From assembly GCF_030653815.1 (NCBI RefSeq), contig NZ_JAURYQ010000037.1, positions 62,001 through 126,000 of the forward strand: a stretch of 64,000 nt of DNA. The letters are read 5' to 3'. Below are positions 1 to 64,000 of the stretch, piece after piece. The notes below the pieces were generated by a model. The model searched no databases. It saw nothing but the letters and a program-made list of their open reading frames with translations, and had not been told where the DNA came from. The DNA comes from Rhodoferax sp. GTDB taxonomy: Bacteria; Pseudomonadota; Gammaproteobacteria; Burkholderiales; Burkholderiaceae_C. The position numbers and the translations under genes were made by a program. Each line of letters starts with the position of its first letter. Within the stretch, counting starts at the first letter, position 1.

Positions 1-440
1 AGCAAATGGTGGATTTGTGCGGTGTGGATTACCTGACCTACAAAAACGAAACCTGGCCTGGTCCAAGGTTTTGCGTGGTGTTGCACCTGCTGTCGGTGAG
101 TCTGAACCAGCGTGTGCGACTGAAGGCCTTTGTGCCTGATGACCTGGCGCCCGTCATGCCGTCAATCTGCGGGCTTTGGAGCGGCGCCAACTGGTTTGAG
201 CGTGAAGCCTTCGATTTGTTTGGCATTGTGTTCGAAGGTCATGATGACCTGCGCCGCATCCTGACCGATTACGGTTTTATTGGTCACCCCTTCCGCAAGG
301 ACTTCCCCATGCTGGGCAATGTGGAAATGCGCTACGACGCAGAGCAAAAACGTGTGGTCTACCAGCCGGTCACGATCGAGCCGCGCGAAATCACACCACG
401 CATCATCCGTGAAGAGAACTACGGAGGCCCTGCTAACTAG
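1..440 (+). CDS. nuoC: NADH-quinone oxidoreductase subunit C (5' truncated by window)
   Basis: Peripheral-arm subunit of respiratory complex I (30-kDa subunit family), which helps link the Fe-S chain to the quinone site. The window opens inside the gene: the frame is already open at base 3, ahead of the first ATG at base 6, and only about 145 residues of a roughly 200-residue protein are visible. The family signature is clear: [12 protein letters not shown], then [14 protein letters not shown] and GHPFRKDFP near the C-terminus. The gene ends 11 bp before nuoD, at the head of the visible nuo operon. Identity is certain; the true start lies upstream of the window. Confidence 0.96.
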
Positions 441-451
441 CAGTTTGACAC

Positions 452-1705
452 ATGGCTGATATCAAGAACTACACCCTGAACTTTGGTCCGCAGCACCCGG
501 CTGCGCACGGCGTCTTGCGCTTGGTGCTGGAGCTCGATGGCGAGGTCATCCAGCGCGCCGACCCGCACATCGGCCTGCTGCATCGTGCCACCGAAAAACT
601 TGCCGAGAGCAAGACCTACATCCAGGCCCTGCCTTACATGGACCGTCTCGACTACATGTCGATGATGTGCAATGAGCAGGCCTATTGCCTGGCCATTGAA
701 AAAATGCTGGAACTTGACGTGCCCTTGCGGGCCCAGTACATCCGCGTCATGTTTGCCGAAATCACGCGCCTGCTCAACCACTTGCTGTGGGTTGGGGCGC
801 ACGCCATCGACTGCGGCGCCATGACGGTCATGCTGTTTGCCTTCCGTGAACGTGAAGACCTGCTGGATATCTACGAGGCCGTCAGTGGCGCCCGCATGCA
901 CGCAGCCTATATCCGCCCGGGCGGTGTCTACCGTGATCTGCCTGACACCATGCCGCGCCATTCGCCCAACAAGATTCGCAGCGCCAAATCCACCGATGCG
1001 CTGAACCGCAACCGTGATGGCAGCCTGCTGGATTTCATTGACGACTTCACCCGGCGCTTTCCCACATACCTGGCCGAATACCACACACTGTTGACCGACA
1101 ACCGCATCTGGAAGCAGCGCACCGTTGGCATTGGTGTGGTCACGCCTGAGCGTGCCCTGAACCTCGGTTTTACCGGCCCCATGCTGCGCGGTTCAGGCAT
1201 TGCCTGGGACCTGCGTAAAAAGCAGCCCTACGAGGTTTATGACCAGCTTGACTTTGATATTCCGGTGGGCAAGACCGGCGACACCTACGACCGTTATCTG
1301 GTGCGCATGGAAGAGATGAAGCAGTCCAACCGCATCATCAAGCAGTGCGTCGACTGGCTGCGTGTCAACCCGGGTCCGGTCATCACCGACAACCACAAGA
1401 TTGCACCGCCTGACCGTGAGTCCATGAAATCCAACATGGAAGAACTGATTCACCACTTCAAGCTGTTCACTGAAGGTTTCTCGGTGCCCGAAGGCGAGGC
1501 TTATGCGGCCATTGAGCATCCGAAAGGCGAGTTTGGTATCTACCTCATCAGTGACGGTGCCAACAAACCTTACCGCCTCAAGATTCGCCCGCCGGCTTTT
1601 GTGCATCTCGCCGCTCTTGACGAGATGGGCAAGGGCCACATGATTGCCGATGCGGTGGCGATCATTGGAACGATGGACATTGTGTTTGGGGAAGTTGACC
1701 GATGA
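452..1705 (+). CDS. nuoD: NADH-quinone oxidoreductase subunit D
   Basis: The 49-kDa subunit of complex I, which forms much of the quinone-binding pocket at the junction with the membrane arm. The 417-residue length is normal for the unfused bacterial form. The N-terminus carries the hallmark [14 protein letters not shown], followed by DPHIGLLHR and [14 protein letters not shown]. The C-terminus ends with the conserved [12 protein letters not shown]. It starts 11 bp after nuoC without a strong Shine-Dalgarno sequence and overlaps nuoE by 4 bp (ATGA), which suggests translational coupling. NuoC and NuoD are separate here, unlike the fused NuoCD of Escherichia coli. Confidence 0.98.
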
Positions 1706-2193
1706 TTTCTGAAGAATCCAAAGCGCGCTTCGCCAAAGAAGTTGCAAAGTACCCGGCTGATCAAAAGCAGTCGGCGGTGATGGCTTGTTTGACCATCGTC
1801 CAGCAGGAGTTGGGCTATGTCAGCGCCGAGAGCGAACAGCTGGTGGCGGACTACCTGGGCATGCCGGCCATTGCGGTGCACGAGGTCACCAGCTTTTACA
1901 ACATGTACAACCAGCAACCGGTGGGCAAGTACAAGCTCAACGTCTGCACCAATTTGCCGTGCCAGTTACGCGATGGCGGCAAAGCCATGGCCCACCTGAA
2001 AGAAAAATTGGGTGTCGACAACAACCAGACCACGGCTGACGGCCTGTTCACCTTGCAGCAGTGCGAGTGCCTGGGTGCCTGCGCCGACTCGCCTGTGATG
2101 CTGGTCAATGACACCACCATGTGCAGTTTCATGAGCAATGACAAGCTCGACCAATTGGTTGACGGTTTGCGTGCAGCCGAGGTGAAATCATGA
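1702..2193 (+). CDS. nuoE: NADH-quinone oxidoreductase subunit E (2Fe-2S)
   Basis: The 24-kDa subunit of the NADH-oxidising module. It carries the N1a 2Fe-2S cluster and sits against NuoF. It has 163 residues, the usual size. The four cluster ligands are visible in two pairs: [12 protein letters not shown] around residue 90, and [13 protein letters not shown] about 40 residues later. The gene overlaps nuoD and nuoF by 4 bp on either side, so nuoD, nuoE and nuoF are probably translationally coupled. Confidence 0.97.
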
Positions 2194-3542
2194 ACGTGCA
2201 ACACCTTCTGGCACAGTTCGAGGCCACCGGCAAGGAAACCGCATTTCACAATCGGCACATCAAGCCCCAAATTTACGCTGGTTTGAACGGTGACAACTGG
2301 CGTTTGAAAGACTACGAGGCGCGCGGTGGCTACCAGGCTTTGCGCAAGGTGCTGGGTCTGGACGGTGGTGCCGGCCTGACACAAGACCAGGTGATTGCCA
2401 CGGTCAAGGAATCGGCACTGCGCGGACGCGGTGGTGCGGGTTTCCCGACCGGCCTCAAATGGAGTTTCATGCCGCGCCAGTTCCCGGGCCAAAAATACCT
2501 GGTGTGCAACTCGGACGAGGGTGAGCCCGGCACTTGCAAGGATCGCGAGATCATGCAGTACAACCCGCATATCGTGATTGAAGGCATGATCATTGCGGCC
2601 TACGCCATGGGCATTTCTGTCGGCTACAACTACATCCACGGCGAGATTTTCCAGACCTACCAGCGCTTTGAGGAAGCCCTCGAAGAAGCGCGTGCGGCGG
2701 GCCTGTTGGGTAACAACATCCTGGGCAGCAGCTTCACTTTCCAGTTGCATGCGGCGCACGGGTTTGGCGCCTACATTTGCGGCGAAGAAACCGGTTTGCT
2801 GGAGTCGCTTGAAGGCAAAAAGGGTCAGCCCCGCTTCAAGCCGCCGTTTCCCGCCAGTTTTGGTCTGTACGGCAAGCCCACCACGATCAACAACACAGAA
2901 ACCTTTGCGGCGGTGCCCTGGATCATCCGCAACGGCGGCCAGGCCTATGTGGATTGCGGCAAGCCCAACAACGGTGGCACCAAGATCTACTCGGTCAGTG
3001 GCGATGTCGAATTGCCAGGCAACTATGAAGTGCCGATGGGCACGCCTTTTGCCGATCTCCTGGCGCTGGCTGGCGGTGTTCGCAAGGGCCGTCAGCTCAA
3101 GGCTGTCATTCCCGGTGGCTCATCGTCACCGGTGCTGCCTGGTGCGGTCATGATGGACTGCACCATGGACTATGACTCCATTGCCAAGGCCGGCTCCATG
3201 CTGGGTTCCGGTGCGGTGATCGTGCTGGACGACTCGCGCTGCATGGTCAAGAGTCTGCAACGCCTGAGCTACTTCTACATGCACGAGTCCTGCGGCCAAT
3301 GCACGCCTTGCCGTGAAGGCACGGGGTGGCTGTCGCGCGTGGTGGATCGCATCGAAATGGGCCACGGCAAGACCTCGGATCTTGAGTTGCTGAATTCGGT
3401 GGCTGAGAACATCCAGGGCCGCACCATTTGCGCGCTGGGTGACGCGGCTGCCATGCCGGTGCGTGCCATGCTCAAGCATTTCATGCCTGAATTTGAATAC
3501 CATGTGGCCCACAAGACCTGCATGGTTCCTGCTTACGTTTGA
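2190..3542 (+). CDS. nuoF: NADH-quinone oxidoreductase subunit F (FMN, NADH site)
   Basis: The 51-kDa subunit that binds NADH and FMN and carries the N3 4Fe-4S cluster. It has 450 residues. The glycine-rich nucleotide segment [13 protein letters not shown] is near residue 80. The FMN/NADH region [14 protein letters not shown] follows, then [17 protein letters not shown]. The N3 ligands are in [15 protein letters not shown] plus a later cysteine in GRTICALGD. The start overlaps nuoE by 4 bp and nuoG follows after 12 bp. All catalytic motifs look intact. Confidence 0.98.
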
Positions 3543-3554
3543 GCGAGTCCCACA

Positions 3555-5687
3555 ATGATTGAAATTGAACTCGACGGTCAGAAGGTCGGTATCGCAGAAG
3601 GCAGCACTGTCATGCACGCGGCCGAGAAAGCGGGTACCTTCATTCCGCATTTCTGCTACCACAAGAAACTCAGCATTTCGGCGAATTGCCGTATGTGCCT
3701 GGTGGACATCGAAAAGATGCCCAAGCCCATGCCTGCCTGTGCCACACCCGTGACGCAAGGCATGGTGGTGCACACCAAAACTGACAAGGCCATCAAGGCC
3801 CAGCAGTCGGTGATGGAATTCCTGTTGATCAACCACCCGCTGGATTGCCCCATCTGCGACCAGGGCGGTGAATGCCAGTTGCAGGACATTGCGGTCGGTT
3901 ATGGCGCCTCGGCTTCCCGTTACGAAGAAGAAAAACGCGTCGTTCCGGTCAAGGACGTCGGCCCGCTGATCTCCATGCAGGAAATGACGCGTTGCATTCA
4001 TTGCACCCGTTGCGTGCGCTTTGGCCAGGAGATCGCCGGCGTCATGGAACTGGGCATGTCGCAGCGCGGCGAGCACTCGCAGATCGAGACCTTCCTCGAT
4101 CACACCATCGACTCCGAATTGTCGGGCAACATGATCGACATTTGCCCGGTCGGCGCCCTGACCAGCAAGCCCTTCCGCTACAGCGCCCGCACCTGGGAAT
4201 TGTCGCGTCGCAAGTCGGTCAGCCCGCATGACTCGACCGGCGCCAACCTGATCGTTCAGGTCAAGAACAACCGCGTCATGCGCGTCGTGCCATTTGAGAA
4301 TGAGGCCGTCAATGAATGCTGGATTGCCGACCGGGATCGCTTCTCCTACGAAGCCCTGAACGGCGAGGACCGCTTGACCACGCCCATGATCAAACAAGGT
4401 GGTCAATGGAAGCCGGTCGATTGGCCAACCGCGCTGGAATACGTGGCCAACGGCCTGAAACAAATCAGTGCCGAGCACGGCGCTTCCAGTCTGGGCGCTC
4501 TGGTGAGCCCACACGCCACGCTCGAAGAGTTGCACCTGTCGGTCAAGCTCATGCAAGGTCTGGGCAGCAACAACATCGACCACCGCCTGCGCCAAGCCGA
4601 GTTCACTGTGGCAGAGGGTGTGCGCTATCTCGGTACCCCAATCGCGTCCTTGTCAGAACTACAAAGCGTTCTGGTGATTGGCTCGAACCTGCGCAAGGAT
4701 CATCCGTTGTTTGCCCAACGCATTCGCCAGTCGGCGCGTAAAGCCTGTGTGGTCAGCGCCATCACTTCGGGCCATGACGATTGGGCCTTGCCTGTGGCCA
4801 ACCTGGTGCAGTTGCCGGCAGGCCAGTGGGTGCAAGCCCTGGCTTCGGTTGCTGCCGCTGTGGCCGCTGAAAAGGGCATTGCGCCACCCGTCGCTGCTGC
4901 CGCGAATGATGTCTCCTTGGCTATTGCACAGGGCTTGCTGACCGGTGAGCGCAAGGCGATTTTGCTGGGCAACGGCGCGGCGCACCATGCGCAGGCCTCC
5001 AGTTTGCTGGCACTGTCGCAGTGGTTGTCTGAGCAGACCGGTGCCAGCTTTGGTTACCTGACCGAAGCGGCCAACACCGTCGGTGCCCAACTGGTGGGTG
5101 CCGAGCCCGGACTGGGCGGTTTGCATGCCGGCCAAATGCTTGGCGGCGCGCTCAAGGCGGTCCTATTGTTGAACACCGAGCCTGAGTTCGACTCGGCAGC
5201 CGGAGCCCAGGCGGCTGCGGCACTCGGCAAGGCCCAGATGGTGGTGTCCTTGAGCCCCTTCAAAGCCAACATGGCGTTTTGCGACGTGATGTTGCCGGTC
5301 TCACCGTTCACCGAAACCTCGGGGACCTTTGTCAATGCCGAAGGTCGCGCGCAAAGTTTCCATGCCGTCGTGCAGCCGCTGGGAGAAACCCGTCCGGCCT
5401 GGAAGGTGCTGCGTGTTTTGGCCAACATGCTTGAGGTGCCCGGCTTTGACTTCAGCTCGTCAGAAGAAGTTCTCCGTGGCATCGCCGGTCTGACGAAGGG
5501 GGATGCGCTTCAGGTGTCCGCCGATCGACTCAGCAACCGCACCACGGCTGGGATCAAACCAAACGGTGAAGCTGGTGCGCCAGTGGTCGCAGGTATTTAT
5601 CAACTGGATGGCATCGTGCGCCGCGCTCCTGCGCTGCAGCTCACGGCTGATGCACGAGCCGCTGGAACCCAGGAGGTGGCAGCATGA
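3555..5687 (+). CDS. nuoG: NADH-quinone oxidoreductase subunit G
   Basis: The 75-kDa subunit, which holds the longest stretch of the electron wire. At 710 residues it is the shorter form, against about 900 in E. coli. The N-terminal 2Fe-2S ferredoxin-like part shows [15 protein letters not shown], and the His-Cys cluster region shows [35 protein letters not shown] 4Fe-4S motif and [15 protein letters not shown] follow. The rest is the inactive molybdopterin-oxidoreductase-like domain. It overlaps nuoH by 4 bp. Confidence 0.97.
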
Positions 5688-6766
5688 GCGACTTCGTATT
5701 CAATTTCGGCCAGGGACTGCTCGCGGCACCCTGGTGGGCAGCGATCGCTTGGCCAACCATCTGGGCATTGATCAAAGTCACTGTGGTCCTGATGATTGTG
5801 ATGGGGGCCGTGACCTATGCCACCCTGTGGGAGCGCAAGTTGCTGGGCTGGGTGCAGATTCGCCTCGGTCCGAATCGCGTGGGTCCCTGGGGTCTGTTGC
5901 AGCCGATTGCAGATGCCTTGAAGCTGATGACCAAGGAGATCGTGCGGCCGGCCAAGTCTGACAAATTCCTGTTTTACCTCGGACCCGTCATGACCGTGGC
6001 ACCGGCTCTGACGGCCTGGGCGATCATTCCGTTCGGTCCCGAGGTTGCGGTCGCCAACCTGAATGCGGGCTTGCTGTTTTTCATGGCCATCGCGTCCATG
6101 GAAGTGTATGGCGTCATCATCTCGGGCTGGTCATCCAACTCCAAGTACGCGTTTCTGGGCGCACTGCGCGCTTCCGCGCAAATGGTGAGTTACGAGATCG
6201 CCATGGGTTTTTGTCTGTTGATCGTGCTGATGGTGTCGGCCAGCCTCAATATGACCGACATCGTGATGGGGCAGGGCAAGGGCTACTTCGCCGACATGGG
6301 TCTGACCTTCCTGTCCTGGAACTGGCTACCCTTGTTGCCGATCCTGGTCGTGTTCTTCATTTCCGGTCTGGCTGAAACCAACCGCACACCTTTCGACGTG
6401 ATCGAAGGCGAGTCCGAAATCGTTGCGGGTCACATGGTTGAATACTCGGGCATGTCTTGGGCCATGTTCCAGATGGCGGAGTACGCCAGCATCTGGATCC
6501 TCTCGATCATGTCCGTGACCCTGTTTTTTGGTGGCTGGATGGCGCCCATCGACAGCGCCTTGTTCAACTGGATCCCGGGCTGGATCTGGCTCGGCATCAA
6601 GACTTTTTTCATGATGACCCTGTTCATCTGGGTGCGGGTCACCTTCCCCCGTTTCCGCTATGACCAGATCATGCGTTTGGGCTGGAAAGTCTTCATCCCG
6701 GTGACCTTGGTGTGGCTGGTGGTGGTCGGGGTGTGGATGCAGACCCCGTGGAACATTTGGAAGTAA
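5684..6766 (+). CDS. nuoH: NADH-quinone oxidoreductase subunit H
   Basis: Membrane subunit at the hinge between the arms of complex I. It completes the quinone chamber. It has 360 residues and about eight hydrophobic helices. The signature [20 protein letters not shown], followed by ALKLMTKE, is on the first cytoplasmic loop. Conserved acidic loop segments [20 protein letters not shown] and VEYSGM follow. It begins inside the nuoG stop (ATGA) and is followed after 12 bp by nuoI. Confidence 0.98.
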
Positions 6767-6778
6767 TTCGAGCTGTTT

Positions 6779-7312
6779 ATGACTACCCCAACTTTAAATA
6801 CTGTTGCCAAGCCGACTGCAGGCGCCTTCTCGCTGAAGGACTTTCTGTCGAGCTTCATGCTGGTCGAACTGCTCAAGGGCATGCGTCTCACTGGCAAATA
6901 TGCTTTTCGCAGCAAGATCACGCTGGAGTACCCCGAGGAAAAAACGCCCTTGTCGCCGCGTTTTCGTGGTCTGCACGCCTTGCGACGCTACGAGAACGGC
7001 GAAGAGCGCTGCATTGCCTGCAAGCTGTGTGAAGCTGTTTGCCCGGCGATGGCCATCACCATTGAATCCGAGGTGCGAGATGACGGCTCGCGCCGCACCA
7101 GCCGCTACGACATTGACCTGACCAAGTGCATTTTTTGCGGCTTCTGCGAAGAAAGTTGCCCGGTCGATTCGATCGTTGAAACCCACATTCTTGAATACCA
7201 CGGTGAAAAGCGGGGCGACCTCTATTTCACCAAGGAAATGCTGCTGGCTGTTGGCGATCGGTTCGAGACCGAAATCGCTGCCAACAAGGCGGCTGACGCC
7301 AAGTTCCGTTGA
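6779..7312 (+). CDS. nuoI: NADH-quinone oxidoreductase subunit I (two 4Fe-4S)
   Basis: Ferredoxin-like subunit that passes electrons through clusters N6a and N6b towards N2 and quinone. It has 177 residues. Both 8Fe ferredoxin motifs are complete: [16 protein letters not shown] near residue 80 and [16 protein letters not shown] about 40 residues later. The N-terminus is extended and moderately hydrophobic, as usual for NuoI. It is the last peripheral-arm gene before the run of membrane subunits nuoJ to nuoN. Confidence 0.98.
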
Positions 7313-7335
7313 CCATTTAGAAAGATAAATTAACT

Positions 7336-7995
7336 ATGGATGTCAAGACGGGTCTGTTTTACTTTTTTGCGACCGTGCTGTTGCTGGCGGCGTTTCGTGT
7401 GATCACGGCGCGCAATCCGGTTCACGCGGTGTTGTTCCTGGTGCTGGCGTTTTTTCAGGCGTCCATGATCTGGATGCTGCTTGAAGCCGAATTTTTAGCG
7501 ATCACGCTGGTGCTGGTGTATGTGGGTGCCGTGATGGTGCTGTTCCTGTTTGTGGTGATGATGCTCGACATCAACCTCGACGGGGTGCGTGAAGGCTTCT
7601 GGAAGCATTTTCCGCTGGCAGCTGTCGTTGGTGTATTCATCATTGTGGAAATGTCGGCTGTGTTGTTGGCAGGCTTCCCGAACAGCGATGCCCCGGCAGT
7701 CATGACCGGGCTGGGTCAGGCTGTGGCCGCGACGACCAACACCAAGGCCCTGGGCCTGTTGATGTACACCCATTACCTGTACCCACTCGAGGTGGCTGCC
7801 GCCATTTTGCTGGTGGGCATGATCGCCGCCATTGCGCTGACCTTGCGCCATCGCAAGGACATCAAGGCGATTGATCCCGCAGATCAGGTTCGTGTGAAAT
7901 GGGCCGATCGCCTGGTGGTGGTCAAGCTCGATGCCACTCAAGCCGCACCAGTGGCGCCGGCCGTCGAGACCACGTTGGAGGAGAAGAAAGCATGA
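7336..7995 (+). CDS. nuoJ: NADH-quinone oxidoreductase subunit J
   Basis: Small membrane subunit of complex I with five predicted hydrophobic helices in 219 residues. The helix containing [21 protein letters not shown] is the family hallmark and contributes to the proton-pathway axis. The C-terminal 50 residues are hydrophilic and rich in Ala, Lys and Glu, a tail often seen in betaproteobacterial NuoJ. It overlaps nuoK by 4 bp. Confidence 0.96.
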
Positions 7996-8300
7996 CGCTC
8001 ACCTTAGGTCACTATTTATCGCTGGGGGCGATCCTGTTTGCGCTCTCCGTGATTGGCATTTTTCTCAATCGAAAAAATCTCATTGTGTTGTTGATGGCCA
8101 TCGAGTTGATGCTGTTGGCAGTGAATACCAACTTTGTCGCGTTTTCGCACTATCTGGGCGACCTGAACGGACAGATTTTTGTTTTCTTTATCCTGACCGT
8201 GGCTGCGGCCGAGGCGGCCATTGGCCTGGCCATCCTGGTGCTGTTGTTCCGTCTTAAATCCAATATCAATGTGGACGAACTCGATTCGCTGAAGGGTTAA
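7992..8300 (+). CDS. nuoK: NADH-quinone oxidoreductase subunit K
   Basis: Short membrane subunit with three helices, homologous to MrpC-type antiporter subunits. I place the start at the ATG that overlaps the nuoJ stop (ATGA), giving 102 residues, which matches the family length. The frame is open further upstream, to 7899, but that extension lies inside nuoJ and has no family similarity. Conserved intramembrane glutamates are visible in [13 protein letters not shown] and in [12 protein letters not shown]. Confidence 0.97.
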
Positions 8301-8305
8301 CAAAA

Positions 8306-10324
8306 ATGAGTCAAACCCTTTCTTCCTCGACCCTGCTGGTCGTTGCCCTGGCCCCGCTGGTGGGGGCCCTTGCCGCCGGTATCCTCGGCACCAAGTTTGG
8401 TGGCAACGTGATCGGGCGCCGCCTGTCGCATTCGGTGACCATTCTGGGTGTGTTGCTGTCCTTTGTGCTGTCCGCCATGACACTGCAAAGTGTGGTCGTT
8501 GATGGCGCCCGCTTCAATGAGACCATCTACACCTGGATGGTGGTGGGTGGCCTCAAGATGGAGATCGGTTTCCTGGTCGACGGCCTGACCGCCATGATGA
8601 TGTGCGTGGTGACCTTTGTTTCCTTGATGGTGCACATCTACACCGTGGGTTACATGGAGGAAGACGAGGGCTACAACCGCTTCTTTGCCTATATCTCCTT
8701 GTTCACTTTCTCGATGTTGATGCTGGTCATGAGCAACAACATGCTGCAGTTGTTCTTTGGCTGGGAAGCCGTGGGCTTGGTCTCTTACCTGTTGATCGGT
8801 TTCTGGTTCAACAAACCCACCGCCATTTTTGCCAACATGAAAGCATTCCTGGTGAATCGGGTCGGTGACTTTGGTTTTATTCTTGGGATCGGTTTGCTCG
8901 CGGCCTACACCGGGTCGCTCAACTACAGCGAGGTGTTCGCGCAGTCGGGTGAATTGGCCAAATTGAGCCTGCCCGGTACCGACTGGATGCTGATCACCGT
9001 CATCTGTGTCTGCCTGTTCATTGGCGCCATGGGCAAGTCGGCCCAGTTCCCGCTGCATGTCTGGTTGCCGGACTCGATGGAGGGCCCCACCCCTATTTCT
9101 GCCCTGATCCACGCTGCCACCATGGTGACCGCGGGCATCTTCATGGTAGCGCGCATGTCGCCGCTGTTTGAACTCAGTGACGCCGCGCTCAACTTTATCC
9201 TGATCATTGGCGGCATCACGGCCTTGTTCATGGGCTTCCTTGGCATCATCCAGAACGACATCAAACGCATCGTGGCGTACTCCACGTTGTCGCAGCTGGG
9301 TTACATGACGGTGGCGCTGGGGGCATCGGCCTATTCGGTGGCCGTGTTCCATCTGATGACCCACGCCTTTTTCAAGGCCTTGTTGTTCCTTGCTGCCGGC
9401 TCGGTCATCATGGGGGTGCACCACAACCAGGACATCCGCTGGATGGGTGGCCTGCGCAAGTACATGCCCATCACCTGGCTGACCTGTCTGCTCGGTTCAC
9501 TGGCCCTGATTGGTACCCCGTTCTTCTCGGGTTTTTACTCCAAGGACGAGATCATCATGGCGGTGCACGCCAGCCAGTTGCCCGCCGCCGGTTTTGCCTA
9601 CTTTGCGGTGCTGGCGGGTGTTTTCATCACGGCCTTCTACTCGTTCCGTCTCTACTTCCTGGTGTTTCATGGCAAGGAACGTTTCGATCAGAATCCTGAT
9701 GCGCACCACGGCCATCACGACCATGGACACCATGGCCATGACAGCAAGCCGCACGAGTCGCCCTGGGTGGTGACCGTGCCCTTGATCCTGCTGGCCATTC
9801 CTTCGGTCCTGATCGGTTTCTTCACCATCGGCCCGATGCTGTTCGGTGACTATTTCAAGGACGCGATTTTTGTCAATGCGGAAATCCACCAGGCCATGAA
9901 ATTGCTGGGCGAAGAGTTCCACGGCCCGGTCGCCCTGGCGCTGCACGGCTTCATGGCTGCACCTTTCTGGCTGGCTTTGGCCGGTGTGGTGAGTGCTTAC
10001 TACATGTACATGGTCAACCCGGCCCTGCCTGCAGCCATCAAACGCCGTGTCATGCCGATCTACATCCTGCTTGAAAACAAGTACTACATGGACTGGTTCA
10101 ACGAAAACGTGCTGGCCCCTGCCGCGCGCGGCTTGGGCGTGGCGCTGTGGAAGGTGGGTGACCAGGCTGTGATTGACGGTGCTGTGGTGAACGGTTCCTG
10201 GCGCATCGTGGGCTGGGTTTCTGGCGTGGTTCGAAAAATCCAGACCGGTTACCTGTACGACTATGCGCTGACCATGGTCCTGGGTATCTTTGTTCTGATG
10301 ACGTATTTCGTCTGGCTCAAATAG
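8306..10324 (+). CDS. nuoL: NADH-quinone oxidoreductase subunit L
   Basis: Distal antiporter-like proton-pumping subunit of complex I, with the long lateral helix. It has 672 residues. Core motifs include FFGWEAVGLVSYLLIGFW, MGKSAQFPLHVWLPDSMEGP and STLSQLGYM. Between two helices near residue 470 it carries a histidine-rich loop (encoded at 9700-9760) with about nine His among roughly 20 residues. The lateral helix region and the final membrane anchor are present, so the gene looks full length. nuoM follows after 13 bp. Confidence 0.97.
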   Translation: MSQTLSSSTLLVVALAPLVGALAAGILGTKFGGNVIGRRLSHSVTILGVLLSFVLSAMTLQSVVVDGARFNETIYTWMVVGGLKMEIGFLVDGLTAMMMCVVTFVSLMVHIYTVGYMEEDEGYNRFFAYISLFTFSMLMLVMSNNMLQLFFGWEAVGLVSYLLIGFWFNKPTAIFANMKAFLVNRVGDFGFILGIGLLAAYTGSLNYSEVFAQSGELAKLSLPGTDWMLITVICVCLFIGAMGKSAQFPLHVWLPDSMEGPTPISALIHAATMVTAGIFMVARMSPLFELSDAALNFILIIGGITALFMGFLGIIQNDIKRIVAYSTLSQLGYMTVALGASAYSVAVFHLMTHAFFKALLFLAAGSVIMGVHHNQDIRWMGGLRKYMPITWLTCLLGSLALIGTPFFSGFYSKDEIIMAVHASQLPAAGFAYFAVLAGVFITAFYSFRLYFLVFHGKERFDQNPDAHHGHHDHGHHGHDSKPHESPWVVTVPLILLAIPSVLIGFFTIGPMLFGDYFKDAIFVNAEIHQAMKLLGEEFHGPVALALHGFMAAPFWLALAGVVSAYYMYMVNPALPAAIKRRVMPIYILLENKYYMDWFNENVLAPAARGLGVALWKVGDQAVIDGAVVNGSWRIVGWVSGVVRKIQTGYLYDYALTMVLGIFVLMTYFVWLK

Positions 10325-10337
10325 GAGAAAACTAAAA

Positions 10338-11813
10338 ATGGGTTTGCTGAGCCTGGCTATTTGGACACCGATTGCCTTCGGTGTGTTGTTGCTGGCACTT
10401 GGTCGTGATGACCAAGCGCGGGCAGTTCGTTGGATTGCGCTGATCGGAGCGGTCGTGAGTCTGCTGGTGACCTTGCCGCTTTACACACGTTTCGATTTGT
10501 CAACTGCTGCCATGCAGTTTGTTGAAAAAGCGCCCTGGATCGAGCGTTTCAACATCAACTACCACCTCGGTATTGATGGTATTTCCGTGTGGTTCATCCT
10601 GCTGACGGCCTTCATCAACGTGATTGTGGTGATCGCCGGCTGGGAAGTCATTACCAAGCGGGTCAACCAGTACATGGGCGCCTTCCTGATCCTGAGCGGA
10701 CTCATGATCGGTGTCTTTTGTGCCATCGATGGCATGCTGTTTTACGTCTTCTTCGAGGCCACGCTGATCCCGATGTACCTGATCATCGGTATCTGGGGCG
10801 GTCCCAACAAGATTTACGCGGCATTCAAGTTCTTTCTGTACACCTTGCTCGGCTCCTTGTTGATGCTGATCGCCCTGATTTACCTCTACAACACGGCAGG
10901 CGGCAGCTTCGACTTGCTGACCTGGCACAAACTGCCGCTGGGGCAGACAGCGCAGACCTTGTTGTTCTTTGCCTTCCTCGCCGCCTTTGCCGTCAAGGTG
11001 CCGATGTGGCCGGTGCACACCTGGTTGCCTGATGTGCACGTGGAGGCGCCCACCGGTGGCTCTGCCGTGCTGGCCGCCATCATGCTGAAGCTGGGTGCCT
11101 ATGGTTTCCTGCGGTTTTCCATGCCGATCGCACCCGATGCGGCTCATGAGTGGTCGGGCCTGATGATTGGCCTGTCGCTGGCGGCCGTCATTTATGTGGG
11201 GCTGGTGACCATGGTGCAACGTGACATGAAGAAGCTGGTGGCTTATTCGTCGGTGGCGCACATGGGTTTTGTCACCTTGGGCTTTTTCCTGTTCAATGAC
11301 CTCGGCGTGGCCGGCGGCATTGTGCAAATGATTTCCCACGGTTTTGTTTCGGCAGCCATGTTCCTGGCCATTGGCGTGTTGTACGACCGTGTCCATTCCC
11401 GCGAGATATCAGCCTACGGCGGTGTGGTCAACACCATGCCCAAATTCACGGCCTTTGCCCTGTTGTTTGTCATGGCCAACGCCGGCCTGCCGGGAACGGC
11501 GGGTTTTGTCGGTGAGTGGATGGTGATCCTGGGCTCGGTCAAGGTGAACTTCTGGATCGGCATGGCCGCCGCCAGTGCGCTGATCTTCGGTGCCGCCTAT
11601 TCACTCTGGATGTTCAAGCGGGTGTACCTGGGCCCGGTCGCCAATGACCATGTCAAGCACCTGAAGGACATCAACGCGCGTGAGTTCCTGTTCCTGTCAT
11701 TGCTGGCCATTTCCATCCTGTACATGGGGGTGTATCCCAAGCCGTTTACCGATGTGATGGACGTGTCCGTGGCCGAGCTGCTGAAGCATGTGGCCGTGAC
11801 GAAATTGAACTGA
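10338..11813 (+). CDS. nuoM: NADH-quinone oxidoreductase subunit M
   Basis: Antiporter-like proton-pumping subunit of 491 residues with about 14 hydrophobic segments. Motifs include NYHLGIDGISVWFILLTAF, FYVFFEATLIPMYLIIGIWG (conserved membrane Glu) and VKVPMWPVHTWLPDVHVEAP (conserved Lys). The AGAG-type sequence AYSSVAHMGFVTLG marks the second half-channel. An AGGAG ribosome-binding site lies about 10 bp before the ATG. Confidence 0.97.
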   Translation: MGLLSLAIWTPIAFGVLLLALGRDDQARAVRWIALIGAVVSLLVTLPLYTRFDLSTAAMQFVEKAPWIERFNINYHLGIDGISVWFILLTAFINVIVVIAGWEVITKRVNQYMGAFLILSGLMIGVFCAIDGMLFYVFFEATLIPMYLIIGIWGGPNKIYAAFKFFLYTLLGSLLMLIALIYLYNTAGGSFDLLTWHKLPLGQTAQTLLFFAFLAAFAVKVPMWPVHTWLPDVHVEAPTGGSAVLAAIMLKLGAYGFLRFSMPIAPDAAHEWSGLMIGLSLAAVIYVGLVTMVQRDMKKLVAYSSVAHMGFVTLGFFLFNDLGVAGGIVQMISHGFVSAAMFLAIGVLYDRVHSREISAYGGVVNTMPKFTAFALLFVMANAGLPGTAGFVGEWMVILGSVKVNFWIGMAAASALIFGAAYSLWMFKRVYLGPVANDHVKHLKDINAREFLFLSLLAISILYMGVYPKPFTDVMDVSVAELLKHVAVTKLN

Positions 11814-11850
11814 TCAGTCCGTACTGACAACTTTGAGATAAGAGATACCT

Positions 11851-13341
11851 ATGATTGACAAAATCAGTTTGATCGCGGTTTATCCAGAAATAATCCTGCT
11901 GGTCATGGCCTGCGTGATTCTGCTGTTCGACTTGAGCGTCAAGAGCCGCACACGCACCGCCACCTATGTGGCGACCATGCTGACGCTGGCCGTGGTCGCG
12001 GCGCTGCAGGCCAATTACGCTTTGTCCAACCAGACCATTTATGGTTTTGGCAACATGATCGTCAGTGACGTCATGGGCAACTGGCTCAAGTGCTTTGCCA
12101 CGCTTGCGGTCATGGTGACGCTGGTTTACGGCCGCCATTACGCGGCCGAGCGCGACATGCTGCGCGGCGGCGAACTCTTCAGTCTGGGCTTGTTTTCCCT
12201 GCTGGGCATGTTTGTCATGATCTCGGGCAACAACTTCCTGGTGCTCTACATGGGCATTGAACTGTTGACCCTGTCCAGCTATGCCCTGGTGGCGCTGCGC
12301 CGCGATCACCTGCAATCGGTCGAGGCGGGCATGAAATATTTTGTGCTCGGTGCGCTGGCATCCGGTTTCCTGCTGTACGGCATGTCCATGTTGTACGGCG
12401 CCACTGGCACGCTCAATTTGCAAGAGGCCATGGCCGCCATTCAATCGGGTCAGGTCAAGCAACAGGTGCTGGTCTTCGGGCTGGTCTTTGTGGTGGCCGG
12501 ACTGGCGTTCAAGTTGGGTGTGGTGCCGTTTCACATGTGGATCCCCGACGTTTACCAGGGCGCACCCACGGCCATTACCCTGATGATTGGTGGCGCCCCG
12601 AAGTTGGCCGCCTTTGCCGTGATGATTCGTTTGTTGGTGGAAGGTCTGATGCCTTTGTCGGTCGATTGGCAACAAATGCTCATGTTGCTGGCGATTGCCT
12701 CACTGGCTGTCGGTAATCTGGCCGCCATTGCGCAGACCAACATCAAGCGCATGCTGGCTTTTTCGACCATTTCCCACATGGGCTTCGTGCTCATCGGCAT
12801 GATGTCCGGCGCCGTCAGCGGGCAGCCGGAAGCCGCTGCCAACGCGTACGGCTCGTCCATGTTTTATGTGGTGTCTTATGTGCTGACCACCCTGGTCAGT
12901 TTCGGCATCATTTTGCTGTTGTCGCGCAACGGTTTCGAGAGCGAGGAAATCTCCGACTTTGCCGGCCTCAACCAGCGCAGCCCGTTCTATGCGGCGCTCA
13001 TGGCGGTGTGCCTGTTCTCCCTGGCGGGTATCCCGCCCATGATCGGGTTTTATGCCAAGCTGGCGGTGTTGCAGGCCCTGTTGGCATCGGGTGGCACGCT
13101 GCCACTGGTGCTGGCCGTTTTTGCCGTCATGATGTCGCTGATTGGCGCCTTCTATTACCTGCGCGTGGTCAAGGTTATGTACTTTGACGCCCCCACCGGC
13201 ACCGCCGGGGAAATTTCCTCGCCGTTTGAAGTGCGTGCCGTGCTGTCTCTCAACGGTGCCCTGCTGCTGGTGTTGGGCATTGTGCCGGGCGGCCTGATGG
13301 CGCTGTGTGCCAATGCCGTGGCGCAGATGCTGGTCAACTGA
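11851..13341 (+). CDS. nuoN: NADH-quinone oxidoreductase subunit N
   Basis: Third antiporter-like subunit of the membrane arm, 496 residues. Visible signatures are [20 protein letters not shown] (membrane Glu), [20 protein letters not shown] (Lys and Pro-rich turn) and [13 protein letters not shown]. It closes the nuo operon: 37 bp separate it from nuoM, and the Nudix gene starts 32 bp after its stop on the same strand, possibly in the same transcript. Confidence 0.97.
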
Positions 13342-13373
13342 TCGCCTCAGTTCTCCTGTCGCATCGTCAGGCC

Positions 13374-13970
13374 ATGGACCAAGCTGAGTTTGGCCATCTG
13401 GTCGAAAAAAAGTCAGCCAGTTCCGAGCTTTTCAAGGGCCGACTCCTTCACGCGTTCCGTGATGAAGTCATTTTGCCAAGCGGCAAGGTGGCCACGCGGG
13501 AGTATGTGGTGCACCCCGGCGCCGTCATGGTGGTTCCCCTGCTCGAAGACGCTCATGGCCACCTGCAGGTCGTGCTGGAGCGCCAGTTCCGCTACCCCGT
13601 GGGCCGGGTCATGATCGAGTTCCCTGCCGGCAAGCTCGACCCGGGTGAGGACTGTTTTGCCTGTGCGCAACGTGAGCTGCGCGAGGAAACCGGTTTCAGT
13701 GCCAGCCAGTGGGCTCATGCCGGGGTATTGCACCCGCTCATCTCCTATTCCACAGAATTCATTGACATCTGGTTTGCCCGTGGCCTGCGTGCCGGCCAGC
13801 GCAAACTCGACGATGGTGAGTTTCTGGATGTGTTCACGGCCACGCCGGCCGAGTTGCTCGATTGGTGCCGCGCGGGCGTGGTGACCGACGGCAAGACGCT
13901 GACCGCCGCACTGTGGCTGCAAAACGTGATCTCGGGCGCTTGGGCGCTTGACTGGCACGAAGGGGTCTGA
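13374..13970 (+). CDS. Nudix hydrolase, probable ADP-ribose pyrophosphatase
   Basis: Cleaves nucleoside diphosphate derivatives, probably ADP-ribose to AMP and ribose 5-phosphate. A complete Nudix box (GX5EX7REUXEEXGU) is visible: G in GKLDPGE, then RELREETGF. The ATG at 13374 gives 198 residues, typical of the NudF/ADPRase group. The frame is open upstream into nuoN (13305), but those residues are not Nudix-like. The downstream LISYSTEFIDIWFARGL also fits ADPRases. Substrate preference is inferred from the family only. Placement after nuoN is suggestive of NAD-turnover housekeeping but proves nothing. Confidence 0.88.
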   Translation: MDQAEFGHLVEKKSASSELFKGRLLHAFRDEVILPSGKVATREYVVHPGAVMVVPLLEDAHGHLQVVLERQFRYPVGRVMIEFPAGKLDPGEDCFACAQRELREETGFSASQWAHAGVLHPLISYSTEFIDIWFARGLRAGQRKLDDGEFLDVFTATPAELLDWCRAGVVTDGKTLTAALWLQNVISGAWALDWHEGV

Positions 13971-14102
13971 TCGGGATGTGGCCTGATGGCACAGGTCATG
14001 TGATTCTTGCATATGTAGATGAATCGGGCACCAAGCTGCCCCATGGCTTCGCTTTGTCTTCCTAGAATCAGTGGTGTCCAAAGCCATTAACCGGAGACCT
14101 GC

Positions 14103-17100
14103 ATGACCCATGCCGCCCTTGCCGACCTGCGCAGCTACACCCTGGAAATCGCCGCCGCCCCTGCGCTGGCGGACTTCGTGTCAGCCTACTTCGACAATAC
14201 CGATCCCGATGAATTGCAGCAACGTGGTTCAGCCACGCTGCTGGCTTTGGCTGCGGCGCACTGGCATTTGCTGGACGCTTCGCCCAATGTCGCTGGCGAG
14301 CGTATTCGCGTCTACAACCCCACGTTGGCCGAAGACGGTTTTGACAGTGAGCAGACGGTCATTCAGATTGTTCACGATGACATGCCCTTCCTGGTGGACT
14401 CGGTCACCATGGCGATCAATCGCAGTGGCCGCATGGTGCACTGGATTGTTCACCCGCTGCTGGCGCTTGAGCGCGATGCCGATGGCAAGGTCGCCAAAAC
14501 CCTCTTGGCCCGGCAGGACGCAGGCCACAAGCAAGCTATTTCCTCCCTGATTCTGGTCGAGTGCGACCGTATTTTGCTGGCGGCTGACCGTGACCAGCTC
14601 GCTGCCGAGTTGGCGCAAGTGTTGCGTGACGTCAGCGCCGCGGTCACCGATTGGGCGCCCATGCTGGCGCACTTGCAAGCGGTGCGGGAGGCCTCCGCCA
14701 GTTCGCCCTTGTCGGCCAAGGGGCAACAGGAGGGGCTGGAATTTCTGCGCTGGCTTGAGTCGCAGCATTTCACCTTTTTGGGTGCACGCGACTACCAGTT
14801 GCTGCGTGAGGAGGATGGGGTCAAGCTGGTCGCCGTGCCTGAGTCCGGTTTGGGCATTTTGCGTGGCGAGCCCAAAACACCCGTCAGCCGGCTGCCTTTG
14901 GATGCGCTCGAGTTTCTCGACTCCGACCAGTTGGTGCTGGTGACCAAGGCCATGACGCGCGCCACCGTGCACCGCCCAGCCTGGCTGGATTGCCTGACGG
15001 TCAAGCGTTTCGATGATGCCGGCAAGGTGATGGGTGAAGCACGTTTTCTTGGGCTTTACACGTCCAAGGCCTACGCGGCTGCGGTGGCTGACATTCCGCA
15101 AATCCGGCGTCGCGCTTCCGATGTGATGGCGGCTGTGGGCGTGTTGCCAGAAAGCCATGCGGCCAAGTCGCTGCAGACCATTCTGAACACCTACCCGCGC
15201 GACGAGTTGTTCCAGGTCGACACCGCCACGCTGACCGAGCATGCGCTGGGCATCTTGCGCCTGCAGGAGCGCCAGCGGGTACGGGTATTCCTGCGCCGTG
15301 ATCCCTTTGGCCGTTTCACGTCGGTGCAGGTCTTTGTGCCGCGAGACCGTTACAACACCGAGCTGCGCTCCAAAATCGGCCATGAACTCAGCCGGGCGCT
15401 GGATGGCCAGTCGATCGAGTTCACTCCAACGCTCACCGACAGCCCGCTGGCCCGCATTCACTACACCGTGCGTGCCCGCCAACAGGCACCGCGCAACGTT
15501 GACGTGTCGGCGCTTGAGCTTCGCATTGCCCAACTGTCGCAGCGCTGGGAAGATGATTGCAAGCAAGCCTTGCTGCACATTCATGGCGAGAGCCAGGGCC
15601 TGGCTTTGGCGGCGCGCTTTGCCGACAATTTTCCGGCGGCCTACCAGGAAGACTTTTCTGGCCGCATGGCGGCCGATGATGTGCAGGTGCTGGCCACCCT
15701 GTCGGCCGAGCGGCCCATGGCGGTGCGGCTGTACCGCCCGCTCGACAGCGCGCCCGGCATGGTGCGTTTCAAGATTTTCAGCCGCACCAAGGTCGCGCTG
15801 TCCGACTCGCTGCCGGTGCTGGAACGCATGGGTGCCCGCGTGCTCGACGAGCATCCCTACCAGCTGCGCCCGGCGGCGTCGGGTGCCGCTGCCACTGAGG
15901 ACTGGATCCACGACCTGGGCCTGCAACTGCCGCCCGAAATCGACTTTGCCTTGGTGCGCGAGCGTTTTGAGAGCTTGTTTGTGCAGGTCTGGTGCAAGAC
16001 GCTTGAAAGCGACGACCTCAACAAACTGGTGCTGGTGACCACGCTTGATGCCCGCGCGATCGACGTCCTGCGCGCTTACACGCGCTACTTTACCCAGCTC
16101 AATTTTCCTTACAGCCAGAGCTACCTGGAGGCGGCCCTGTACAAGAACGCCGCGTCGGCACAAGCCCTTGTCGAGTTGTTTGTGGCCCGCTTCGATCCAG
16201 CCAGGGGGCAGGATCGCGATGCGCTGCAGGCCACCGTGGGCGCCACCCTTGACGCGCAATTGAGCGCTGTGGCCAGCCTCGATGAGGACCGTATCCTGCG
16301 CCAGTACCACCGCAGCATCCTCGCCACTGTGCGCACCAACGTGTGGCAAACCACGCCCGCCGGTGACTACAAGCCCTGCATGAGCTTCAAGTTCAGGTCG
16401 CATGACGTGCCCGGCATGCCCGCACCCATGCCATTGTTTGAAATCTGGGTGTATTCGCCGCGCGTCGAAGCCATTCACCTGCGCATGAACAAGGTGGCGC
16501 GTGGTGGCCTGCGCTGGTCGGACCGGCGCGAAGACTTCCGTACCGAAATTCTGGGCCTGGTCAAGGCGCAGCAGGTCAAAAACACCGTGATCGTGCCGGT
16601 CGGCTCCAAAGGTGGCTTCGTCCTGAAAAATCCGCCCGCTGCCGCTGACCGCGAAGCCTATCTGGCCGAGGGCATTGCCTGCTACAAGCTGATGCTCTCA
16701 GGCATGCTGGATGTGACCGACAACCTGGTCAAGGGCGAGGTGGTGGCGCCCCACAAGGTGGTGCGTCACGACGTGGACGACCCCTACCTGGTGGTGGCCG
16801 CAGACAAGGGCACCGCCAGTTTTTCCGACACGGCCAACAGCGTCTCGGCCGACTACGGCTTCTGGTTGGGTGACGCCTTCGCCTCGGGCGGCTCGGTGGG
16901 CTATGACCATAAAGAGATGGGCATCACCGCACGCGGTGCCTGGGAGTCGGCCAAGCGCCATTTCAGGGCCTTGTCGCACGACATCCAGACCACGCCATTC
17001 ACGGTGGTCGGCATTGGCGACATGTCGGGTGATGTGTTTGGCAACGGCATGCTGCTGTCCACCCAAATCAAGCTGGTGGCCGCGTTTGACCACCGGCACA

Positions 17101-18866
17101 TCTTCATCGACCCCGCGCCGGATGTGGCGCGCAGTTTTGCCGAGCGCCAGCGCCTGTTCCATTTGCCGCGCTCCAGTTGGGACGACTACGACCGCAGCGT
17201 CATGTCCGAAGGCGGCGGCATTTACCCGCGTGCGGCCAAGTCGATCCACTTGTCTGCGGCAGCGCGTGAGGTGCTGGGCATCGAGGCGCAGGAGCTGTCG
17301 CCCAGCGATCTGATCCATGCCCTGCTGCAAGCCCCGGTCGACATGCTCTACAACGGCGGCATCGGCACTTACGTCAAGTCCTCGCAAGAGAGCCATGCGC
17401 AGGTCGGTGACAAGGCCAGTGACGCGTTCCGGGTCAATGGCGGGCAACTGCGCTGCAAGGTGCTGGTGGAAGGCGGCAACCTGGGCTGTACCCAATTGGG
17501 GCGCATCGAGTTTGCCCAGGCTGGTGGCCTGATCTACACCGACGCCATCGACAACTCGGCCGGCGTCGATTGCTCCGACCACGAGGTCAACATCAAGATT
17601 TTGCTGGACCGCGTGGTGGAGGCGGGCGACCTCACGCTCAAGCAGCGCAATGACCTGCTGGCCTCGATGACCGAGGAGGTCGGGCACCTGGTGCTGGCGG
17701 ACAACTATTACCAGTCCCAGGCGCTGGATGTGGCCTGCCACCGGCCCTTGTATGTGCTGGGCGGCCAGCAGCGCCTGATCCAGTGGCTTGAGGGGGCAGG
17801 GCGCCTGAACCGGGCCATCGAGTTTTTGCCGAGCGACGAAGAATTTGTGCGCCGTCGCTCACTCAAGCAGGGCTTGACGGCACCCGAAGGCGCGGTGGTG
17901 CTGGCTTATGCCAAGATGTCGGTGTTTGACGACCTGCTGGCCAGCAACTTGCCCGATGATCCGTATTTCAGCCGTGTCCTCAAGGCTTATTTCCCCAAGG
18001 CATTGAGCGAAAAGTTTGCCGACGCCATCGACCAGCACCCGCTCAAGCGCGAGATCATTGCGACCTATGTGGCCAACACCGTGGTCAATCGCAGCGGTGC
18101 CACCTTTGTGAACTTTTTGGCGGCCGAAGCGGCTGCCAACACGGCGGATGTGGTGCGGGCCTACACGCTGGCGCGGGAAATTTTTGACCTGGAACCCTTG
18201 TGGGACCAGATCGACGCGCTCGACGGTGTGGTGGCCAGCACCCTGCAGCTGGACCTGTTGGGCAAGCTCATCGCCATTGCACAGCGTGCCTCGCGCTGGA
18301 TGCTGCGCGCGCGCTCCAAAGCCGCCGACCTGCCCACCCTGATCGCACGTTACCAACCCGGTGCCCGTGAGCTGCGTGCCAATCTGGAAAACTGGTTGCC
18401 CGCCAGTGCCTTGGCCAGCTGGGAGCAGGCCACGCAGCAACTGGAGCAGGCGGGGGTGGCACCGGAGTTGGCGCGTAAGCTCAGCGCGCTGGAATTCATC
18501 TTCCCGGCGCTCGACCTGGTCGACCTGACCGAGCAGGCCAACACCACGCTGGCGCAGGCCGCGCAGACCTATTTTGGGGTTGAAAGCGTGCTTGGTTTGA
18601 GCGCCTGGCGTGCCCAGATCAACCGCCTGCCCACCGACAGTCTGTGGCAAACACAAGCCCGGGGCAGCGCGCGCGAAGACGTGTATGCCATTGCCAACCA
18701 GATCAGCCTGAGCGTGCTGCAGCACTTTGACGGCGTGCCAACCTGGTCAGAGGCCCATGCCGCCAGCATCGAGCGCCTGTGCAAATTGCTGCGAACCATC
18801 AGCACGCAGGGGGCTGACCTTGCACCGGTGTCGGTGGCACTGCGCGAGTTGCGTCACTTGGCCTGA
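14103..18866 (+). CDS. gdhB: NAD-specific glutamate dehydrogenase, large (180-kDa) class
   Basis: Oxidatively deaminates glutamate to 2-oxoglutarate, ammonium and NADH. The 1587-residue length and architecture match the large bacterial NAD-GDH family: a long N-terminal ACT-like regulatory region, a central catalytic domain and a long C-terminal helical domain. The catalytic part starts with RGGLRWSDRREDFRTEI near residue 799. VPVGSKGGFVLKNPP supplies the substrate-site lysines, and VGIGDMSGDVFGNGML (about residue 970) is the nucleotide-binding turn. A GGAG ribosome-binding site sits 6 bp before the ATG. The symbol follows Pseudomonas usage. It is monocistronic, with convergent genes downstream. 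Confidence 0.95.
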   Translation: MTHAALADLRSYTLEIAAAPALADFVSAYFDNTDPDELQQRGSATLLALAAAHWHLLDASPNVAGERIRVYNPTLAEDGFDSEQTVIQIVHDDMPFLVDSVTMAINRSGRMVHWIVHPLLALERDADGKVAKTLLARQDAGHKQAISSLILVECDRILLAADRDQLAAELAQVLRDVSAAVTDWAPMLAHLQAVREASASSPLSAKGQQEGLEFLRWLESQHFTFLGARDYQLLREEDGVKLVAVPESGLGILRGEPKTPVSRLPLDALEFLDSDQLVLVTKAMTRATVHRPAWLDCLTVKRFDDAGKVMGEARFLGLYTSKAYAAAVADIPQIRRRASDVMAAVGVLPESHAAKSLQTILNTYPRDELFQVDTATLTEHALGILRLQERQRVRVFLRRDPFGRFTSVQVFVPRDRYNTELRSKIGHELSRALDGQSIEFTPTLTDSPLARIHYTVRARQQAPRNVDVSALELRIAQLSQRWEDDCKQALLHIHGESQGLALAARFADNFPAAYQEDFSGRMAADDVQVLATLSAERPMAVRLYRPLDSAPGMVRFKIFSRTKVALSDSLPVLERMGARVLDEHPYQLRPAASGAAATEDWIHDLGLQLPPEIDFALVRERFESLFVQVWCKTLESDDLNKLVLVTTLDARAIDVLRAYTRYFTQLNFPYSQSYLEAALYKNAASAQALVELFVARFDPARGQDRDALQATVGATLDAQLSAVASLDEDRILRQYHRSILATVRTNVWQTTPAGDYKPCMSFKFRSHDVPGMPAPMPLFEIWVYSPRVEAIHLRMNKVARGGLRWSDRREDFRTEILGLVKAQQVKNTVIVPVGSKGGFVLKNPPAAADREAYLAEGIACYKLMLSGMLDVTDNLVKGEVVAPHKVVRHDVDDPYLVVAADKGTASFSDTANSVSADYGFWLGDAFASGGSVGYDHKEMGITARGAWESAKRHFRALSHDIQTTPFTVVGIGDMSGDVFGNGMLLSTQIKLVAAFDHRHIFIDPAPDVARSFAERQRLFHLPRSSWDDYDRSVMSEGGGIYPRAAKSIHLSAAAREVLGIEAQELSPSDLIHALLQAPVDMLYNGGIGTYVKSSQESHAQVGDKASDAFRVNGGQLRCKVLVEGGNLGCTQLGRIEFAQAGGLIYTDAIDNSAGVDCSDHEVNIKILLDRVVEAGDLTLKQRNDLLASMTEEVGHLVLADNYYQSQALDVACHRPLYVLGGQQRLIQWLEGAGRLNRAIEFLPSDEEFVRRRSLKQGLTAPEGAVVLAYAKMSVFDDLLASNLPDDPYFSRVLKAYFPKALSEKFADAIDQHPLKREIIATYVANTVVNRSGATFVNFLAAEAAANTADVVRAYTLAREIFDLEPLWDQIDALDGVVASTLQLDLLGKLIAIAQRASRWMLRARSKAADLPTLIARYQPGARELRANLENWLPASALASWEQATQQLEQAGVAPELARKLSALEFIFPALDLVDLTEQANTTLAQAAQTYFGVESVLGLSAWRAQINRLPTDSLWQTQARGSAREDVYAIANQISLSVLQHFDGVPTWSEAHAASIERLCKLLRTISTQGADLAPVSVALRELRHLA

Positions 18867-18884
18867 ACGCCTTCTAATTAGTTG

Positions 18885-18920
18885 GGGTCAGAGCACGTCG
18901 CTTTGCGAGTGGTCTGACCC
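18885..18920. repeat. REP-like hairpin between convergent genes
   Basis: A near-perfect 36-base inverted repeat. GGGTCAGA pairs with TCTGACCC, and the interior CAC-TCGC pairs with GCGA-GTG across a TTT loop with one bulged G. It lies 18 bp after the gdhB stop and 7 bp before the end of the convergent ABC exporter gene. It may act as a bidirectional terminator or be a copy of a dispersed REP/RAYT-type palindrome. No other copy is seen in this window. Confidence 0.7.
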
Positions 18921-18927
18921 GCAAGGA

Positions 18928-20706
18928 TTAGTCATTGTTGAACTGCAGCGCTGCCAGGTCGGCGTAGAGCCCACCGGCGGCCAGCAGCTCGGCATGGGTG
19001 CCCTGTTCCACCACCCGTCCCTGGTCCAGCACCACGATGCGGTCGGCCTTGATGACGGTGGCCAGGCGGTGCGCAATGACCAGGGTGGTGCGCCCGCGCA
19101 TGGCTGACTCCAGTGCGGCCTGCACCATGCGTTCGCTTTCGGCATCCAGCGCGCTGGTGGCTTCGTCGAGCAGCAACAGCGGCGGGTTTTTCAGCATGGC
19201 GCGCGCAATGGCAATACGCTGGCGCTGGCCGCCACTCAGGCGCACGCCGCGCTCGCCCAGAAAAGTGTCATAGCCCTGGGGCAGGGCGCTGATGAACTCG
19301 TCGGCAAAAGCCGCTTGGGCCGCCGCCTTGACCTCGGCGTCGCTGGCCTCGGGCTTGCCGTAACGAATGTTTTCCAGCGCGCTGCTGGAGAAAATCACCG
19401 CGTCCTGCGGCACGATGCCAATGCCATGGCGCAACTCCGTCAGGGCCATGTCACGCGTCGGCACGCCGTCCTTGAGCACGCGTCCGGTGACCGGGTCGTA
19501 AAAGCGCAGCAGCAACTGAAACACGGTGCTCTTGCCCGCACCACTGGGCCCGACCAGCGCCACGGTCTGGCCCGGGGCAATGTCCAGAGAAAAATCAGTC
19601 AGTGCTGCCTGCATTGGGCGCGACGGGTAGTGAAACGTGATGTGCTCAAACCTGACTTCACTGCCCGCCAGCGGCACCGGAGCCGCCGTGGGATGCGGCG
19701 GTGACGTAATGGAAGACTGGCTGCCCAGCAACTCCATCAGCCGCTCGGTGGCACCGGCCGCGCGCAACAGGTCGCCATAGACCTCTCCCAAAATGGCAAA
19801 GGCGCTGGCCAGAATGATCACGTACAGCACGGTTTGCCCCAAGTGCCCGGCACTGATGCGCCCGGCCATCACCGCCTGCGTGCCCTGGTACAGACCCCAC
19901 AGCAGCGCCGCCGACGTGGCGATGATGATGAACGCCACCAGAAAGGAGCGCGCCCTTGAGCGGCGCACCGCCACCTTGAACGCGTTGTCGGTCGCGTGGT
20001 TGAAGCGCGCTGCCTCGCGCGCCTCTGCCGTGTAACTTTGCACCACCGGAATGGCGTTGAGCACCTCGGCGGCAATGGCGCTGGCGTCGGCGGCCCGGTC
20101 CTGGCTGGCGCGTGACAGCTTGCGCACCCGCCGGCCAAACCAGGCTGCGGGCAACACAATCAGCACCAGCACACCCAGCACCTGCACCATCACCATCGGG
20201 TTGGTCCAGACCAAAATGCCCAGCGCACCCATACCCATCACCAGATTGCGCAGCCCCATGCTCAGGGACGAACCCACCACGGTCTGCACCAGCGTGGTGT
20301 CGGCCGACAAGCGAGACAGCACCTCGCCAGTCTGCGTGGTCTCGAAAAACGCCGGGCTTTGCTGCAGCACATGGCCATACACGGCATTGCGCACATCGGC
20401 GGTGATGCGTTCGCCCAGCCAGCTCACCATGTAAAAGCGCGCCGCAGAAAACAACCCCAGCGCCACCGCCACGGCAAACAGCGCCACAAAATGCTCGCGC
20501 AAGGCCATCACCTGCGCACCCCGGTCGGTCTGCACCAGGCCGCCGTCAATCAGGCTGCGCAAGGCCAGCGGAAAAGCCAGCGTGGCCATGGCGGCCAGCA
20601 CCAAGAACAACAGCGCCAGGCCGATGCGGCCACGGTACGGCTTCAGGAAAGGCAACAGACCGGAGAGCGATTTGGGGTTGCCGGGTTTGGGGGAGGGGGT
20701 GGTCAT
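18928..20706 (-). CDS. MsbA-type ABC exporter (fused TMD-NBD)
   Basis: Half-transporter of 592 residues: an N-terminal domain of six membrane helices (about residues 30-320), then one ATP-binding domain. It would work as a homodimer in the inner membrane. The ATPase has Walker A GPSGAGKST (about residue 380), signature LSGGQRQRIAIARA (about 487), Walker B LLLLDEATSALD (about 507) and switch His in VIAHRLATV. I chose the ATG at 20706 because the longer frame would run into the end of gnd. The substrate cannot be told from sequence; lipid A/lipid flippases and multidrug exporters share this layout. Confidence 0.92.
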   Translation of the reverse strand: MTTPSPKPGNPKSLSGLLPFLKPYRGRIGLALLFLVLAAMATLAFPLALRSLIDGGLVQTDRGAQVMALREHFVALFAVAVALGLFSAARFYMVSWLGERITADVRNAVYGHVLQQSPAFFETTQTGEVLSRLSADTTLVQTVVGSSLSMGLRNLVMGMGALGILVWTNPMVMVQVLGVLVLIVLPAAWFGRRVRKLSRASQDRAADASAIAAEVLNAIPVVQSYTAEAREAARFNHATDNAFKVAVRRSRARSFLVAFIIIATSAALLWGLYQGTQAVMAGRISAGHLGQTVLYVIILASAFAILGEVYGDLLRAAGATERLMELLGSQSSITSPPHPTAAPVPLAGSEVRFEHITFHYPSRPMQAALTDFSLDIAPGQTVALVGPSGAGKSTVFQLLLRFYDPVTGRVLKDGVPTRDMALTELRHGIGIVPQDAVIFSSSALENIRYGKPEASDAEVKAAAQAAFADEFISALPQGYDTFLGERGVRLSGGQRQRIAIARAMLKNPPLLLLDEATSALDAESERMVQAALESAMRGRTTLVIAHRLATVIKADRIVVLDQGRVVEQGTHAELLAAGGLYADLAALQFNND

Positions 20707-20732
20707 GAAGTACAGCGCTGCTTTTGGTTCGC

Positions 20733-22181
20733 CTACCCGGCATACACGGTCGATGCGGTTGCGCCGCCCCGGCCAGTCCAATTGGTATGGAAATACTCGC
20801 CACGGGGTTTGTCAACGCGCTCGTACTGGTGGGCGCCAAAAAAGTCTCTTTGTGCCTGCAACAGGTTGGCCGGCAGGTTTTCGCACCGGTAGCCATCGTA
20901 ATAAGCCAGGGCAGAAGACAAGGCAGGTGTCGGGACGCCATTTTTGATGGCCTCGGCAAGCACGGTTCTGAGCGACTGTTGCGCCTTGGAAATAGCGTCT
21001 TTGAAAAATGGATCCAGCAGGAGATTGACGAGATCAGGATTCAAAACAAAGGCTTCTTTGATCTTGCCAAGAAATGCGGAGCGGATGATGCAACCACCAC
21101 GCCAGATCAATGCGATGCCACCAAAGTTGAGCTTCCAGCCAAACTCTTTCGCGGCAGCCCGCATCAATTGGTAGCCCTGGGTATAAGACACCAGTTTTGC
21201 CGCGTACAAGGCATGGCCGATGTCTTCGATGAATGCTTTTTTGTCCCCGGAGAATTCTGCTTTTGGTCCGCTTAACAGTCTGGATGCCACCACACGTTCA
21301 TCCTTCATGGATGAAAGGACGCGGGCAAAGACAGACTCCGTGATGAGGGTCAGGGGCGTTGCCAGATCAAGTGAGGTATTCACGGCCCATTTGCCGGTAC
21401 CTTTTTGTGCCGCCTTGTCCAGGATCTTGTCGAGCAGGGGCAGTCCATCGTCGTCCCTGACTGCCAGAATGTCCCGGGTGATTTCAATCAGGTAACTTTT
21501 GAGCTCACCTTCATTCCAGCTCTTGAAGACATCGTGTATGTCACCTGGCGTCATGCGCAGCAGGTTTTTCATGAGGTCATAGACTTCACAAATGAGCTGC
21601 ATGTCGCCGTATTCAATGCCGTTGTGGACCATTTTCACGAAGTGGCCGGCGCCTTCTTCGCCTATCCAGTCACAGCATGGAACGTCACCATCCACTTTTG
21701 CCGCAATCGCCTGAAAGATCGGTTTGACACTTTCCCATGCCGCGACCGAGCCGCCAGGCATGATCGAGGGCCCCAACAACGCGCCTTCTTCACCGCCCGA
21801 GACACCGGCACCCACATACAGCAGCCCCTTGCTTTCAAGCATTTTTGTCCTGCGGCTGGTGTCGGGAAAGTGAGAATTGCCGCCATCGATGATGATGTCG
21901 CCTTGGGCAAGCAACGGCACCAGGCTTGCAATGAGCTCATCAACGGCTTTTCCGGCTGGCACCATCAGCATGATTTTTCTCGGCAGCACCAGCGATGCAA
22001 TCAGTTCCTCAACGGTAAAACAGCCTTGAATGCGTTTTCCGTTTCCCCTGCCCGACACAAAGTTCTCAACTTTTTGCCTTGAGATATCAAACACTGAAAC
22101 ACTGAACCCCTTGCTCTCCATGTTGAGCACCAAGTTTTCGCCCATCAATCCGACACCGATCAAACCTATTTGAGACTGCAT
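20733..22181 (-). CDS. gnd: 6-phosphogluconate dehydrogenase, decarboxylating
   Basis: Converts 6-phosphogluconate and NADP to ribulose 5-phosphate, CO2 and NADPH in the oxidative pentose phosphate pathway. It has 482 residues, the long GndA form. The dinucleotide site is GLIGVGLMGENL. Substrate and catalytic motifs are GGNSHFPDT, GVSGGEEGA and GHFVKMVHNGIEYGDMQ, and the C-terminal tail KPRGEYFHTNWTG is present. Base composition is clearly lower in GC than both neighbours (40 and 50 % in two hand-counted 60-base stretches, against about 68-70 % next door), suggesting recent acquisition. Confidence 0.96.
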   Translation of the reverse strand: MQSQIGLIGVGLMGENLVLNMESKGFSVSVFDISRQKVENFVSGRGNGKRIQGCFTVEELIASLVLPRKIMLMVPAGKAVDELIASLVPLLAQGDIIIDGGNSHFPDTSRRTKMLESKGLLYVGAGVSGGEEGALLGPSIMPGGSVAAWESVKPIFQAIAAKVDGDVPCCDWIGEEGAGHFVKMVHNGIEYGDMQLICEVYDLMKNLLRMTPGDIHDVFKSWNEGELKSYLIEITRDILAVRDDDGLPLLDKILDKAAQKGTGKWAVNTSLDLATPLTLITESVFARVLSSMKDERVVASRLLSGPKAEFSGDKKAFIEDIGHALYAAKLVSYTQGYQLMRAAAKEFGWKLNFGGIALIWRGGCIIRSAFLGKIKEAFVLNPDLVNLLLDPFFKDAISKAQQSLRTVLAEAIKNGVPTPALSSALAYYDGYRCENLPANLLQAQRDFFGAHQYERVDKPRGEYFHTNWTGRGGATASTVYAG

Positions 22182-22334
22182 ATCTACTTTCTTGGTAACT
22201 ACTGAGTCTGATTTTAGGCAGGCAGATTGGCATCATCCGAATTTGGCTTTCTCCCTGAGGTTTTTGACCACCAGCCTGGTGTGCGGGCATGGGCTAGCGG
22301 CTGCGACTGCCGCATGTTTGACGACAAGATGGAC

Positions 22335-22359
22335 AAGCGCGTGGGCAATACGCGCTTGA
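22335..22359 (-). terminator. Stem-loop downstream of fruA, possible terminator
   Basis: A perfect 9-bp stem (CAAGCGCGT and ACGCGCTTG) with a 7-base loop begins 8 bp after the fruA stop on the minus strand. No clear U-tract follows, so it may be a processing or stability hairpin or a weak terminator for the fruBKA transcript. Confidence 0.5.
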
Positions 22360-22367
22360 CTACAAGA

Positions 22368-24128
22368 TCAGCTGACGGCCGCGGCACTCAAGGGCCGTTT
22401 CAGGCCGCCCAAGGCCACAGCGCTGACCAAGGTGCCTGCCACGATAGCTAGCAAGTAAGCCCCCAGGTTGGTCACTGCATTGGGAATGGGTAGCACGAAC
22501 ACGCCGCCGTGGGGCACGCGGAGTTCGCAACCAAAGACCATCGACAGCGCACCCGCCACGGCAGAGCCCAGCATCAGCGCGGGGATGACCCGCAGCGGGT
22601 CCTTGGCGGCGTAGGGGATGGCACCCTCGGTGATAAAGGCAATGCCCAGCACGGCCGTGGCTTTGCCGGCCTCCCGCTCATCCGTAGAAAAGCGGTTCTT
22701 GAACAGCACGGTGGCCAGCGCCAGGGCCAGCGGGGGTGTCATGCCGGCAGCCATGACAGCGGCCATGGGGGCGTAGACTTCGCTGGTGATCAGACCGGTG
22801 GCAAAGGCATAGGCTGCCTTGTTGACCGGGCCACCCATGTCGAAAGCCATCATCGAACCCAGCAGCAGGCCCAGGAAAATGGCGTTGGAACCTTGCAGGC
22901 CCTTGAGCCAGGTGGTGATGGCGGTCAGCGCCACGGCAACCGGTCCACCCACCACGTAGTACATCAGCAAGCCGACGATGACGGTGCCAAGCAGCGGCAG
23001 AATCAGCACGGGCTTGAGTCCGTCCAGATGCCGTCCGAGCTGAATTTTGTCGTTGAGGTACTTGACGGTGTAGCCCGCCAGGAAACCGGCGGCAATACCG
23101 CCGATGAAGCCGGCACCGATGGACGCCGCGATCATGCCGCCGATCATGCCCGGTGCCAGGCCGGGCCGGTCGGCAATCGAGTGCGCAATGAAGCCGGCCA
23201 AAATCGGCACCATCAACGCAAAGCCGCTCTTGGCACCAATCGTGAACAGGGTCCAGGCCAGCGTGCCCTTGTTGGCATCTTCGTACACGTAAATGCCGCC
23301 CAGCGCAAAACCCAGTGCGATCAGCAAGCCACCGGCCACCACAAACGGAATCATGTACGACACACCGGTCATCAGGTGCTTGTAGGCGCCGGTGCGGCTG
23401 GCGCTTTGCTGAGCCTTGGCGGTCTTGACCTGGTCGGCATAGTCTGCGCCAGTCTCGGCACTGGCCTGCTTTGCTTGTGCCAACGCGGTGCGCACCACCA
23501 GGGCGCCGTCCTTGATGGCCGCCTTGGTATGGGTCTCGTAAATGCGTTTGCCGGCAAAGCGGCTCATGTCGACTTTGGTGTCGGCGGCGATCAGAACGAT
23601 TTCGGCGCCTTCAATTTCGGCCTCAGTCAGCGTGTTCTGGGCACCGACCGAACCTTGCGTTTCGACCTTGATGCTGTAGTGGTTGGCCTTGGCGCCTGTT
23701 TCCAGGCCTTCGGCTGCCATGAAGGTGTGGGCGATGCCAGTGGGACAGGACGTGATGGCGACAATTTGCGGCAGGGCCGGATCACGCGCCGGTGCCGGGG
23801 CAAGCGCTGCGGGCGTGGCCGGGCGAACCTGGCCCAGGGCCTGGCGGATCAAGGCCTCGGCATCGCGGATGGCGGGCACCGTGCCCACCACCAGCAGGTT
23901 TTTGCCGGCAAAACGGTCCGTGTTGACGGCGGTGTCGGCGGCAATGATCACCGCATCGGCGTCGGCAATGTCGGCCGCGCTGAGGGTGTTGCGGGTGCCA
24001 GCCGACCCCTGGGTTTCCACCTGCAGGCTGTGGCCGGCGCGGTCGGCGGCTTGCTGCAGGGCTTCGGCGGCCATGATGGTGTGAGCGATGCCCGTCGGGC
24101 AAGCGGTCACGGCGACTATTTTTGACAT
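22368..24128 (-). CDS. fruA: PTS fructose transporter subunit EIIB'BC
   Basis: Inner-membrane fructose permease that imports and phosphorylates fructose to fructose 1-phosphate. It has 586 residues. Two tandem IIB domains are followed by an Ala/Lys-rich linker and a IIC membrane domain from about residue 245, opening with [21 protein letters not shown]. Both IIB domains keep a phospho-acceptor Cys motif: ACPTGIAHT at residue 9 and SCPTGIAHT near residue 128. It is the third gene of fruB-fruK-fruA, 42 bp after fruK, and ends ahead of a stem-loop. Confidence 0.96.
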
Positions 24129-24170
24129 GATGAATTTCCTTTCACGAGGTAGGACACGGGGACGGTTGAA

Positions 24171-25151
24171 TTAACGGAGTGAACTGATCTGCACCGACTG
24201 GGCCAGGGCGCGCACGGTGTCAGGTGCCGGCAGATGGGGCCCAAGCCGCGCCAGCTTGGCCGCTGAAAACGCGGTGGCCAGGCGGGCGCATTCGGTCAGG
24301 TTCAGGCCGGCCATCTGCGCCGCGATGACGCCGGCCACCATGGCATCGCCTGCGCCCACCGTGCTGACCAATTGCGTGGGGATCGGGTGGGCCAACAGGG
24401 CTTGCTGGCGGTTGACGAACAGCGCGCCGTCAGCCCCCATGGACACGATCACCGTGCCCGGCGCTTTGGGGCGTGCCAGCAGCTCGTGCGCCGCAGCGAC
24501 CACCGAGGCGGTATCTCCCAGCGAACGCCCGATCAACTCGGAAAGCTCGGTGCGGTTGGGCTTGATGATGTCGGGCGCTGCGCCCACGCCAGCGACCAGG
24601 GCGACACCGCTGGCGTCCAGCAGCACTTGCGCACCCAGCCCATGCGCATGTGCGATCAGGCGCTGGTAGGTGTCGGCGGGCCACAGCGGCGGCAGGCTAC
24701 CCGCCAGCACCACCCAACTGGTGCCACTGACCAGCCCGTCGATGCGCGCCAGCAACTGCGCGAACAGGGCCTGGATGGCCTCGGGTGCCAGTGCCGGGCC
24801 AGGCATGTTGATGTCGGTGGTCTCGCCGTTGGCGCGGTCCACCAGCTTGGTGTTGATGCGCGTGAGGCCTTCCAGATAAATGCATTGGTTGGCAATGCCC
24901 TTGGCTCCGAACAGGGCTTCGAACAGGGCGGCGTTGTCGCGGCCGATCGGTCCGGTCACCGCACTGGGGACACCATAGTCCGCCAGACAGGAGGCCACAT
25001 TGATGCCTTTGCCACCCACATCCACCTGCATGCGCAGGGCGCGATTGACTTCGCCCACGCGCAGGCTGTCGACCTCGATGGTGTGGTCCAGCGCCGGGTT
25101 CAGGGCCACGGCCAGCACGCGTGGCTGGCCACTGGGAAGGGTGGCGTTCAT
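24171..25151 (-). CDS. fruK: 1-phosphofructokinase
   Basis: PfkB-family kinase that converts fructose 1-phosphate and ATP to fructose 1,6-bisphosphate in the cytoplasm. It has 326 residues. The N-terminal substrate segment is NPALDHTIEVD, the glycine pair region is VGGKGINVASCL, and the C-terminal PfkB signature VSTVGAGDAMVAG contains the catalytic Asp. The start overlaps the fruB stop by 4 bp (ATGA). Its substrate is made by the neighbouring PTS proteins, which supports this call over a tagatose- or adenosine-type PfkB kinase. Confidence 0.95.
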   Translation of the reverse strand: MNATLPSGQPRVLAVALNPALDHTIEVDSLRVGEVNRALRMQVDVGGKGINVASCLADYGVPSAVTGPIGRDNAALFEALFGAKGIANQCIYLEGLTRINTKLVDRANGETTDINMPGPALAPEAIQALFAQLLARIDGLVSGTSWVVLAGSLPPLWPADTYQRLIAHAHGLGAQVLLDASGVALVAGVGAAPDIIKPNRTELSELIGRSLGDTASVVAAAHELLARPKAPGTVIVSMGADGALFVNRQQALLAHPIPTQLVSTVGAGDAMVAGVIAAQMAGLNLTECARLATAFSAAKLARLGPHLPAPDTVRALAQSVQISSLR

Positions 25152-27631
25152 AGAGCGCGCACCTCATCGGCGCTGCCGGCGGCCAGGGCGCGCTGCGCCA
25201 GCACTTGCATGGCACTGTAAGAGTCGCCGCGCAGCGTGGCCTTGACCGCGGCGACATCCTGCGCGCTCATGGACAGTTCATCCACACCGAGCCCGGTCAG
25301 GATGCGGGCACCCAGCGGGTCGCCCGCCAGGCCGCCACAGACGCCAACCCAGGTGCCGTGTTTTTTTGCGGCTGCCACGGTGCGGGCGATCAGGTCCAGC
25401 ACGGCCGGGTGCAGGCTGTCCGCTTGCGGTGCCAGTTCCGGATGCTGGCGGTCGATGGCCAGCGTGTATTGGGTCAGGTCGTTGGTGCCGACCGAGAAGA
25501 AGTCGACCAATGGTGCAAATTTTTCCGCCATGACGGCCACCGCCGGCACTTCCACCATGATGCCGATCTTGAGTTGTGGCCCGTTGACCTGGGCCCGGGC
25601 GCGTTCGCAATGGCTGCGCAGCGCCTCGATTTCGCTGGTGTGGGTGACCATCGGAAACATGATCCGGATCGGACCGTGCGCGGCCGCCCGGTACAGCGCG
25701 CGCAGCTGGGTGTAGAGCAGGTCTTGCCGCAACAACAGCAGGCGGGCGCCGCGCACGCCCAGGAACGGGTTTTCTTCCTTGGCCAGATTCAGGTAGGGCA
25801 CTTTCTTGTCGCCACCAATGTCCAGCGCGCGGATGATCAGGGTGCGCCCGCCCATGGCCTCGGTCATGTCGCGGTAAACGCGGTACTGTTCTTCCTCGTC
25901 GGGGGCGCTGTTGCGCTCCAGAAACAGGAACTCGGTGCGCATCAGGCCCACGCCTTCGGCGCCGGCTTCAATGGCCACGCGGGCCTGTTTGGCATTGGCC
26001 ACATTGGCCGCGACCTCGACCGTGTGGCCGTCCGTGGTGGTGGCGGGCAGGTAACGGCTCTCGCGCAAGGCATTGCGCTCAGCCAGCTGGCGCGCGATCA
26101 CGGTGGCTACGGCGTCCCGGTCGGTTTGCGAGACTTCCAGGTACACCGCCCCCAGTCCGCCGTCGATCACGGCCAGTTGGCCCTCGGGGGCCGCGAGCAG
26201 GGCGCTGCCAGCGGCCACCACAGCGGGCAATCCGAGTGTTCGGGCCAGGATCGCGGTGTGTGAGGTCGGTCCGCCGCTGCTGATGGCCAGTCCCACCACA
26301 AAGTTCATGTCCAGCTGCAAGGTGTCCGAGGGCGTCAGGTCGTCGGCCACCAGGATGCTGGCTTGCTTGAGCACCAGGCTCTGGCGTTCGATACCGAGCA
26401 GCCTGGCCAGCACGCGTTCACCCACGTCGCGCAAATCCAGCGCGCGGGCCGCCAGCAGTGGGTCCGCCACGGCCTGAAGCTTTTCCACCCGCGCCTGCAA
26501 CGCCGCTTGCCAGGCCCACGCCACACCATGACCGCGCAGAATGCTGGCGAGCGCCTCGCGCAGCAGATCAGCATCCGCAATGAGTTCACGCTGGGACGCA
26601 AAGATCGCGGCCTCGGAGGCGCCCAGGCGGGTGCGGGTCTGGGTCTCCAGGGTTTGCAGCTCCTGGCTGATGGCCAACACGGCCACTTCAAGGGCCTCGC
26701 CGTCGGCAATCACATCGGCCGGGCTGTCGTGCACTTCAAACTGGTGGCTGACGTGCCTGACCAGTGCCCCAATGGCCAGACCGGGGCTGGCACCGATACC
26801 GTAAATGGCTTGCGGGCTGCCGTCGGGCAGCCAGTCCGGGGCGCTGCGGCGTGCGGCGAGCGCGTTGCGGCGGGCGCGTTCGGCGTCGGCCTTCTCGTCG
26901 GCCGACAAGGCCTGCATCACATCCAGCAGGGCATCAACAGCGCGTCGTGCATCCGGGCCGCGGGCGGCCACGCGCAGGCTGTCGCCGCGCGTCGCGCCCA
27001 GCGCCAGCAAACCGGTCAGCGCCTTGGCGTCGGCGAATTCGAGTGCTTTGTACACGCGCAGGTCACAGGCGAAGCGTTTGGCAGTTTCAACCCAGCGTGT
27101 GGCCGGGCGGGCGTGCAGCCCGTTGGGATAGTCCAGCGTCCAGTCGGACTGGGCATCGCTCGGCCATGCCAGGACTTCGGTGGTGGGGGAAGTCACCGGG
27201 ACGGGTTCGTCCGCAAGGGTGCTGACGATCAGTTGCGGGTCATCTGTTTGTACCAGGCTGTCAATGCTCTGGGGGCGCTGCATCAGGCGGGTGAGGCGAC
27301 GCAGCAACACAATGTGCTCTTCCGACTTTGCTGCAATGGCCACCACCAGCTGTGCCCGATCGCCGTCCTTCCACGCCACCCCGTCACGAAATTGCACCAC
27401 GGCGACACCGGTGTGGTGAATATGGTGGCGGTCTTCAACCATGCCGTGCGGAATCGCCACGCCAGCACCCAGAAAGGTGTTGGCCGCCTCTTCGCGCCGC
27501 AGCATGCTGTCGACATAGCCAGGCGCAATGTAGCCCGCGTCCACCAGCAGCTGCCCGGCGAGCCGCACCGCTTCGGTTTTGTTGCTGGCCTGGGCGTTCA
27601 GTTTTACGCAGGCGGTCGTCATGGTTTCCAT
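25148..27631 (-). CDS. fruB: Fructose PTS multiphosphoryl transfer protein (EIIA-HPr-EI)
   Basis: Fusion that relays phosphate from phosphoenolpyruvate to FruA. Domains in order are EIIA-Fru (about residues 1-145, active His in VAIPHGMVEDR), HPr (about 165-250, active His in NGLHARPA) and Enzyme I (about 280 to the end, active His in SGGPTSHTAILAR). With all three in one chain, the operon needs no separate ptsH or ptsI. An AAGGAG site 6 bp upstream fixes the start at 27631 (827 residues) rather than the upstream in-frame ATG at 27661. It is first in the operon, downstream of a palindromic operator. Confidence 0.96.
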   Translation of the reverse strand: METMTTACVKLNAQASNKTEAVRLAGQLLVDAGYIAPGYVDSMLRREEAANTFLGAGVAIPHGMVEDRHHIHHTGVAVVQFRDGVAWKDGDRAQLVVAIAAKSEEHIVLLRRLTRLMQRPQSIDSLVQTDDPQLIVSTLADEPVPVTSPTTEVLAWPSDAQSDWTLDYPNGLHARPATRWVETAKRFACDLRVYKALEFADAKALTGLLALGATRGDSLRVAARGPDARRAVDALLDVMQALSADEKADAERARRNALAARRSAPDWLPDGSPQAIYGIGASPGLAIGALVRHVSHQFEVHDSPADVIADGEALEVAVLAISQELQTLETQTRTRLGASEAAIFASQRELIADADLLREALASILRGHGVAWAWQAALQARVEKLQAVADPLLAARALDLRDVGERVLARLLGIERQSLVLKQASILVADDLTPSDTLQLDMNFVVGLAISSGGPTSHTAILARTLGLPAVVAAGSALLAAPEGQLAVIDGGLGAVYLEVSQTDRDAVATVIARQLAERNALRESRYLPATTTDGHTVEVAANVANAKQARVAIEAGAEGVGLMRTEFLFLERNSAPDEEEQYRVYRDMTEAMGGRTLIIRALDIGGDKKVPYLNLAKEENPFLGVRGARLLLLRQDLLYTQLRALYRAAAHGPIRIMFPMVTHTSEIEALRSHCERARAQVNGPQLKIGIMVEVPAVAVMAEKFAPLVDFFSVGTNDLTQYTLAIDRQHPELAPQADSLHPAVLDLIARTVAAAKKHGTWVGVCGGLAGDPLGARILTGLGVDELSMSAQDVAAVKATLRGDSYSAMQVLAQRALAAGSADEVRAL

Positions 27632-27680
27632 CCGTGTCTCCTTGCTGGTGAATGACGTCATCGGGACATCAGGGGTGATG

Positions 27681-27710
27681 TATGTAATCGTTTACATTTT
27701 TGATTGTCGA
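27681..27710 (-). promoter_or_regulatory. Candidate fruBKA promoter
   Basis: On the minus strand, TCGACA (27710-27705) and TACATA (27686-27681) are separated by 18 bp and lie 50 bp before the fruB start. The operator at 27683-27696 covers the -10 element and spacer, which fits repression by occlusion. This is a sequence match only. Confidence 0.4.
27683..27696. promoter_or_regulatory. FruR-type operator 1 (fruBKA side)
   Basis: TGTAATCGTTTACA is a 14-bp imperfect palindrome (12 of 14 symmetrical) with the central CG typical of LacI-family operators. It matches 13 of 14 positions of the ideal TGTAATCGATTACA, and a second copy lies at 27825. It overlaps the predicted fruB promoter. Confidence 0.7.
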
Positions 27711-27753
27711 GCAATTTCTGGCAAAATACCAGTGTTTGAGACGAAAAAACACT

Positions 27754-27767
27754 AAGGGTTTACCCTT
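27754..27767. other. Short inverted repeat in fru intergenic region
   Basis: AAGGG and CCCTT flank a four-base TTTA loop midway between the divergent fruB and fruR genes. It could be an extra protein site or simply chance in AT-rich DNA. No partner copy is seen. Confidence 0.25.
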
Positions 27768-27793
27768 TAAAAGATCTTAAAACAGGATTTTCT

Positions 27794-27822
27794 TTGATGT
27801 ATTCGATAAATTGATAGAAAAT
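27794..27822 (+). promoter_or_regulatory. Candidate fruR promoter
   Basis: TTGATG (27794-27799) and GAAAAT (27817-27822) are 17 bp apart. Transcription would start near 27829, inside operator 2, consistent with autorepression. The -10 element is weak, so the exact position is uncertain. Confidence 0.3.
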
Positions 27823-27824
27823 AT

Positions 27825-27838
27825 TGGAATCGATTACA
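27825..27838. promoter_or_regulatory. FruR-type operator 2 (fruR side)
   Basis: TGGAATCGATTACA matches 13 of 14 positions of the palindrome TGTAATCGATTACA. It ends 19 bp before the fruR ATG, a position expected for negative autoregulation. Confidence 0.7.
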
Positions 27839-27857
27839 TCGTAATTTTGGAGACTTG

Positions 27858-28850
27858 ATGGTCAAAATCGTGGATGTGGCGAAACAGGCAGGGGTGTCGA
27901 CGGCCTCGGTCTCGCGGGTGATTTCGGGGGCTTCCGGTGTCAGCGACGAGACGCGCCGACGCGTCGATGCAGCGGTCAAGTCGCTGGGTTACCGGCCTGA
28001 TCTGGCGGCACGTCGTCTGCGCTCAGGCCGCACCGACACGCTGGGTTTGATCGTGTCCGACATCCGTAACCCCTTCTTCACCGAGATCAGCCGCGCGGTG
28101 GAGGACGTGGCCTACCAGAATGGCATGCGGGTGTTTCTGTGCAACGCCGACGAAGATCCGGACAAGGAGGCGTTTTACCTGGCGATGATGCGCGATGAAA
28201 ACGTGAGCGGTGTCATCTTGTCGCCCACGCTGTCCTTGCTCAAAGACCTGCGCCCACAGGACTATCCGTTTCCGATGGTGCTGGTGGATCGCTGGGAGCG
28301 CGAGGTGGAGGCAGACGCGGTGGTGCTTGACAACTTTGACGCCGCTTACCGCCTGACCGGGCATCTGATCACCCAAGGCTACCGGCGCATCGTTTTCTTG
28401 TACGGCTCGGTGGGCTCGACCGGGCCGCAGCGCCACCAGGGTTACCTGGCTGCCATGTCTGCTGCCGGATTGGCGCCAGAGGCCGAGCCGATCTTGCCCC
28501 GCAGCGAGCGCGCACGCGAAGTGGCCGACCGTCTGCTGCAGCGCAGCCCGCTGCCGGACGCCCTAGTCGCCAGCAGCGGCCTGGTGTTGCAAGGCATTGC
28601 CGAGGCGATCAAGGCGGCAGGGCTCAAGGTGCCCTTGGAGCTGGCCGTGGCCGGCTTTGACGACTTGCCCTGGACCAGTCTGGTCACGCCAGACATCACC
28701 GTGATTCGCCAGCCGACCAACGAAATCGGTCAAACCGCACTCAGATTGTTATTGGAACGGGTGGCTTTGCCGGAGCGGGCCGTGCGCCGTGTGGTGCTGC
28801 GCGGGGAGTTGCTGGTGCGCGGCTCCACCCAAGGAAGGATAGGCTCCTAA
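27858..28850 (+). CDS. fruR: LacI-family fructose operon regulator
   Basis: DNA-binding repressor that probably senses fructose 1-phosphate or fructose 1,6-bisphosphate. It has 330 residues: an N-terminal LacI helix-turn-helix (IVDVAKQAGVSTASVSRVIS) with hinge helix SLGYRPDLAARRLRSG, then a periplasmic-binding-protein-like effector domain beginning TLGLIVSDIRNPFF. GGAG 5 bp before the ATG at 27858 favours that start over the TTG at 27855. It is divergent from fruBKA, with two shared-motif operators in the gap. The ligand is inferred from context. Confidence 0.88.
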   Translation: MVKIVDVAKQAGVSTASVSRVISGASGVSDETRRRVDAAVKSLGYRPDLAARRLRSGRTDTLGLIVSDIRNPFFTEISRAVEDVAYQNGMRVFLCNADEDPDKEAFYLAMMRDENVSGVILSPTLSLLKDLRPQDYPFPMVLVDRWEREVEADAVVLDNFDAAYRLTGHLITQGYRRIVFLYGSVGSTGPQRHQGYLAAMSAAGLAPEAEPILPRSERAREVADRLLQRSPLPDALVASSGLVLQGIAEAIKAAGLKVPLELAVAGFDDLPWTSLVTPDITVIRQPTNEIGQTALRLLLERVALPERAVRRVVLRGELLVRGSTQGRIGS

Positions 28851-28863
28851 GCTGCAGCGCGCC

Positions 28864-29073
28864 TTACCACAGGGCAGAGTCGCGCATGTCCATGATTTGC
28901 CTGCGCCGCCGGTTCCGCAGCCACTTCACAATGCCCCCCGTGATGGCGATGGCGCCGAGCCCAAGACCTGCGAACAAGCCCATTGACAGCAGACTGTTGT
29001 CCCCGCCGGATATCCACAGTATTGCCACGAATGACAATACTGCCAATGCGCCTATTCCGGTAGCGAGTTTCAT
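28864..29073 (-). CDS. Small two-helix membrane protein, function unknown
   Basis: I do not recognise a named family. The 69-residue product has two hydrophobic segments (about residues 5-21 and 29-50), followed by an arginine-rich stretch WLRNRRRRQ that would lie in the cytoplasm by the positive-inside rule, and ends DSALW. Codon use and the clean two-helix topology favour a real gene over the overlapping frame on the same strand (28847-29110). No strong ribosome-binding site is seen. It is isolated between fruR and the thioesterase. Confidence 0.55.
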   Translation of the reverse strand: MKLATGIGALAVLSFVAILWISGGDNSLLSMGLFAGLGLGAIAITGGIVKWLRNRRRRQIMDMRDSALW

Positions 29074-29154
29074 GCGTGCGTGCTTTCGATGTTTCAGTGC
29101 AAGCCATCATAAGTCAAAGCAAAAAGGCGGGTGACGCTGACGGGTGCTGACCAC

Positions 29155-29637
29155 TCAAGCCGCGATGCTGTACGCTTCGTCCTCGGCAAGCGCCAGGGCA
29201 CTGGGTGCCTTGAAGGCGGCCAGCTTGTCACGAAAGGCAGCCGGCATCGGGGCCGTCTTGCGGGTTTCGTAGTTGAAGAAGACGATGCCCGTCTTGCCAC
29301 GGGCCACTTCACGTTGGCTTGACTGTTCGGTCATTGACCAGACCATGTCAAAGCCCTTGCGACCCACGTCGCTCGCAGCCATGCGCACCACCATCAGTTC
29401 ACCATGAAATGCCTCGGAGCGGTATTGCAGCGCAGCGTCGGACACCACAATGCCTGCGCCTTCAATATCGAGTTCGGTGTAGCCAAGTGACTGGAAGAAC
29501 CTGACACGCGCCTCGGACACCAGGGTGAGCAGCAGTGCGTTGTCCAGATGGCCACCGTAATTCATGTGACTCTGGTAGAGCATGAGCTCAGTGGAGAAAG
29601 CGAATTGACTGGGTAGCCGGATTTGAATGCGAGCCAT
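29155..29637 (-). CDS. Hotdog-fold acyl-CoA thioesterase family protein
   Basis: A 160-residue single hotdog domain of the 4-hydroxybenzoyl-CoA thioesterase/YbgC-FcbC type. Such enzymes hydrolyse acyl-CoA thioesters. The characteristic opening is partly visible: SHMNYGGHLDNALLLTLVSEARVRFF, where other members have D-x-x-GH-xNN and an active-site Asp or Glu on the helix. The usual catalytic Asp before the loop is replaced by the SHMNYGGHLDN pattern, so chemistry and substrate are uncertain. It lies downstream of ilvD on the same strand. Confidence 0.75.
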   Translation of the reverse strand: MARIQIRLPSQFAFSTELMLYQSHMNYGGHLDNALLLTLVSEARVRFFQSLGYTELDIEGAGIVVSDAALQYRSEAFHGELMVVRMAASDVGRKGFDMVWSMTEQSSQREVARGKTGIVFFNYETRKTAPMPAAFRDKLAAFKAPSALALAEDEAYSIAA

Positions 29638-29734
29638 GGATTGAAAACTTTGAAACTAAGCCAATTGATGATTGGACCACGGTGCCCTGTAGAGCCGCTG
29701 TAGTAGCACCGAGACATTGCCGTGGGCCGTGCCG

Positions 29735-31594
29735 TCAGTCCTCCAGCAGCGACAAATCGCGCACCGCGCCCTTGTCGGCCGACATCACCAGTTTGGCATA
29801 GGCCTTGAGCGCGGCGGACACCTTGCGCGGGCGGGGCAGGGCGGGCTTCCAGCCCTTGGCATCCTGCTCGATCCGGCGCCGGGCCAGTTCTTCGTCGGAC
29901 ACCAGCACGTTGATGCTGCGGTTGGGGATGTCGATACGGATGCGGTCACCCTGGCGCACCAGGCCGATGGCGCCACCGGCGGCCGCTTCGGGCGAGGCAT
30001 GGCCGATCGACAGGCCGGAGGTGCCGCCCGAGAAGCGGCCATCGGTCAGCAAGGCGCATGCTTTGCCCAGACCCTTGGACTTGATGTAGCTCGTGGGGTA
30101 GAGCATTTCCTGCATGCCCGGGCCGCCCTTGGGGCCTTCGTAGCGCACGATCACGACGTCGCCGGCCTTGACCTGGTCGGCCAAAATCTGCGCCACCGCC
30201 TCGTCCTGCGACTCGGTCACAAAGGCCGAGCCCTCGAACACCAGAATCGATTCGTCCACACCCGCGGTCTTGACCACACAGCCGTCCACCGCAATGTTGC
30301 CGCGCAGCACGGCCAGCCCGCCTTCCTGTGAGAAGGCATGGGTACCGGAGCGAATGCAGCCCTCGGCGCGGTCCAGGTCCAGGCTCGGCCAGCGGCTGGC
30401 CTGGCTGAACGCCACCTGGGTGGGAATGCCCCCCGGGCCGGCCATGTAAAACGTCTTCACTTCCTCCGATGGCTTGCGCGCGATATCCCAGGTGTCGAGC
30501 GCGTCCTTCATGCTTTTGGCATGGACCGTGGGCACGTCGGTGTGCAGCTTGCCGGCGCGATCCAGCTCACCCAGGATGGCCATGATGCCGCCGGCGCGGT
30601 GCACGTCTTCGATGTGGTACTTGTTGGTGTTGGGCGCCACCTTGCACAACTGCGGCACATGGCGTGACAGGCGGTCGATGTCGGCCATGGTGAAGTCGAT
30701 TTCGGCCTCTTGTGCGATGGCCAGGATGTGCAGGATGGTGTTGGTCGAGCCGCCCATGGCGATGTCCAGGGTGATGGCGTTCTCGAAAGCCTTGAAGCCC
30801 ATCGAGCGCGGCAGCACCGACGCGTCGTCCTGCTCGTAATAACGCTTGCACAACTCCACCACCAGATGGCCGGCGCGTTTGAACAACTGTTCGCGGTCGG
30901 CATGGGTGGCCACCACGGTGCCGTTGCCGGGCAAAGACAAGCCCAGCGCTTCGGTCAGGCAGTTCATCGAGTTGGCGGTGAACATGCCCGAGCAGGAACC
31001 ACAAGTGGGGCAGGCCGAACGCTCCACTTCGGCCAAGTCGGCTTCGCTGACCTTGTCGTCCACCGCCATGACCATGGCGTCGACCAAGTCGAGTTTGCGG
31101 AACTCCATCACCTGGGTCTGCGGGTTGGCCAGCTTCACTTTGCCGGCTTCCATCGGGCCACCGGAGACAAATACCACCGGAATATTCAGGCGCATGGCGG
31201 CCATCAGCATGCCGGGGGTGATCTTGTCGCAGTTCGAGATGCATACCATGGCGTCGGCGCAATGGGCGTTGACCATGTACTCGACCGAGTCGGCAATGAT
31301 GTCGCGGCTGGGCAGCGAGTACAGCATGCCGTCGTGGCCCATGGCGATGCCATCGTCCACCGCAATGGTGTTGAATTCCTTGGCCACGCCGCCGGCCGCT
31401 TCAATCTCGCGTGCCACCAGTTGGCCCAGGTCTTTCAGGTGCACATGGCCGGGGACAAACTGGGTGAAGGAATTGACCACGGCGACGATGGGCTTGCTGA
31501 AATCATCGTCCTTCATGCCGGTGGCACGCCAGAGCGAGCGGGCACCAGCCATGTTGCGGCCGGCAGTGGAAGTTTTGGAACGGTAAACAGGCAT
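29735..31594 (-). CDS. ilvD: Dihydroxy-acid dehydratase
   Basis: Dehydrates 2,3-dihydroxy-3-methylbutanoate and its methylpentanoate homologue to the 2-oxo acids in isoleucine and valine synthesis. It has 619 residues, the length of E. coli IlvD. Fe-S ligands are visible in [11 protein letters not shown] and [15 protein letters not shown]. Other family signatures are [20 protein letters not shown] at the N-terminus and [20 protein letters not shown] near the C-terminus. It stands alone, preceded by a 338-bp gap that must hold its promoter. Confidence 0.97.
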
Positions 31595-31932
31595 GGTTTG
31601 TCTCTTTCGCCAGATAGTATCAATGTGAGGTCGGAATGCGGGGCGGCGGGTCGCAGCGCGCGCTTGGGGATTATCGTTCGAGTGACTGCGCCGTGTTCAA
31701 TGGCCCCAAGTAAGCCTAAAAATCGGGCAGCGTTCAAAATCCGGCGGCTATCGCCTTTCCAACTCAATCATGTCCAAGCCATCGAGATCTCACCATGCTG
31801 TTGAACGCCAATCTGCCCTGACAGCCGTCACCGTCGCCCATGGTTCAGCGGCGCCTGGCTGGACGCTGGAACATGGCGAGCAGCGGTGGCAGGGCACACC
31901 GCCCGGCCGGGCCAGCGCCAATGCCGCGGGCC
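31595..31932. other. Intergenic region upstream of ilvD, no gene recognised
   Basis: This 338-bp stretch lies between ilvD and the DUF465 gene. Short open frames occur on both strands (for example 31770-31985 plus and 31513-31767 minus), but none resembles a known family or has a convincing ribosome-binding site. It should contain the ilvD promoter. I could not pick a confident -10/-35 pair or a leader peptide rich in branched-chain amino acids. Confidence 0.5.
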
Positions 31933-32157
31933 TTAGCCTGCGGCGGTTTCGGCTTTTTTCAGAATGCTGTAGAGCGAGTCCTTGAGCAGCAGCTTCTCTT
32001 TTTTGAGATGCTCAATTTCCTCGTGGGTGCTGGGTTCGATGTGCGCCTCCATGTGCCTGATTTTCTGGTCGAGCGCATTGTGTTTTTCGAACAGGCGCAC
32101 AAAGTTCAGGTCGGAAATTTTCAGTTGAGTGATTAGCTCGCGGTATTCAGGGAACAT
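31933..32157 (-). CDS. DUF465 (YdcH-type) small coiled-coil protein
   Basis: A 74-residue cytoplasmic protein of the short DUF465 family, whose function is unknown. The sequence is almost all helix with a heptad pattern: NFVRLFEKHNALDQKIRHME, then an Asp/Glu/His turn and EEIEHLKKEKLLLKDSLYSIL. AAGGAG lies 5 bp before the ATG at 32157, which fixes the start. An in-frame ATG at 32172 lies upstream of that site and is rejected. Length and pattern match the family well. Confidence 0.85.
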   Translation of the reverse strand: MFPEYRELITQLKISDLNFVRLFEKHNALDQKIRHMEAHIEPSTHEEIEHLKKEKLLLKDSLYSILKKAETAAG

Positions 32158-32221
32158 GGGTACTCCTTGCAAATGACCGTAGCCGGATAAGCGTGACGGC
32201 CCAGAAAAAGCTTGACCACTA

Positions 32222-32239
32222 CCCGAGTCACAGCTCGGG
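32222..32239 (-). terminator. Weak stem-loop after the histone-like gene
   Basis: CCCGAG and CTCGGG flank a six-base loop about 30 bp beyond the stop of the histone-like gene. A short T-run follows about 15 bases later on the minus strand. This is a modest hairpin that may serve as a terminator. Confidence 0.35.
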
Positions 32240-32270
32240 CAGGGTCAGGCGACGGTGTTGCTGAAGAAAG

Positions 32271-32651
32271 TTATTTCTTCGCGACGGTCTTCGTTTTCTT
32301 GGCGGGTGTTGCCGCTTTTGCAGCAGGCTTGGCGACCGGTTTTGTCGCAGCCTTGGCAGCGGGTTTGGCAGCAGGCTTGGCCTTCGCAGGTGCGGCTGCC
32401 GGCGCTGCGGCGGGTGCTGTTTTGAGTGCCGCACGCTGATCCCGCAGGGTCTGGATTTCTGCGTTGATCTTGTTCTTGCGTTCGGTGAGTTTTGCAATGC
32501 TGGCGCTGATCTTGGCCACGGCTTTGCCGGTCTTCGACACAGGTGCTTTTTTGGCTGCTGCCTTCGCAGCTGGCTTGACCACCGTGGCTGGCGCCACGGA
32601 TTTCTTCGGAATTGTTTTAGCTTTTGGAGACACTTTTTTTGCAGTTGCCAT
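32271..32651 (-). CDS. Histone H1-like Lys/Ala/Pro-rich protein
   Basis: A 126-residue, strongly basic, low-complexity protein that probably binds DNA or RNA non-specifically. The N-terminal 45 residues and the C-terminal 45 are built of Ala, Lys and Pro with repeated PAAK and KPAA units, as in H1-like or AlgP-type bacterial proteins. The middle (about residues 45-77, AKISASIAKLTERKNKINAE and onward) is a predicted coiled coil that could dimerise. AAGGAA lies 7 bp before the start. It is divergent from feoA. The function is inferred from composition. Confidence 0.75.
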   Translation of the reverse strand: MATAKKVSPKAKTIPKKSVAPATVVKPAAKAAAKKAPVSKTGKAVAKISASIAKLTERKNKINAEIQTLRDQRAALKTAPAAAPAAAPAKAKPAAKPAAKAATKPVAKPAAKAATPAKKTKTVAKK

Positions 32652-32852
32652 TTGTCATTTCCTTTGTGTGTTGACCGGCAGAAATATTTGCCAGCGATGC
32701 ATTGTCTTCAAATTCGCAAAAAATGTCGACCCGTGTCATCACCGTGTCACCACGGCGACAGGTTTCCCGTGTCACAAGAGCCCGAGGCGGATGCGGGGCA
32801 GGGCTGACGTCCATGCGCCATGCGCCATGCTGGAGCATGTTTGCCGATCCGA

Positions 32853-32874
32853 TACAATGCGAATGATTCTCATT
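32853..32874 (+). promoter_or_regulatory. Fur box over the feoAB promoter
   Basis: AATGCGAATGATTCTCATT (32856-32874) differs at one position from the symmetric form AATGAGAATGATTCTCATT that is typical of Fur sites. A TACAAT -10-like element at 32853-32858 overlaps its left edge. It ends 15 bp before the feoA ATG, so iron-loaded Fur would block transcription. Confidence 0.75.
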
Positions 32875-32889
32875 TGCAAGGAATTGATC

Positions 32890-33120
32890 ATGCACACACT
32901 GAATTTAAAAGACGCCGCCATTGGCCAATGGCATCGCATCCGGGCGGGGGCGGGTCCTCAGCAGCGGCTGGAGGCCTTGGGTTTTTTGCCAATGGAGAAA
33001 GTCAAGGTACTGCGGCGCAGCTGGTTCAAAAACGGTGCCTTGGTGGTGCAGGTGGGTGATGCCGTCTTTGCGCTGCGTCCGGGCGAGGCGCAATCGGTGG
33101 CTTTGGAGCCCTCAGCATGA
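32890..33120 (+). CDS. feoA: Ferrous iron transport protein A
   Basis: Small cytoplasmic SH3-like protein needed for FeoB-mediated Fe(II) uptake. It has 76 residues. The pattern LEALGFLPMEKVKVLRR, followed by NGALVVQVGDAVFALRPGEA, matches the FeoA domain. AAGGAA 6 bp upstream supports the ATG at 32890; the frame is open much further upstream but only through the neighbouring histone-like gene. The stop overlaps the feoB start by 4 bp. A Fur box precedes it. Confidence 0.92.
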   Translation: MHTLNLKDAAIGQWHRIRAGAGPQQRLEALGFLPMEKVKVLRRSWFKNGALVVQVGDAVFALRPGEAQSVALEPSA

Positions 33121-34997
33121 GCACGACCCGCAACGTCAATATTTCTGGTTTGGCACAAAAGACGCTGGCGCTGTTGGGCAATCCCAACTGCGGCAAGACC
33201 GTGTTGTTCAACCGCTTGACTGGCAGCCAGCAAAAAGTGGCCAACTATGCCGGTGTGACCGTGGACATGAAGCGCGGCTTGATGAAAACCAATGCCGGCC
33301 GTGTTGTCAGCGTGGTGGACCTGCCGGGTACCTACAGCCTCAATGCCGGCAGCGAGGACGAAGCCGTGGCCTGCGCGGTGGTGCTCGGGCACGGCTTGCA
33401 GACCCGCGCGCCCAATCTCACCGCCGTGATTCTGGATGCCACCCGGCTGCGCCGGGGCTTGCGCCTGGTGGCCGCGCTGCAACGCGCGCAGGTGCCCATC
33501 GTGGTGGTGCTCAACATGATGGACCGGGTGCGCGGTCAAGGCAGGGTGCTCGATGCCGGGCGCCTTGAACGGGTGCTGGCTGTGCCGGTGGTGGAGGCCA
33601 CGGGCATCCATGCGCAAGGCACGGACGCGCTCCGGGCCTTGCTGGACCGCCCGGACATCTGGCAACAGGCACCGCGTGAAAAGACGACCCAGGAGAGCAG
33701 CCAGGCCGCCATGCTGACCGACGACCAGCAGGCGCAGACCTGGCTGCTGCAGGCCGGTATGGAAGCACCTCTGGCCGATCACCGCTGGTCGCGCCAGCTT
33801 GACCAGTGGCTGCTGCACCCGGTGTTTGGGACGATGGTCTTGCTGACCTTGTTGTTCCTGATTTTTCAGGCTGTGTTTGCCTGGGCCGCAGGGCCGATGG
33901 GGCTGATCGAAGACGCCACCGCGCTGCTCGTGCAAGGTGTCCATGCGCTGCTGCCAGAGGGTTTGCTCAAGGGCTTGCTGGTGGATGGGGTGCTTGCCGG
34001 TGTGGGCGGTGTACTGGTGTTCCTGCCGCAAATCCTGATTCTTTTCTTTTTTATTCTGCTGCTGGAAGAGTCGGGCTACCTGCCTCGCGCGGCCCTGCTG
34101 CTGGACCGCCTGATGGGCAGTCTGGGCTTGTCCGGGCGCTCGTTCATTCCGCTGCTGTCGAGCTTTGCCTGCGCCATTCCCGGCATCATGGCCACACGCA
34201 CCATTGCCGACCGCCGTGCCCGCTGGGTCACGATCCTGATTGCGCCCTTGATGACCTGCTCGGCGCGGCTGCCGGTTTACGCGTTGCTGATTGGCGCCTT
34301 TATTCCCGATCAGCTGGTCTGGGGCCTGGGCCTGCAAGGCCTGGTGCTGTTTGGCCTCTACCTGTTTGGCATTGTGTCGGCCGTGCTGGTGGCCTGGGCT
34401 GTCAAGCAGTGGGGCAATTCGCAGGCCACGGCGCAATTGATGATGGAATTGCCCGACTACCACTGGCCGCGCGCGCAGGACATCCTGATCGGTCTGTGGC
34501 AACGCGGGGCCATCTTTTTGCGCAGTGTCGGCGGCATCATCCTGGCGCTGACCGTGATCCTGTGGTTCCTGTCCACCTTTCCGCAAGCCCCGGCCGGGTT
34601 CAGCGGCTCGGCCATCGAGTACAGCATTGCCGGGCGCATTGGTCAGGCGCTTGCGGTGGTGTTCGAGCCGATCGGGTTCAACTGGCAAATTGCCGTGGCG
34701 CTGATTCCGAGCCTGGCGGCGCGTGAGGTGGTGGTCAGCGCGCTGGGCACGGTGTATGCGTTGTCGCAGGTCGGGGATGATGTCGGCACGGCGCTGGCGC
34801 CCTTGATTGGCGCCGACTGGTCTTTGGCCACCGGCTTGTCGCTGCTGGTGTGGTTTGTGTTTGCGCCCCAGTGTCTGGCCACGCTGGCCGTGGTGCGCAA
34901 GGAAGTGGGCGGTTGGGCCATGCCTGTGGGCATGGCGGCGTTTCTGTTTTCGCTGGCTTATGCAGCCTCGTGGATCACCTACCGGGTCGCCTCATGA
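33117..34997 (+). CDS. feoB: Ferrous iron transporter FeoB
   Basis: Inner-membrane Fe(II) transporter with an N-terminal G domain. It has 626 residues, shorter than the E. coli form (about 770). GTPase motifs are G1 GNPNCGKT (residues 21-28), G3 DLPGTYSL and G4 NMMD. Gate-type membrane motifs follow, including LLEESGYLPRAALLLDRLMG, SFACAIPGIMATRTI and SLAAREVVVSALGTVY. It overlaps feoA by 4 bp and the next small gene by 4 bp. It is predicted to be induced under iron limitation through the upstream Fur box. Confidence 0.96.
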   Translation: MSTTRNVNISGLAQKTLALLGNPNCGKTVLFNRLTGSQQKVANYAGVTVDMKRGLMKTNAGRVVSVVDLPGTYSLNAGSEDEAVACAVVLGHGLQTRAPNLTAVILDATRLRRGLRLVAALQRAQVPIVVVLNMMDRVRGQGRVLDAGRLERVLAVPVVEATGIHAQGTDALRALLDRPDIWQQAPREKTTQESSQAAMLTDDQQAQTWLLQAGMEAPLADHRWSRQLDQWLLHPVFGTMVLLTLLFLIFQAVFAWAAGPMGLIEDATALLVQGVHALLPEGLLKGLLVDGVLAGVGGVLVFLPQILILFFFILLLEESGYLPRAALLLDRLMGSLGLSGRSFIPLLSSFACAIPGIMATRTIADRRARWVTILIAPLMTCSARLPVYALLIGAFIPDQLVWGLGLQGLVLFGLYLFGIVSAVLVAWAVKQWGNSQATAQLMMELPDYHWPRAQDILIGLWQRGAIFLRSVGGIILALTVILWFLSTFPQAPAGFSGSAIEYSIAGRIGQALAVVFEPIGFNWQIAVALIPSLAAREVVVSALGTVYALSQVGDDVGTALAPLIGADWSLATGLSLLVWFVFAPQCLATLAVVRKEVGGWAMPVGMAAFLFSLAYAASWITYRVAS

Positions 34998-35143
34998 TGC
35001 AGTCCGGGCTTGGCACACTGCTTGATCTTTTTGTGGTGCTTGCGGTCACGGCCTGGGCCTGCCGCTTCATGTGGCGACGCTATCGGCAAGCCCGGGGAAA
35101 GCAGGGCAGTGCCTGTGAAAACTGCCAAAAATGCGGGCATTGA
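34994..35143 (+). CDS. FeoB-associated Cys-rich membrane protein
   Basis: A 49-residue protein with one membrane helix (about residues 6-25, LGTLLDLFVVLAVTAWACRF), a basic segment WRRYRQARGKQ and a C-terminal CENCQKCGH. That layout matches the short FeoB-associated Cys-rich family found after feoB in many bacteria. The cysteines may hand over or sense iron, but this is inference. The start overlaps the feoB stop (ATGATG), so it belongs to the feoAB operon and may stand where FeoC does in enterobacteria. Confidence 0.82.
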   Translation: MMQSGLGTLLDLFVVLAVTAWACRFMWRRYRQARGKQGSACENCQKCGH

Positions 35144-35255
35144 TTTTGCTCGTGTGACACCGACAAGTGTAAAAGGCTTGTTACAAACTGGAATCATTCG
35201 CATCAAGAAACCAAGGCAAAATCAGGCGACCTCAAACCTTTGAAAAGGTGCCCTG

Positions 35256-38200
35256 GTGAAATTGTTGGCGAGCTTTGAATCGAAGGTGCTGGCCGCACTT
35301 GGCGCAGCCATGCTGGTGGTTGCCACGCTCACGGCCATGACCTGGGCGGTGGCCAACGACGCGGTTGAGGCGTCGCGCTGGATCGCGCACACGCAGGAGG
35401 TTCTGACCAGCCTGGCCAAAATCAGAACTGACACGGTGCAGATTGAGCTCAACACGCAAAGCTATCGAATTTCCGGCGACCCGCAGCGCCTAACCGAACG
35501 CGATGCCACCATTGCGTCGCGCGAAGCCTTGCTGAGCTGGCTCAGGGACAAAACCCGCGATAAACCGCAGCAACAGGCCAATTGGGCACAGCTGCGTCAA
35601 GTGCTGGACGAGCGTCTGGAGATCGCCAGGCGCGTGGCGACCTTGCGTCAAACGCAAGGTCAGGAAGCCGCCAATGCGTTTGCAGCGACCGCCCCGTTGC
35701 AGGAGACGCGCCAGCGCACCTACCGCATTCTGAGCGACATGGAAGTGCAGGAGCGCGGCTTGCTGGAGACCCGCCGCGCCATGCAGTCCAACGTGCGCCA
35801 ACGCATGGTGTTGACCGGGGCACTGGTGTCGGTGGTGCTGATCATCATGCTGTTTGCCACTTACGGTTTGATCCGGCGCCAGTTGCGCGAAACCCGGGCC
35901 AGCCAACGTGCGCTTGCCGAAAGTGAAGAAAGCCTGGCAACCACGCTGCATTCCATCGGCGATGCGGTGATGGCCACCGACACCGCAGGGCGCATCACGC
36001 GCATGAACCCCGTGGCCGTGCGCCTGACCGGCTGGCCCCTGGCGGATGCCATGGGACGTGCCATCGACGAGGTGTTTTGCATCATTCACGAGAAAACCCG
36101 CGCGCCCGCCGAACTTCCCGTGGCCAAGGTGTTGGCCAGCGGCGCTGTTCAGGAATTGGCCAACCACACGGTGCTGATAGCCAGGGACGGCTCCGAGTGG
36201 CCCATTGCCGACAGTGCCGCGCCCATACGCAGCCCGACCGGTGAGGTGCTGGGTGTGGTGATCGTTTTTCGTGACGAGACCCTGGCCCGACAGGCGAAAC
36301 AGCATATCCGCGAGCAGAACCTGTGGCTGGAACAACGCGTGCAGGAGCGCACCGAGCAGTTGCAGGCGCGCGAGCAACAACTGTCACGCGTGCTCGAAGG
36401 CGCCGACCAGGGCTATTGGGACTGGAACCTCAAGACCAATGATTTTCAGGTCAGCGCGCGCTGGGAAACCATGCTGGGTTATGCGCCTGGCGAAATGCAG
36501 GTCGACCCGGCCCATTGGCCCGAACTGGTGCACCCTGAAGACTTGCCGCTGGCCCTTGCCTCGATCGAGCGGCACATGCGCGGCGAGAGCGCTGGCCACA
36601 AGGTGGAATTTCGCGCCAAGGCCAAGGATGGAAGCTGGCGCTGGATCCTGACGCGCGGCCGCATCACGGCGCGCGCGGAAGATGACACGCCGCTCATGAT
36701 GTCAGGGACCCACACCGACGTGACCGAGCGCAAGCAGTTGGAGTTGGCGCAACGCGAAGCCGGCGTGGTGTTTGACAGCAGTTACGAAGGCATCATGGTG
36801 GTCAATGCCGACGGCCTGATCACCAAGGTAAATCCCGCGTTCACCCGCATCACGGGCTATGAGGCGCCGGAGGCGACGGGCCGCTCACCCCGGATGCTGT
36901 CGTCCGGTCAGCATGACACACGCTTCTACCAGGAGTTCTGGGATTCGCTGAACCAACGTGGTTTCTGGCGCGGCGAGATCTGGAACAAGCGCAAGACAGG
37001 CGAGTTGTATGCTGTCCTGCAATCGATCTCGGTGGTGCGTGATGCCACGGGCAAGGTCCTTCATTACGTCAGTGTGTTCGCCGACATCACACAGATCAAA
37101 TCGCACGAGGCTGAACTTGATCGGGTGGCAAATTACGATGCGCTGACCGGTTTGCCCAACCGCCGTTTGCTGTCCGATCGTTTGAAGCAAGCCCTCCTCA
37201 GGTCGGACCGCAATGGCAAATTGTGCGCCATCTGTTTCCTCGATCTTGACGGCTTCAAGCCCATCAATGACCAGCTGGGCCATCCGGTGGGGGACCAGTT
37301 GTTGATTGGCGTGACGGCACATTTGCAAACGGTCTTGCGCGCTGATGACACCTTGTCAAGACTTGCTGGCGACGAATTTGTGCTCTTGCTTTCCGATGTG
37401 AGTTCGCTGGCGGAATGCACCTTGGTGCTTGATCGCGTGCTGGAGGCGGTGCGCCGTCCTGTGAGCGTCGTTGGCCACGTGCTGACGGTGAGCGCCAGCA
37501 TCGGGGTCAGCCTGTACCCGCAAGACAAGGTCGATCCCGACACCCTGTTGCGCCATGCCGACCAGGCCATGTACCTGGCCAAACAGGGTGGCAAGAACCG
37601 CTATCAGTTGTTTGATCCGGAGATTGATCGCCGGGTACAAGACCATCTGGACGTTCTGGAGCAAATGAAGCAGGCGCTGGGTCGGCACGAGTTCGTGCTG
37701 TTTTACCAACCCCAGGTCGATATCAACAGTGGTGAGGTGATCGGCGCGGAGGCGCTGATTCGCTGGCAGCACCCCGAGCGCGGCTTGCTGCCGCCCGGTG
37801 ACTTCCTGCCGCACCTGCAAGGCAGTGCCCTGGAGCAGGTTTTTGGCGAATGGGTTGTTGAAACTGCGCTGCAACAGATTGAAGCCTGGGCTCGCGTCGG
37901 GCTGGAAATGAAGGTCAGCGTCAACGTCAACGCCGACCATTTGCTGCAACCCGACTTCAGCAGCCGACTGGCCCAAACCCTGGCCCGGCATGCCAACACC
38001 AAGCCGTCGTGGCTGGAATTGGAGGTGCTGGAAACGGCCGCCATCAGCGACATGCAGCAAGCCGTTGACATCCTGCATGACTGCCGGAGACTGGGCGTGG
38101 GTTTTTCCCTGGATGACTTTGGCACTGGCTACTCGTCGCTCACCTACCTGCGCAAGTTGCCGGTCGACACGCTGAAAATTGACCAGAGCTTTGTGCGCGA

Positions 38201-38438
38201 CATGCTGACCAATCCGGACGATTTGAGCATCGTGCAGGGTGTGATCGAACTGGCCGCTGCATTCCATCGGCGGGTGATCGCCGAAGGCGTGGAAACGCTG
38301 GAACACTGCGCTGTGCTGAAAGGCATGGGTTGCCGCTATGTCCAGGGCTACGGCATTGCCAAACCCATGCCGGCTGCGCACATGCCGGCCTGGTGCGCGT
38401 CCTGGCTCGAATCCGGCGCGTGGGTGCAGCGCTACTAG
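35256..38438 (+). CDS. Membrane PAS-GGDEF-EAL cyclic-di-GMP protein
   Basis: A 1060-residue sensor likely to make or break c-di-GMP. An N-terminal pair of membrane helices (about 8-30 and 185-205) brackets a helical periplasmic sensor (CHASE3-like). Three PAS-type domains follow, separated by a coiled coil. The GGDEF domain has the variant AGDEF at about residue 703, with I-site RADD just upstream. The EAL domain keeps EALIRW, the Asn in VNVNADHL, DDFGTGYSSL, LKIDQSFV and AEGVET, so phosphodiesterase activity looks likely. The start is GTG with AAGG 7 bp upstream. It is monocistronic. Confidence 0.92.
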   Translation: MKLLASFESKVLAALGAAMLVVATLTAMTWAVANDAVEASRWIAHTQEVLTSLAKIRTDTVQIELNTQSYRISGDPQRLTERDATIASREALLSWLRDKTRDKPQQQANWAQLRQVLDERLEIARRVATLRQTQGQEAANAFAATAPLQETRQRTYRILSDMEVQERGLLETRRAMQSNVRQRMVLTGALVSVVLIIMLFATYGLIRRQLRETRASQRALAESEESLATTLHSIGDAVMATDTAGRITRMNPVAVRLTGWPLADAMGRAIDEVFCIIHEKTRAPAELPVAKVLASGAVQELANHTVLIARDGSEWPIADSAAPIRSPTGEVLGVVIVFRDETLARQAKQHIREQNLWLEQRVQERTEQLQAREQQLSRVLEGADQGYWDWNLKTNDFQVSARWETMLGYAPGEMQVDPAHWPELVHPEDLPLALASIERHMRGESAGHKVEFRAKAKDGSWRWILTRGRITARAEDDTPLMMSGTHTDVTERKQLELAQREAGVVFDSSYEGIMVVNADGLITKVNPAFTRITGYEAPEATGRSPRMLSSGQHDTRFYQEFWDSLNQRGFWRGEIWNKRKTGELYAVLQSISVVRDATGKVLHYVSVFADITQIKSHEAELDRVANYDALTGLPNRRLLSDRLKQALLRSDRNGKLCAICFLDLDGFKPINDQLGHPVGDQLLIGVTAHLQTVLRADDTLSRLAGDEFVLLLSDVSSLAECTLVLDRVLEAVRRPVSVVGHVLTVSASIGVSLYPQDKVDPDTLLRHADQAMYLAKQGGKNRYQLFDPEIDRRVQDHLDVLEQMKQALGRHEFVLFYQPQVDINSGEVIGAEALIRWQHPERGLLPPGDFLPHLQGSALEQVFGEWVVETALQQIEAWARVGLEMKVSVNVNADHLLQPDFSSRLAQTLARHANTKPSWLELEVLETAAISDMQQAVDILHDCRRLGVGFSLDDFGTGYSSLTYLRKLPVDTLKIDQSFVRDMLTNPDDLSIVQGVIELAAAFHRRVIAEGVETLEHCAVLKGMGCRYVQGYGIAKPMPAAHMPAWCASWLESGAWVQRY

Positions 38439-38457
38439 CTGCAGTGGTGCAGCGCTT

Positions 38458-39192
38458 TCAGGCCGCCACGCGCTTGGAACGTGCCCGGATATTGAGCGCC
38501 TCAACGCTCAGGGAAAACAGCATGGCGATGTAAACATAGGCTTTCGGCACATGCACGTCGAAAGCCTCGGCCACCAGCAGCGTTCCCACCATGGTCAGGA
38601 AAGCCAGCGCCAGCACCTTGATGGACGGGTGCCGGTCGACGAATTCACCAATCGGCTTGGCCGCAAACATCATGACGGCCACCGAGGCGATCACGGCAGC
38701 CACCATGACGCCAATCTCGTCCACCATGCCCACCGCGGTGATCACCGAGTCGAGGGAAAAAACGATGTCGACAATGCCGATTTGCACGATGGTGCCCCAG
38801 AACAGCGTGGCCCCGGTTTTGACGCTGTCGACCCCGGCGCTGACTTCCTTGGGCTGGTGCGCCTCCACTTCCATGAAAATTTCGTGCGAGGCCTTGTACA
38901 GCAGGAACAAGCCGCCGCCGAGCAGGATCAGGTCACGGCCGCTGATCTCCTGGGCCAGCAGTGTAAATATCGGCGTGGTCAAGGTCATGACCCAGGCCAG
39001 GCTGAACAGCAGGGCAATGCGCGACACCATGGCAAAACCCAGGCCCAGGCGGCGTGCCAGGTCCCGATTCTCGGCGGGCAGGCGCCCGACCAGGATGCTG
39101 ATGAAAATGATGTTGTCGATGCCCAGCACGATTTCAAGGGCGGCAAGCATGAAGAAGGCGATCCAGATATTCGGGTCGGTGAGCATTTCCAT
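38458..39192 (-). CDS. TerC-family integral membrane protein
   Basis: A 244-residue membrane protein with about seven helices, of the TerC/YgjT-YoaE family, members of which are linked to manganese export or metal loading of exported enzymes. Two intramembrane acidic motifs are clear: EIVLGIDNIIFISIL near residue 20 and VFSLDSVITAVGMVDE near 150. No cytoplasmic CBS domain follows, so this is the short form. It is convergent with the c-di-GMP gene. Family membership is firm; the metal is not established. Confidence 0.88.
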   Translation of the reverse strand: MEMLTDPNIWIAFFMLAALEIVLGIDNIIFISILVGRLPAENRDLARRLGLGFAMVSRIALLFSLAWVMTLTTPIFTLLAQEISGRDLILLGGGLFLLYKASHEIFMEVEAHQPKEVSAGVDSVKTGATLFWGTIVQIGIVDIVFSLDSVITAVGMVDEIGVMVAAVIASVAVMMFAAKPIGEFVDRHPSIKVLALAFLTMVGTLLVAEAFDVHVPKAYVYIAMLFSLSVEALNIRARSKRVAA

Positions 39193-39377
39193 CGTGGTCT
39201 CGATTTATGTAAAGCCCGCGAGTCTAATGGCATGTGGATAAAGTTGCAGCAGGTGAGCGCCGGCGATGGCTTGAGGCTGTGGCGTAAGCAGGGCTTCTCC
39301 CCACGGAAGTCAGGGCTAATAGTTGCCTTGCCTGCGTTTGGCGGCTCGGACAAAGCGCGGCTTTGTAGAATGCGGCG

Positions 39378-40004
39378 GTGCTCAAACTCACCCAAAACAA
39401 ACCCTCAGGCGGTCCCGCGTTGTCGCGCATTCTCTGGGAGTTGTCACAAGATGCGCAGCGTGAACGCATCGCCATCAGTGATCTGCTGCTTGCGCTGGGT
39501 GACCGGGCCACCGGTGCCCTGATCTTCATCTTTGCCTTCCCCAATGTGTTGCCCACCCCGCCCGGCACCTCCAGCATTCTGGGCGCGCCGCTGATCTTTC
39601 TGGCGGCACAACTGATGCTGGGCCGGGCACCCTGGTTGCCGGCCTTTGTGGCAAACCGTTCGATGGCACGTGCAGATTTTTCCATCCTGGTCAAACGCAT
39701 CGTGCCCTGGCTGCAGCGGGCCGAAAGCCTGTTGCGTCCCCGTTGGTCGAGCCTGGCCTTGCCACCCATGGAGCACCTCATCGGTTTTCTTTCCTTGTTG
39801 CTTGCGGTCTTGCTTGTGTTGCCGATTCCCTTGGGTAACGTGCTGCCCGCCCTGGCCATCAGCTTGCTGGCCTTGGGCGTGCTGGAGCGTGACGGCGTGT
39901 GGGTGCTGGCAGGGCTTGCCGTGGCCGCTGCTGGCGGAACCTTGATTTATGGCGTACTCTTTGCCATGGTCAAGGCCAGTTTGTATTTCTTTACCCAACT
40001 GTAG
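39378..40004 (+). CDS. ExoD-family membrane protein
   Basis: A 208-residue inner-membrane protein of the ExoD family, named from a Sinorhizobium exopolysaccharide gene. The biochemical role is unknown. Family hallmarks include GDRATGALIFIFAFPNVLPT, PPGTSSILGAPLIFLAAQ and PLGNVLPALAISLLALG. The start is taken as the GTG at 39378; no clear ribosome-binding site precedes it, and a TAGAAT -10-like element lies only 7 bp upstream, so initiation may be near-leaderless or the true start later. Confidence 0.82.
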   Translation: MLKLTQNKPSGGPALSRILWELSQDAQRERIAISDLLLALGDRATGALIFIFAFPNVLPTPPGTSSILGAPLIFLAAQLMLGRAPWLPAFVANRSMARADFSILVKRIVPWLQRAESLLRPRWSSLALPPMEHLIGFLSLLLAVLLVLPIPLGNVLPALAISLLALGVLERDGVWVLAGLAVAAAGGTLIYGVLFAMVKASLYFFTQL

Positions 40005-40102
40005 ACGCGTCTGGCCCTCACTTGCCAATTGTCAAAGCAGGTCCGGCACAGAGTGCGTAGCCTGTTCCCTCGCCTGCCGTCAACGCACTGGAGGACTGAA
40101 TC

Positions 40103-40783
40103 ATGGACCTGCTTGAATTTGCCCGCGGCCCCGCGCTGACACTGGCCCTGGTGGTGTTTGTGGCTGGCACCCTATGGCGCCTGCTGGGTGTGCTGCGCCG
40201 CCCGCGTCTGCCTGACCTGTCGCCCGCGCGCGAAGGTGCGCCGCCCAAGTGGATGGCTGCGTCACGCGCCATCGGCCGCGGTATGTGGCCGCGCAAGGCC
40301 TTTGGTCAGAGCGTGCTGCTCATCAGCCTCAACGGCTATGTGTTTCACATCGGTCTGGCGCTGGTGTTTTTGGGCTACGCGCCGCACATTGCCTTCGTGC
40401 ACCGTCTGACTGGCCTGTCGTGGCCGGCCTTGCCCGATGGGGTGATGTACCTGGCCGCTGGCGCCACCATCGTGTCGCTGCTGCTGGCGCTTTGGTGGCG
40501 CCTGACCGACCCGGTGCGCAAGATGATCTCGAACGCCGACGACCTGATCACCTGGACGCTCACCTTTCTGCCGGTGGTGACCGGCATGGCGCTGTTGAGC
40601 GAACCCTCCGCGACCATCCTGGCGCGCGACCATGTGGTCTACCCCGGCCCGCTGGCCGTTCACCTGCTGACGCTGGAGCTCTTTCTGATCTGGTTCCCGT
40701 TTGGCAAGCTGATGCACGCGTTTTTGTTTGCCTTTTCGCGCGGGGCCACCGGCATCCGCTTCAGCCATCGGGGAGTCGAATGA
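40103..40783 (+). CDS. NarI/DsrM-like membrane cytochrome b subunit
   Basis: A 226-residue membrane protein with about five helices, resembling the gamma subunit of nitrate reductase and the DsrM/HdrE quinone-side subunits. Candidate haem ligands are His82 (GYVFHIGLALVF), His95, His187 (AVHLLTLELF) and His205 (GKLMHAFLF); the 187/205 spacing equals that in E. coli NarI. It overlaps the next gene by 4 bp, which encodes an HdrD/DsrK-like Fe-S protein, so the two likely form one quinone-linked complex. No narGHJ, dsr or hdr genes are nearby. The electron donor or acceptor is unknown. Confidence 0.8.
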   Translation: MDLLEFARGPALTLALVVFVAGTLWRLLGVLRRPRLPDLSPAREGAPPKWMAASRAIGRGMWPRKAFGQSVLLISLNGYVFHIGLALVFLGYAPHIAFVHRLTGLSWPALPDGVMYLAAGATIVSLLLALWWRLTDPVRKMISNADDLITWTLTFLPVVTGMALLSEPSATILARDHVVYPGPLAVHLLTLELFLIWFPFGKLMHAFLFAFSRGATGIRFSHRGVE

Positions 40784-42087
40784 TGCCAAGCACTTCCAAG
40801 CCCCGCACGGCCTTCGACCAGCAGGGCGAGCAGAGCGACGCCGCCCGCGTCGATGCCGCCCTGCACAGCTTTGTGTCCGAATTCGGCGTCACTGCGGCAC
40901 TGCACATGGAGTCCTGCGTGCGCTGCGGCCTGTGCGCCCAGGCCTGTCACTTTTACCTGGCCACAGGCGACGCCAAGTACACGCCAATCCGCAAGCTCGA
41001 ACTGTTTCGCCGCTCCTACCTGCGCGAGGCCAGTCCGTTTGCCCCCTTGGTGCGCGCCCTGGGTCTGGTCAAAAAGCCCGGCATTGCCGATTTTCAGCAG
41101 TGGCAGGAATTGCTCTACGACTCCTGCACCCTGTGCGGTCGCTGCACACTGGCCTGCCCGATGGGCATAGACATGGCCGAGCTGGTCAAAGTTGCCCGTC
41201 ACGGCATGTTCAAGGCAGGACTGGTGCCGGATCGGCTGGCGCTGATGGACCGCGCCGCCCGGCAATGGGGCAGCACCGCAACGCCGGGTGAGGACCTGCC
41301 CGACATCCTGGCCGAAGCGGGCAAGGCGCATGGGGTCGAGATACCCTGTGACCTGGCACATGCCGACATCCTGGTGACCGCCGCACCGGCCGAGCTGGGC
41401 GACAACACCAAGGCGCTGGCGGACGCGGCCAAGATCCTGAATCACATCGGTGCCAGCTGGACGATGCACCAGGGCGGTTTCGATGCTTCCAACATCGGCT
41501 TCAACAATGGCGACCTGGAATTGCAGGAACAGCTCACGCGGGCGCTCATCGACACTGCGGTGAAGATCGGCGCCAGCACCGTGCTGCTGCCCGAATGTGG
41601 CCATGCCTACGGCGCCGCGCGCTGGGAGGCTGCCAAATGGTACGGCCAGGCGCTGCCGGTGCGTGTCATCCACATGACCGAGTTCCTTGACGAATTGGTC
41701 AGCACCCAACGCATCCGTCTGCGCCAGATCGGCGACACCGCCACCTTCCACGACCCCTGCCAGATCGTGCGCCGCGGTGGCCTGGAAGCGGCGGCACGGC
41801 GCGTGCTGGCGGCGCTTGGTGTTGAGCTGATCGAGCTGCAGGACCATGGTGTGACGGCTTTTTGCTGCGGTGGCGGCGGTGGCGTGGTGTCGAACCAGCG
41901 CGCTGCACCCCTGCGCCAGAAGGTGTTCGAGATCAAGCGGCAACAGGTCGACGCGACGGGCGCAGAGCGCTTCATCACCAGCTGCGGCCAGTGCCTGATC
42001 ACGCTGGAGATGGGGGCCAAGAATGCGCAGTGGGACAAACGGGCCGAGAGCCTGCTGGCGCTGGTGGCCGACAACCTGGCCGACTGA
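40780..42087 (+). CDS. HdrD/DsrK-like Fe-S oxidoreductase (CCG domains)
   Basis: A 435-residue cytoplasmic protein. The N-terminus has two 4Fe-4S motifs, CVRCGLCAQACHFY (Cys46/49/52/56) and CTLCGRCTLACPMG (Cys116/119/122/126). The C-terminus has two CCG-type regions, the second with HDPCQIVRRGG, FCCGGGGGV and SCGQC. This is the layout of heterodisulfide-reductase D, DsrK and GlpC-like subunits. GGGAG lies upstream and either of two adjacent ATGs (40780, 40783) could start; the much longer open frame to 40249 lies in the cytochrome gene. The substrate cannot be told. Confidence 0.85.
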   Translation: MMPSTSKPRTAFDQQGEQSDAARVDAALHSFVSEFGVTAALHMESCVRCGLCAQACHFYLATGDAKYTPIRKLELFRRSYLREASPFAPLVRALGLVKKPGIADFQQWQELLYDSCTLCGRCTLACPMGIDMAELVKVARHGMFKAGLVPDRLALMDRAARQWGSTATPGEDLPDILAEAGKAHGVEIPCDLAHADILVTAAPAELGDNTKALADAAKILNHIGASWTMHQGGFDASNIGFNNGDLELQEQLTRALIDTAVKIGASTVLLPECGHAYGAARWEAAKWYGQALPVRVIHMTEFLDELVSTQRIRLRQIGDTATFHDPCQIVRRGGLEAAARRVLAALGVELIELQDHGVTAFCCGGGGGVVSNQRAAPLRQKVFEIKRQQVDATGAERFITSCGQCLITLEMGAKNAQWDKRAESLLALVADNLAD

Positions 42088-42131
42088 CTCCGGCCAGCAC
42101 ACCGGTCTGCGCGCTGCTTGCTTTTCAGCGC

Positions 42132-42911
42132 TCACACCGAGTCGGTCGGCGCGCGGGGCTTGTCCAGCAGGCGCCCCAACAGGTCCATCGGCAGCGGGAA
42201 CACGATGGTCGAGGCGCGGTCGCCCGCCACCTGCGTCATGGTCTGCAGGTAGCGCAGTTGCATGGCTTCTGGCTGCTTGGCAAGCATCTGTGCGGCCTCC
42301 AGCAAGGCCACCGCCGCCTGTTTTTCGCCTTCGGCATGGATCACCTTGGCACGGCGCTCGCGCTCGGCCTCGGCCTGGCGCGCAATGGCACGCACCATCG
42401 ACTCGTTGAGGTCGATGTGCTTGATCTCGACGTTGGTCACCTTGATGCCCCAGGCATCGGTCTGGGCGTCCAGGATTTGCTGCACGTCCAGGTTGAGCCG
42501 TTCGCGCTCGGCCAGCATTTCGTCGAGCTCGTGTTTGCCCAGCACCACCCGCAGCGTGGTTTGCGCCAGCTGGCTGGTGGCCATGAGGTAGTCTTCCACC
42601 TGGATGATCGCTTTTTCGGGCGCCACCACGCGGAAGAAAATCACCGCGTTGACCTTGACCGAGACGTTGTCGCGCGAGATCACGTCCTGTGGCTCGACGT
42701 CCATGGTGACCACGCGCAAATCGACCCGCACCATTTGCTGCAGGCCGGGGATCACGATCACCAGGCCGGGGCCCTTGACTTTCCAGAAGCGGCCGAGCTG
42801 GAACACCACGCCGCGCTGGTATTCGCGCAGGATGCGCACCGAAGCCGCCAGCAGCGCCAGCGCCAGGGGCAGCAGAATCGTGCCCAGTCCAAGATTGAAA
42901 TCAAACATCAT
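42132..42911 (-). CDS. Slipin / stomatin-like SPFH protein
   Basis: A 259-residue SPFH-domain protein, one N-terminal membrane helix (about residues 8-25) followed by a cytoplasmic band-7 domain and a helical oligomerisation tail. Typical segments are [41 protein letters not shown] and the Glu/Arg-rich [26 protein letters not shown] 6 bp upstream sets the start. It overlaps the end of nfeD by 11 bp; nfeD-slipin pairs are widespread and thought to act together in membrane protein quality control or raft-like assemblies. Confidence 0.9.
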
Positions 42912-44343
42912 GCCGTTCTCCTTCGGGTTGTACCTGCAAAATCAGGTCGGTCATGCCGACCACGCGCACGCGCTGGCCCGGCTGCAGGGGTGCTGTAGCG
43001 CGCACTTGCCAGTGTTCGCCGTGAATCCGCGCCCAGGTCTGGCCGTCGGTCACTTGGGTGACCTCGCCGCGCGCGCCGATCAGTTGTTCGGCGCCGCTGA
43101 CCACCGGTGCGCGGCGCGCCCGCAAGGCCATGCCGCCGCCCAGTATCACCGCGGCGGCGGCCGTAAGCGCGAGGCCGAAAATGAGCGGCAGCGGCACGCC
43201 CAGCCCCGGCACGCCCAGCCCCGGCACGTCGCGGTCGAACAGCAACAGACCGCCGGCGACAAAGGCCACCACACCGCCGATCCCGAGCACACCAAAGGCC
43301 GGTGTCACCAGCTCTGCGGCCAGCAGCGCAAAGCCGAGCAGAATCAGCGCCAGCGCCGCGTAGTTGACCGGCAGCAACTGCAGCGCAAACAGCGCCAGCA
43401 GCAGGCAGATGGCGCCCACGGTGCCGGGCACGCCGAAGCCGGGCGATGAAAACTCGAACATCAGGCCGTAAACGCCGATCATCAACAAAATCAGCGCAAA
43501 GCTCGGGTTGGCGATCACGCTCAGCAGGCGGTGGCGCCAGTCGGGCGGCAGGGCCTCGGTGCGCAGGCCTCTTGTTCCAAGCTGCAGTTCGCCGCCAGCC
43601 AAGCGCACCTTGCGGCCGTCGATCTGCGTCAACAAGTCGGCGATGTCGGTGGCCACCAGGTCGATCACGTTTTGCTGCAGCGCCTCGGCGGCGGTCAGGC
43701 TCACGGCTTCGCGCACGGCGCGTTCGGCCCACACGGCGTTGCGGCCGCGCTGATCGGCCAGGCCGCGGATGAACGCGGCGGCGTCGTTGACCTGCTTGGC
43801 CGTCATCGGGCTCGCGAGTGCAGTGGGCGGTGGGTCAGCAGGCGCCGATGCCGGCTTTGACGGCACGCCTTCTGCGGGAGCAGGCTTGGGCGTCTGCGGC
43901 AAGCCGGGCAGGCCAATGGCGACCGGCGTGGCCGCGCCCAGCGTGGTGGCGGGCGCCATGGCGGCGATGTGGCTGGCATACAGAATGTAGGTGCCGGCGC
44001 TGGCCGCCCGTGATCCGGACGGACTCACATAGGTCGCCACCGGCACGGTCGAGGCCAGAATGGCGCGGATGATCTGGCGCATCGAGGTGTCCAGGCCGCC
44101 AGGGGTGTCGAGCTCAATCACCACCAGCGGCGCGCCCTGTTGCTGGGCGCGTTCCAGGCCACGAATGATGTAGTCGGCGCTGGCCGGTCCGATGGCGTCG
44201 TGCACCGTGAGCACCGGCACTGGCGCAGCCTGGGCGGCAAGGGCAGACCAGCACAACGCCAGCGCAAGCAGCCACCAGCGCAGCGCCCTGTTGGCAAGAC
44301 GCTGGTCAGGTCCGGAAATTTTTGGCTTGGAATCTGTCTGCAT
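42901..44343 (-). CDS. NfeD family ClpP-class serine protease
   Basis: A 480-residue membrane serine protease, partner of slipin. After a signal peptide ([18 protein letters not shown]) comes a ClpP-like domain with nucleophile candidate Ser in [14 protein letters not shown] and base candidate Lys in [13 protein letters not shown] Pro/Ala-rich insert, four membrane helices and the C-terminal NfeD OB-fold ([20 protein letters not shown]) follow. The ATG at 44343 with GGAGG just upstream is preferred over 44376. It contains a short GLGVP tandem repeat. Confidence 0.88.
43193..43228. repeat. 15-bp tandem repeat inside nfeD
   Basis: Two perfect copies of GGCACGCCCAGCCCC plus six bases of a third encode a [12 protein letters not shown] segment between membrane helices of NfeD. 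The unit is a multiple of three, so copy number can vary by slippage without frameshift. Confidence 0.8.
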
Positions 44344-44512
44344 CACACCTCCAAGAAGATCAGTCACATCAGACAAGCAGCCTAGCCTGATTGGAAGTGC
44401 GACGCTTGATAAATATCATTGCGGCGAAGCGAGGCGGGGCATCATCGGTCGCATGGGCCTCTGCGATGAGATGGACCCCTGTAAGAAGCGCCATTTTCGT
44501 CTTGACATGGCT

Positions 44513-45018
44513 TCATGCCTTTGACATCACGATGATCATGGCCACCAGCACACCGCCGGCCAGTGCAACCACGCTATCGCGCTTTTTTTCCTGCTCGGCG
44601 CGCGGCAGCAGGTGGGTGGCGCCCACGTAAACCAGCGCGGCCGCCTTGCGCTCGGAAAAGCCGGAGCGCACCAGCAAGAGGTAGGTGATGATGCCCTCGG
44701 GGAATTCGTGCAGCACCATGCCAAGCGTGGCGAGGTAGCCGGTCAGGATGCTCACGGTAAAGGCAATCTGGTAAATGAAGCCATCGATCAGGGAATGAAA
44801 GCCAATGCCAAGCATGGGAACTACGCCGATCACATAGTCCTTTTTGTCGGGATCCCGCTCGCAAACAAAGGTCGTCAGGAAGCGGTTGCGAAGCACATGA
44901 AGTAGGCCGTGTTGCGTTGGCCCCAGTCTGCATACCGGCGGATGGTGTAAATGCCCGCTGCGGTGACGAGCGCGGCCAGCAGACTGCTGGCCAGGGCGGT
45001 CCAGAAGGTGTTTTGCAT
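44513..45018 (-). pseudogene. ZIP-family metal transporter, internally deleted
   Basis: Remnant of a ZIP divalent-metal transporter (normally about 270-300 residues). A strong AGGAGG site precedes an ATG at 45018, giving MQNTFWTALASSLLAALVTA and a first helix to YFMCFATAS, where a TGA stops the frame at 44875. Downstream, in another frame, the ZIP sequence resumes at NRFLTTFVCERDPDKKDYVI, with metal-site motifs GIGFHSLIDGF and VLHEFPEGIITYL. It then jumps from GFSERKAA straight to ALVYVGATHLLP, losing another helix pair. Two deletions, one frame-shifting, leave a non-functional gene. Confidence 0.85.
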
Positions 45019-45432
45019 GATCGGTACCTCCTGCCTGACCGATCAACGGTCTTGATGCAGTTCAGGCAATGGCTTTCCCAGCCAGGATGACAATTCGAAT
45101 TGGCCCCGGCCTTGGTCGTGACGAAACTGGGGTCTTTTTGACCAAGCCCCAGCGCCGTGGCTAAAAAACTCTTTTGTCGTTGATGCCCTTGACCGCCTGG
45201 CTGTGCTGCCGCATCGAGGCTGGCCAGTTCGCCACCCTGTACCTGAGTGAGGAAATGGGCCGGTTTCTGCTCGGATCCACCGTGTCATGCTGTTCCCAAA
45301 GGGGGTGCCGCCCCTGCGCGGTGATTGGGTGCCTGGGCGGGGCGTGCAGTTGAGCGAGGCCATGGTTTGTGGCGGTGAGGAGACGTTGGAGCGCAGTGTG
45401 CCCTCGGCGACCCAAAATATTGTCCGCGGTCG
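45019..45432. other. Unassigned region between ZIP remnant and pxpA
   Basis: This 414-bp stretch holds the ribosome-binding site of the ZIP remnant and otherwise no gene I recognise. The plus strand has a 62-codon open frame at 45248-45436 (GTG start, ending ATQNIVRGR), and the minus strand several short frames. None has a recognisable motif. It may be debris left by the same rearrangements that deleted parts of the ZIP gene. Confidence 0.45.
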
Positions 45433-46206
45433 CTAGCCCATCTGATCCAACCCCACCAGCTGGTAGCCTTGGCTGACCAAGGCCTGGCGGATGGCACTGG
45501 CGGTGGCCACGGCGTCGACGCCGTCACCGTGCACGCAAATGCTGTCGATGCGGGTGGGCAACTGGTGGCCGCTGGCGGCCACGATGGCTTGGGCGCTCAG
45601 CATGCGCAGCACATGGTCCACACACGCCTGCGCGTCATGCAGTACCGCGCCCTCGCGCGAGCGCGGCATCAACTGGCCGTCGTCCAGGTAGGCGCGGTCG
45701 GCAAACACCTCGTAGCGCACCGGCATTCCGGCTGCTTCGGCGGCCTGCACCAGTGCCGAGTGCGCCGGCGCCAGCAGGATCAGCGTGCGGTCCAGGGCTT
45801 GCACGGCGCGCACCACGGTGGCGGCCACCACCGGGTCGGCACAGGCGACGTTATTGAGCGCGCCATGGGGCTTGACGTGGGTCACGCGACCACCCTCGGC
45901 CGCAGCCATGGCTTGCAGCGCGCCCACCTGGTACAAAATCGTGGCCTCCAGGTCAGGCGCGGACATCTGCAGCACGCGCCGCCCGAAGCCTTGCAGGTCG
46001 GGATAGGACGGGTGCGCGCCAAGGCTCACGCCGCGTGCGATGGCTTGGCGCACCGTGTCGCGCATGATGGCGGGGTCGCCCGCGTGCGCGCCGCAGGCGA
46101 TGTTGGCACTGCCCACCATCTGCAGCAGGGCGGCATCGTTGCCCATTTGCCAGGGCCCGAAACTCTCACCCAGGTCGGCGTTGAGGTTGATCTGATGTGC
46201 GTTCAT
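45433..46206 (-). CDS. pxpA: 5-oxoprolinase subunit PxpA (LamB/YcsF family)
   Basis: Subunit of the PxpABC ATP-dependent 5-oxoprolinase, which opens 5-oxoproline (pyroglutamate) to glutamate. It has 257 residues. The family start INLNADLGESFGPWQMGND and the segments SANIACGAHAGDP, LGAHPSYPD and VKPHGALNN carry conserved Asp, His and Lys residues; SICVHGDG lies near the C-terminus. The ATG at 46206, with GGAG 9 bp upstream, is chosen over an upstream one at 46248. It is last in the dctPQM-pxpBCA operon, 16 bp after pxpC. Confidence 0.93.
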   Translation of the reverse strand: MNAHQINLNADLGESFGPWQMGNDAALLQMVGSANIACGAHAGDPAIMRDTVRQAIARGVSLGAHPSYPDLQGFGRRVLQMSAPDLEATILYQVGALQAMAAAEGGRVTHVKPHGALNNVACADPVVAATVVRAVQALDRTLILLAPAHSALVQAAEAAGMPVRYEVFADRAYLDDGQLMPRSREGAVLHDAQACVDHVLRMLSAQAIVAASGHQLPTRIDSICVHGDGVDAVATASAIRQALVSQGYQLVGLDQMG

Positions 46207-46222
46207 GAAGGTGTGCTCCGTT

Positions 46223-47263
46223 TCAAAAGTCGGCGCGGATCTGGCCACTGATCAGGTTGCTGCCATACAGCGCGGCCTCGTCGATGAAACCCGGCGGCAA
46301 AAAGGCCTCGCGGGTCGTCAACCAACTGGCCCAAGCGTCGCGTTGGTCATGCAGCGCCTGGCGTGCTTGCGCGACCGTGACCGCCTGAAAGTGCACGCGG
46401 GTGCCGGGCCGCAGGTGCGCCAGCCGCGGCAGGTCGGCGCGGATGACGGTGGCGATCTTGGGGTAGCCACCCACCGTCTGGCTGTCGGCCAGCAAGACAA
46501 TGGGCTGGCCGTTGGCGGGTACCTGAATCGCGCCGGCGGTCACCGCGTCGGACACGATGTCGGCGGCTTGCGGGCGGGTGTGCGCCAGCGGCACGCCGCG
46601 CAGGCGCAGGCCCATGCGGTCCTGCTCGGCGCTGGCCTCCCAGCCGTCATGCAAAAACGCGGCCACGGCTTCGGGCTGGAAATGGTCGGTTTGCGGCCCC
46701 AACATCACCCGCACCGGGCCGTCGGGCAAGGCCCAGGGCGTGGGCACACGCCATTGTTGGGGAGCGGGTGTGGCCCAGGCGGAACACGGCAGCAAGTCGC
46801 CCGGACGCAGCGCACGGCCCAGCACCCCCTGCAACCCCGCGCGCCAGTTGCTGGATCGGCTGCCCAGCTGCGCCGGGAGCGCAATGCCGCCGGACACCGC
46901 CAGATACGCGCAGCCGGTTTCCGCTGCGCCCAGTACCAGCCGGTCACCCATCTGCAGGGTTCGGCTTTGCCAGGCCGGCAAGATGTTGACAACGCCGTCG
47001 GCGTGCAAGCACTTGGCGCTGATACCACCTGCCAGCGCCACGCGCACCGGGCCGGTGCTTACCCGCAGCTCGGTGCCCAGGCCACGCAGCTCCAGCACCG
47101 CGGCGCCAGCGGGGTTGCCCAGCAGCGCATTGGCGGCTTCGGCCAATGGCGCATCGAGCCAGCCTGACACGGCCACACCCTCATGGCGGTGGCCGTGGCG
47201 CCCACCGTCTTGCACCGTGGTGCCGATGCCCGGTTGCACGATGGTCAACAGGCCGGCACTCAT
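46223..47263 (-). CDS. pxpC: 5-oxoprolinase subunit PxpC (biotin-carboxyltransferase-like)
   Basis: 346-residue partner of PxpB, homologous to the KipA/YbgK half of urea amidolyase-like proteins. Recognisable elements are the N-terminal VQPGIGTTVQDGGRHG with HEGVAVSGWLD, RVMLGPQTDHF, and the C-terminal VPANGQPIVLLADSQTVGGYPKIATVI. The start overlaps the pxpB stop by 4 bp, so the two are probably translated together. In Bacillus the paralogue pair KipI/KipA was first named for kinase inhibition; with pxpA adjacent, the oxoprolinase role is the better call. Confidence 0.92.
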   Translation of the reverse strand: MSAGLLTIVQPGIGTTVQDGGRHGHRHEGVAVSGWLDAPLAEAANALLGNPAGAAVLELRGLGTELRVSTGPVRVALAGGISAKCLHADGVVNILPAWQSRTLQMGDRLVLGAAETGCAYLAVSGGIALPAQLGSRSSNWRAGLQGVLGRALRPGDLLPCSAWATPAPQQWRVPTPWALPDGPVRVMLGPQTDHFQPEAVAAFLHDGWEASAEQDRMGLRLRGVPLAHTRPQAADIVSDAVTAGAIQVPANGQPIVLLADSQTVGGYPKIATVIRADLPRLAHLRPGTRVHFQAVTVAQARQALHDQRDAWASWLTTREAFLPPGFIDEAALYGSNLISGQIRADF

Positions 47264-48027
47264 GCAGCCCCCCGGGGTTCAAGAAAGGATTCACGCGGCA
47301 GTTGCCCGGCTTGGCCGAGCTGGTGCAGGCGCTCGTATTCGGTCAGCGGCACGGGGTACCAGCGCACCCGGTCGCCGACTGCGAGCATGGCCGGATGTTC
47401 GGCCAAGCGCAGGTCAAACAGTTGTACCGGGGTGCGGCCCAGCAGGTTCCAGCCACCCGGGCTGTCCCAGGGGTAAACGGCGCACATTTCGCCGGCCACC
47501 GCCAGCGAGTGGGCCGGTACGCGCTGGCGCGGACTGGCCAGGCGTGGCATGGAAAGCTCGGGCGGCAAGCCACCCATGTAGGGAAAGCCGGGCTGAAAAC
47601 CAATCACATACACCCGAAATTCCGCGTCCAGCAGCTTTTTCGTGACCTCGGCTTCCGTCAGTCCGTTGGCCTCGGCCAGGCGCGGCAGGTCGGGCGCAAA
47701 GCTGGGCTCAAAGCAGACTGGCAGGTGCCAGTGCTGGCCTTCGCGCAGCACTTGGCCACCTTGTTGACCCAATGCCAGCAAGCGCTCGCCCAGGCGCTCA
47801 GCGTCTGCGGCCAGCGGATCGAAGTGGACCGTCAGCGAGCGAAAGGTCGGCACCACGTCGGTCACGGCGGCCAACAGCGGTTCGTTCTGGCGCAGCTGGG
47901 CCACTTGGTCGGCCAGGTCGGTCACGCGGGCGTTGGTGGCGGTGCTGATGTCGGACCCGAACTCCAGCGTCCAGGCGGCATCACCCAGCGCCAGCAAACG
48001 CGGCGCCTGCAAGAGGGGTGTGGCCAT
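47260..48027 (-). CDS. pxpB: 5-oxoprolinase subunit PxpB (KipI-like)
   Basis: 255-residue subunit of the PxpABC oxoprolinase, homologous to KipI and YbgJ. The N-terminal LLALGDAAWTLEFG resembles the usual GDxAL-xVEFG opening. The core motif is VIGFQPGFPYMGGLPPELSMPRLASPR with VPAHSLAVAGEMCAVYPWDSPGGWNLLGRTP, a near-consensus KipI signature. It follows dctM by only 3 bp and overlaps pxpC, tying oxoproline hydrolysis to the TRAP transporter in one transcript. Confidence 0.93.
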   Translation of the reverse strand: MATPLLQAPRLLALGDAAWTLEFGSDISTATNARVTDLADQVAQLRQNEPLLAAVTDVVPTFRSLTVHFDPLAADAERLGERLLALGQQGGQVLREGQHWHLPVCFEPSFAPDLPRLAEANGLTEAEVTKKLLDAEFRVYVIGFQPGFPYMGGLPPELSMPRLASPRQRVPAHSLAVAGEMCAVYPWDSPGGWNLLGRTPVQLFDLRLAEHPAMLAVGDRVRWYPVPLTEYERLHQLGQAGQLPRESFLEPRGAA

Positions 48028-48030
48028 GGC

Positions 48031-49329
48031 TTACCCCACCATCTGGCCGGGCAGCCAGGTCACGATGCCCGGGACGAAGTAAATCAGCAGGATCGCCGCC
48101 GCCATCAGCAAAAACATGGGCAGCGCATGCCAGGCCAGGTAGGTGATTTCCTTTTTGGTCATGCCCTGCAGCACAAACAGGTTGAAGCCCACCGGCGGCG
48201 TGATCTGTGCCATCTCCACCACCAAGACCACAAAAATGCCAAACCAGACCGGGTCAATGCCGGCTTTTTCGATGGTGGGCAACAGCACGCCCATGGTCAG
48301 CACCACAATCGAGATACCGTCCAGAAAGCAGCCCAGCACAATGAAAAACACCATCAGCGACATGATCAGCTGCAGCTGGCTCAGGCCCAACCCGCCAATC
48401 CACTCGGCCAGGTGGCGCGGCAGGCCGATGTAGCCCATCGACAGCGTCAGGAACGCGGCACCCGCCAGAATCAGCGCAATCATGCAGTACAGGCGCGTGG
48501 CGCCCAGCAAGCTGTCGCGAAACTGCGCCAGCGACATGCCGCCTTGCAGCACCGCAATGACCAGTGCGCCCACCACGCCCAAGGCTGCGGACTCGGTGGC
48601 GGTGGCCAGGCCGCTGTACACCGAGCCCAGCACCGAGGCGATGAGGGCTACCACCGGCAGCAGGTTGCGTGAGGCCTTGAGCTTTTCCACAAAACTCATG
48701 CTTGGGCCGGCCGGTGGGATCTGGCCCGGGTGCAGCAGTGCCCACATCATGGTGTAGCCCATGAACAGGCCCGCCAGCAACAGGCCGGGCAACACGCCGG
48801 CAATGAACAGCTGGGCAATCGACACGTTGGCCGCCACGCCGTACACGATCATGATGATCGAGGGCGGAATCAGCAGGCCCAGCGTGCCGGCCCCGGCCAG
48901 GGTGGCCAGCGCCATGTGCTCGGGGTAGCCGCGCTTTTTGAGTTCGGGCAGGGTCATCTTGCCAATCGTGGCGCAGGTCGCGGCGGACGAGCCCGACACC
49001 GCCGCAAAAATGGTGCAGCCGATGATGTTGGTGTGCAGCAGGCGGCCCGGCAGGCGTTCCAGCCAGGGTGCCAGGCCCTTGAACATGTCTTCGGATAGCT
49101 TGGTGCGAAACAGGATTTCGCCCATCCAGATGAACAGCGGCAGTGCGGTCAATGTCCACGACGAGGCCGAGCCCCAGATGGTCACGGCCATCGCGTCGCC
49201 GACCGGGCGGCTGGTGAACAGCTCCATGCCGATCCAGGCCACGCCGGTGAGCGTCAGGCCCACCCAAACGCCACTGGCCAAAATCAGGAACAGTGCAGCG
49301 ACCAGCAGCAAGGTAATGTTGATGTCCAT
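48031..49329 (-). CDS. dctM: TRAP transporter large permease subunit (DctM)
   Basis: 432-residue membrane subunit of a tripartite ATP-independent periplasmic transporter, which moves organic acids using the ion gradient. It has about 12 hydrophobic segments. Family motifs include SGSSAATCATIGKMTLPELKKRGYPEHMALATLAGAGTLG split over a loop, LLIPPSIIMIVYGVAANVSIAQLF, and WFGIFVVLVVEMAQITPPVGFNLFVLQGMT. It is 9 bp after dctQ and 3 bp before pxpB. The proposed substrate, 5-oxoproline, comes from operon context. Confidence 0.94.
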   Translation of the reverse strand: MDINITLLLVAALFLILASGVWVGLTLTGVAWIGMELFTSRPVGDAMAVTIWGSASSWTLTALPLFIWMGEILFRTKLSEDMFKGLAPWLERLPGRLLHTNIIGCTIFAAVSGSSAATCATIGKMTLPELKKRGYPEHMALATLAGAGTLGLLIPPSIIMIVYGVAANVSIAQLFIAGVLPGLLLAGLFMGYTMMWALLHPGQIPPAGPSMSFVEKLKASRNLLPVVALIASVLGSVYSGLATATESAALGVVGALVIAVLQGGMSLAQFRDSLLGATRLYCMIALILAGAAFLTLSMGYIGLPRHLAEWIGGLGLSQLQLIMSLMVFFIVLGCFLDGISIVVLTMGVLLPTIEKAGIDPVWFGIFVVLVVEMAQITPPVGFNLFVLQGMTKKEITYLAWHALPMFLLMAAAILLIYFVPGIVTWLPGQMVG

Positions 49330-49338
49330 GGCGAGTCC

Positions 49339-49857
49339 TTATTCGATGTGGGATGGCTCGTCGCTGCTGGAGGCGTCGCGCAGCGCCTCGCCGCGCAGCA
49401 GCAAAATCAGGTCGCCCAGAAAGGCGAACGCAAACAGCGTGGTACCGAGGGCCATGCCGAGCTGCGGAATCCACAGCGGGGTGGCGTCCAGGCCGGTGGA
49501 AATGTCAGCAAACTCGTGGGATTGCAGCACCAGGCGAATGGAAAACCAGGCCAGCGCGCCCGACAGCGCCACCGCCAACACATGGCACAGCACGTCAAGC
49601 AGCTGCCGGCCTGCAGCGGGCAACTGGTTGAGCAACAGCGTGACGCGGATGTGTTCACCCCGGCGCAAGGTGGGCGCCAAGGCCAAAAAAGCAGAGGCGG
49701 CCATGCAATAGCCAGCGTAGGCGTCAGCGCCGGGCAAATCGAATGCCGGGTGCACGCGCCCCAGGATGCTGGCCAGCACGGTCAGCAGGGTGCCCACCAT
49801 GAAGAACCCGGCCAGGTACCCGGTTGCATTGAAGAATCGATCAAGCTGTTGTCGCAT
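49339..49857 (-). CDS. dctQ: TRAP transporter small permease subunit (DctQ)
   Basis: 172-residue, four-helix membrane subunit of the TRAP transporter that pairs with DctM. The sequence shows the typical ASAFLALAPTLRRGEHIRVTLL segment after helix 2 and a short hydrophilic C-terminus. The ATG at 49857, preceded by an AAGGG-type site, is preferred over 49917, whose extra residues are not hydrophobic or conserved-looking. It is located between dctP (63 bp gap) and dctM (9 bp gap). Confidence 0.9.
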   Translation of the reverse strand: MRQQLDRFFNATGYLAGFFMVGTLLTVLASILGRVHPAFDLPGADAYAGYCMAASAFLALAPTLRRGEHIRVTLLLNQLPAAGRQLLDVLCHVLAVALSGALAWFSIRLVLQSHEFADISTGLDATPLWIPQLGMALGTTLFAFAFLGDLILLLRGEALRDASSSDEPSHIE

Positions 49858-49920
49858 GATCCGCCCTTTTTGAAAGTTGAAAAATGGCCGCCCTGCAGGG
49901 GCGGTACTGTTTGGCAATGC

Positions 49921-50901
49921 TTACTTCTGGAATGCGCTGATGATGGCCTGGCCGTCGGCACCCGTCTGCTTGATCCAGTCGGCCACCATGCTGTCGCCAA
50001 TCTTCTTCAGCTCGGCGCGCAGAGCCGGGCTGCCGGCGTCCACGGTCATGCCGTTTTTGCGCAACTGGTCCAGGTACCAGCCGTTTTTCTCGGCGCTGAC
50101 CTTCCAGCCACGGGCTTCGGCATCGACAGCGGCCTTGGTGAGTGCCGCCTGGGCGGGTTTGTCGAGGCCGTCAAACGCTTTCTGCGACACGATCACCAGG
50201 TTTTTCGGCAGCCAGGCACTGACGTCGTAGTAGTACTTCACCTGTTCCCAGACCTTGCTGTCATAACCGGTGGCACCCGAGGTCATGAACGTCGTCACGG
50301 CCCCGGTGGCCAGCGCCTGCGTCAGCTCGGCCGCCTGCACCGTGACCGGTTGCGCGCCCACCAGCTGCGCAATACGGCTGGTGTTGGGGTTGTAGGCGCG
50401 CCACTTTACGCCCTTGAGGTCAGCCACCGTCTGGATCGGCTTGGCACTGAAGATGCCCTGGGGCGGCCAGGCGACCGAGTACAGGACCTTGATGCCTTGC
50501 TTGGCCAGAGCCGCCTCGGTGGCGGCGCGCGAGATGCTCCAGAGCTTTTGCGCCTCGGTGTAGCTGGTGGCCAGGAAGGGGATGGAGTCCAGGCCAAACA
50601 GCGGATTTTCATTGGAGTAGCCGGAGATGATGATCTCGCCAATCTGGGCCTGGCCACCTTGCACCGAGCGCTTGATTTCGTTGGCCTTGAACAGTGAGCC
50701 TCCGTCATGCACCGTGATCTTGAGCTTGCCAGCGGTGGCTTGGTCCACGTCCTTGGCGAACTGATGGATGTTTTCGGTGTGAAAGTTGGCAGCCGGGTAG
50801 CCCGTGGGCATGTCCCATTTTTGCTGGGCCATGACCTGGCCTGCGGACGACAAGACTGTGGCGGCGAGGCCGGCAACAGCCCACTGTTTCATAGTGACCA
50901 T
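49921..50901 (-). CDS. dctP: TRAP transporter substrate-binding protein (DctP)
   Basis: Periplasmic solute receptor of 326 residues. The signal peptide is MKQWAVAGLAATVLSSAGQVMA, with cleavage before QQKWDMP. The mature part has the DctP pattern: QATAGKLKITVHDGGSLFK, then DLKGVKWRAYNP with the ligand carboxylate-binding Arg region, and TFMTSGATGYDSKVWEQVKYYYD. GGAG 6 bp before the ATG at 50901 sets the start. A DctP subfamily in Bordetella binds pyroglutamate; with pxpBCA downstream the same ligand is likely here. Confidence 0.93.
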   Translation of the reverse strand: MVTMKQWAVAGLAATVLSSAGQVMAQQKWDMPTGYPAANFHTENIHQFAKDVDQATAGKLKITVHDGGSLFKANEIKRSVQGGQAQIGEIIISGYSNENPLFGLDSIPFLATSYTEAQKLWSISRAATEAALAKQGIKVLYSVAWPPQGIFSAKPIQTVADLKGVKWRAYNPNTSRIAQLVGAQPVTVQAAELTQALATGAVTTFMTSGATGYDSKVWEQVKYYYDVSAWLPKNLVIVSQKAFDGLDKPAQAALTKAAVDAEARGWKVSAEKNGWYLDQLRKNGMTVDAGSPALRAELKKIGDSMVADWIKQTGADGQAIISAFQK

Positions 50902-50978
50902 GGAGTACTCCGTGAATGATGAGGTGGCCCACTGGCGGGCGCCAGCAGACGTCATTGATTGCACAACGACAACGTAAT

Positions 50979-50995
50979 GTTAATAGAATATCAAC
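50979..50995. promoter_or_regulatory. Inverted repeat operator between dctP and the MarR-like gene
   Basis: GTTAATAGAATATCAAC is a 7-3-7 inverted repeat with one mismatch per arm (GTTRATA, TATYAAC). It is centred about 85 bp from each of the divergent start codons in an AT-rich 173-bp gap, the place and type expected for a MarR-like dimer. A further half-site, GTTGAT, lies at 51023-51028. Confidence 0.55.
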
Positions 50996-51074
50996 GTTTT
51001 GTCATTATGGTTTTCCCTTATTGTTGATTTGTTGTCAGCATAAGCTACAGTTCGATACCGAACAAAGCTTTTTA

Positions 51075-51638
51075 ATGGGTGCTCCGATGTCCTCCAACAC
51101 GCCTTCCTCACCAACGGCCAGCCCGCTTGCCACTGACTCGCAACGCATCGTCACGTCGGCACACCTGGTGTCAGAAAAGTCGCCTGAACTCTCTGAGCTT
51201 GAATTCGGCTTGATCATTGCCACCCATGCGTTCAACCGCTGGATGACGCGTTGCATGGGCGCTGCCGGCGTCAAGGACATGACTGCAGTCGATGTGCTGG
51301 TGCTGCACCACACCAACCACCGCGGGACTGAGAAGCGCCTGGCCGACATCTGCTTTGTGCTCAACATCGAGGACACCCATGTGGTGTCTTATTCACTCAA
51401 AAAATTGATGGCCGCGGGTTACGTGCGCAGCCAGAAAAAGGGCAAGGAAGTGTTTTTTGCCACCACCGAGGCGGGCACGGCCCTGTGCCTGCGTTACCGC
51501 GAGGTGCGCGAGGCCTGCCTGTTGCCCGGCTTTTCCGGTGCCGCGGAAGAAAACTGCCAGTTGGGCGACATGGCCAAATTGCTGCGCACCGTGTCGGGTC
51601 GCTACGACCAGGCCGCGCGCGCCGCGACCTCGTACTAA
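51075..51638 (+). CDS. MarR-like winged-helix transcriptional regulator
   Basis: A 187-residue probable regulator of the divergent dctPQM-pxpBCA operon. A short unstructured N-terminus precedes a MarR-type fold: helix AFNRWMTRCMGAAGVKDMTAVDVLVLHHT, a helix-turn-helix EKRLADICFVLNIEDTHVVSYSLKKLMAAGYV, then the wing KGKEVFFATTEAGTALC. The frame is open from 50916, but no ribosome-binding site supports that; ATGs at 51075 and 51087 are the plausible starts. The ligand may be 5-oxoproline or glutamate, by context only. Confidence 0.8.
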   Translation: MGAPMSSNTPSSPTASPLATDSQRIVTSAHLVSEKSPELSELEFGLIIATHAFNRWMTRCMGAAGVKDMTAVDVLVLHHTNHRGTEKRLADICFVLNIEDTHVVSYSLKKLMAAGYVRSQKKGKEVFFATTEAGTALCLRYREVREACLLPGFSGAAEENCQLGDMAKLLRTVSGRYDQAARAATSY

Positions 51639-53707
51639 ACAAACATCCCCATCACCAGGCGTACCAGCACGCTGAGTGCCAGCGCCACACCCACCGACAG
51701 CGCCACAGAAAACCAGGCTTGGGCGCGCCCCAGCGTCTTGTGCATGATGGCGAAAGTCGAGATGCACGGCACATAAAAGGTGATGAACACCAGCAGCGTG
51801 ACGATCTGCACGGTGCCCAGCACGGTGTTGATGTCCTGCGTGCCCAGCGCCTGGAAAATCATCAATAGCGACAGCTCCTTGCGCAACACGCCAAACAGCA
51901 GCGGCAGGCCCAGCACCAGCGGCAGGCCAAGCCACCAACTGGTCAACGGCGTCAGTGCGGTGTTGATGGCGCCGTCAAAGCCAAAGTGCCCCAGCAGGGC
52001 CAGCACCACGCTGCCGCCCACCAGCAGCGGCGTGACGATGGTCAGCACATCACTGGAGCGGGCCCAGGTTTCACGCAGCATGGCGCGCCAGTCGGGCAGG
52101 GTGTAGGCCGGGATTTCCTGCACCTGGCCCGGGCCGACCTCGCTTTGCCGGTGCGACAGCAGCCAGCCCGTCACGGCAATCAGTAGCAGCGTCAGCGCGT
52201 AGATGCCAATCACGCCCAGCACGCCGAGGTACTTGCCCGCCACCGCCAAAATGATGGCCGAGCGTGCCGAGCAGGGCACAAAGGTGATCAGCACCGAGGC
52301 AATCAGGCGTTCGCGCCCCGTGGTGCTGCGGGCCACCGCGGAAATGGCCGGCACGTTGCAGCCCAGGCCCAGCAAAAACGGCACGGCCACACCACCGTGC
52401 AGGCCGATCTTGTGAAAACCCCGGTCGACCACAAAGGCAATGCGGTGCATCAGGCCCATTTCTTCCAGCGCAATCAGCAGCAGCAACAGCGGCAGCATGT
52501 AGGGCACCACGATGCCGATCAGGCCAATGAAGCCATCGACCACGGCGCGCGCCACCACTCCAGGCGTGGACTGCGGCTGCCAGCCGCTGGCGGCCTCGAT
52601 CAGGCGCTGCGTGGTTTGGCTGTCGATCCAGCCGCTGACCTCGAACACCACAAACAACACGCTGGCGAAAACCGCCAGGCTGGCCAGCAGCCCCCACTGC
52701 CGGTGCAGCATGAAGGCATCCAGCCAGAAGCGCCAGCCGCGCCCCGGCTCCAGCGGCCCCGGGCGCTGCGCCGCCTCAAAAATGGTGGCGGCGCGGTGGT
52801 GCCGGTCGGCATGGATCTCTTCGGCCAGCGGGCGCGGCAAGCCCAGGCCGGACGCTGCGCGCAGCGCCAGCAAGGATGGCATCAGCGGGCCGAAGTGCTC
52901 CTGCAATTCACGTTCGATATAAGCATGGCCGGAGGCAAACAACATCAACAACAACTGGTGCGGCATGCGAAATGCGGCGTCAATGCCGGGCTGCTGCAAG
53001 GCGCTGCCCAGCGCCTCCAGGCTGCTGGCAATGTGCTGGCTGGGCGCCTGCGGCAGCGGGCAGACGGCTTGGCGCACCGTGGCCACGGCGGTCCGGAAGA
53101 GCTCGGCAACGCCTTGCCCCATCAGCGCTGAAATGGGCACCACGGGCATACCCAACTGGCTGGACAAGGCCTGCAGGTTGATGTGCAGGCCCTTGCGGCG
53201 CACCTCGTCCATGTGGTTGAGCGCGAGCACCACCGGACGCCCCAGCTGACTCAGCTCGAGTGTGAGTTCAAGCTGGCTTTGCAGGTTGGTGGCGTCGACC
53301 ACTTGCACGATCAAATCGGGCGGTTCGAACGGCGCTGGCGCGGCACCGGGCTCGTGCGCCGTGATGGGCGGGCGCTCATTGCCCCACAGCAGGTACTTGA
53401 GTGTGCCAAGGTCTTCGTCCTGAAGATGGTGCAGCGCGCTCAGGCTGGGCAGGTCGACCACACTGGCCTCGTCCAGGCCGATCTGCACCGTGCAGGCGCG
53501 GTAGATGCGGTGTGTGTCGGTGAGTTCGCCAATCTGTGGCGCGGTGCTGGACACCGCCTTGAACAGCGTGGTTTTGCCGGCACCCGGCAAACCAACCAAG
53601 GCGATGCGCAGGCGGCGTGCGCCGCGCAGCAGCGGGGTATGCAGCATGATGCTGGTTTCGGACACGTGGGTCCTGGGGCTTTTCGTGGGGTGGTGACTGA
53701 CTGCCAT
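51635..53707 (-). CDS. Divergent FeoB-like ferrous iron transporter
   Basis: Second FeoB homologue in the window, about 690 residues. The G domain has G1 GLPGAGKT (residues 39-46) and G4 NHMD (164-167), but the G3 motif reads DLPSLSAL instead of DLPG. Membrane motifs persist: ALEEMGLMHRIAFVVDR, GLGCNVPAISAVARST, FVPCSARSAII, and VLRKELSLLMIFQALGT. No feoA or Cys-rich partner and no Fur box are next to it. Its start is uncertain (53707 or 53647). The stop overlaps the convergent MarR-like gene by 4 bp. The substrate could be Fe(II) or another divalent metal. Confidence 0.88.
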   Translation of the reverse strand: MAVSHHPTKSPRTHVSETSIMLHTPLLRGARRLRIALVGLPGAGKTTLFKAVSSTAPQIGELTDTHRIYRACTVQIGLDEASVVDLPSLSALHHLQDEDLGTLKYLLWGNERPPITAHEPGAAPAPFEPPDLIVQVVDATNLQSQLELTLELSQLGRPVVLALNHMDEVRRKGLHINLQALSSQLGMPVVPISALMGQGVAELFRTAVATVRQAVCPLPQAPSQHIASSLEALGSALQQPGIDAAFRMPHQLLLMLFASGHAYIERELQEHFGPLMPSLLALRAASGLGLPRPLAEEIHADRHHRAATIFEAAQRPGPLEPGRGWRFWLDAFMLHRQWGLLASLAVFASVLFVVFEVSGWIDSQTTQRLIEAASGWQPQSTPGVVARAVVDGFIGLIGIVVPYMLPLLLLLIALEEMGLMHRIAFVVDRGFHKIGLHGGVAVPFLLGLGCNVPAISAVARSTTGRERLIASVLITFVPCSARSAIILAVAGKYLGVLGVIGIYALTLLLIAVTGWLLSHRQSEVGPGQVQEIPAYTLPDWRAMLRETWARSSDVLTIVTPLLVGGSVVLALLGHFGFDGAINTALTPLTSWWLGLPLVLGLPLLFGVLRKELSLLMIFQALGTQDINTVLGTVQIVTLLVFITFYVPCISTFAIMHKTLGRAQAWFSVALSVGVALALSVLVRLVMGMFV

Positions 53708-53779
53708 GGGCAGGCGTATTGTCGCCCAAGGCACCAGGTCAATCTGCTATAAAGCGGCAAGAAGGGCTAGCGCATTACC

Positions 53780-54403
53780 ATGAATCAATTGCATCGCATC
53801 CACGCCAGTGGCTCGCAGGAGCGGCTGGACCGCCTCATTCAGGAGCGCCTGGCGCCGGACGCTGACAAGGCGCGCATCGACCAGCGCATCTGGGACCTTT
53901 TTGGTGAGGACTGGTGCGTCATGTTCACTGACCTGTCCGGTTTTTCGCGGCGTGTGGAAGAGTTCGGCATCATCCATTTTCTGCAGATCATTCACGAAGC
54001 CGAGCGCTTGCTGATTCCGGTCATCGAGGACCATGAGGGCATTCTTTTGAAGCTGTTGGGCGATTCCTTTCTGGTCATTTTTCGCAATCCGCAAAAAGCC
54101 ATGAAATGCGCCCTGGGTCTGCAGCAATTGCTGGCCGCGTACAACCTGGACCGGCTGCCAGAAGAGCAGGTGCTGTTATGCGTGGGCCTGGGCTATGGCC
54201 GGGTCCTGCGCATCGGCGACAGCGATGTGTTTGGCGCCGAGGTCAACGCTGCCAGCAAATTGGGCGAGGACATCGCCAGGGGCGGTGAAATACTGGTGAC
54301 CGGCGCGTTCAGGCAGCAGTGCGGGGATTTGGCTGGCACCAGCTTCATGCAGCTCGCGCAAGCGCCAGCGGGTACCGCCACGGCTTTTCGGGTTGTGTTT
54401 TGA
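53780..54403 (+). CDS. Class III nucleotide cyclase domain protein
   Basis: A 207-residue soluble protein, mostly one class III adenylate/guanylate cyclase homology domain. Metal-binding Asp51 (FTDLSGF) and Asp95 (KLLGDSFLVIF), substrate Lys91 and Asp149 (DVFGAEVN) and transition-state Asn156 are present. The usual transition-state Arg is Lys160 (NAASKLGED). It therefore may be a weak or specialised cyclase or a nucleotide sensor. It has no membrane segment or receiver domain. It is divergent from the second FeoB and convergent with the rhodanese gene. Confidence 0.82.
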   Translation: MNQLHRIHASGSQERLDRLIQERLAPDADKARIDQRIWDLFGEDWCVMFTDLSGFSRRVEEFGIIHFLQIIHEAERLLIPVIEDHEGILLKLLGDSFLVIFRNPQKAMKCALGLQQLLAAYNLDRLPEEQVLLCVGLGYGRVLRIGDSDVFGAEVNAASKLGEDIARGGEILVTGAFRQQCGDLAGTSFMQLAQAPAGTATAFRVVF

Positions 54404-54418
54404 CAAGCCGCCCGGATC

Positions 54419-54865
54419 TCAGGGCCTGACCACCGGCCACCCTCGGCGCACCCATTCGCTCATGCCGCCCTGCACAAATCGCACGTGCGGGTAGCCGCGT
54501 TCACGCAAGGCCGACAGCGTTGAACTGCTGCGGTTCTGCGTGTTGCAAATCAGCAGCACCGGCTTGTCACTGGCAGTGGGTATTTCCGACAGGCGCGCGC
54601 CGAGTTGGCGCATGGGCAGCAACTGCGCGCCTTTGGCCACGCCCGTGGCGTGCTCGTTGGGTTCGCGAATGTCGATCAGCACCACCCGACCGGCCTCATG
54701 CTCGGCGCGCGCGAAATCCAGCGTCACCGAATCCGACGTGGCGGCTTCCGGGCTGCAGGCGGCCAGGGTCAGCCCCAGGCTGATCACAAGCAAGGACAGG
54801 CTGCGTCGTGTGCATGGAAATGAAAAGTCCTGATGGCTGGCGGGAAGGCGGGTCGTGCGTGGCAT
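54419..54865 (-). CDS. Rhodanese-domain lipoprotein
   Basis: A 148-residue secreted sulfur-transfer-type protein. A lipoprotein signal peptide ends in LTLAAC, so the mature protein is anchored by Cys39 or nearby. A single rhodanese domain follows, with IDIREPNEH, active-site loop ICNTQNRSS (catalytic Cys) and GGMSEWVRRGWPV. The ATG at 54865 is selected because the signal peptide begins shortly after it; the longer frame upstream overlaps the divergent esterase. Periplasmic thiosulfate or redox roles are possible; none is shown. Confidence 0.85.
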   Translation of the reverse strand: MPRTTRLPASHQDFSFPCTRRSLSLLVISLGLTLAACSPEAATSDSVTLDFARAEHEAGRVVLIDIREPNEHATGVAKGAQLLPMRQLGARLSEIPTASDKPVLLICNTQNRSSSTLSALRERGYPHVRFVQGGMSEWVRRGWPVVRP

Positions 54866-54925
54866 GGTTGGCGTCTGAAAAAGGAGGAACGGGGGCAATT
54901 CGGGTTGAACTATTATCCTTCCACC

Positions 54926-55510
54926 ATGACCACCACCCATTTGCTCTATCTGCACGGTTTTCGCTCGTCGCCCGCTTCCAACAAGGCGCGCCTGATGGCG
55001 GCCACGGTGGCCAGCCGACACCCGGACGTGGTCTGGTGGTGCCCGGCGTTGGCGGCGTCGCCGAAACAGGCGATGGCCGAGGTGCTGGAGGGCATTGCGG
55101 ATTGGCCAAGAGACCGCATGGCGGTGCTGGGCTCTTCACTTGGCGGGTTTTATGCCACCTGGCTGGCCGAGCGTCTGGGCTGCAAGGCGGTGCTGTTGAA
55201 CCCTGCGGTGCACCCGGCGCGTGACCTGGCGGCCTACATTGGCGACAACGCGCTGTGGCATGACCCTGACCAAAGCTTTTACTTCGACCCGACTTTTGTC
55301 GATGAGTTATTGGCGCAGGAAGTGACCCGCATCAGCCGCCCGGAGCGCTACTTGGCCGTGATCGCTCGCGGCGACGAGGTGCTGGACTGGCGCGAGATGA
55401 CCGGCCATTACCCCGGTGCCACCATCAAGCTGCTGCCCGCTGGCGACCATGCCCTGAGCGACTTTGAGCAGCATCTGGAGGACATCCTGGCGTTTTTGGC
55501 ATTGGCCTGA
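54926..55510 (+). CDS. YqiA-type alpha/beta hydrolase (esterase)
   Basis: A 194-residue single-domain esterase of the UPF0227/YqiA family. The oxyanion segment is LYLHGFRSSPASNKA, the nucleophile elbow is LGSSLGGFYAT (GxSxG), the acid is likely Asp in ARGDEVLDW and the His is in GDHALSDFE. The ATG at 54926 matches the family N-terminus; a TATTAT -10-like element only 10 bp upstream suggests a very short leader. It is convergent with ppx, 15 bp apart. The natural substrate is unknown. Confidence 0.87.
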   Translation: MTTTHLLYLHGFRSSPASNKARLMAATVASRHPDVVWWCPALAASPKQAMAEVLEGIADWPRDRMAVLGSSLGGFYATWLAERLGCKAVLLNPAVHPARDLAAYIGDNALWHDPDQSFYFDPTFVDELLAQEVTRISRPERYLAVIARGDEVLDWREMTGHYPGATIKLLPAGDHALSDFEQHLEDILAFLALA

Positions 55511-55525
55511 ACGCCAGCAATGGGC

Positions 55526-57016
55526 TCAGTTTTCGACCACGCGCAAAGACCACGGCGTTTTTTGCCAGGCCACGCATTCTTCGTTGAGCAGGTAGGCTGA
55601 CTGTGGGTACAAACGGGCCCAGTCGCTGTTGAAGTGCAGCACAAATTGGCGCACGTTCTTGGGATCCTGGTGCAGGCTGATGCCCGTCACATCCGGGTCG
55701 CGCCGGGCGTGGCACAACACCACCGCCAGGCGCAGCACCAGCAGTTGCTGGATGAACAGCTGGTCTTCAAAGTCGGCCTCCAACTTGCGCAATTTGCCGC
55801 GGTGCCCCAGCACCAGCAGGCTGAGCTTGTGCAGTTCGGTCAGGGCGAAACCCATGGCGTCGGTGTTGTCCAGAATGTAGGCGCCATGCTTGTGGTAGTC
55901 GCTGTGCGAGACGTGGCTGCCAATCTCGTGCAATTGCGCGGCCCAGGTGAGTTTGCGGCTGACGCGCTCGTCCACTGTCGCGTTGTTGAGCTGCCGGTAA
56001 AGCGCGTTGGCAATCTGGCCGACCCGTCTGCCGTGCACCGGATCGGCGCCAAATTTGGCAGCGAGGCGCTCCACCGAATGGTCGCGCAGGTCGGTGTGCT
56101 GCTGGCCCGACCCCAGCATGTCCTGCAGCAAGCCGTGGCGCAGACCGCCGGTGGCCTGTTCCAGGCGCTCGATGCCCAGCAGGTCAAACAGGGCGCGCAG
56201 CACGCTCAAGCCGCCGCCAATGATGGGTTTGCGATCGTCGCGCATGCCGGCCAGGCGCAAGCGGTCGGTGCTTTGGGCCGCCAGCAGTTTGTCTTGCAGC
56301 CAGTCCAGCCCGGGGCGCGTGACCGAGCCGGCCGGCCAGCCCGCAGCCACCAGCACGTCGACCACCGCGTTCACCGTGCCTGCCGAGCCGTAGGCCACGT
56401 CCCACTGGTCGGGACTGTACAGGCTCAGGGCTTCGTCCAGCACGGCTTTGGCGGCAATTTCGGCCATCTGAAACGAGCGCTTGGTGAACTGGTTGTCACC
56501 AAAATAGCGCATCGACCAGGCAATGCTGCCCACCCGGTACGACTCCATCTGAAGCGGCTCGCGCCCATGACCCAGAATGATTTCGGTGGAGCGTCCGCCA
56601 ATGTCGATGACCAGGCGGCGTTCCTGCGTGCTTGGCAGCGCCTGGGCCACGCCCTGGTAAATCAGCCGGGCCTCTTCGCGGCCCGAGATGACGTCGATCG
56701 GGAAGCCCAGTTTTTCGGTGCCGATGGCCAGGAATTCGTCCCGGTTACGGGCTTCGCGCAGGGTTTGGGTGGCTACGGCACACACTTCGGCCTCGGAAAA
56801 GCCCGCCAGCCGTTCGCCAAAGCGTGCCAGGCAGTCCCAGCCGCGCTGCATGGCAGCCGGCGTGAGGTTGCGGTTGTCGTCCAGGCCATTGCCCTGGCGC
56901 ACGGTTTCCTTGAGGTATTCGGTGCGGTAGAACTGACCGTGTTCAATACGGCCGATTTCGAGCCGGAAGCTGTTGGAGCCCAGGTCAACAGCCGCCAGGC
57001 GTGGTGTGTTTTGCAT
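55526..57016 (-). CDS. ppx: Exopolyphosphatase (Ppx/GppA family)
   Basis: Releases phosphate from polyphosphate ends, or hydrolyses pppGpp. It has 496 residues. The ASKHA-fold ATP/phosphate loops are LAAVDLGSNSFRLEIGRI near the N-terminus and LVIDIGGRSTEIILG around residue 140; usual members have DIGGGSTE, so one Gly is Arg here. The C-terminal half has an HD-like helical domain (AAQLHEIGSHVSHSDYHKHGAY). The ATG at 57016 is preferred to a TTG at 57022. It lies 10 bp after the pyruvate kinase stop and probably shares its transcript. Confidence 0.92.
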   Translation of the reverse strand: MQNTPRLAAVDLGSNSFRLEIGRIEHGQFYRTEYLKETVRQGNGLDDNRNLTPAAMQRGWDCLARFGERLAGFSEAEVCAVATQTLREARNRDEFLAIGTEKLGFPIDVISGREEARLIYQGVAQALPSTQERRLVIDIGGRSTEIILGHGREPLQMESYRVGSIAWSMRYFGDNQFTKRSFQMAEIAAKAVLDEALSLYSPDQWDVAYGSAGTVNAVVDVLVAAGWPAGSVTRPGLDWLQDKLLAAQSTDRLRLAGMRDDRKPIIGGGLSVLRALFDLLGIERLEQATGGLRHGLLQDMLGSGQQHTDLRDHSVERLAAKFGADPVHGRRVGQIANALYRQLNNATVDERVSRKLTWAAQLHEIGSHVSHSDYHKHGAYILDNTDAMGFALTELHKLSLLVLGHRGKLRKLEADFEDQLFIQQLLVLRLAVVLCHARRDPDVTGISLHQDPKNVRQFVLHFNSDWARLYPQSAYLLNEECVAWQKTPWSLRVVEN

Positions 57017-57026
57017 GGTCAAAAAT

Positions 57027-58976
57027 TCAAATCGTCAGACTCCCCAGCATAGCACCAGAAGCCGGCGTGTCCGGGCCACTCCATGCTTTCAGCGCGCGCA
57101 ACAGCGGGCGTTTTTTGGCCTGGTGGCCACCCATGCGTTGCAGGATGTCGTCCAGCGTGCGAATGGCCTGGCTGATGTAGGGCCCCTTGTTGAGCATGAC
57201 GCACTCGGCGCGCACACCCAGGCCGGCGTCCGAGATCTCGGCGCGCGAGGGCAGGCCGGTCTTGGCCATGAATTCGAGCACCTGGGTGGCCCAGATCACC
57301 GGCATGTGGGCGGCTTCGGCGCACCACAAGATTTCTTCCTGCACTTCGGCCAGGCGCTCATAGCCGCACTCCACCGCCAGGTCGCCGCGCGCAATCATCA
57401 CGCCCGACACGTTCGAAGCCATGGCTGACAGCATCAGCTCAGGCAGGTTTTCGAAACCCTGCAGGGTTTCGATCTTGAGCACGATGCCCATGTCGTCGCG
57501 GCCCAGACGCTGCAGCTGCCCGCGCAGCAGCGCAATGTCAGCCGGCTTTTGCACAAACGACAAGCCCACCATGTCGGCCTCGGCCGCCACCGTCTGCAGG
57601 TCTTCGATGTCCTTGTCGCTCAGCGCGGGCAGGTTCAGTTTGCTGTCGGGCAGGTTGATGCCTTTGTCGCCCGTGAGTTTTTCACCTTCCGGGCGCGCCT
57701 GGGTGATCTCGATGTCGAGCCAGTCGTCGGTTTGCTGGCGGATCACGCCGCCAATGCGACCATCGTCAAACCAGATGCGCTGGCCCACCCGGGCCTGGTC
57801 GATGACCTGCGGCAGGGTCACGGCCACGTGTGCCGGCTCCGGGCTGGGCGCGTCGGAGTCGTCGTCCATCGCGGCGGGCTGGCCGAGCCCGTCACGCGTC
57901 AGGCGCAGGTGGTCGCCCACATGCAGGCGCAAGGCACCTTGTTGGCTGTCAATCTGACACACCAGGGTGGCGTGTTTTTTCTTGCCGCCCGCGCCACCGA
58001 GAGTCAGCACGGTTTCCGGCGTCAGGTAAGCCGTTTGCAGGCATTCGGTGACGGCGCCGGTGTCGTCGTTGTGGACCACCAGCAGCTGGCGCTTGGCACC
58101 ACGCGCGTCGGTGAAATGGATGTGGCTGCCGGCTTTCAGGCGCGCCAGCCAGACCTCCCAAACGCCCACGCTGGCGTCGACATGCGGTACTTGCGCGGTG
58201 CTGTCGATGGGGCGCAGGTGCAGCCGGGCCGGGCGCACCACCCGGCCCATGTCGTCCTTGCCGGGCTTGAGCTTCAAGACCGGTGGCCGGTCCGCCACGG
58301 GGCCGGTCCTGATTTTGGGGCCACCCAGGTCCATCAGCAGCTTCACCGGCCGCTGGGCTGCGGCGGCGGCGCTGCGCACATGGGCGCTCATGCGTTGCCA
58401 GTCGCTTGGCGTGTCGTGGGCGCAGTTGATGCGGGCAATGTCCATGCCGGCGTCCACCAGTTCGCGTACCAGTTGGGCGTCGCTGGCGGCGTCCGAGGGC
58501 AGCGTGACCATGATGCGGACCGGGCGCCCTGCGGGGGCCTGGCCCAGCAGCCTGAGCGTGTGTTTTTTGAGCAGCGCACGGCTGCTGATGCTGCCCGCAG
58601 GTTCTTCGGCAGACTTGTCCTGCCAGGCCTGGCCGGTCAGGCGGTGCAACAGGCCCAGCACCTTGTCCAGGCTGGCCAGCACATGCGACTCGGAGCGTCC
58701 CAGCGACGACAGCCCGAGCCTGGCGAGTTGTTCCTGCAGCGGACGCAGGTCGATGCTGCGCAGGGTCAGGTAATGAATCAGGTTGCGCGCGCTCTTGCGG
58801 TACTCGGGCAGCACCTTGTCAAGCTCAAGCTTGAGCGCTTTTTCGCGCGCCAGCATGGCCTGTCGCAAGGCCCACAATTGGTCGATGAGCTTGAGGCAGA
58901 TGTCAAAGTCCTGCGGGTCGCCCCCGACAGTTGGCGATGGGGCAGCAGCGGCTGCAGCGTGGTCTTGTTTACTCAT
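57027..58976 (-). CDS. Atypical pyruvate kinase-like protein
   Basis: A 649-residue protein with a pyruvate kinase catalytic barrel but unusual ends. Residues 1-150 are a helical extension. The barrel starts RIMVTLPSDAASDAQLVREL, with RINCAHD (182-188, usual RxNFSHG) and MDLGGPKIRTG (215-225). An enlarged middle region (226-440) replaces the usual B domain of about 100 residues. Catalytic Lys501 and Glu503 (LKIETLQG), IARGDLAVE (528-536) and Thr564 (WATQVLEFM) are kept. Only about 45 residues follow the barrel, so the regulatory C domain is absent. It may make pyruvate or have another phosphoryl-transfer role. Confidence 0.85.
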   Translation of the reverse strand: MSKQDHAAAAAAPSPTVGGDPQDFDICLKLIDQLWALRQAMLAREKALKLELDKVLPEYRKSARNLIHYLTLRSIDLRPLQEQLARLGLSSLGRSESHVLASLDKVLGLLHRLTGQAWQDKSAEEPAGSISSRALLKKHTLRLLGQAPAGRPVRIMVTLPSDAASDAQLVRELVDAGMDIARINCAHDTPSDWQRMSAHVRSAAAAAQRPVKLLMDLGGPKIRTGPVADRPPVLKLKPGKDDMGRVVRPARLHLRPIDSTAQVPHVDASVGVWEVWLARLKAGSHIHFTDARGAKRQLLVVHNDDTGAVTECLQTAYLTPETVLTLGGAGGKKKHATLVCQIDSQQGALRLHVGDHLRLTRDGLGQPAAMDDDSDAPSPEPAHVAVTLPQVIDQARVGQRIWFDDGRIGGVIRQQTDDWLDIEITQARPEGEKLTGDKGINLPDSKLNLPALSDKDIEDLQTVAAEADMVGLSFVQKPADIALLRGQLQRLGRDDMGIVLKIETLQGFENLPELMLSAMASNVSGVMIARGDLAVECGYERLAEVQEEILWCAEAAHMPVIWATQVLEFMAKTGLPSRAEISDAGLGVRAECVMLNKGPYISQAIRTLDDILQRMGGHQAKKRPLLRALKAWSGPDTPASGAMLGSLTI

Positions 58977-58995
58977 GCCGCCGTTTATAGGCGCC

Positions 58996-59016
58996 TTTCA
59001 TGACACTGTCATGAAA
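58996..59016. promoter_or_regulatory. Perfect 21-bp palindrome between pyruvate kinase and CYTH-CHAD
   Basis: TTTCATGACA and its exact reverse complement flank a single central C. It sits 20 bp upstream of the pyruvate kinase ATG and 73 bp upstream of the CYTH ATG, in a 113-bp divergent gap, as expected for a dimeric regulator. The right half is also part of a Pho-box-like match. Confidence 0.65.
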
Positions 59017-59023
59017 ATGGCAT
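59006..59023 (+). promoter_or_regulatory. Candidate Pho box upstream of CYTH-CHAD
   Basis: CTGTCATGAAAATGGCAT matches the first 7-bp PhoB repeat (CTGTCAT) exactly and the second at four of seven positions, with the correct AT-rich 4-bp spacer. A GATAAT -10-like hexamer follows at 59041-59046, 17 bp after the match. The neighbours (ppx, CHAD, SixA, PhoX) make phosphate control plausible. Confidence 0.4.
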
Positions 59024-59089
59024 GATGAGTCAGTCGCAAGGATAATTTGCGCAAGTCCTGGGTCAACCTGCCTTGAAAGGCCTTACGCC

Positions 59090-60598
59090 ATGAAGTCACG
59101 CCCGCACCACAGCGCGCCGCAAGAGGTGGAACTCAAACTGAGCCTGCCGGGTCCCCATGCGGCTGAGCTGGCCAAGCGGCTGGCCCAACTGCCGGCATTG
59201 GCGCGGCGCAAGCCGTCCCGGCTGTCCCTGAGCAATATTTATTTCGACACACCCGACCAGGCTTTGCGCCAGCAAGGTGTTGCCTTGCGTTTGCGCCGGG
59301 TTGGCAGCGAGGCCGATCCGCGTTGGCTGCAAACCCTGAAAACCAGCAGCGGCGAGCGCTCCGCCCTGAGCCAGCGCGGCGAATGGGAAAGTCCGGTGGC
59401 CGGGCCGGCGCTGGACCGGGCGGCGCTGGCCCACACCGCCTGGACCGGCATCGACCCCGATGGCCGCCTGTTTGCTGCCCTGGCGCCGTGTTTTGTCACC
59501 CGCTTCGAGCGCACCCTTTGGCTGGTACGCCGACGCGGTGGCAGTGTGGTGGAAGTGGCGCTGGACATCGGTCAGGTCGAGGCCAACGGCAAACAGGCCC
59601 CTATTTGCGAACTGGAGCTTGAACTCAAGGCGGGTGATTCCACGGCGCTGTTCGCGCTGGCGCACCAGCTGGGCCGGGGTGTGGCGCTGCTGCCGGCCAA
59701 CCGCAGCAAGGCCGAGCGCGGCTTTTTGCTGGCGCAAGACGCGCTCGACCTGCCGCAGCGCGCGCAGCGGGCCCCCCTGGTTTTGCCCTTGAGCCGGCTC
59801 GAGCTGGCGCAGCGCGTGCTGCGCGAGATGTTTGGGCACTTCAGTCAAAACCTGGAAGCCCTGGGCACGTCGGACGATCCCGAGGTGGTGCACTAGGCCC
59901 GCGTGGGCTGGCGCCGCTTTCGCTCGGGCTTGCGGCTCTTTGGCAAGACGCTGGCGCTGTCCCAGCCGCCAGCGTGGCTGGACTTGCAGCCCTTGCTGGC
60001 GGGGCTGGGCGCGCTGCGCGACCTGGATGTGGCCGTGACCGAAACGCTGCCAAGCCTGGCCGATGGCTACACACTGGGTGATGTCGGTCGAGCCCAAGCC
60101 TGGCAGGCCGTGTTGGCCGCCCTGACGCAAGCCGCCGCCGCGCAGCGCCAACAGCTGCGCCAAAGCCAGCAGGCACCGGCTGTTGGCCTGTGCTTGCTGG
60201 CGCTGACCGAATGGCTGGAAAATTTGTCGGCAGCGGACAACGGCGGGCCGGTTCAAAGAGGCGCGCTGCGTCGTTGGGCCAGGCGCCGCACCGGGCGCCT
60301 GCAGCAGCGCCTGGCGCAGGCCCACAAGCAGGCTGACACGCCGCAGCAGCAACACCGGGTGCGCATTCTGGCCAAAAGGCTACGTTATGGGGTCGAGGCG
60401 CTGCGCGCGCTGTTGCCCCGGCATCAGGCAGACACCTGCATCGAGCAGGCCAGCCAGCTTCAGGGCCGCCTTGGCCAGTCCCGCGATGTGGCGCAGGCCA
60501 GCGCCTTGGTGGTTGCGCTGGCGCTGGACCGCCACATTGAGGCCTATTTGCAAGGTGTGGCGGTGGGTTTTAAAGCAGGTCTGGGCTCTGCACCGTGA
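59090..60598 (+). pseudogene. CYTH-CHAD protein interrupted by in-frame TAG
   Basis: One continuous frame of 502 codons broken only by TAG at 59894-59896. The first part (268 residues) is a CYTH domain with EVELKLSL, paired Arg/Lys strands and ELELELKAG, as in inorganic triphosphatases. The second part is a CHAD domain, a polyphosphate-binding helical fold rich in His and Arg (ARVGWRRFRSGLRLF, HRVRILAKRLRYGVEAL). Family members read VHQAR at the break, so the stop replaces a Gln codon (CAG to TAG, one base). It is either a recent nonsense mutation, a two-protein arrangement with restart at GTG 59903, or readthrough. Confidence 0.85.
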
Positions 60599-61031
60599 CC
60601 ACCAGGGTCTGCGCCTGGGCTTCGCGCTCGCGGCTGCGCAGCCACCAGACCGCGCCCTTTTTGACCGAACATTCAGCGACGCTCAAGCCAAGCAATTGGG
60701 CGATGGTTTGCCCCAGTGTGGGTTGATGCCCCACCACCAGCACGCATCCCCTGGCATCGGGCCATTGCACCAACTCCAGCAACTGCGCCGTGCTTGCGTC
60801 CGGCTCCAGCTCGGACCTGAGCTTGAATTTCCGGCCCAAGGCGCTGGCAGTTTGCTCGGTGCGAACTGCCGGACTGACCAGAATGCGGGTGTTGTCGGGC
60901 AACTGGCGATCGAGCCAGCCAGCCATGCGCTTGGCCTGCTTTTCGCCGCGCGTGGTCAGGCGCCGGGCCATGTCGTCACAGCCCTGCGTCCATTCTTGCG
61001 CCTCGGCGTGGCGCCACAAAATCAGGTCCAT
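60570..61031 (-). CDS. sixA: Phosphohistidine phosphatase SixA
   Basis: Histidine-phosphatase-fold enzyme of 153 residues that removes phosphate from phosphohistidine proteins; E. coli SixA acts on nitrogen-PTS NPr. The active-site RHAEA motif starts at residue 7 (LILWRHAEAQEW), with SPAVRTEQTA and the second catalytic His in LVVGHQPTLGQ. The ATG at 61031, directly before DLILWRHAE, is chosen over 61049. The 3' end overlaps the 3' end of the convergent CYTH-CHAD frame by 29 bp. Confidence 0.9.
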   Translation of the reverse strand: MDLILWRHAEAQEWTQGCDDMARRLTTRGEKQAKRMAGWLDRQLPDNTRILVSPAVRTEQTASALGRKFKLRSELEPDASTAQLLELVQWPDARGCVLVVGHQPTLGQTIAQLLGLSVAECSVKKGAVWWLRSREREAQAQTLVVTVQSPDLL

Positions 61032-61056
61032 GCCCACAATATAGGTCAAAAAGATG

Positions 61057-62358
61057 TCAATTTGAAGACAATGCCGCCGCGCGGCCGCGCTGCACGTTCA
61101 CCGGCACCAGCAGCACCAGGCCCAGCACAAACAGCACCGAGGTGCTCAAAATGGCGGTGCGCTGGTCGCCACCAGTGACCCAGGTGATGAGGCCGTAGCT
61201 CAAGGGGCCGACGATGCTGGCAAGGCGGATGGCAAAGGTCCACAGGCCGTAAAACTCGGCCACCTGGCGCTGCGGCGCAAACAGGCCTGCCATGGCACGC
61301 CCGGCCGACTGGCTGCTGCCCATGCACAGGCCGGCAATCACGGCGGCGTACCAGAAGTCGCCCTTGCTGCCGGCCTGCGCGGCGATGACGCAGGTGGCAA
61401 TCCAGCCCAGCAGGGTGATGGCCAGTGCAATTTTGTGACCGATGCGGTCCTGCAGGTAGCCCCAGCTGAAGGCGCCTGCAGCGGCGGCCAGGTTCAGTAC
61501 AAAAATCAGCACCATGGTTTCCTGCTGCGCAAAGCCAATCACCTGCTCGGCATAAATGGCAGCCAGCGCAATCGCCACGGCCACGCCGGCCTGGTAACAC
61601 ACGGCGCAGGCCAGCAGCCACATGAAGTCCGTGAACTGGCGGGCCTGATGAAAAGTGTGTTGCAACTGCTTCAGGGCGGCCCGGAAGCCGCCTTGGCCGA
61701 GCGCGGCCGGGTTGGGCTGCGCCCGCTCTTTCAGCAGGGCAAAGGTGACCAGCGCCGCCGCACCGTAAAGTGCCGCCGTGATCAGCATCGTCACCGGCAC
61801 AAACTGCGCCGCGCTCTGGCCCTGGCCTTGCGCCCACAGCACATAAGCCAGGCACAACCCGAGCGCCAGCATGCCGCCAAAGTAGCCAAAGCTCCAGCCC
61901 CAGCCACTGACCTTGCCCAGCGACTCAGCACGCGCCAGTTCGGGCAGAAATGCCGCCGTCATCGACTCGCCCCAGGCGTAAAAGGTGTTGGACACCACAA
62001 TCAATACGATCGCCAGCGCCACGCTGCCAGGGCCGACCAGCGCCAGCGCCGCCGTGGCCAGCACGCAGCCCGCCGTGAACAGCGTGAGCAGGCGCTTTTT
62101 GGCCGCACGCAAGTCGGCGTAGGCGCCCAGGCTGGGCATGGTGAGCATGACGATGGCGTTCGACAAGCTCAGTGCCGCCGTCCAGGCCAGCGTGGCCCAG
62201 GGCGCGCCTTGCGCCACACTGCCGACGAAATAGGCCGCAAACACGGCGGTGATGACCACCGTGGTGTAGCCCGAGTTGGCAAAGTCGTACATGGCCCAGC
62301 CAAAGACCTCGCGCTTGCGCACGCCAGGCTGGAGGGCTTGTTGGGAGAAAAGTGGCAT
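61057..62358 (-). CDS. UMF1/Atg22-type MFS transporter
   Basis: A 433-residue inner-membrane transporter with about 12 helices, of the UMF1 branch of the major facilitator superfamily (related to vacuolar Atg22). The signature is at the start: REVFGWAMYDFANSGYTTVV, followed by VLIVVSNTFYAWGESMTAAFLPELA and SLGKVSGWGWSFGYFGG. The second half has GYLQDRIGHKIAL and GLCMGSSQSAGRAMAGLFAP. The ATG at 62358 fits the family; the longer frame runs through the phoX terminator. The substrate is unknown. It may be co-transcribed with sixA (25 bp apart). Confidence 0.87.
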   Translation of the reverse strand: MPLFSQQALQPGVRKREVFGWAMYDFANSGYTTVVITAVFAAYFVGSVAQGAPWATLAWTAALSLSNAIVMLTMPSLGAYADLRAAKKRLLTLFTAGCVLATAALALVGPGSVALAIVLIVVSNTFYAWGESMTAAFLPELARAESLGKVSGWGWSFGYFGGMLALGLCLAYVLWAQGQGQSAAQFVPVTMLITAALYGAAALVTFALLKERAQPNPAALGQGGFRAALKQLQHTFHQARQFTDFMWLLACAVCYQAGVAVAIALAAIYAEQVIGFAQQETMVLIFVLNLAAAAGAFSWGYLQDRIGHKIALAITLLGWIATCVIAAQAGSKGDFWYAAVIAGLCMGSSQSAGRAMAGLFAPQRQVAEFYGLWTFAIRLASIVGPLSYGLITWVTGGDQRTAILSTSVLFVLGLVLLVPVNVQRGRAAALSSN

Positions 62359-62393
62359 GGTGGTTTGCAGTGTAAAACAGCCGTCCCCAAAAC

Positions 62394-62423
62394 AAAAAAC
62401 CCGGCCCCCATGCAAGGGCCGGG
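62394..62423 (-). terminator. Rho-independent terminator after phoX
   Basis: On the minus strand an 8-bp G+C stem (CCCGGCCC with GGGCCGGG, eight-base loop) is followed at once by six T residues, 53 bp after the PhoX stop codon. This is a textbook intrinsic terminator. Confidence 0.9.
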
Positions 62424-62476
62424 CAAAGCGGCATGGCCGCGGTTAACGTCGATTTTCTGGCTGAGGTGCCAAGGCA

Positions 62477-64000
62477 TCAGGTTCCGATTTTTCCGCCATC
62501 ATTCTTGGTGATGACGATGGTGGCCGAGCGCGGGCGCTTGCCGGCGCCGTAACCGGCGTTGCCGGGCCACTGGCTGGTGTACTTGGATGGGTCGGCAATG
62601 TCGGCCATCTTGGTGTTCTCGCCCGGGTGCTGGATGTTGATGAACATCGTCTTGCCGTCCGGCGTTTCGCACAGGCCGGTGATTTCGGAGTCCTTCGCGC
62701 CGACCAGGAAGCGCTTGAGCTTGTCGTCGCCCGGTGCTTTGCCCACGTAGGTGTCCACGCTCACCGTCGTCTTGTCGGCCTTGGTGTAGCTCAGCGTTTT
62801 CTTGGCGCCATCGCCCACGGAGCCCGGCAGGGCGGCGAGCATCATGCAGTTGCTGACATCGGTGAAGGCGCCGTCGTCGGTCTGGATCCACATGATGCCG
62901 GTGGAAGGGCTGAACACCAGGCCGTCAGGGCTGGAGAAGTCTTGGTCGTCGGTCAGGCTGGACAAGTTGACGGTGCCCGGTGCGGCGCTGGATTCGGCAC
63001 CGAACAGGTACACGTCCCAGTTGAAGCTGGTGCCGGCGTTGCCGGCCGTGCCTTCCTTCATGCGCAACACATGGCCGTTCGGGTTGCCGGTTTGTGTGCT
63101 GCTGCCGTTTTTGATGTCGCTGTAGACGCGCGGGTTGGCGCTATCGGGTGCAGCCTGGCTGCTGTTGGCGGGCTCGATCCGGCGGTTGCTGTTGTTGGTC
63201 AGGGTGAAATAGATTTCACCATTGGCCACGTTGGTCGAGCACCACTCCGGGCGGTCCATTTTGGTTGCGCCCACCGCATCGGCGGCCAGGCGTGAATTCA
63301 CACAGATGTCGGCCTGGTCGGCGAAGGCGTAAGCGGCGTAGCCCGAGATCAGCGGGTTGCTGGTGCTCAACTCGATCCAGCCACCGGTGCCGTCGCTTTT
63401 GAACTTGGCGACAAACAGTTTGCCGGCGTCGAGGTAGGTGTCGCCGGTGGTGATGCGGTCGGCCGGGTTGGCGTCGGCAGCGGCCCAGGACTTGGCGGAC
63501 ACGAACTTGTAGATGTACTCGCCGCGCGAGTCGTCACCCATGTACACGGCGAGCGGCTGGCCCACCACCGGCTTGCCAAAAGCCGCGCTTTCATGCGCGA
63601 AGCGGCCCAGGGCGGTGCGCTTGCGGGCGGCCTTGGTTTTGTCGTAGGCGTCGATCTCGACGATGTAGCCGAAGGTGTTCATTTCATTGCGGTAGTCGTC
63701 GCTGCCATCGGTGCTGGTGCCGAGCTTGCTGTTGTTCCAGCGTGCGTATTTGTCATCGCTGCCAGCAGATTCCCAGCCGTGGCGCGAGGCTGCGCCCTGG
63801 CTTCGGCCATAACGCTTGAGTGCCACCACGCTCTTGTCCGCGCGGGCCGCGTCATCCGTGGCGCTGCGGAAAAAGTAACCCGCCCAATTCTCTTCGCCGG
63901 TCAGAAAGGTGCCCCAAGGCGTCTTGCCGGTGCCGCAGTTGTTCAGCGTGCCGCGGGACTTGGTTCCGTCGGTGGAGTGTTTGGTTTTCAGCAGCGCGTT
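62477..64000 (-). CDS. phoX: PhoX-family alkaline phosphatase (5' part beyond window)
   Basis: Ca/Fe-dependent phosphomonoesterase family (DUF839). The frame is open to the last base of the window, so about 507 C-terminal residues are seen and the N-terminal signal (Tat-type in this family) lies outside. Identifying motifs are RGTLNNCGTGKTPWGTFLTG followed by EENWAGYFFR, YMGDDSRGEYIYKFVSA and the C-terminal FINIQHPGE. The GTG at 63829 is an internal codon, not the start. It would release phosphate in the periplasm or outside the cell. An intrinsic terminator follows. Confidence 0.9.
   Translation of the reverse strand, partial: NALLKTKHSTDGTKSRGTLNNCGTGKTPWGTFLTGEENWAGYFFRSATDDAARADKSVVALKRYGRSQGAASRHGWESAGSDDKYARWNNSKLGTSTDGSDDYRNEMNTFGYIVEIDAYDKTKAARKRTALGRFAHESAAFGKPVVGQPLAVYMGDDSRGEYIYKFVSAKSWAAADANPADRITTGDTYLDAGKLFVAKFKSDGTGGWIELSTSNPLISGYAAYAFADQADICVNSRLAADAVGATKMDRPEWCSTNVANGEIYFTLTNNSNRRIEPANSSQAAPDSANPRVYSDIKNGSSTQTGNPNGHVLRMKEGTAGNAGTSFNWDVYLFGAESSAAPGTVNLSSLTDDQDFSSPDGLVFSPSTGIMWIQTDDGAFTDVSNCMMLAALPGSVGDGAKKTLSYTKADKTTVSVDTYVGKAPGDDKLKRFLVGAKDSEITGLCETPDGKTMFINIQHPGENTKMADIADPSKYTSQWPGNAGYGAGKRPRSATIVITKNDGGKIGT

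Follow-up and report, generated by a model that had tools for sequence, protein, structure and literature searches.

The 64,000-nt stretch of DNA that was analysed (hereafter, the window) carries on its forward strand, at 59090-60598, a single reading frame that encodes a CYTH and a CHAD domain and is broken solely by a TAG codon at 59894-59896 (Table 1). Translation gave 268 residues, the TAG, and 233 further residues before a TGA, with no other in-frame stop. The CYTH domain (Pfam PF01928) matched residues 11-208, upstream of the stop (E = 5.6e-23; 82.1 bits, curated cut-off 23.2), and the CHAD domain (PF05235, profile positions 29-226) matched downstream of it (E = 4.1e-30; 105.9 bits, cut-off 25.6), both in one frame. 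The translation and the Pfam matches confirm two statements of the preliminary description, namely that the two halves share a frame with the TAG alone between them and that the CHAD half is free of further stops up to the TGA. The same description had the TAG replace the glutamine of a VH-Q-AR motif that opens the CHAD domain; this placement does not hold, since the CHAD profile match begins approximately 26 residues earlier, at 59816. The stop, preceded by DPEVVH and followed by ARVGWRRF, sits within CHAD, approximately 26 residues in (at about profile position 28), and not between the domains.

By its domains the gene is a ygiF-type CYTH-CHAD polyphosphatase, with a predicted activity of hydrolyzing tripolyphosphate or short polyphosphate; the uninterrupted frame of such a gene is lacking here. 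One CYTH match and one CHAD match were found in the whole genome (a draft of 3.57 Mb in 44 contigs, 98.3% complete), and both fall on the TAG-broken gene.

Table 1. Features of the CYTH-CHAD locus, in window coordinates
Feature	Position	Strand	Remarks
Ppx/GppA exopolyphosphatase-like gene	55526..57022	-	Retained in contigs of the two nearest relatives
Pyruvate kinase, PRK14725 type	57027..58976	-	Divergent neighbour
CYTH (triphosphate tunnel) half	59090..59896	+	268 codons and TAG; 3′ end is the first ~26 CHAD residues
Whole CHAD profile match, across the stop	59816..60508	+	Contig C17 121816-122508; profile 2-226; 127.7 bits; one TAG inside
In-frame TAG	59894..59896	+	Site of a conserved Gln, residue 269
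CHAD remnant 3′ of the stop	59897..60598	+	Open up to TGA; no in-frame ATG
GTG, proposed restart codon	59903..59905	+	Six bases 3′ of TAG; best anti-SD pairing at 59883-59891
SixA-type phosphohistidine phosphatase	60570..61049	-	Converges on the CHAD end

The two nearest genomes have the same neighbourhood (Ppx, pyruvate kinase, CYTH-CHAD, SixA and an MFS transporter), and the neighbours of the CYTH-CHAD gene are intact. The transporter, Atg22-like and located at 61057-62415 beside SixA and CYTH-CHAD, also has matches in the contigs of those two relatives. Stops in two comparison rows of neighbouring genes (pyruvate kinase against G062, Ppx against G039) were discarded, being located upstream of the predicted starts. 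The short intergenic region that separates CYTH-CHAD from the divergent pyruvate kinase gene (58977-59089) holds promoter-like matches on both strands; two such matches were counted within 58900-60700, and the mean over shuffled sequences was 0.0.

The site codon in relatives

The shared frame is no coincidence: both halves align to one continuous protein in relatives. The named relatives, among the best 80 of 135 candidate loci, belong to Rhodoferax, Polaromonas and other Comamonadaceae and are mostly metagenome-assembled genomes; the closest among these best 80 matches is Burkholderiales bacterium RIFOXYD12_FULL_59_19 (81% identity). The searches turned up no further genome of this species. 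The stop site was spanned by 111 rows, which gave 79 distinct sequences once duplicates were dropped, that is, 78 relatives and the window's own gene. None of the 78 has a stop within the aligned span. At the site they carry CAG (56), CAA (15) or GAG, GAA or AGG (7, all distant, at 30-34% identity), and each of the 67 relatives that reach 43% identity carries a glutamine codon (CAG in 54, CAA in 13). The nearest relative has CAA and the next seven closest have CAG. In a 36-row alignment, in which Gln was placed at the TAG of the window row, residue 269 is Gln in 35 of 35 relatives, and H268 and R271 are invariant. The preliminary description had proposed a CAG to TAG change and had set against it the case of two separate genes in all relatives; a search for that case came back negative, and relatives are fused. 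The comparison of the site codon supports a mutation to a stop where the fused gene has a conserved Gln; CAG as the immediate precursor is assumed.

A search of 89 genomes of the genus gave a match in 58, the source genome counted; outside the source genome, none of the full-length matches has a stop at the TAG site. The CYTH-CHAD match was absent from the other 31 of the 89 genomes, and from 14 of the 50 better ones. Across the family, 132 of 299 sampled genomes matched at 1e-20 (the source genome included), and four rows besides the window's own bear a stop: one full fusion and three CYTH matches. None of the four was retained as a broken CYTH-CHAD gene. The full fusion (G227) aligns stop-free to residue 463, and the three CYTH matches (G346, G350 and G276) have no CHAD within the fetched stretch. 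Stops in G053 and G029 were taken as terminal, none lying inside the aligned span (to residue 493 in L018 and 495 in L029). A TAG also occurs in a partial, weakly matching row (G059:C402, 33% identity). Among six stretches of the family search, chosen since their match ended early or held a stop, five (L204, L205, L206, L208 and L209) encode CYTH with no CHAD in the fetched stretch. Separately, a contig labelled as an Akkermansia muciniphila metagenome-assembled genome (L122) bears a Burkholderiales-like CHAD piece and was probably wrongly binned.

Selection after the stop and other stop-split frames

The CHAD half showed dN/dS values of 0.23-0.28 between the source genome and seven relatives, and of 0.18-0.39 among those relatives. 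On its own branch the CHAD half gave an omega-like ratio of 0.38 when two outgroups were used (bootstrap 0.24-0.58) and of 0.33 when three were used (0.18-0.61); two sister lineages gave 0.31 and 0.43 beside the value of 0.38, and their overall range was 0.31-0.51. Residues unique to one sequence were 7 of 111 in the source genome and 2-11 of 106-115 in six others. Neither relaxed selection nor decay after the stop was seen in comparison with sister lineages; relaxation would show only after a sufficiently old loss. By our own arithmetic, the upper bound of omega would date a loss to about the final third of the branch, if an unconstrained branch has an omega of 1; dating is coarse, with dS to the nearest relative being approximately 0.5-0.6. 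A very young mutation, one of the explanations first put forward, fits the unrelaxed selection, but a base error or readthrough would agree with these data as well: selection estimated from these sequences does not separate the three.

All 267,473 bases of the contig (C17) were scanned for same-frame coding segments separated by one stop. With a strict cut-off (above the mean score of the scan's own training ORFs), six cases were found, the CYTH-CHAD gene among them; the other five were rejected as split genes, being pairs of different genes of which the second has an ATG within 39 nt. The scan was repeated after the score had been retrained and the cut-offs lowered, so that between 78% and 93% of coding stretches qualified, depending on the cut-off; it gave 6, 9 and 12 cases at cut-offs of 0.25, 0.15 and 0.10. 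In every list the CYTH-CHAD gene is the sole case with a TAG and the sole case without an ATG after the stop. At the lowest cut-off, 9 of the 11 other cases have an ATG at most 12 codons past the stop, and two weak cases (contig positions 192404 and 199176; scores 0.11-0.14) have one after 60 and 139 codons. Neither avoidance of TAG nor another in-gene TAG was seen in the scans of this contig.

Elsewhere in the window, two stop-bearing comparison rows near 31.9 and 32.5 kb were dismissed after the DNA was read by eye, since small intact genes had been matched there out of frame or on the opposite strand, and a third (54495-54899) is antisense to a listed ORF. The minus-strand gene at 32264-32651 is small, Ala/Lys-rich and histone-H1-like, a label given by our own reading.

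Origin of the stop codon

The TAG could be wrong at a single base, through the consensus or the assembly, or could come from a minor strain variant, the true gene being an ordinary intact CYTH-CHAD fusion. Just one base is at stake, the CHAD remnant is under normal constraint, and the 44-contig draft lacks some expected tRNA genes. Against this, the gene is the sole clear single-stop break in 267 kb, so the contig is not visibly error-rich; consensus substitution errors are also rare, whereas real nonsense alleles are common in bacterial genomes. We regard an error of this kind as unlikely, though a serious competitor. Far less credible is termination followed by restart at GTG 59903 to give a separate CHAD protein, as had been suggested at the outset. 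That codon follows the TAG closely, and the best anti-SD pairing near it (AGGUGGUGC, starting 20 nt upstream and including AGGUGG; -6.7 kcal/mol) was the strongest of nine starts tested, eight of them other starts in the window, some of which are mechanical ORF starts; the gene's own ATG reached -3.2. The spacing is long by usual standards, with AGG ending 17 nt and AGGUGG 14 nt before the GTG, and the same SD-like bases encode the E-V-V of EVVH in fused relatives as well. A remnant without any in-frame ATG and with its SD-like stretch 14-17 nt off does not have the own start and well-placed ribosome-binding site of a separate gene, and its product would be short of 29 CHAD residues, H268 and R271 included. 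On the fused relatives and this start-site evidence together, we rejected an operon of two separate genes.

Functional amber readthrough, in which some ribosomes insert, for example, Gln at the TAG and make some full-length CYTH-CHAD protein beside CYTH alone, had likewise been raised and found no positive evidence of its own; we consider it improbable. Purifying selection persists after the stop, and an in-frame TAG/CAG alternation with low dN/dS has been described in bacteria, in the available part of PMC7918605; the same part calls in-frame stops with low dN/dS frequent, and its authors assume that most are not functional recoding. The stop is directly followed by G, and in E. coli reporters, according to the accessible portion of PMC11126739, readthrough decreases from TGA to TAG to TAA and is raised by a G after the stop. 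A legend in that portion names glutamine and tyrosine for a stop that we take, by its colour, as TAG, although TGA is printed. Half of the 20 bases 3′ of the stop are G, a level reached at 8% of gene positions, and the five bases immediately 5′ of it (TGCAC) include a single G and a single T, which leaves the upstream side neutral. On the other hand, RNA past the stop is not unusually structured (z = -0.85 and 0.45, with -1.27 before the stop and 0.72 in one relative, over four stretches folded), and none of the 78 relatives shares the stop. No tRNA with a CTA anticodon is present among the 38 tRNA genes found, a set that is incomplete, tRNA-Tyr and tRNA-Ile(GAT) being missing too. The genome has two stop-free release-factor (PCRF) genes, one of which is presumably RF1, and TAG is an ordinary terminator that ends 17 of 153 long ORFs of the contig (picked by length), or 17 of 146 after retraining. 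A recoded genome found no support in the tRNA genes recovered, the intact PCRF genes, the scans of the contig or the use of TAG as a terminator there. (The two missing tRNA genes probably fell into assembly gaps at repeats or rRNA genes.) The sequence context allows low basal readthrough, no more. Should the full-length fusion still be produced, the locus would illustrate stop readthrough in bacterial polyphosphate metabolism. It is most improbable that the TAG is a kept leaky switch, at which basal Gln insertion yields a minor fraction of full-length enzyme tethered to polyphosphate while most of the enzyme is free CYTH; if it were, termination efficiency would set the share of activity sitting on polyphosphate.

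The TAG in this ygiF-type CYTH-CHAD gene, from a Rhodoferax-like betaproteobacterium, is probably a young nonsense mutation that reduces the product to a CYTH-only enzyme and leaves most of CHAD as a remnant. We infer that the base is real; observed were the stop, the intact frame, the fused relatives and the unrelaxed selection. In favour of a recent nonsense mutation is a lone stop in an otherwise intact frame, unique to this genome, with no stop in the aligned span of any of 78 relatives. Against it are the absence of a second disabling change and of relaxation, and the two changes that a path from CAA, the codon of the nearest relative, to TAG would take. With CAG assumed as the ancestral codon from the next seven closest relatives, a single CAG to TAG change would suffice, and translation would stop at the TAG to yield a 268-residue CYTH protein. 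CHAD domains bind polyphosphate via two four-helix bundles, and the activity of YgiF is enhanced by its CHAD domain. The CYTH-only product would probably keep some short-chain polyphosphatase (triphosphatase) activity and lose the polyphosphate-binding module. It is plausibly still active and the loss of CHAD tolerable. The 233 codons past the stop would be a remnant, untranslated or barely translated, that has so far escaped decay. The gene looks dispensable, given the many genus genomes without a match.

As it stands, the locus adds one more single-stop allele in an accessory gene that many relatives lack, and it looks like an ordinary feature, either a recent nonsense mutation or a base-call error, with no new recoding system. 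If real, the allele would be a natural test of CYTH function without CHAD. Among the papers listed by a literature search on this topic, none appeared to treat such a case.

Comparison with known systems

Among the closest described counterparts is the inorganic triphosphatase YgiF of E. coli (PDB 5A60/5A61), a CYTH-CHAD protein that the CYTH half matches over residues 11-217 (E = 2.1e-26). The domain order is the same, as far as the excerpt of PMC6537752 describes it. The window gene differs in having a TAG early in CHAD, and its CHAD half was left unaligned to YgiF by phmmer. The CHAD structure PDB 6QV5 matched residues 212-481 (E = 8e-17), with its DPE..HQ.RVG.RR lining up with the stop site; in contrast to the window gene, the solved CHAD chain is unbroken. 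The TAG/CAG alternations in the available part of PMC7918605 resemble the present case in that TAG replaces CAG inside a constrained frame. They differ in that the stops treated there are common to two or more species, whereas the window TAG occurs in one genome only.
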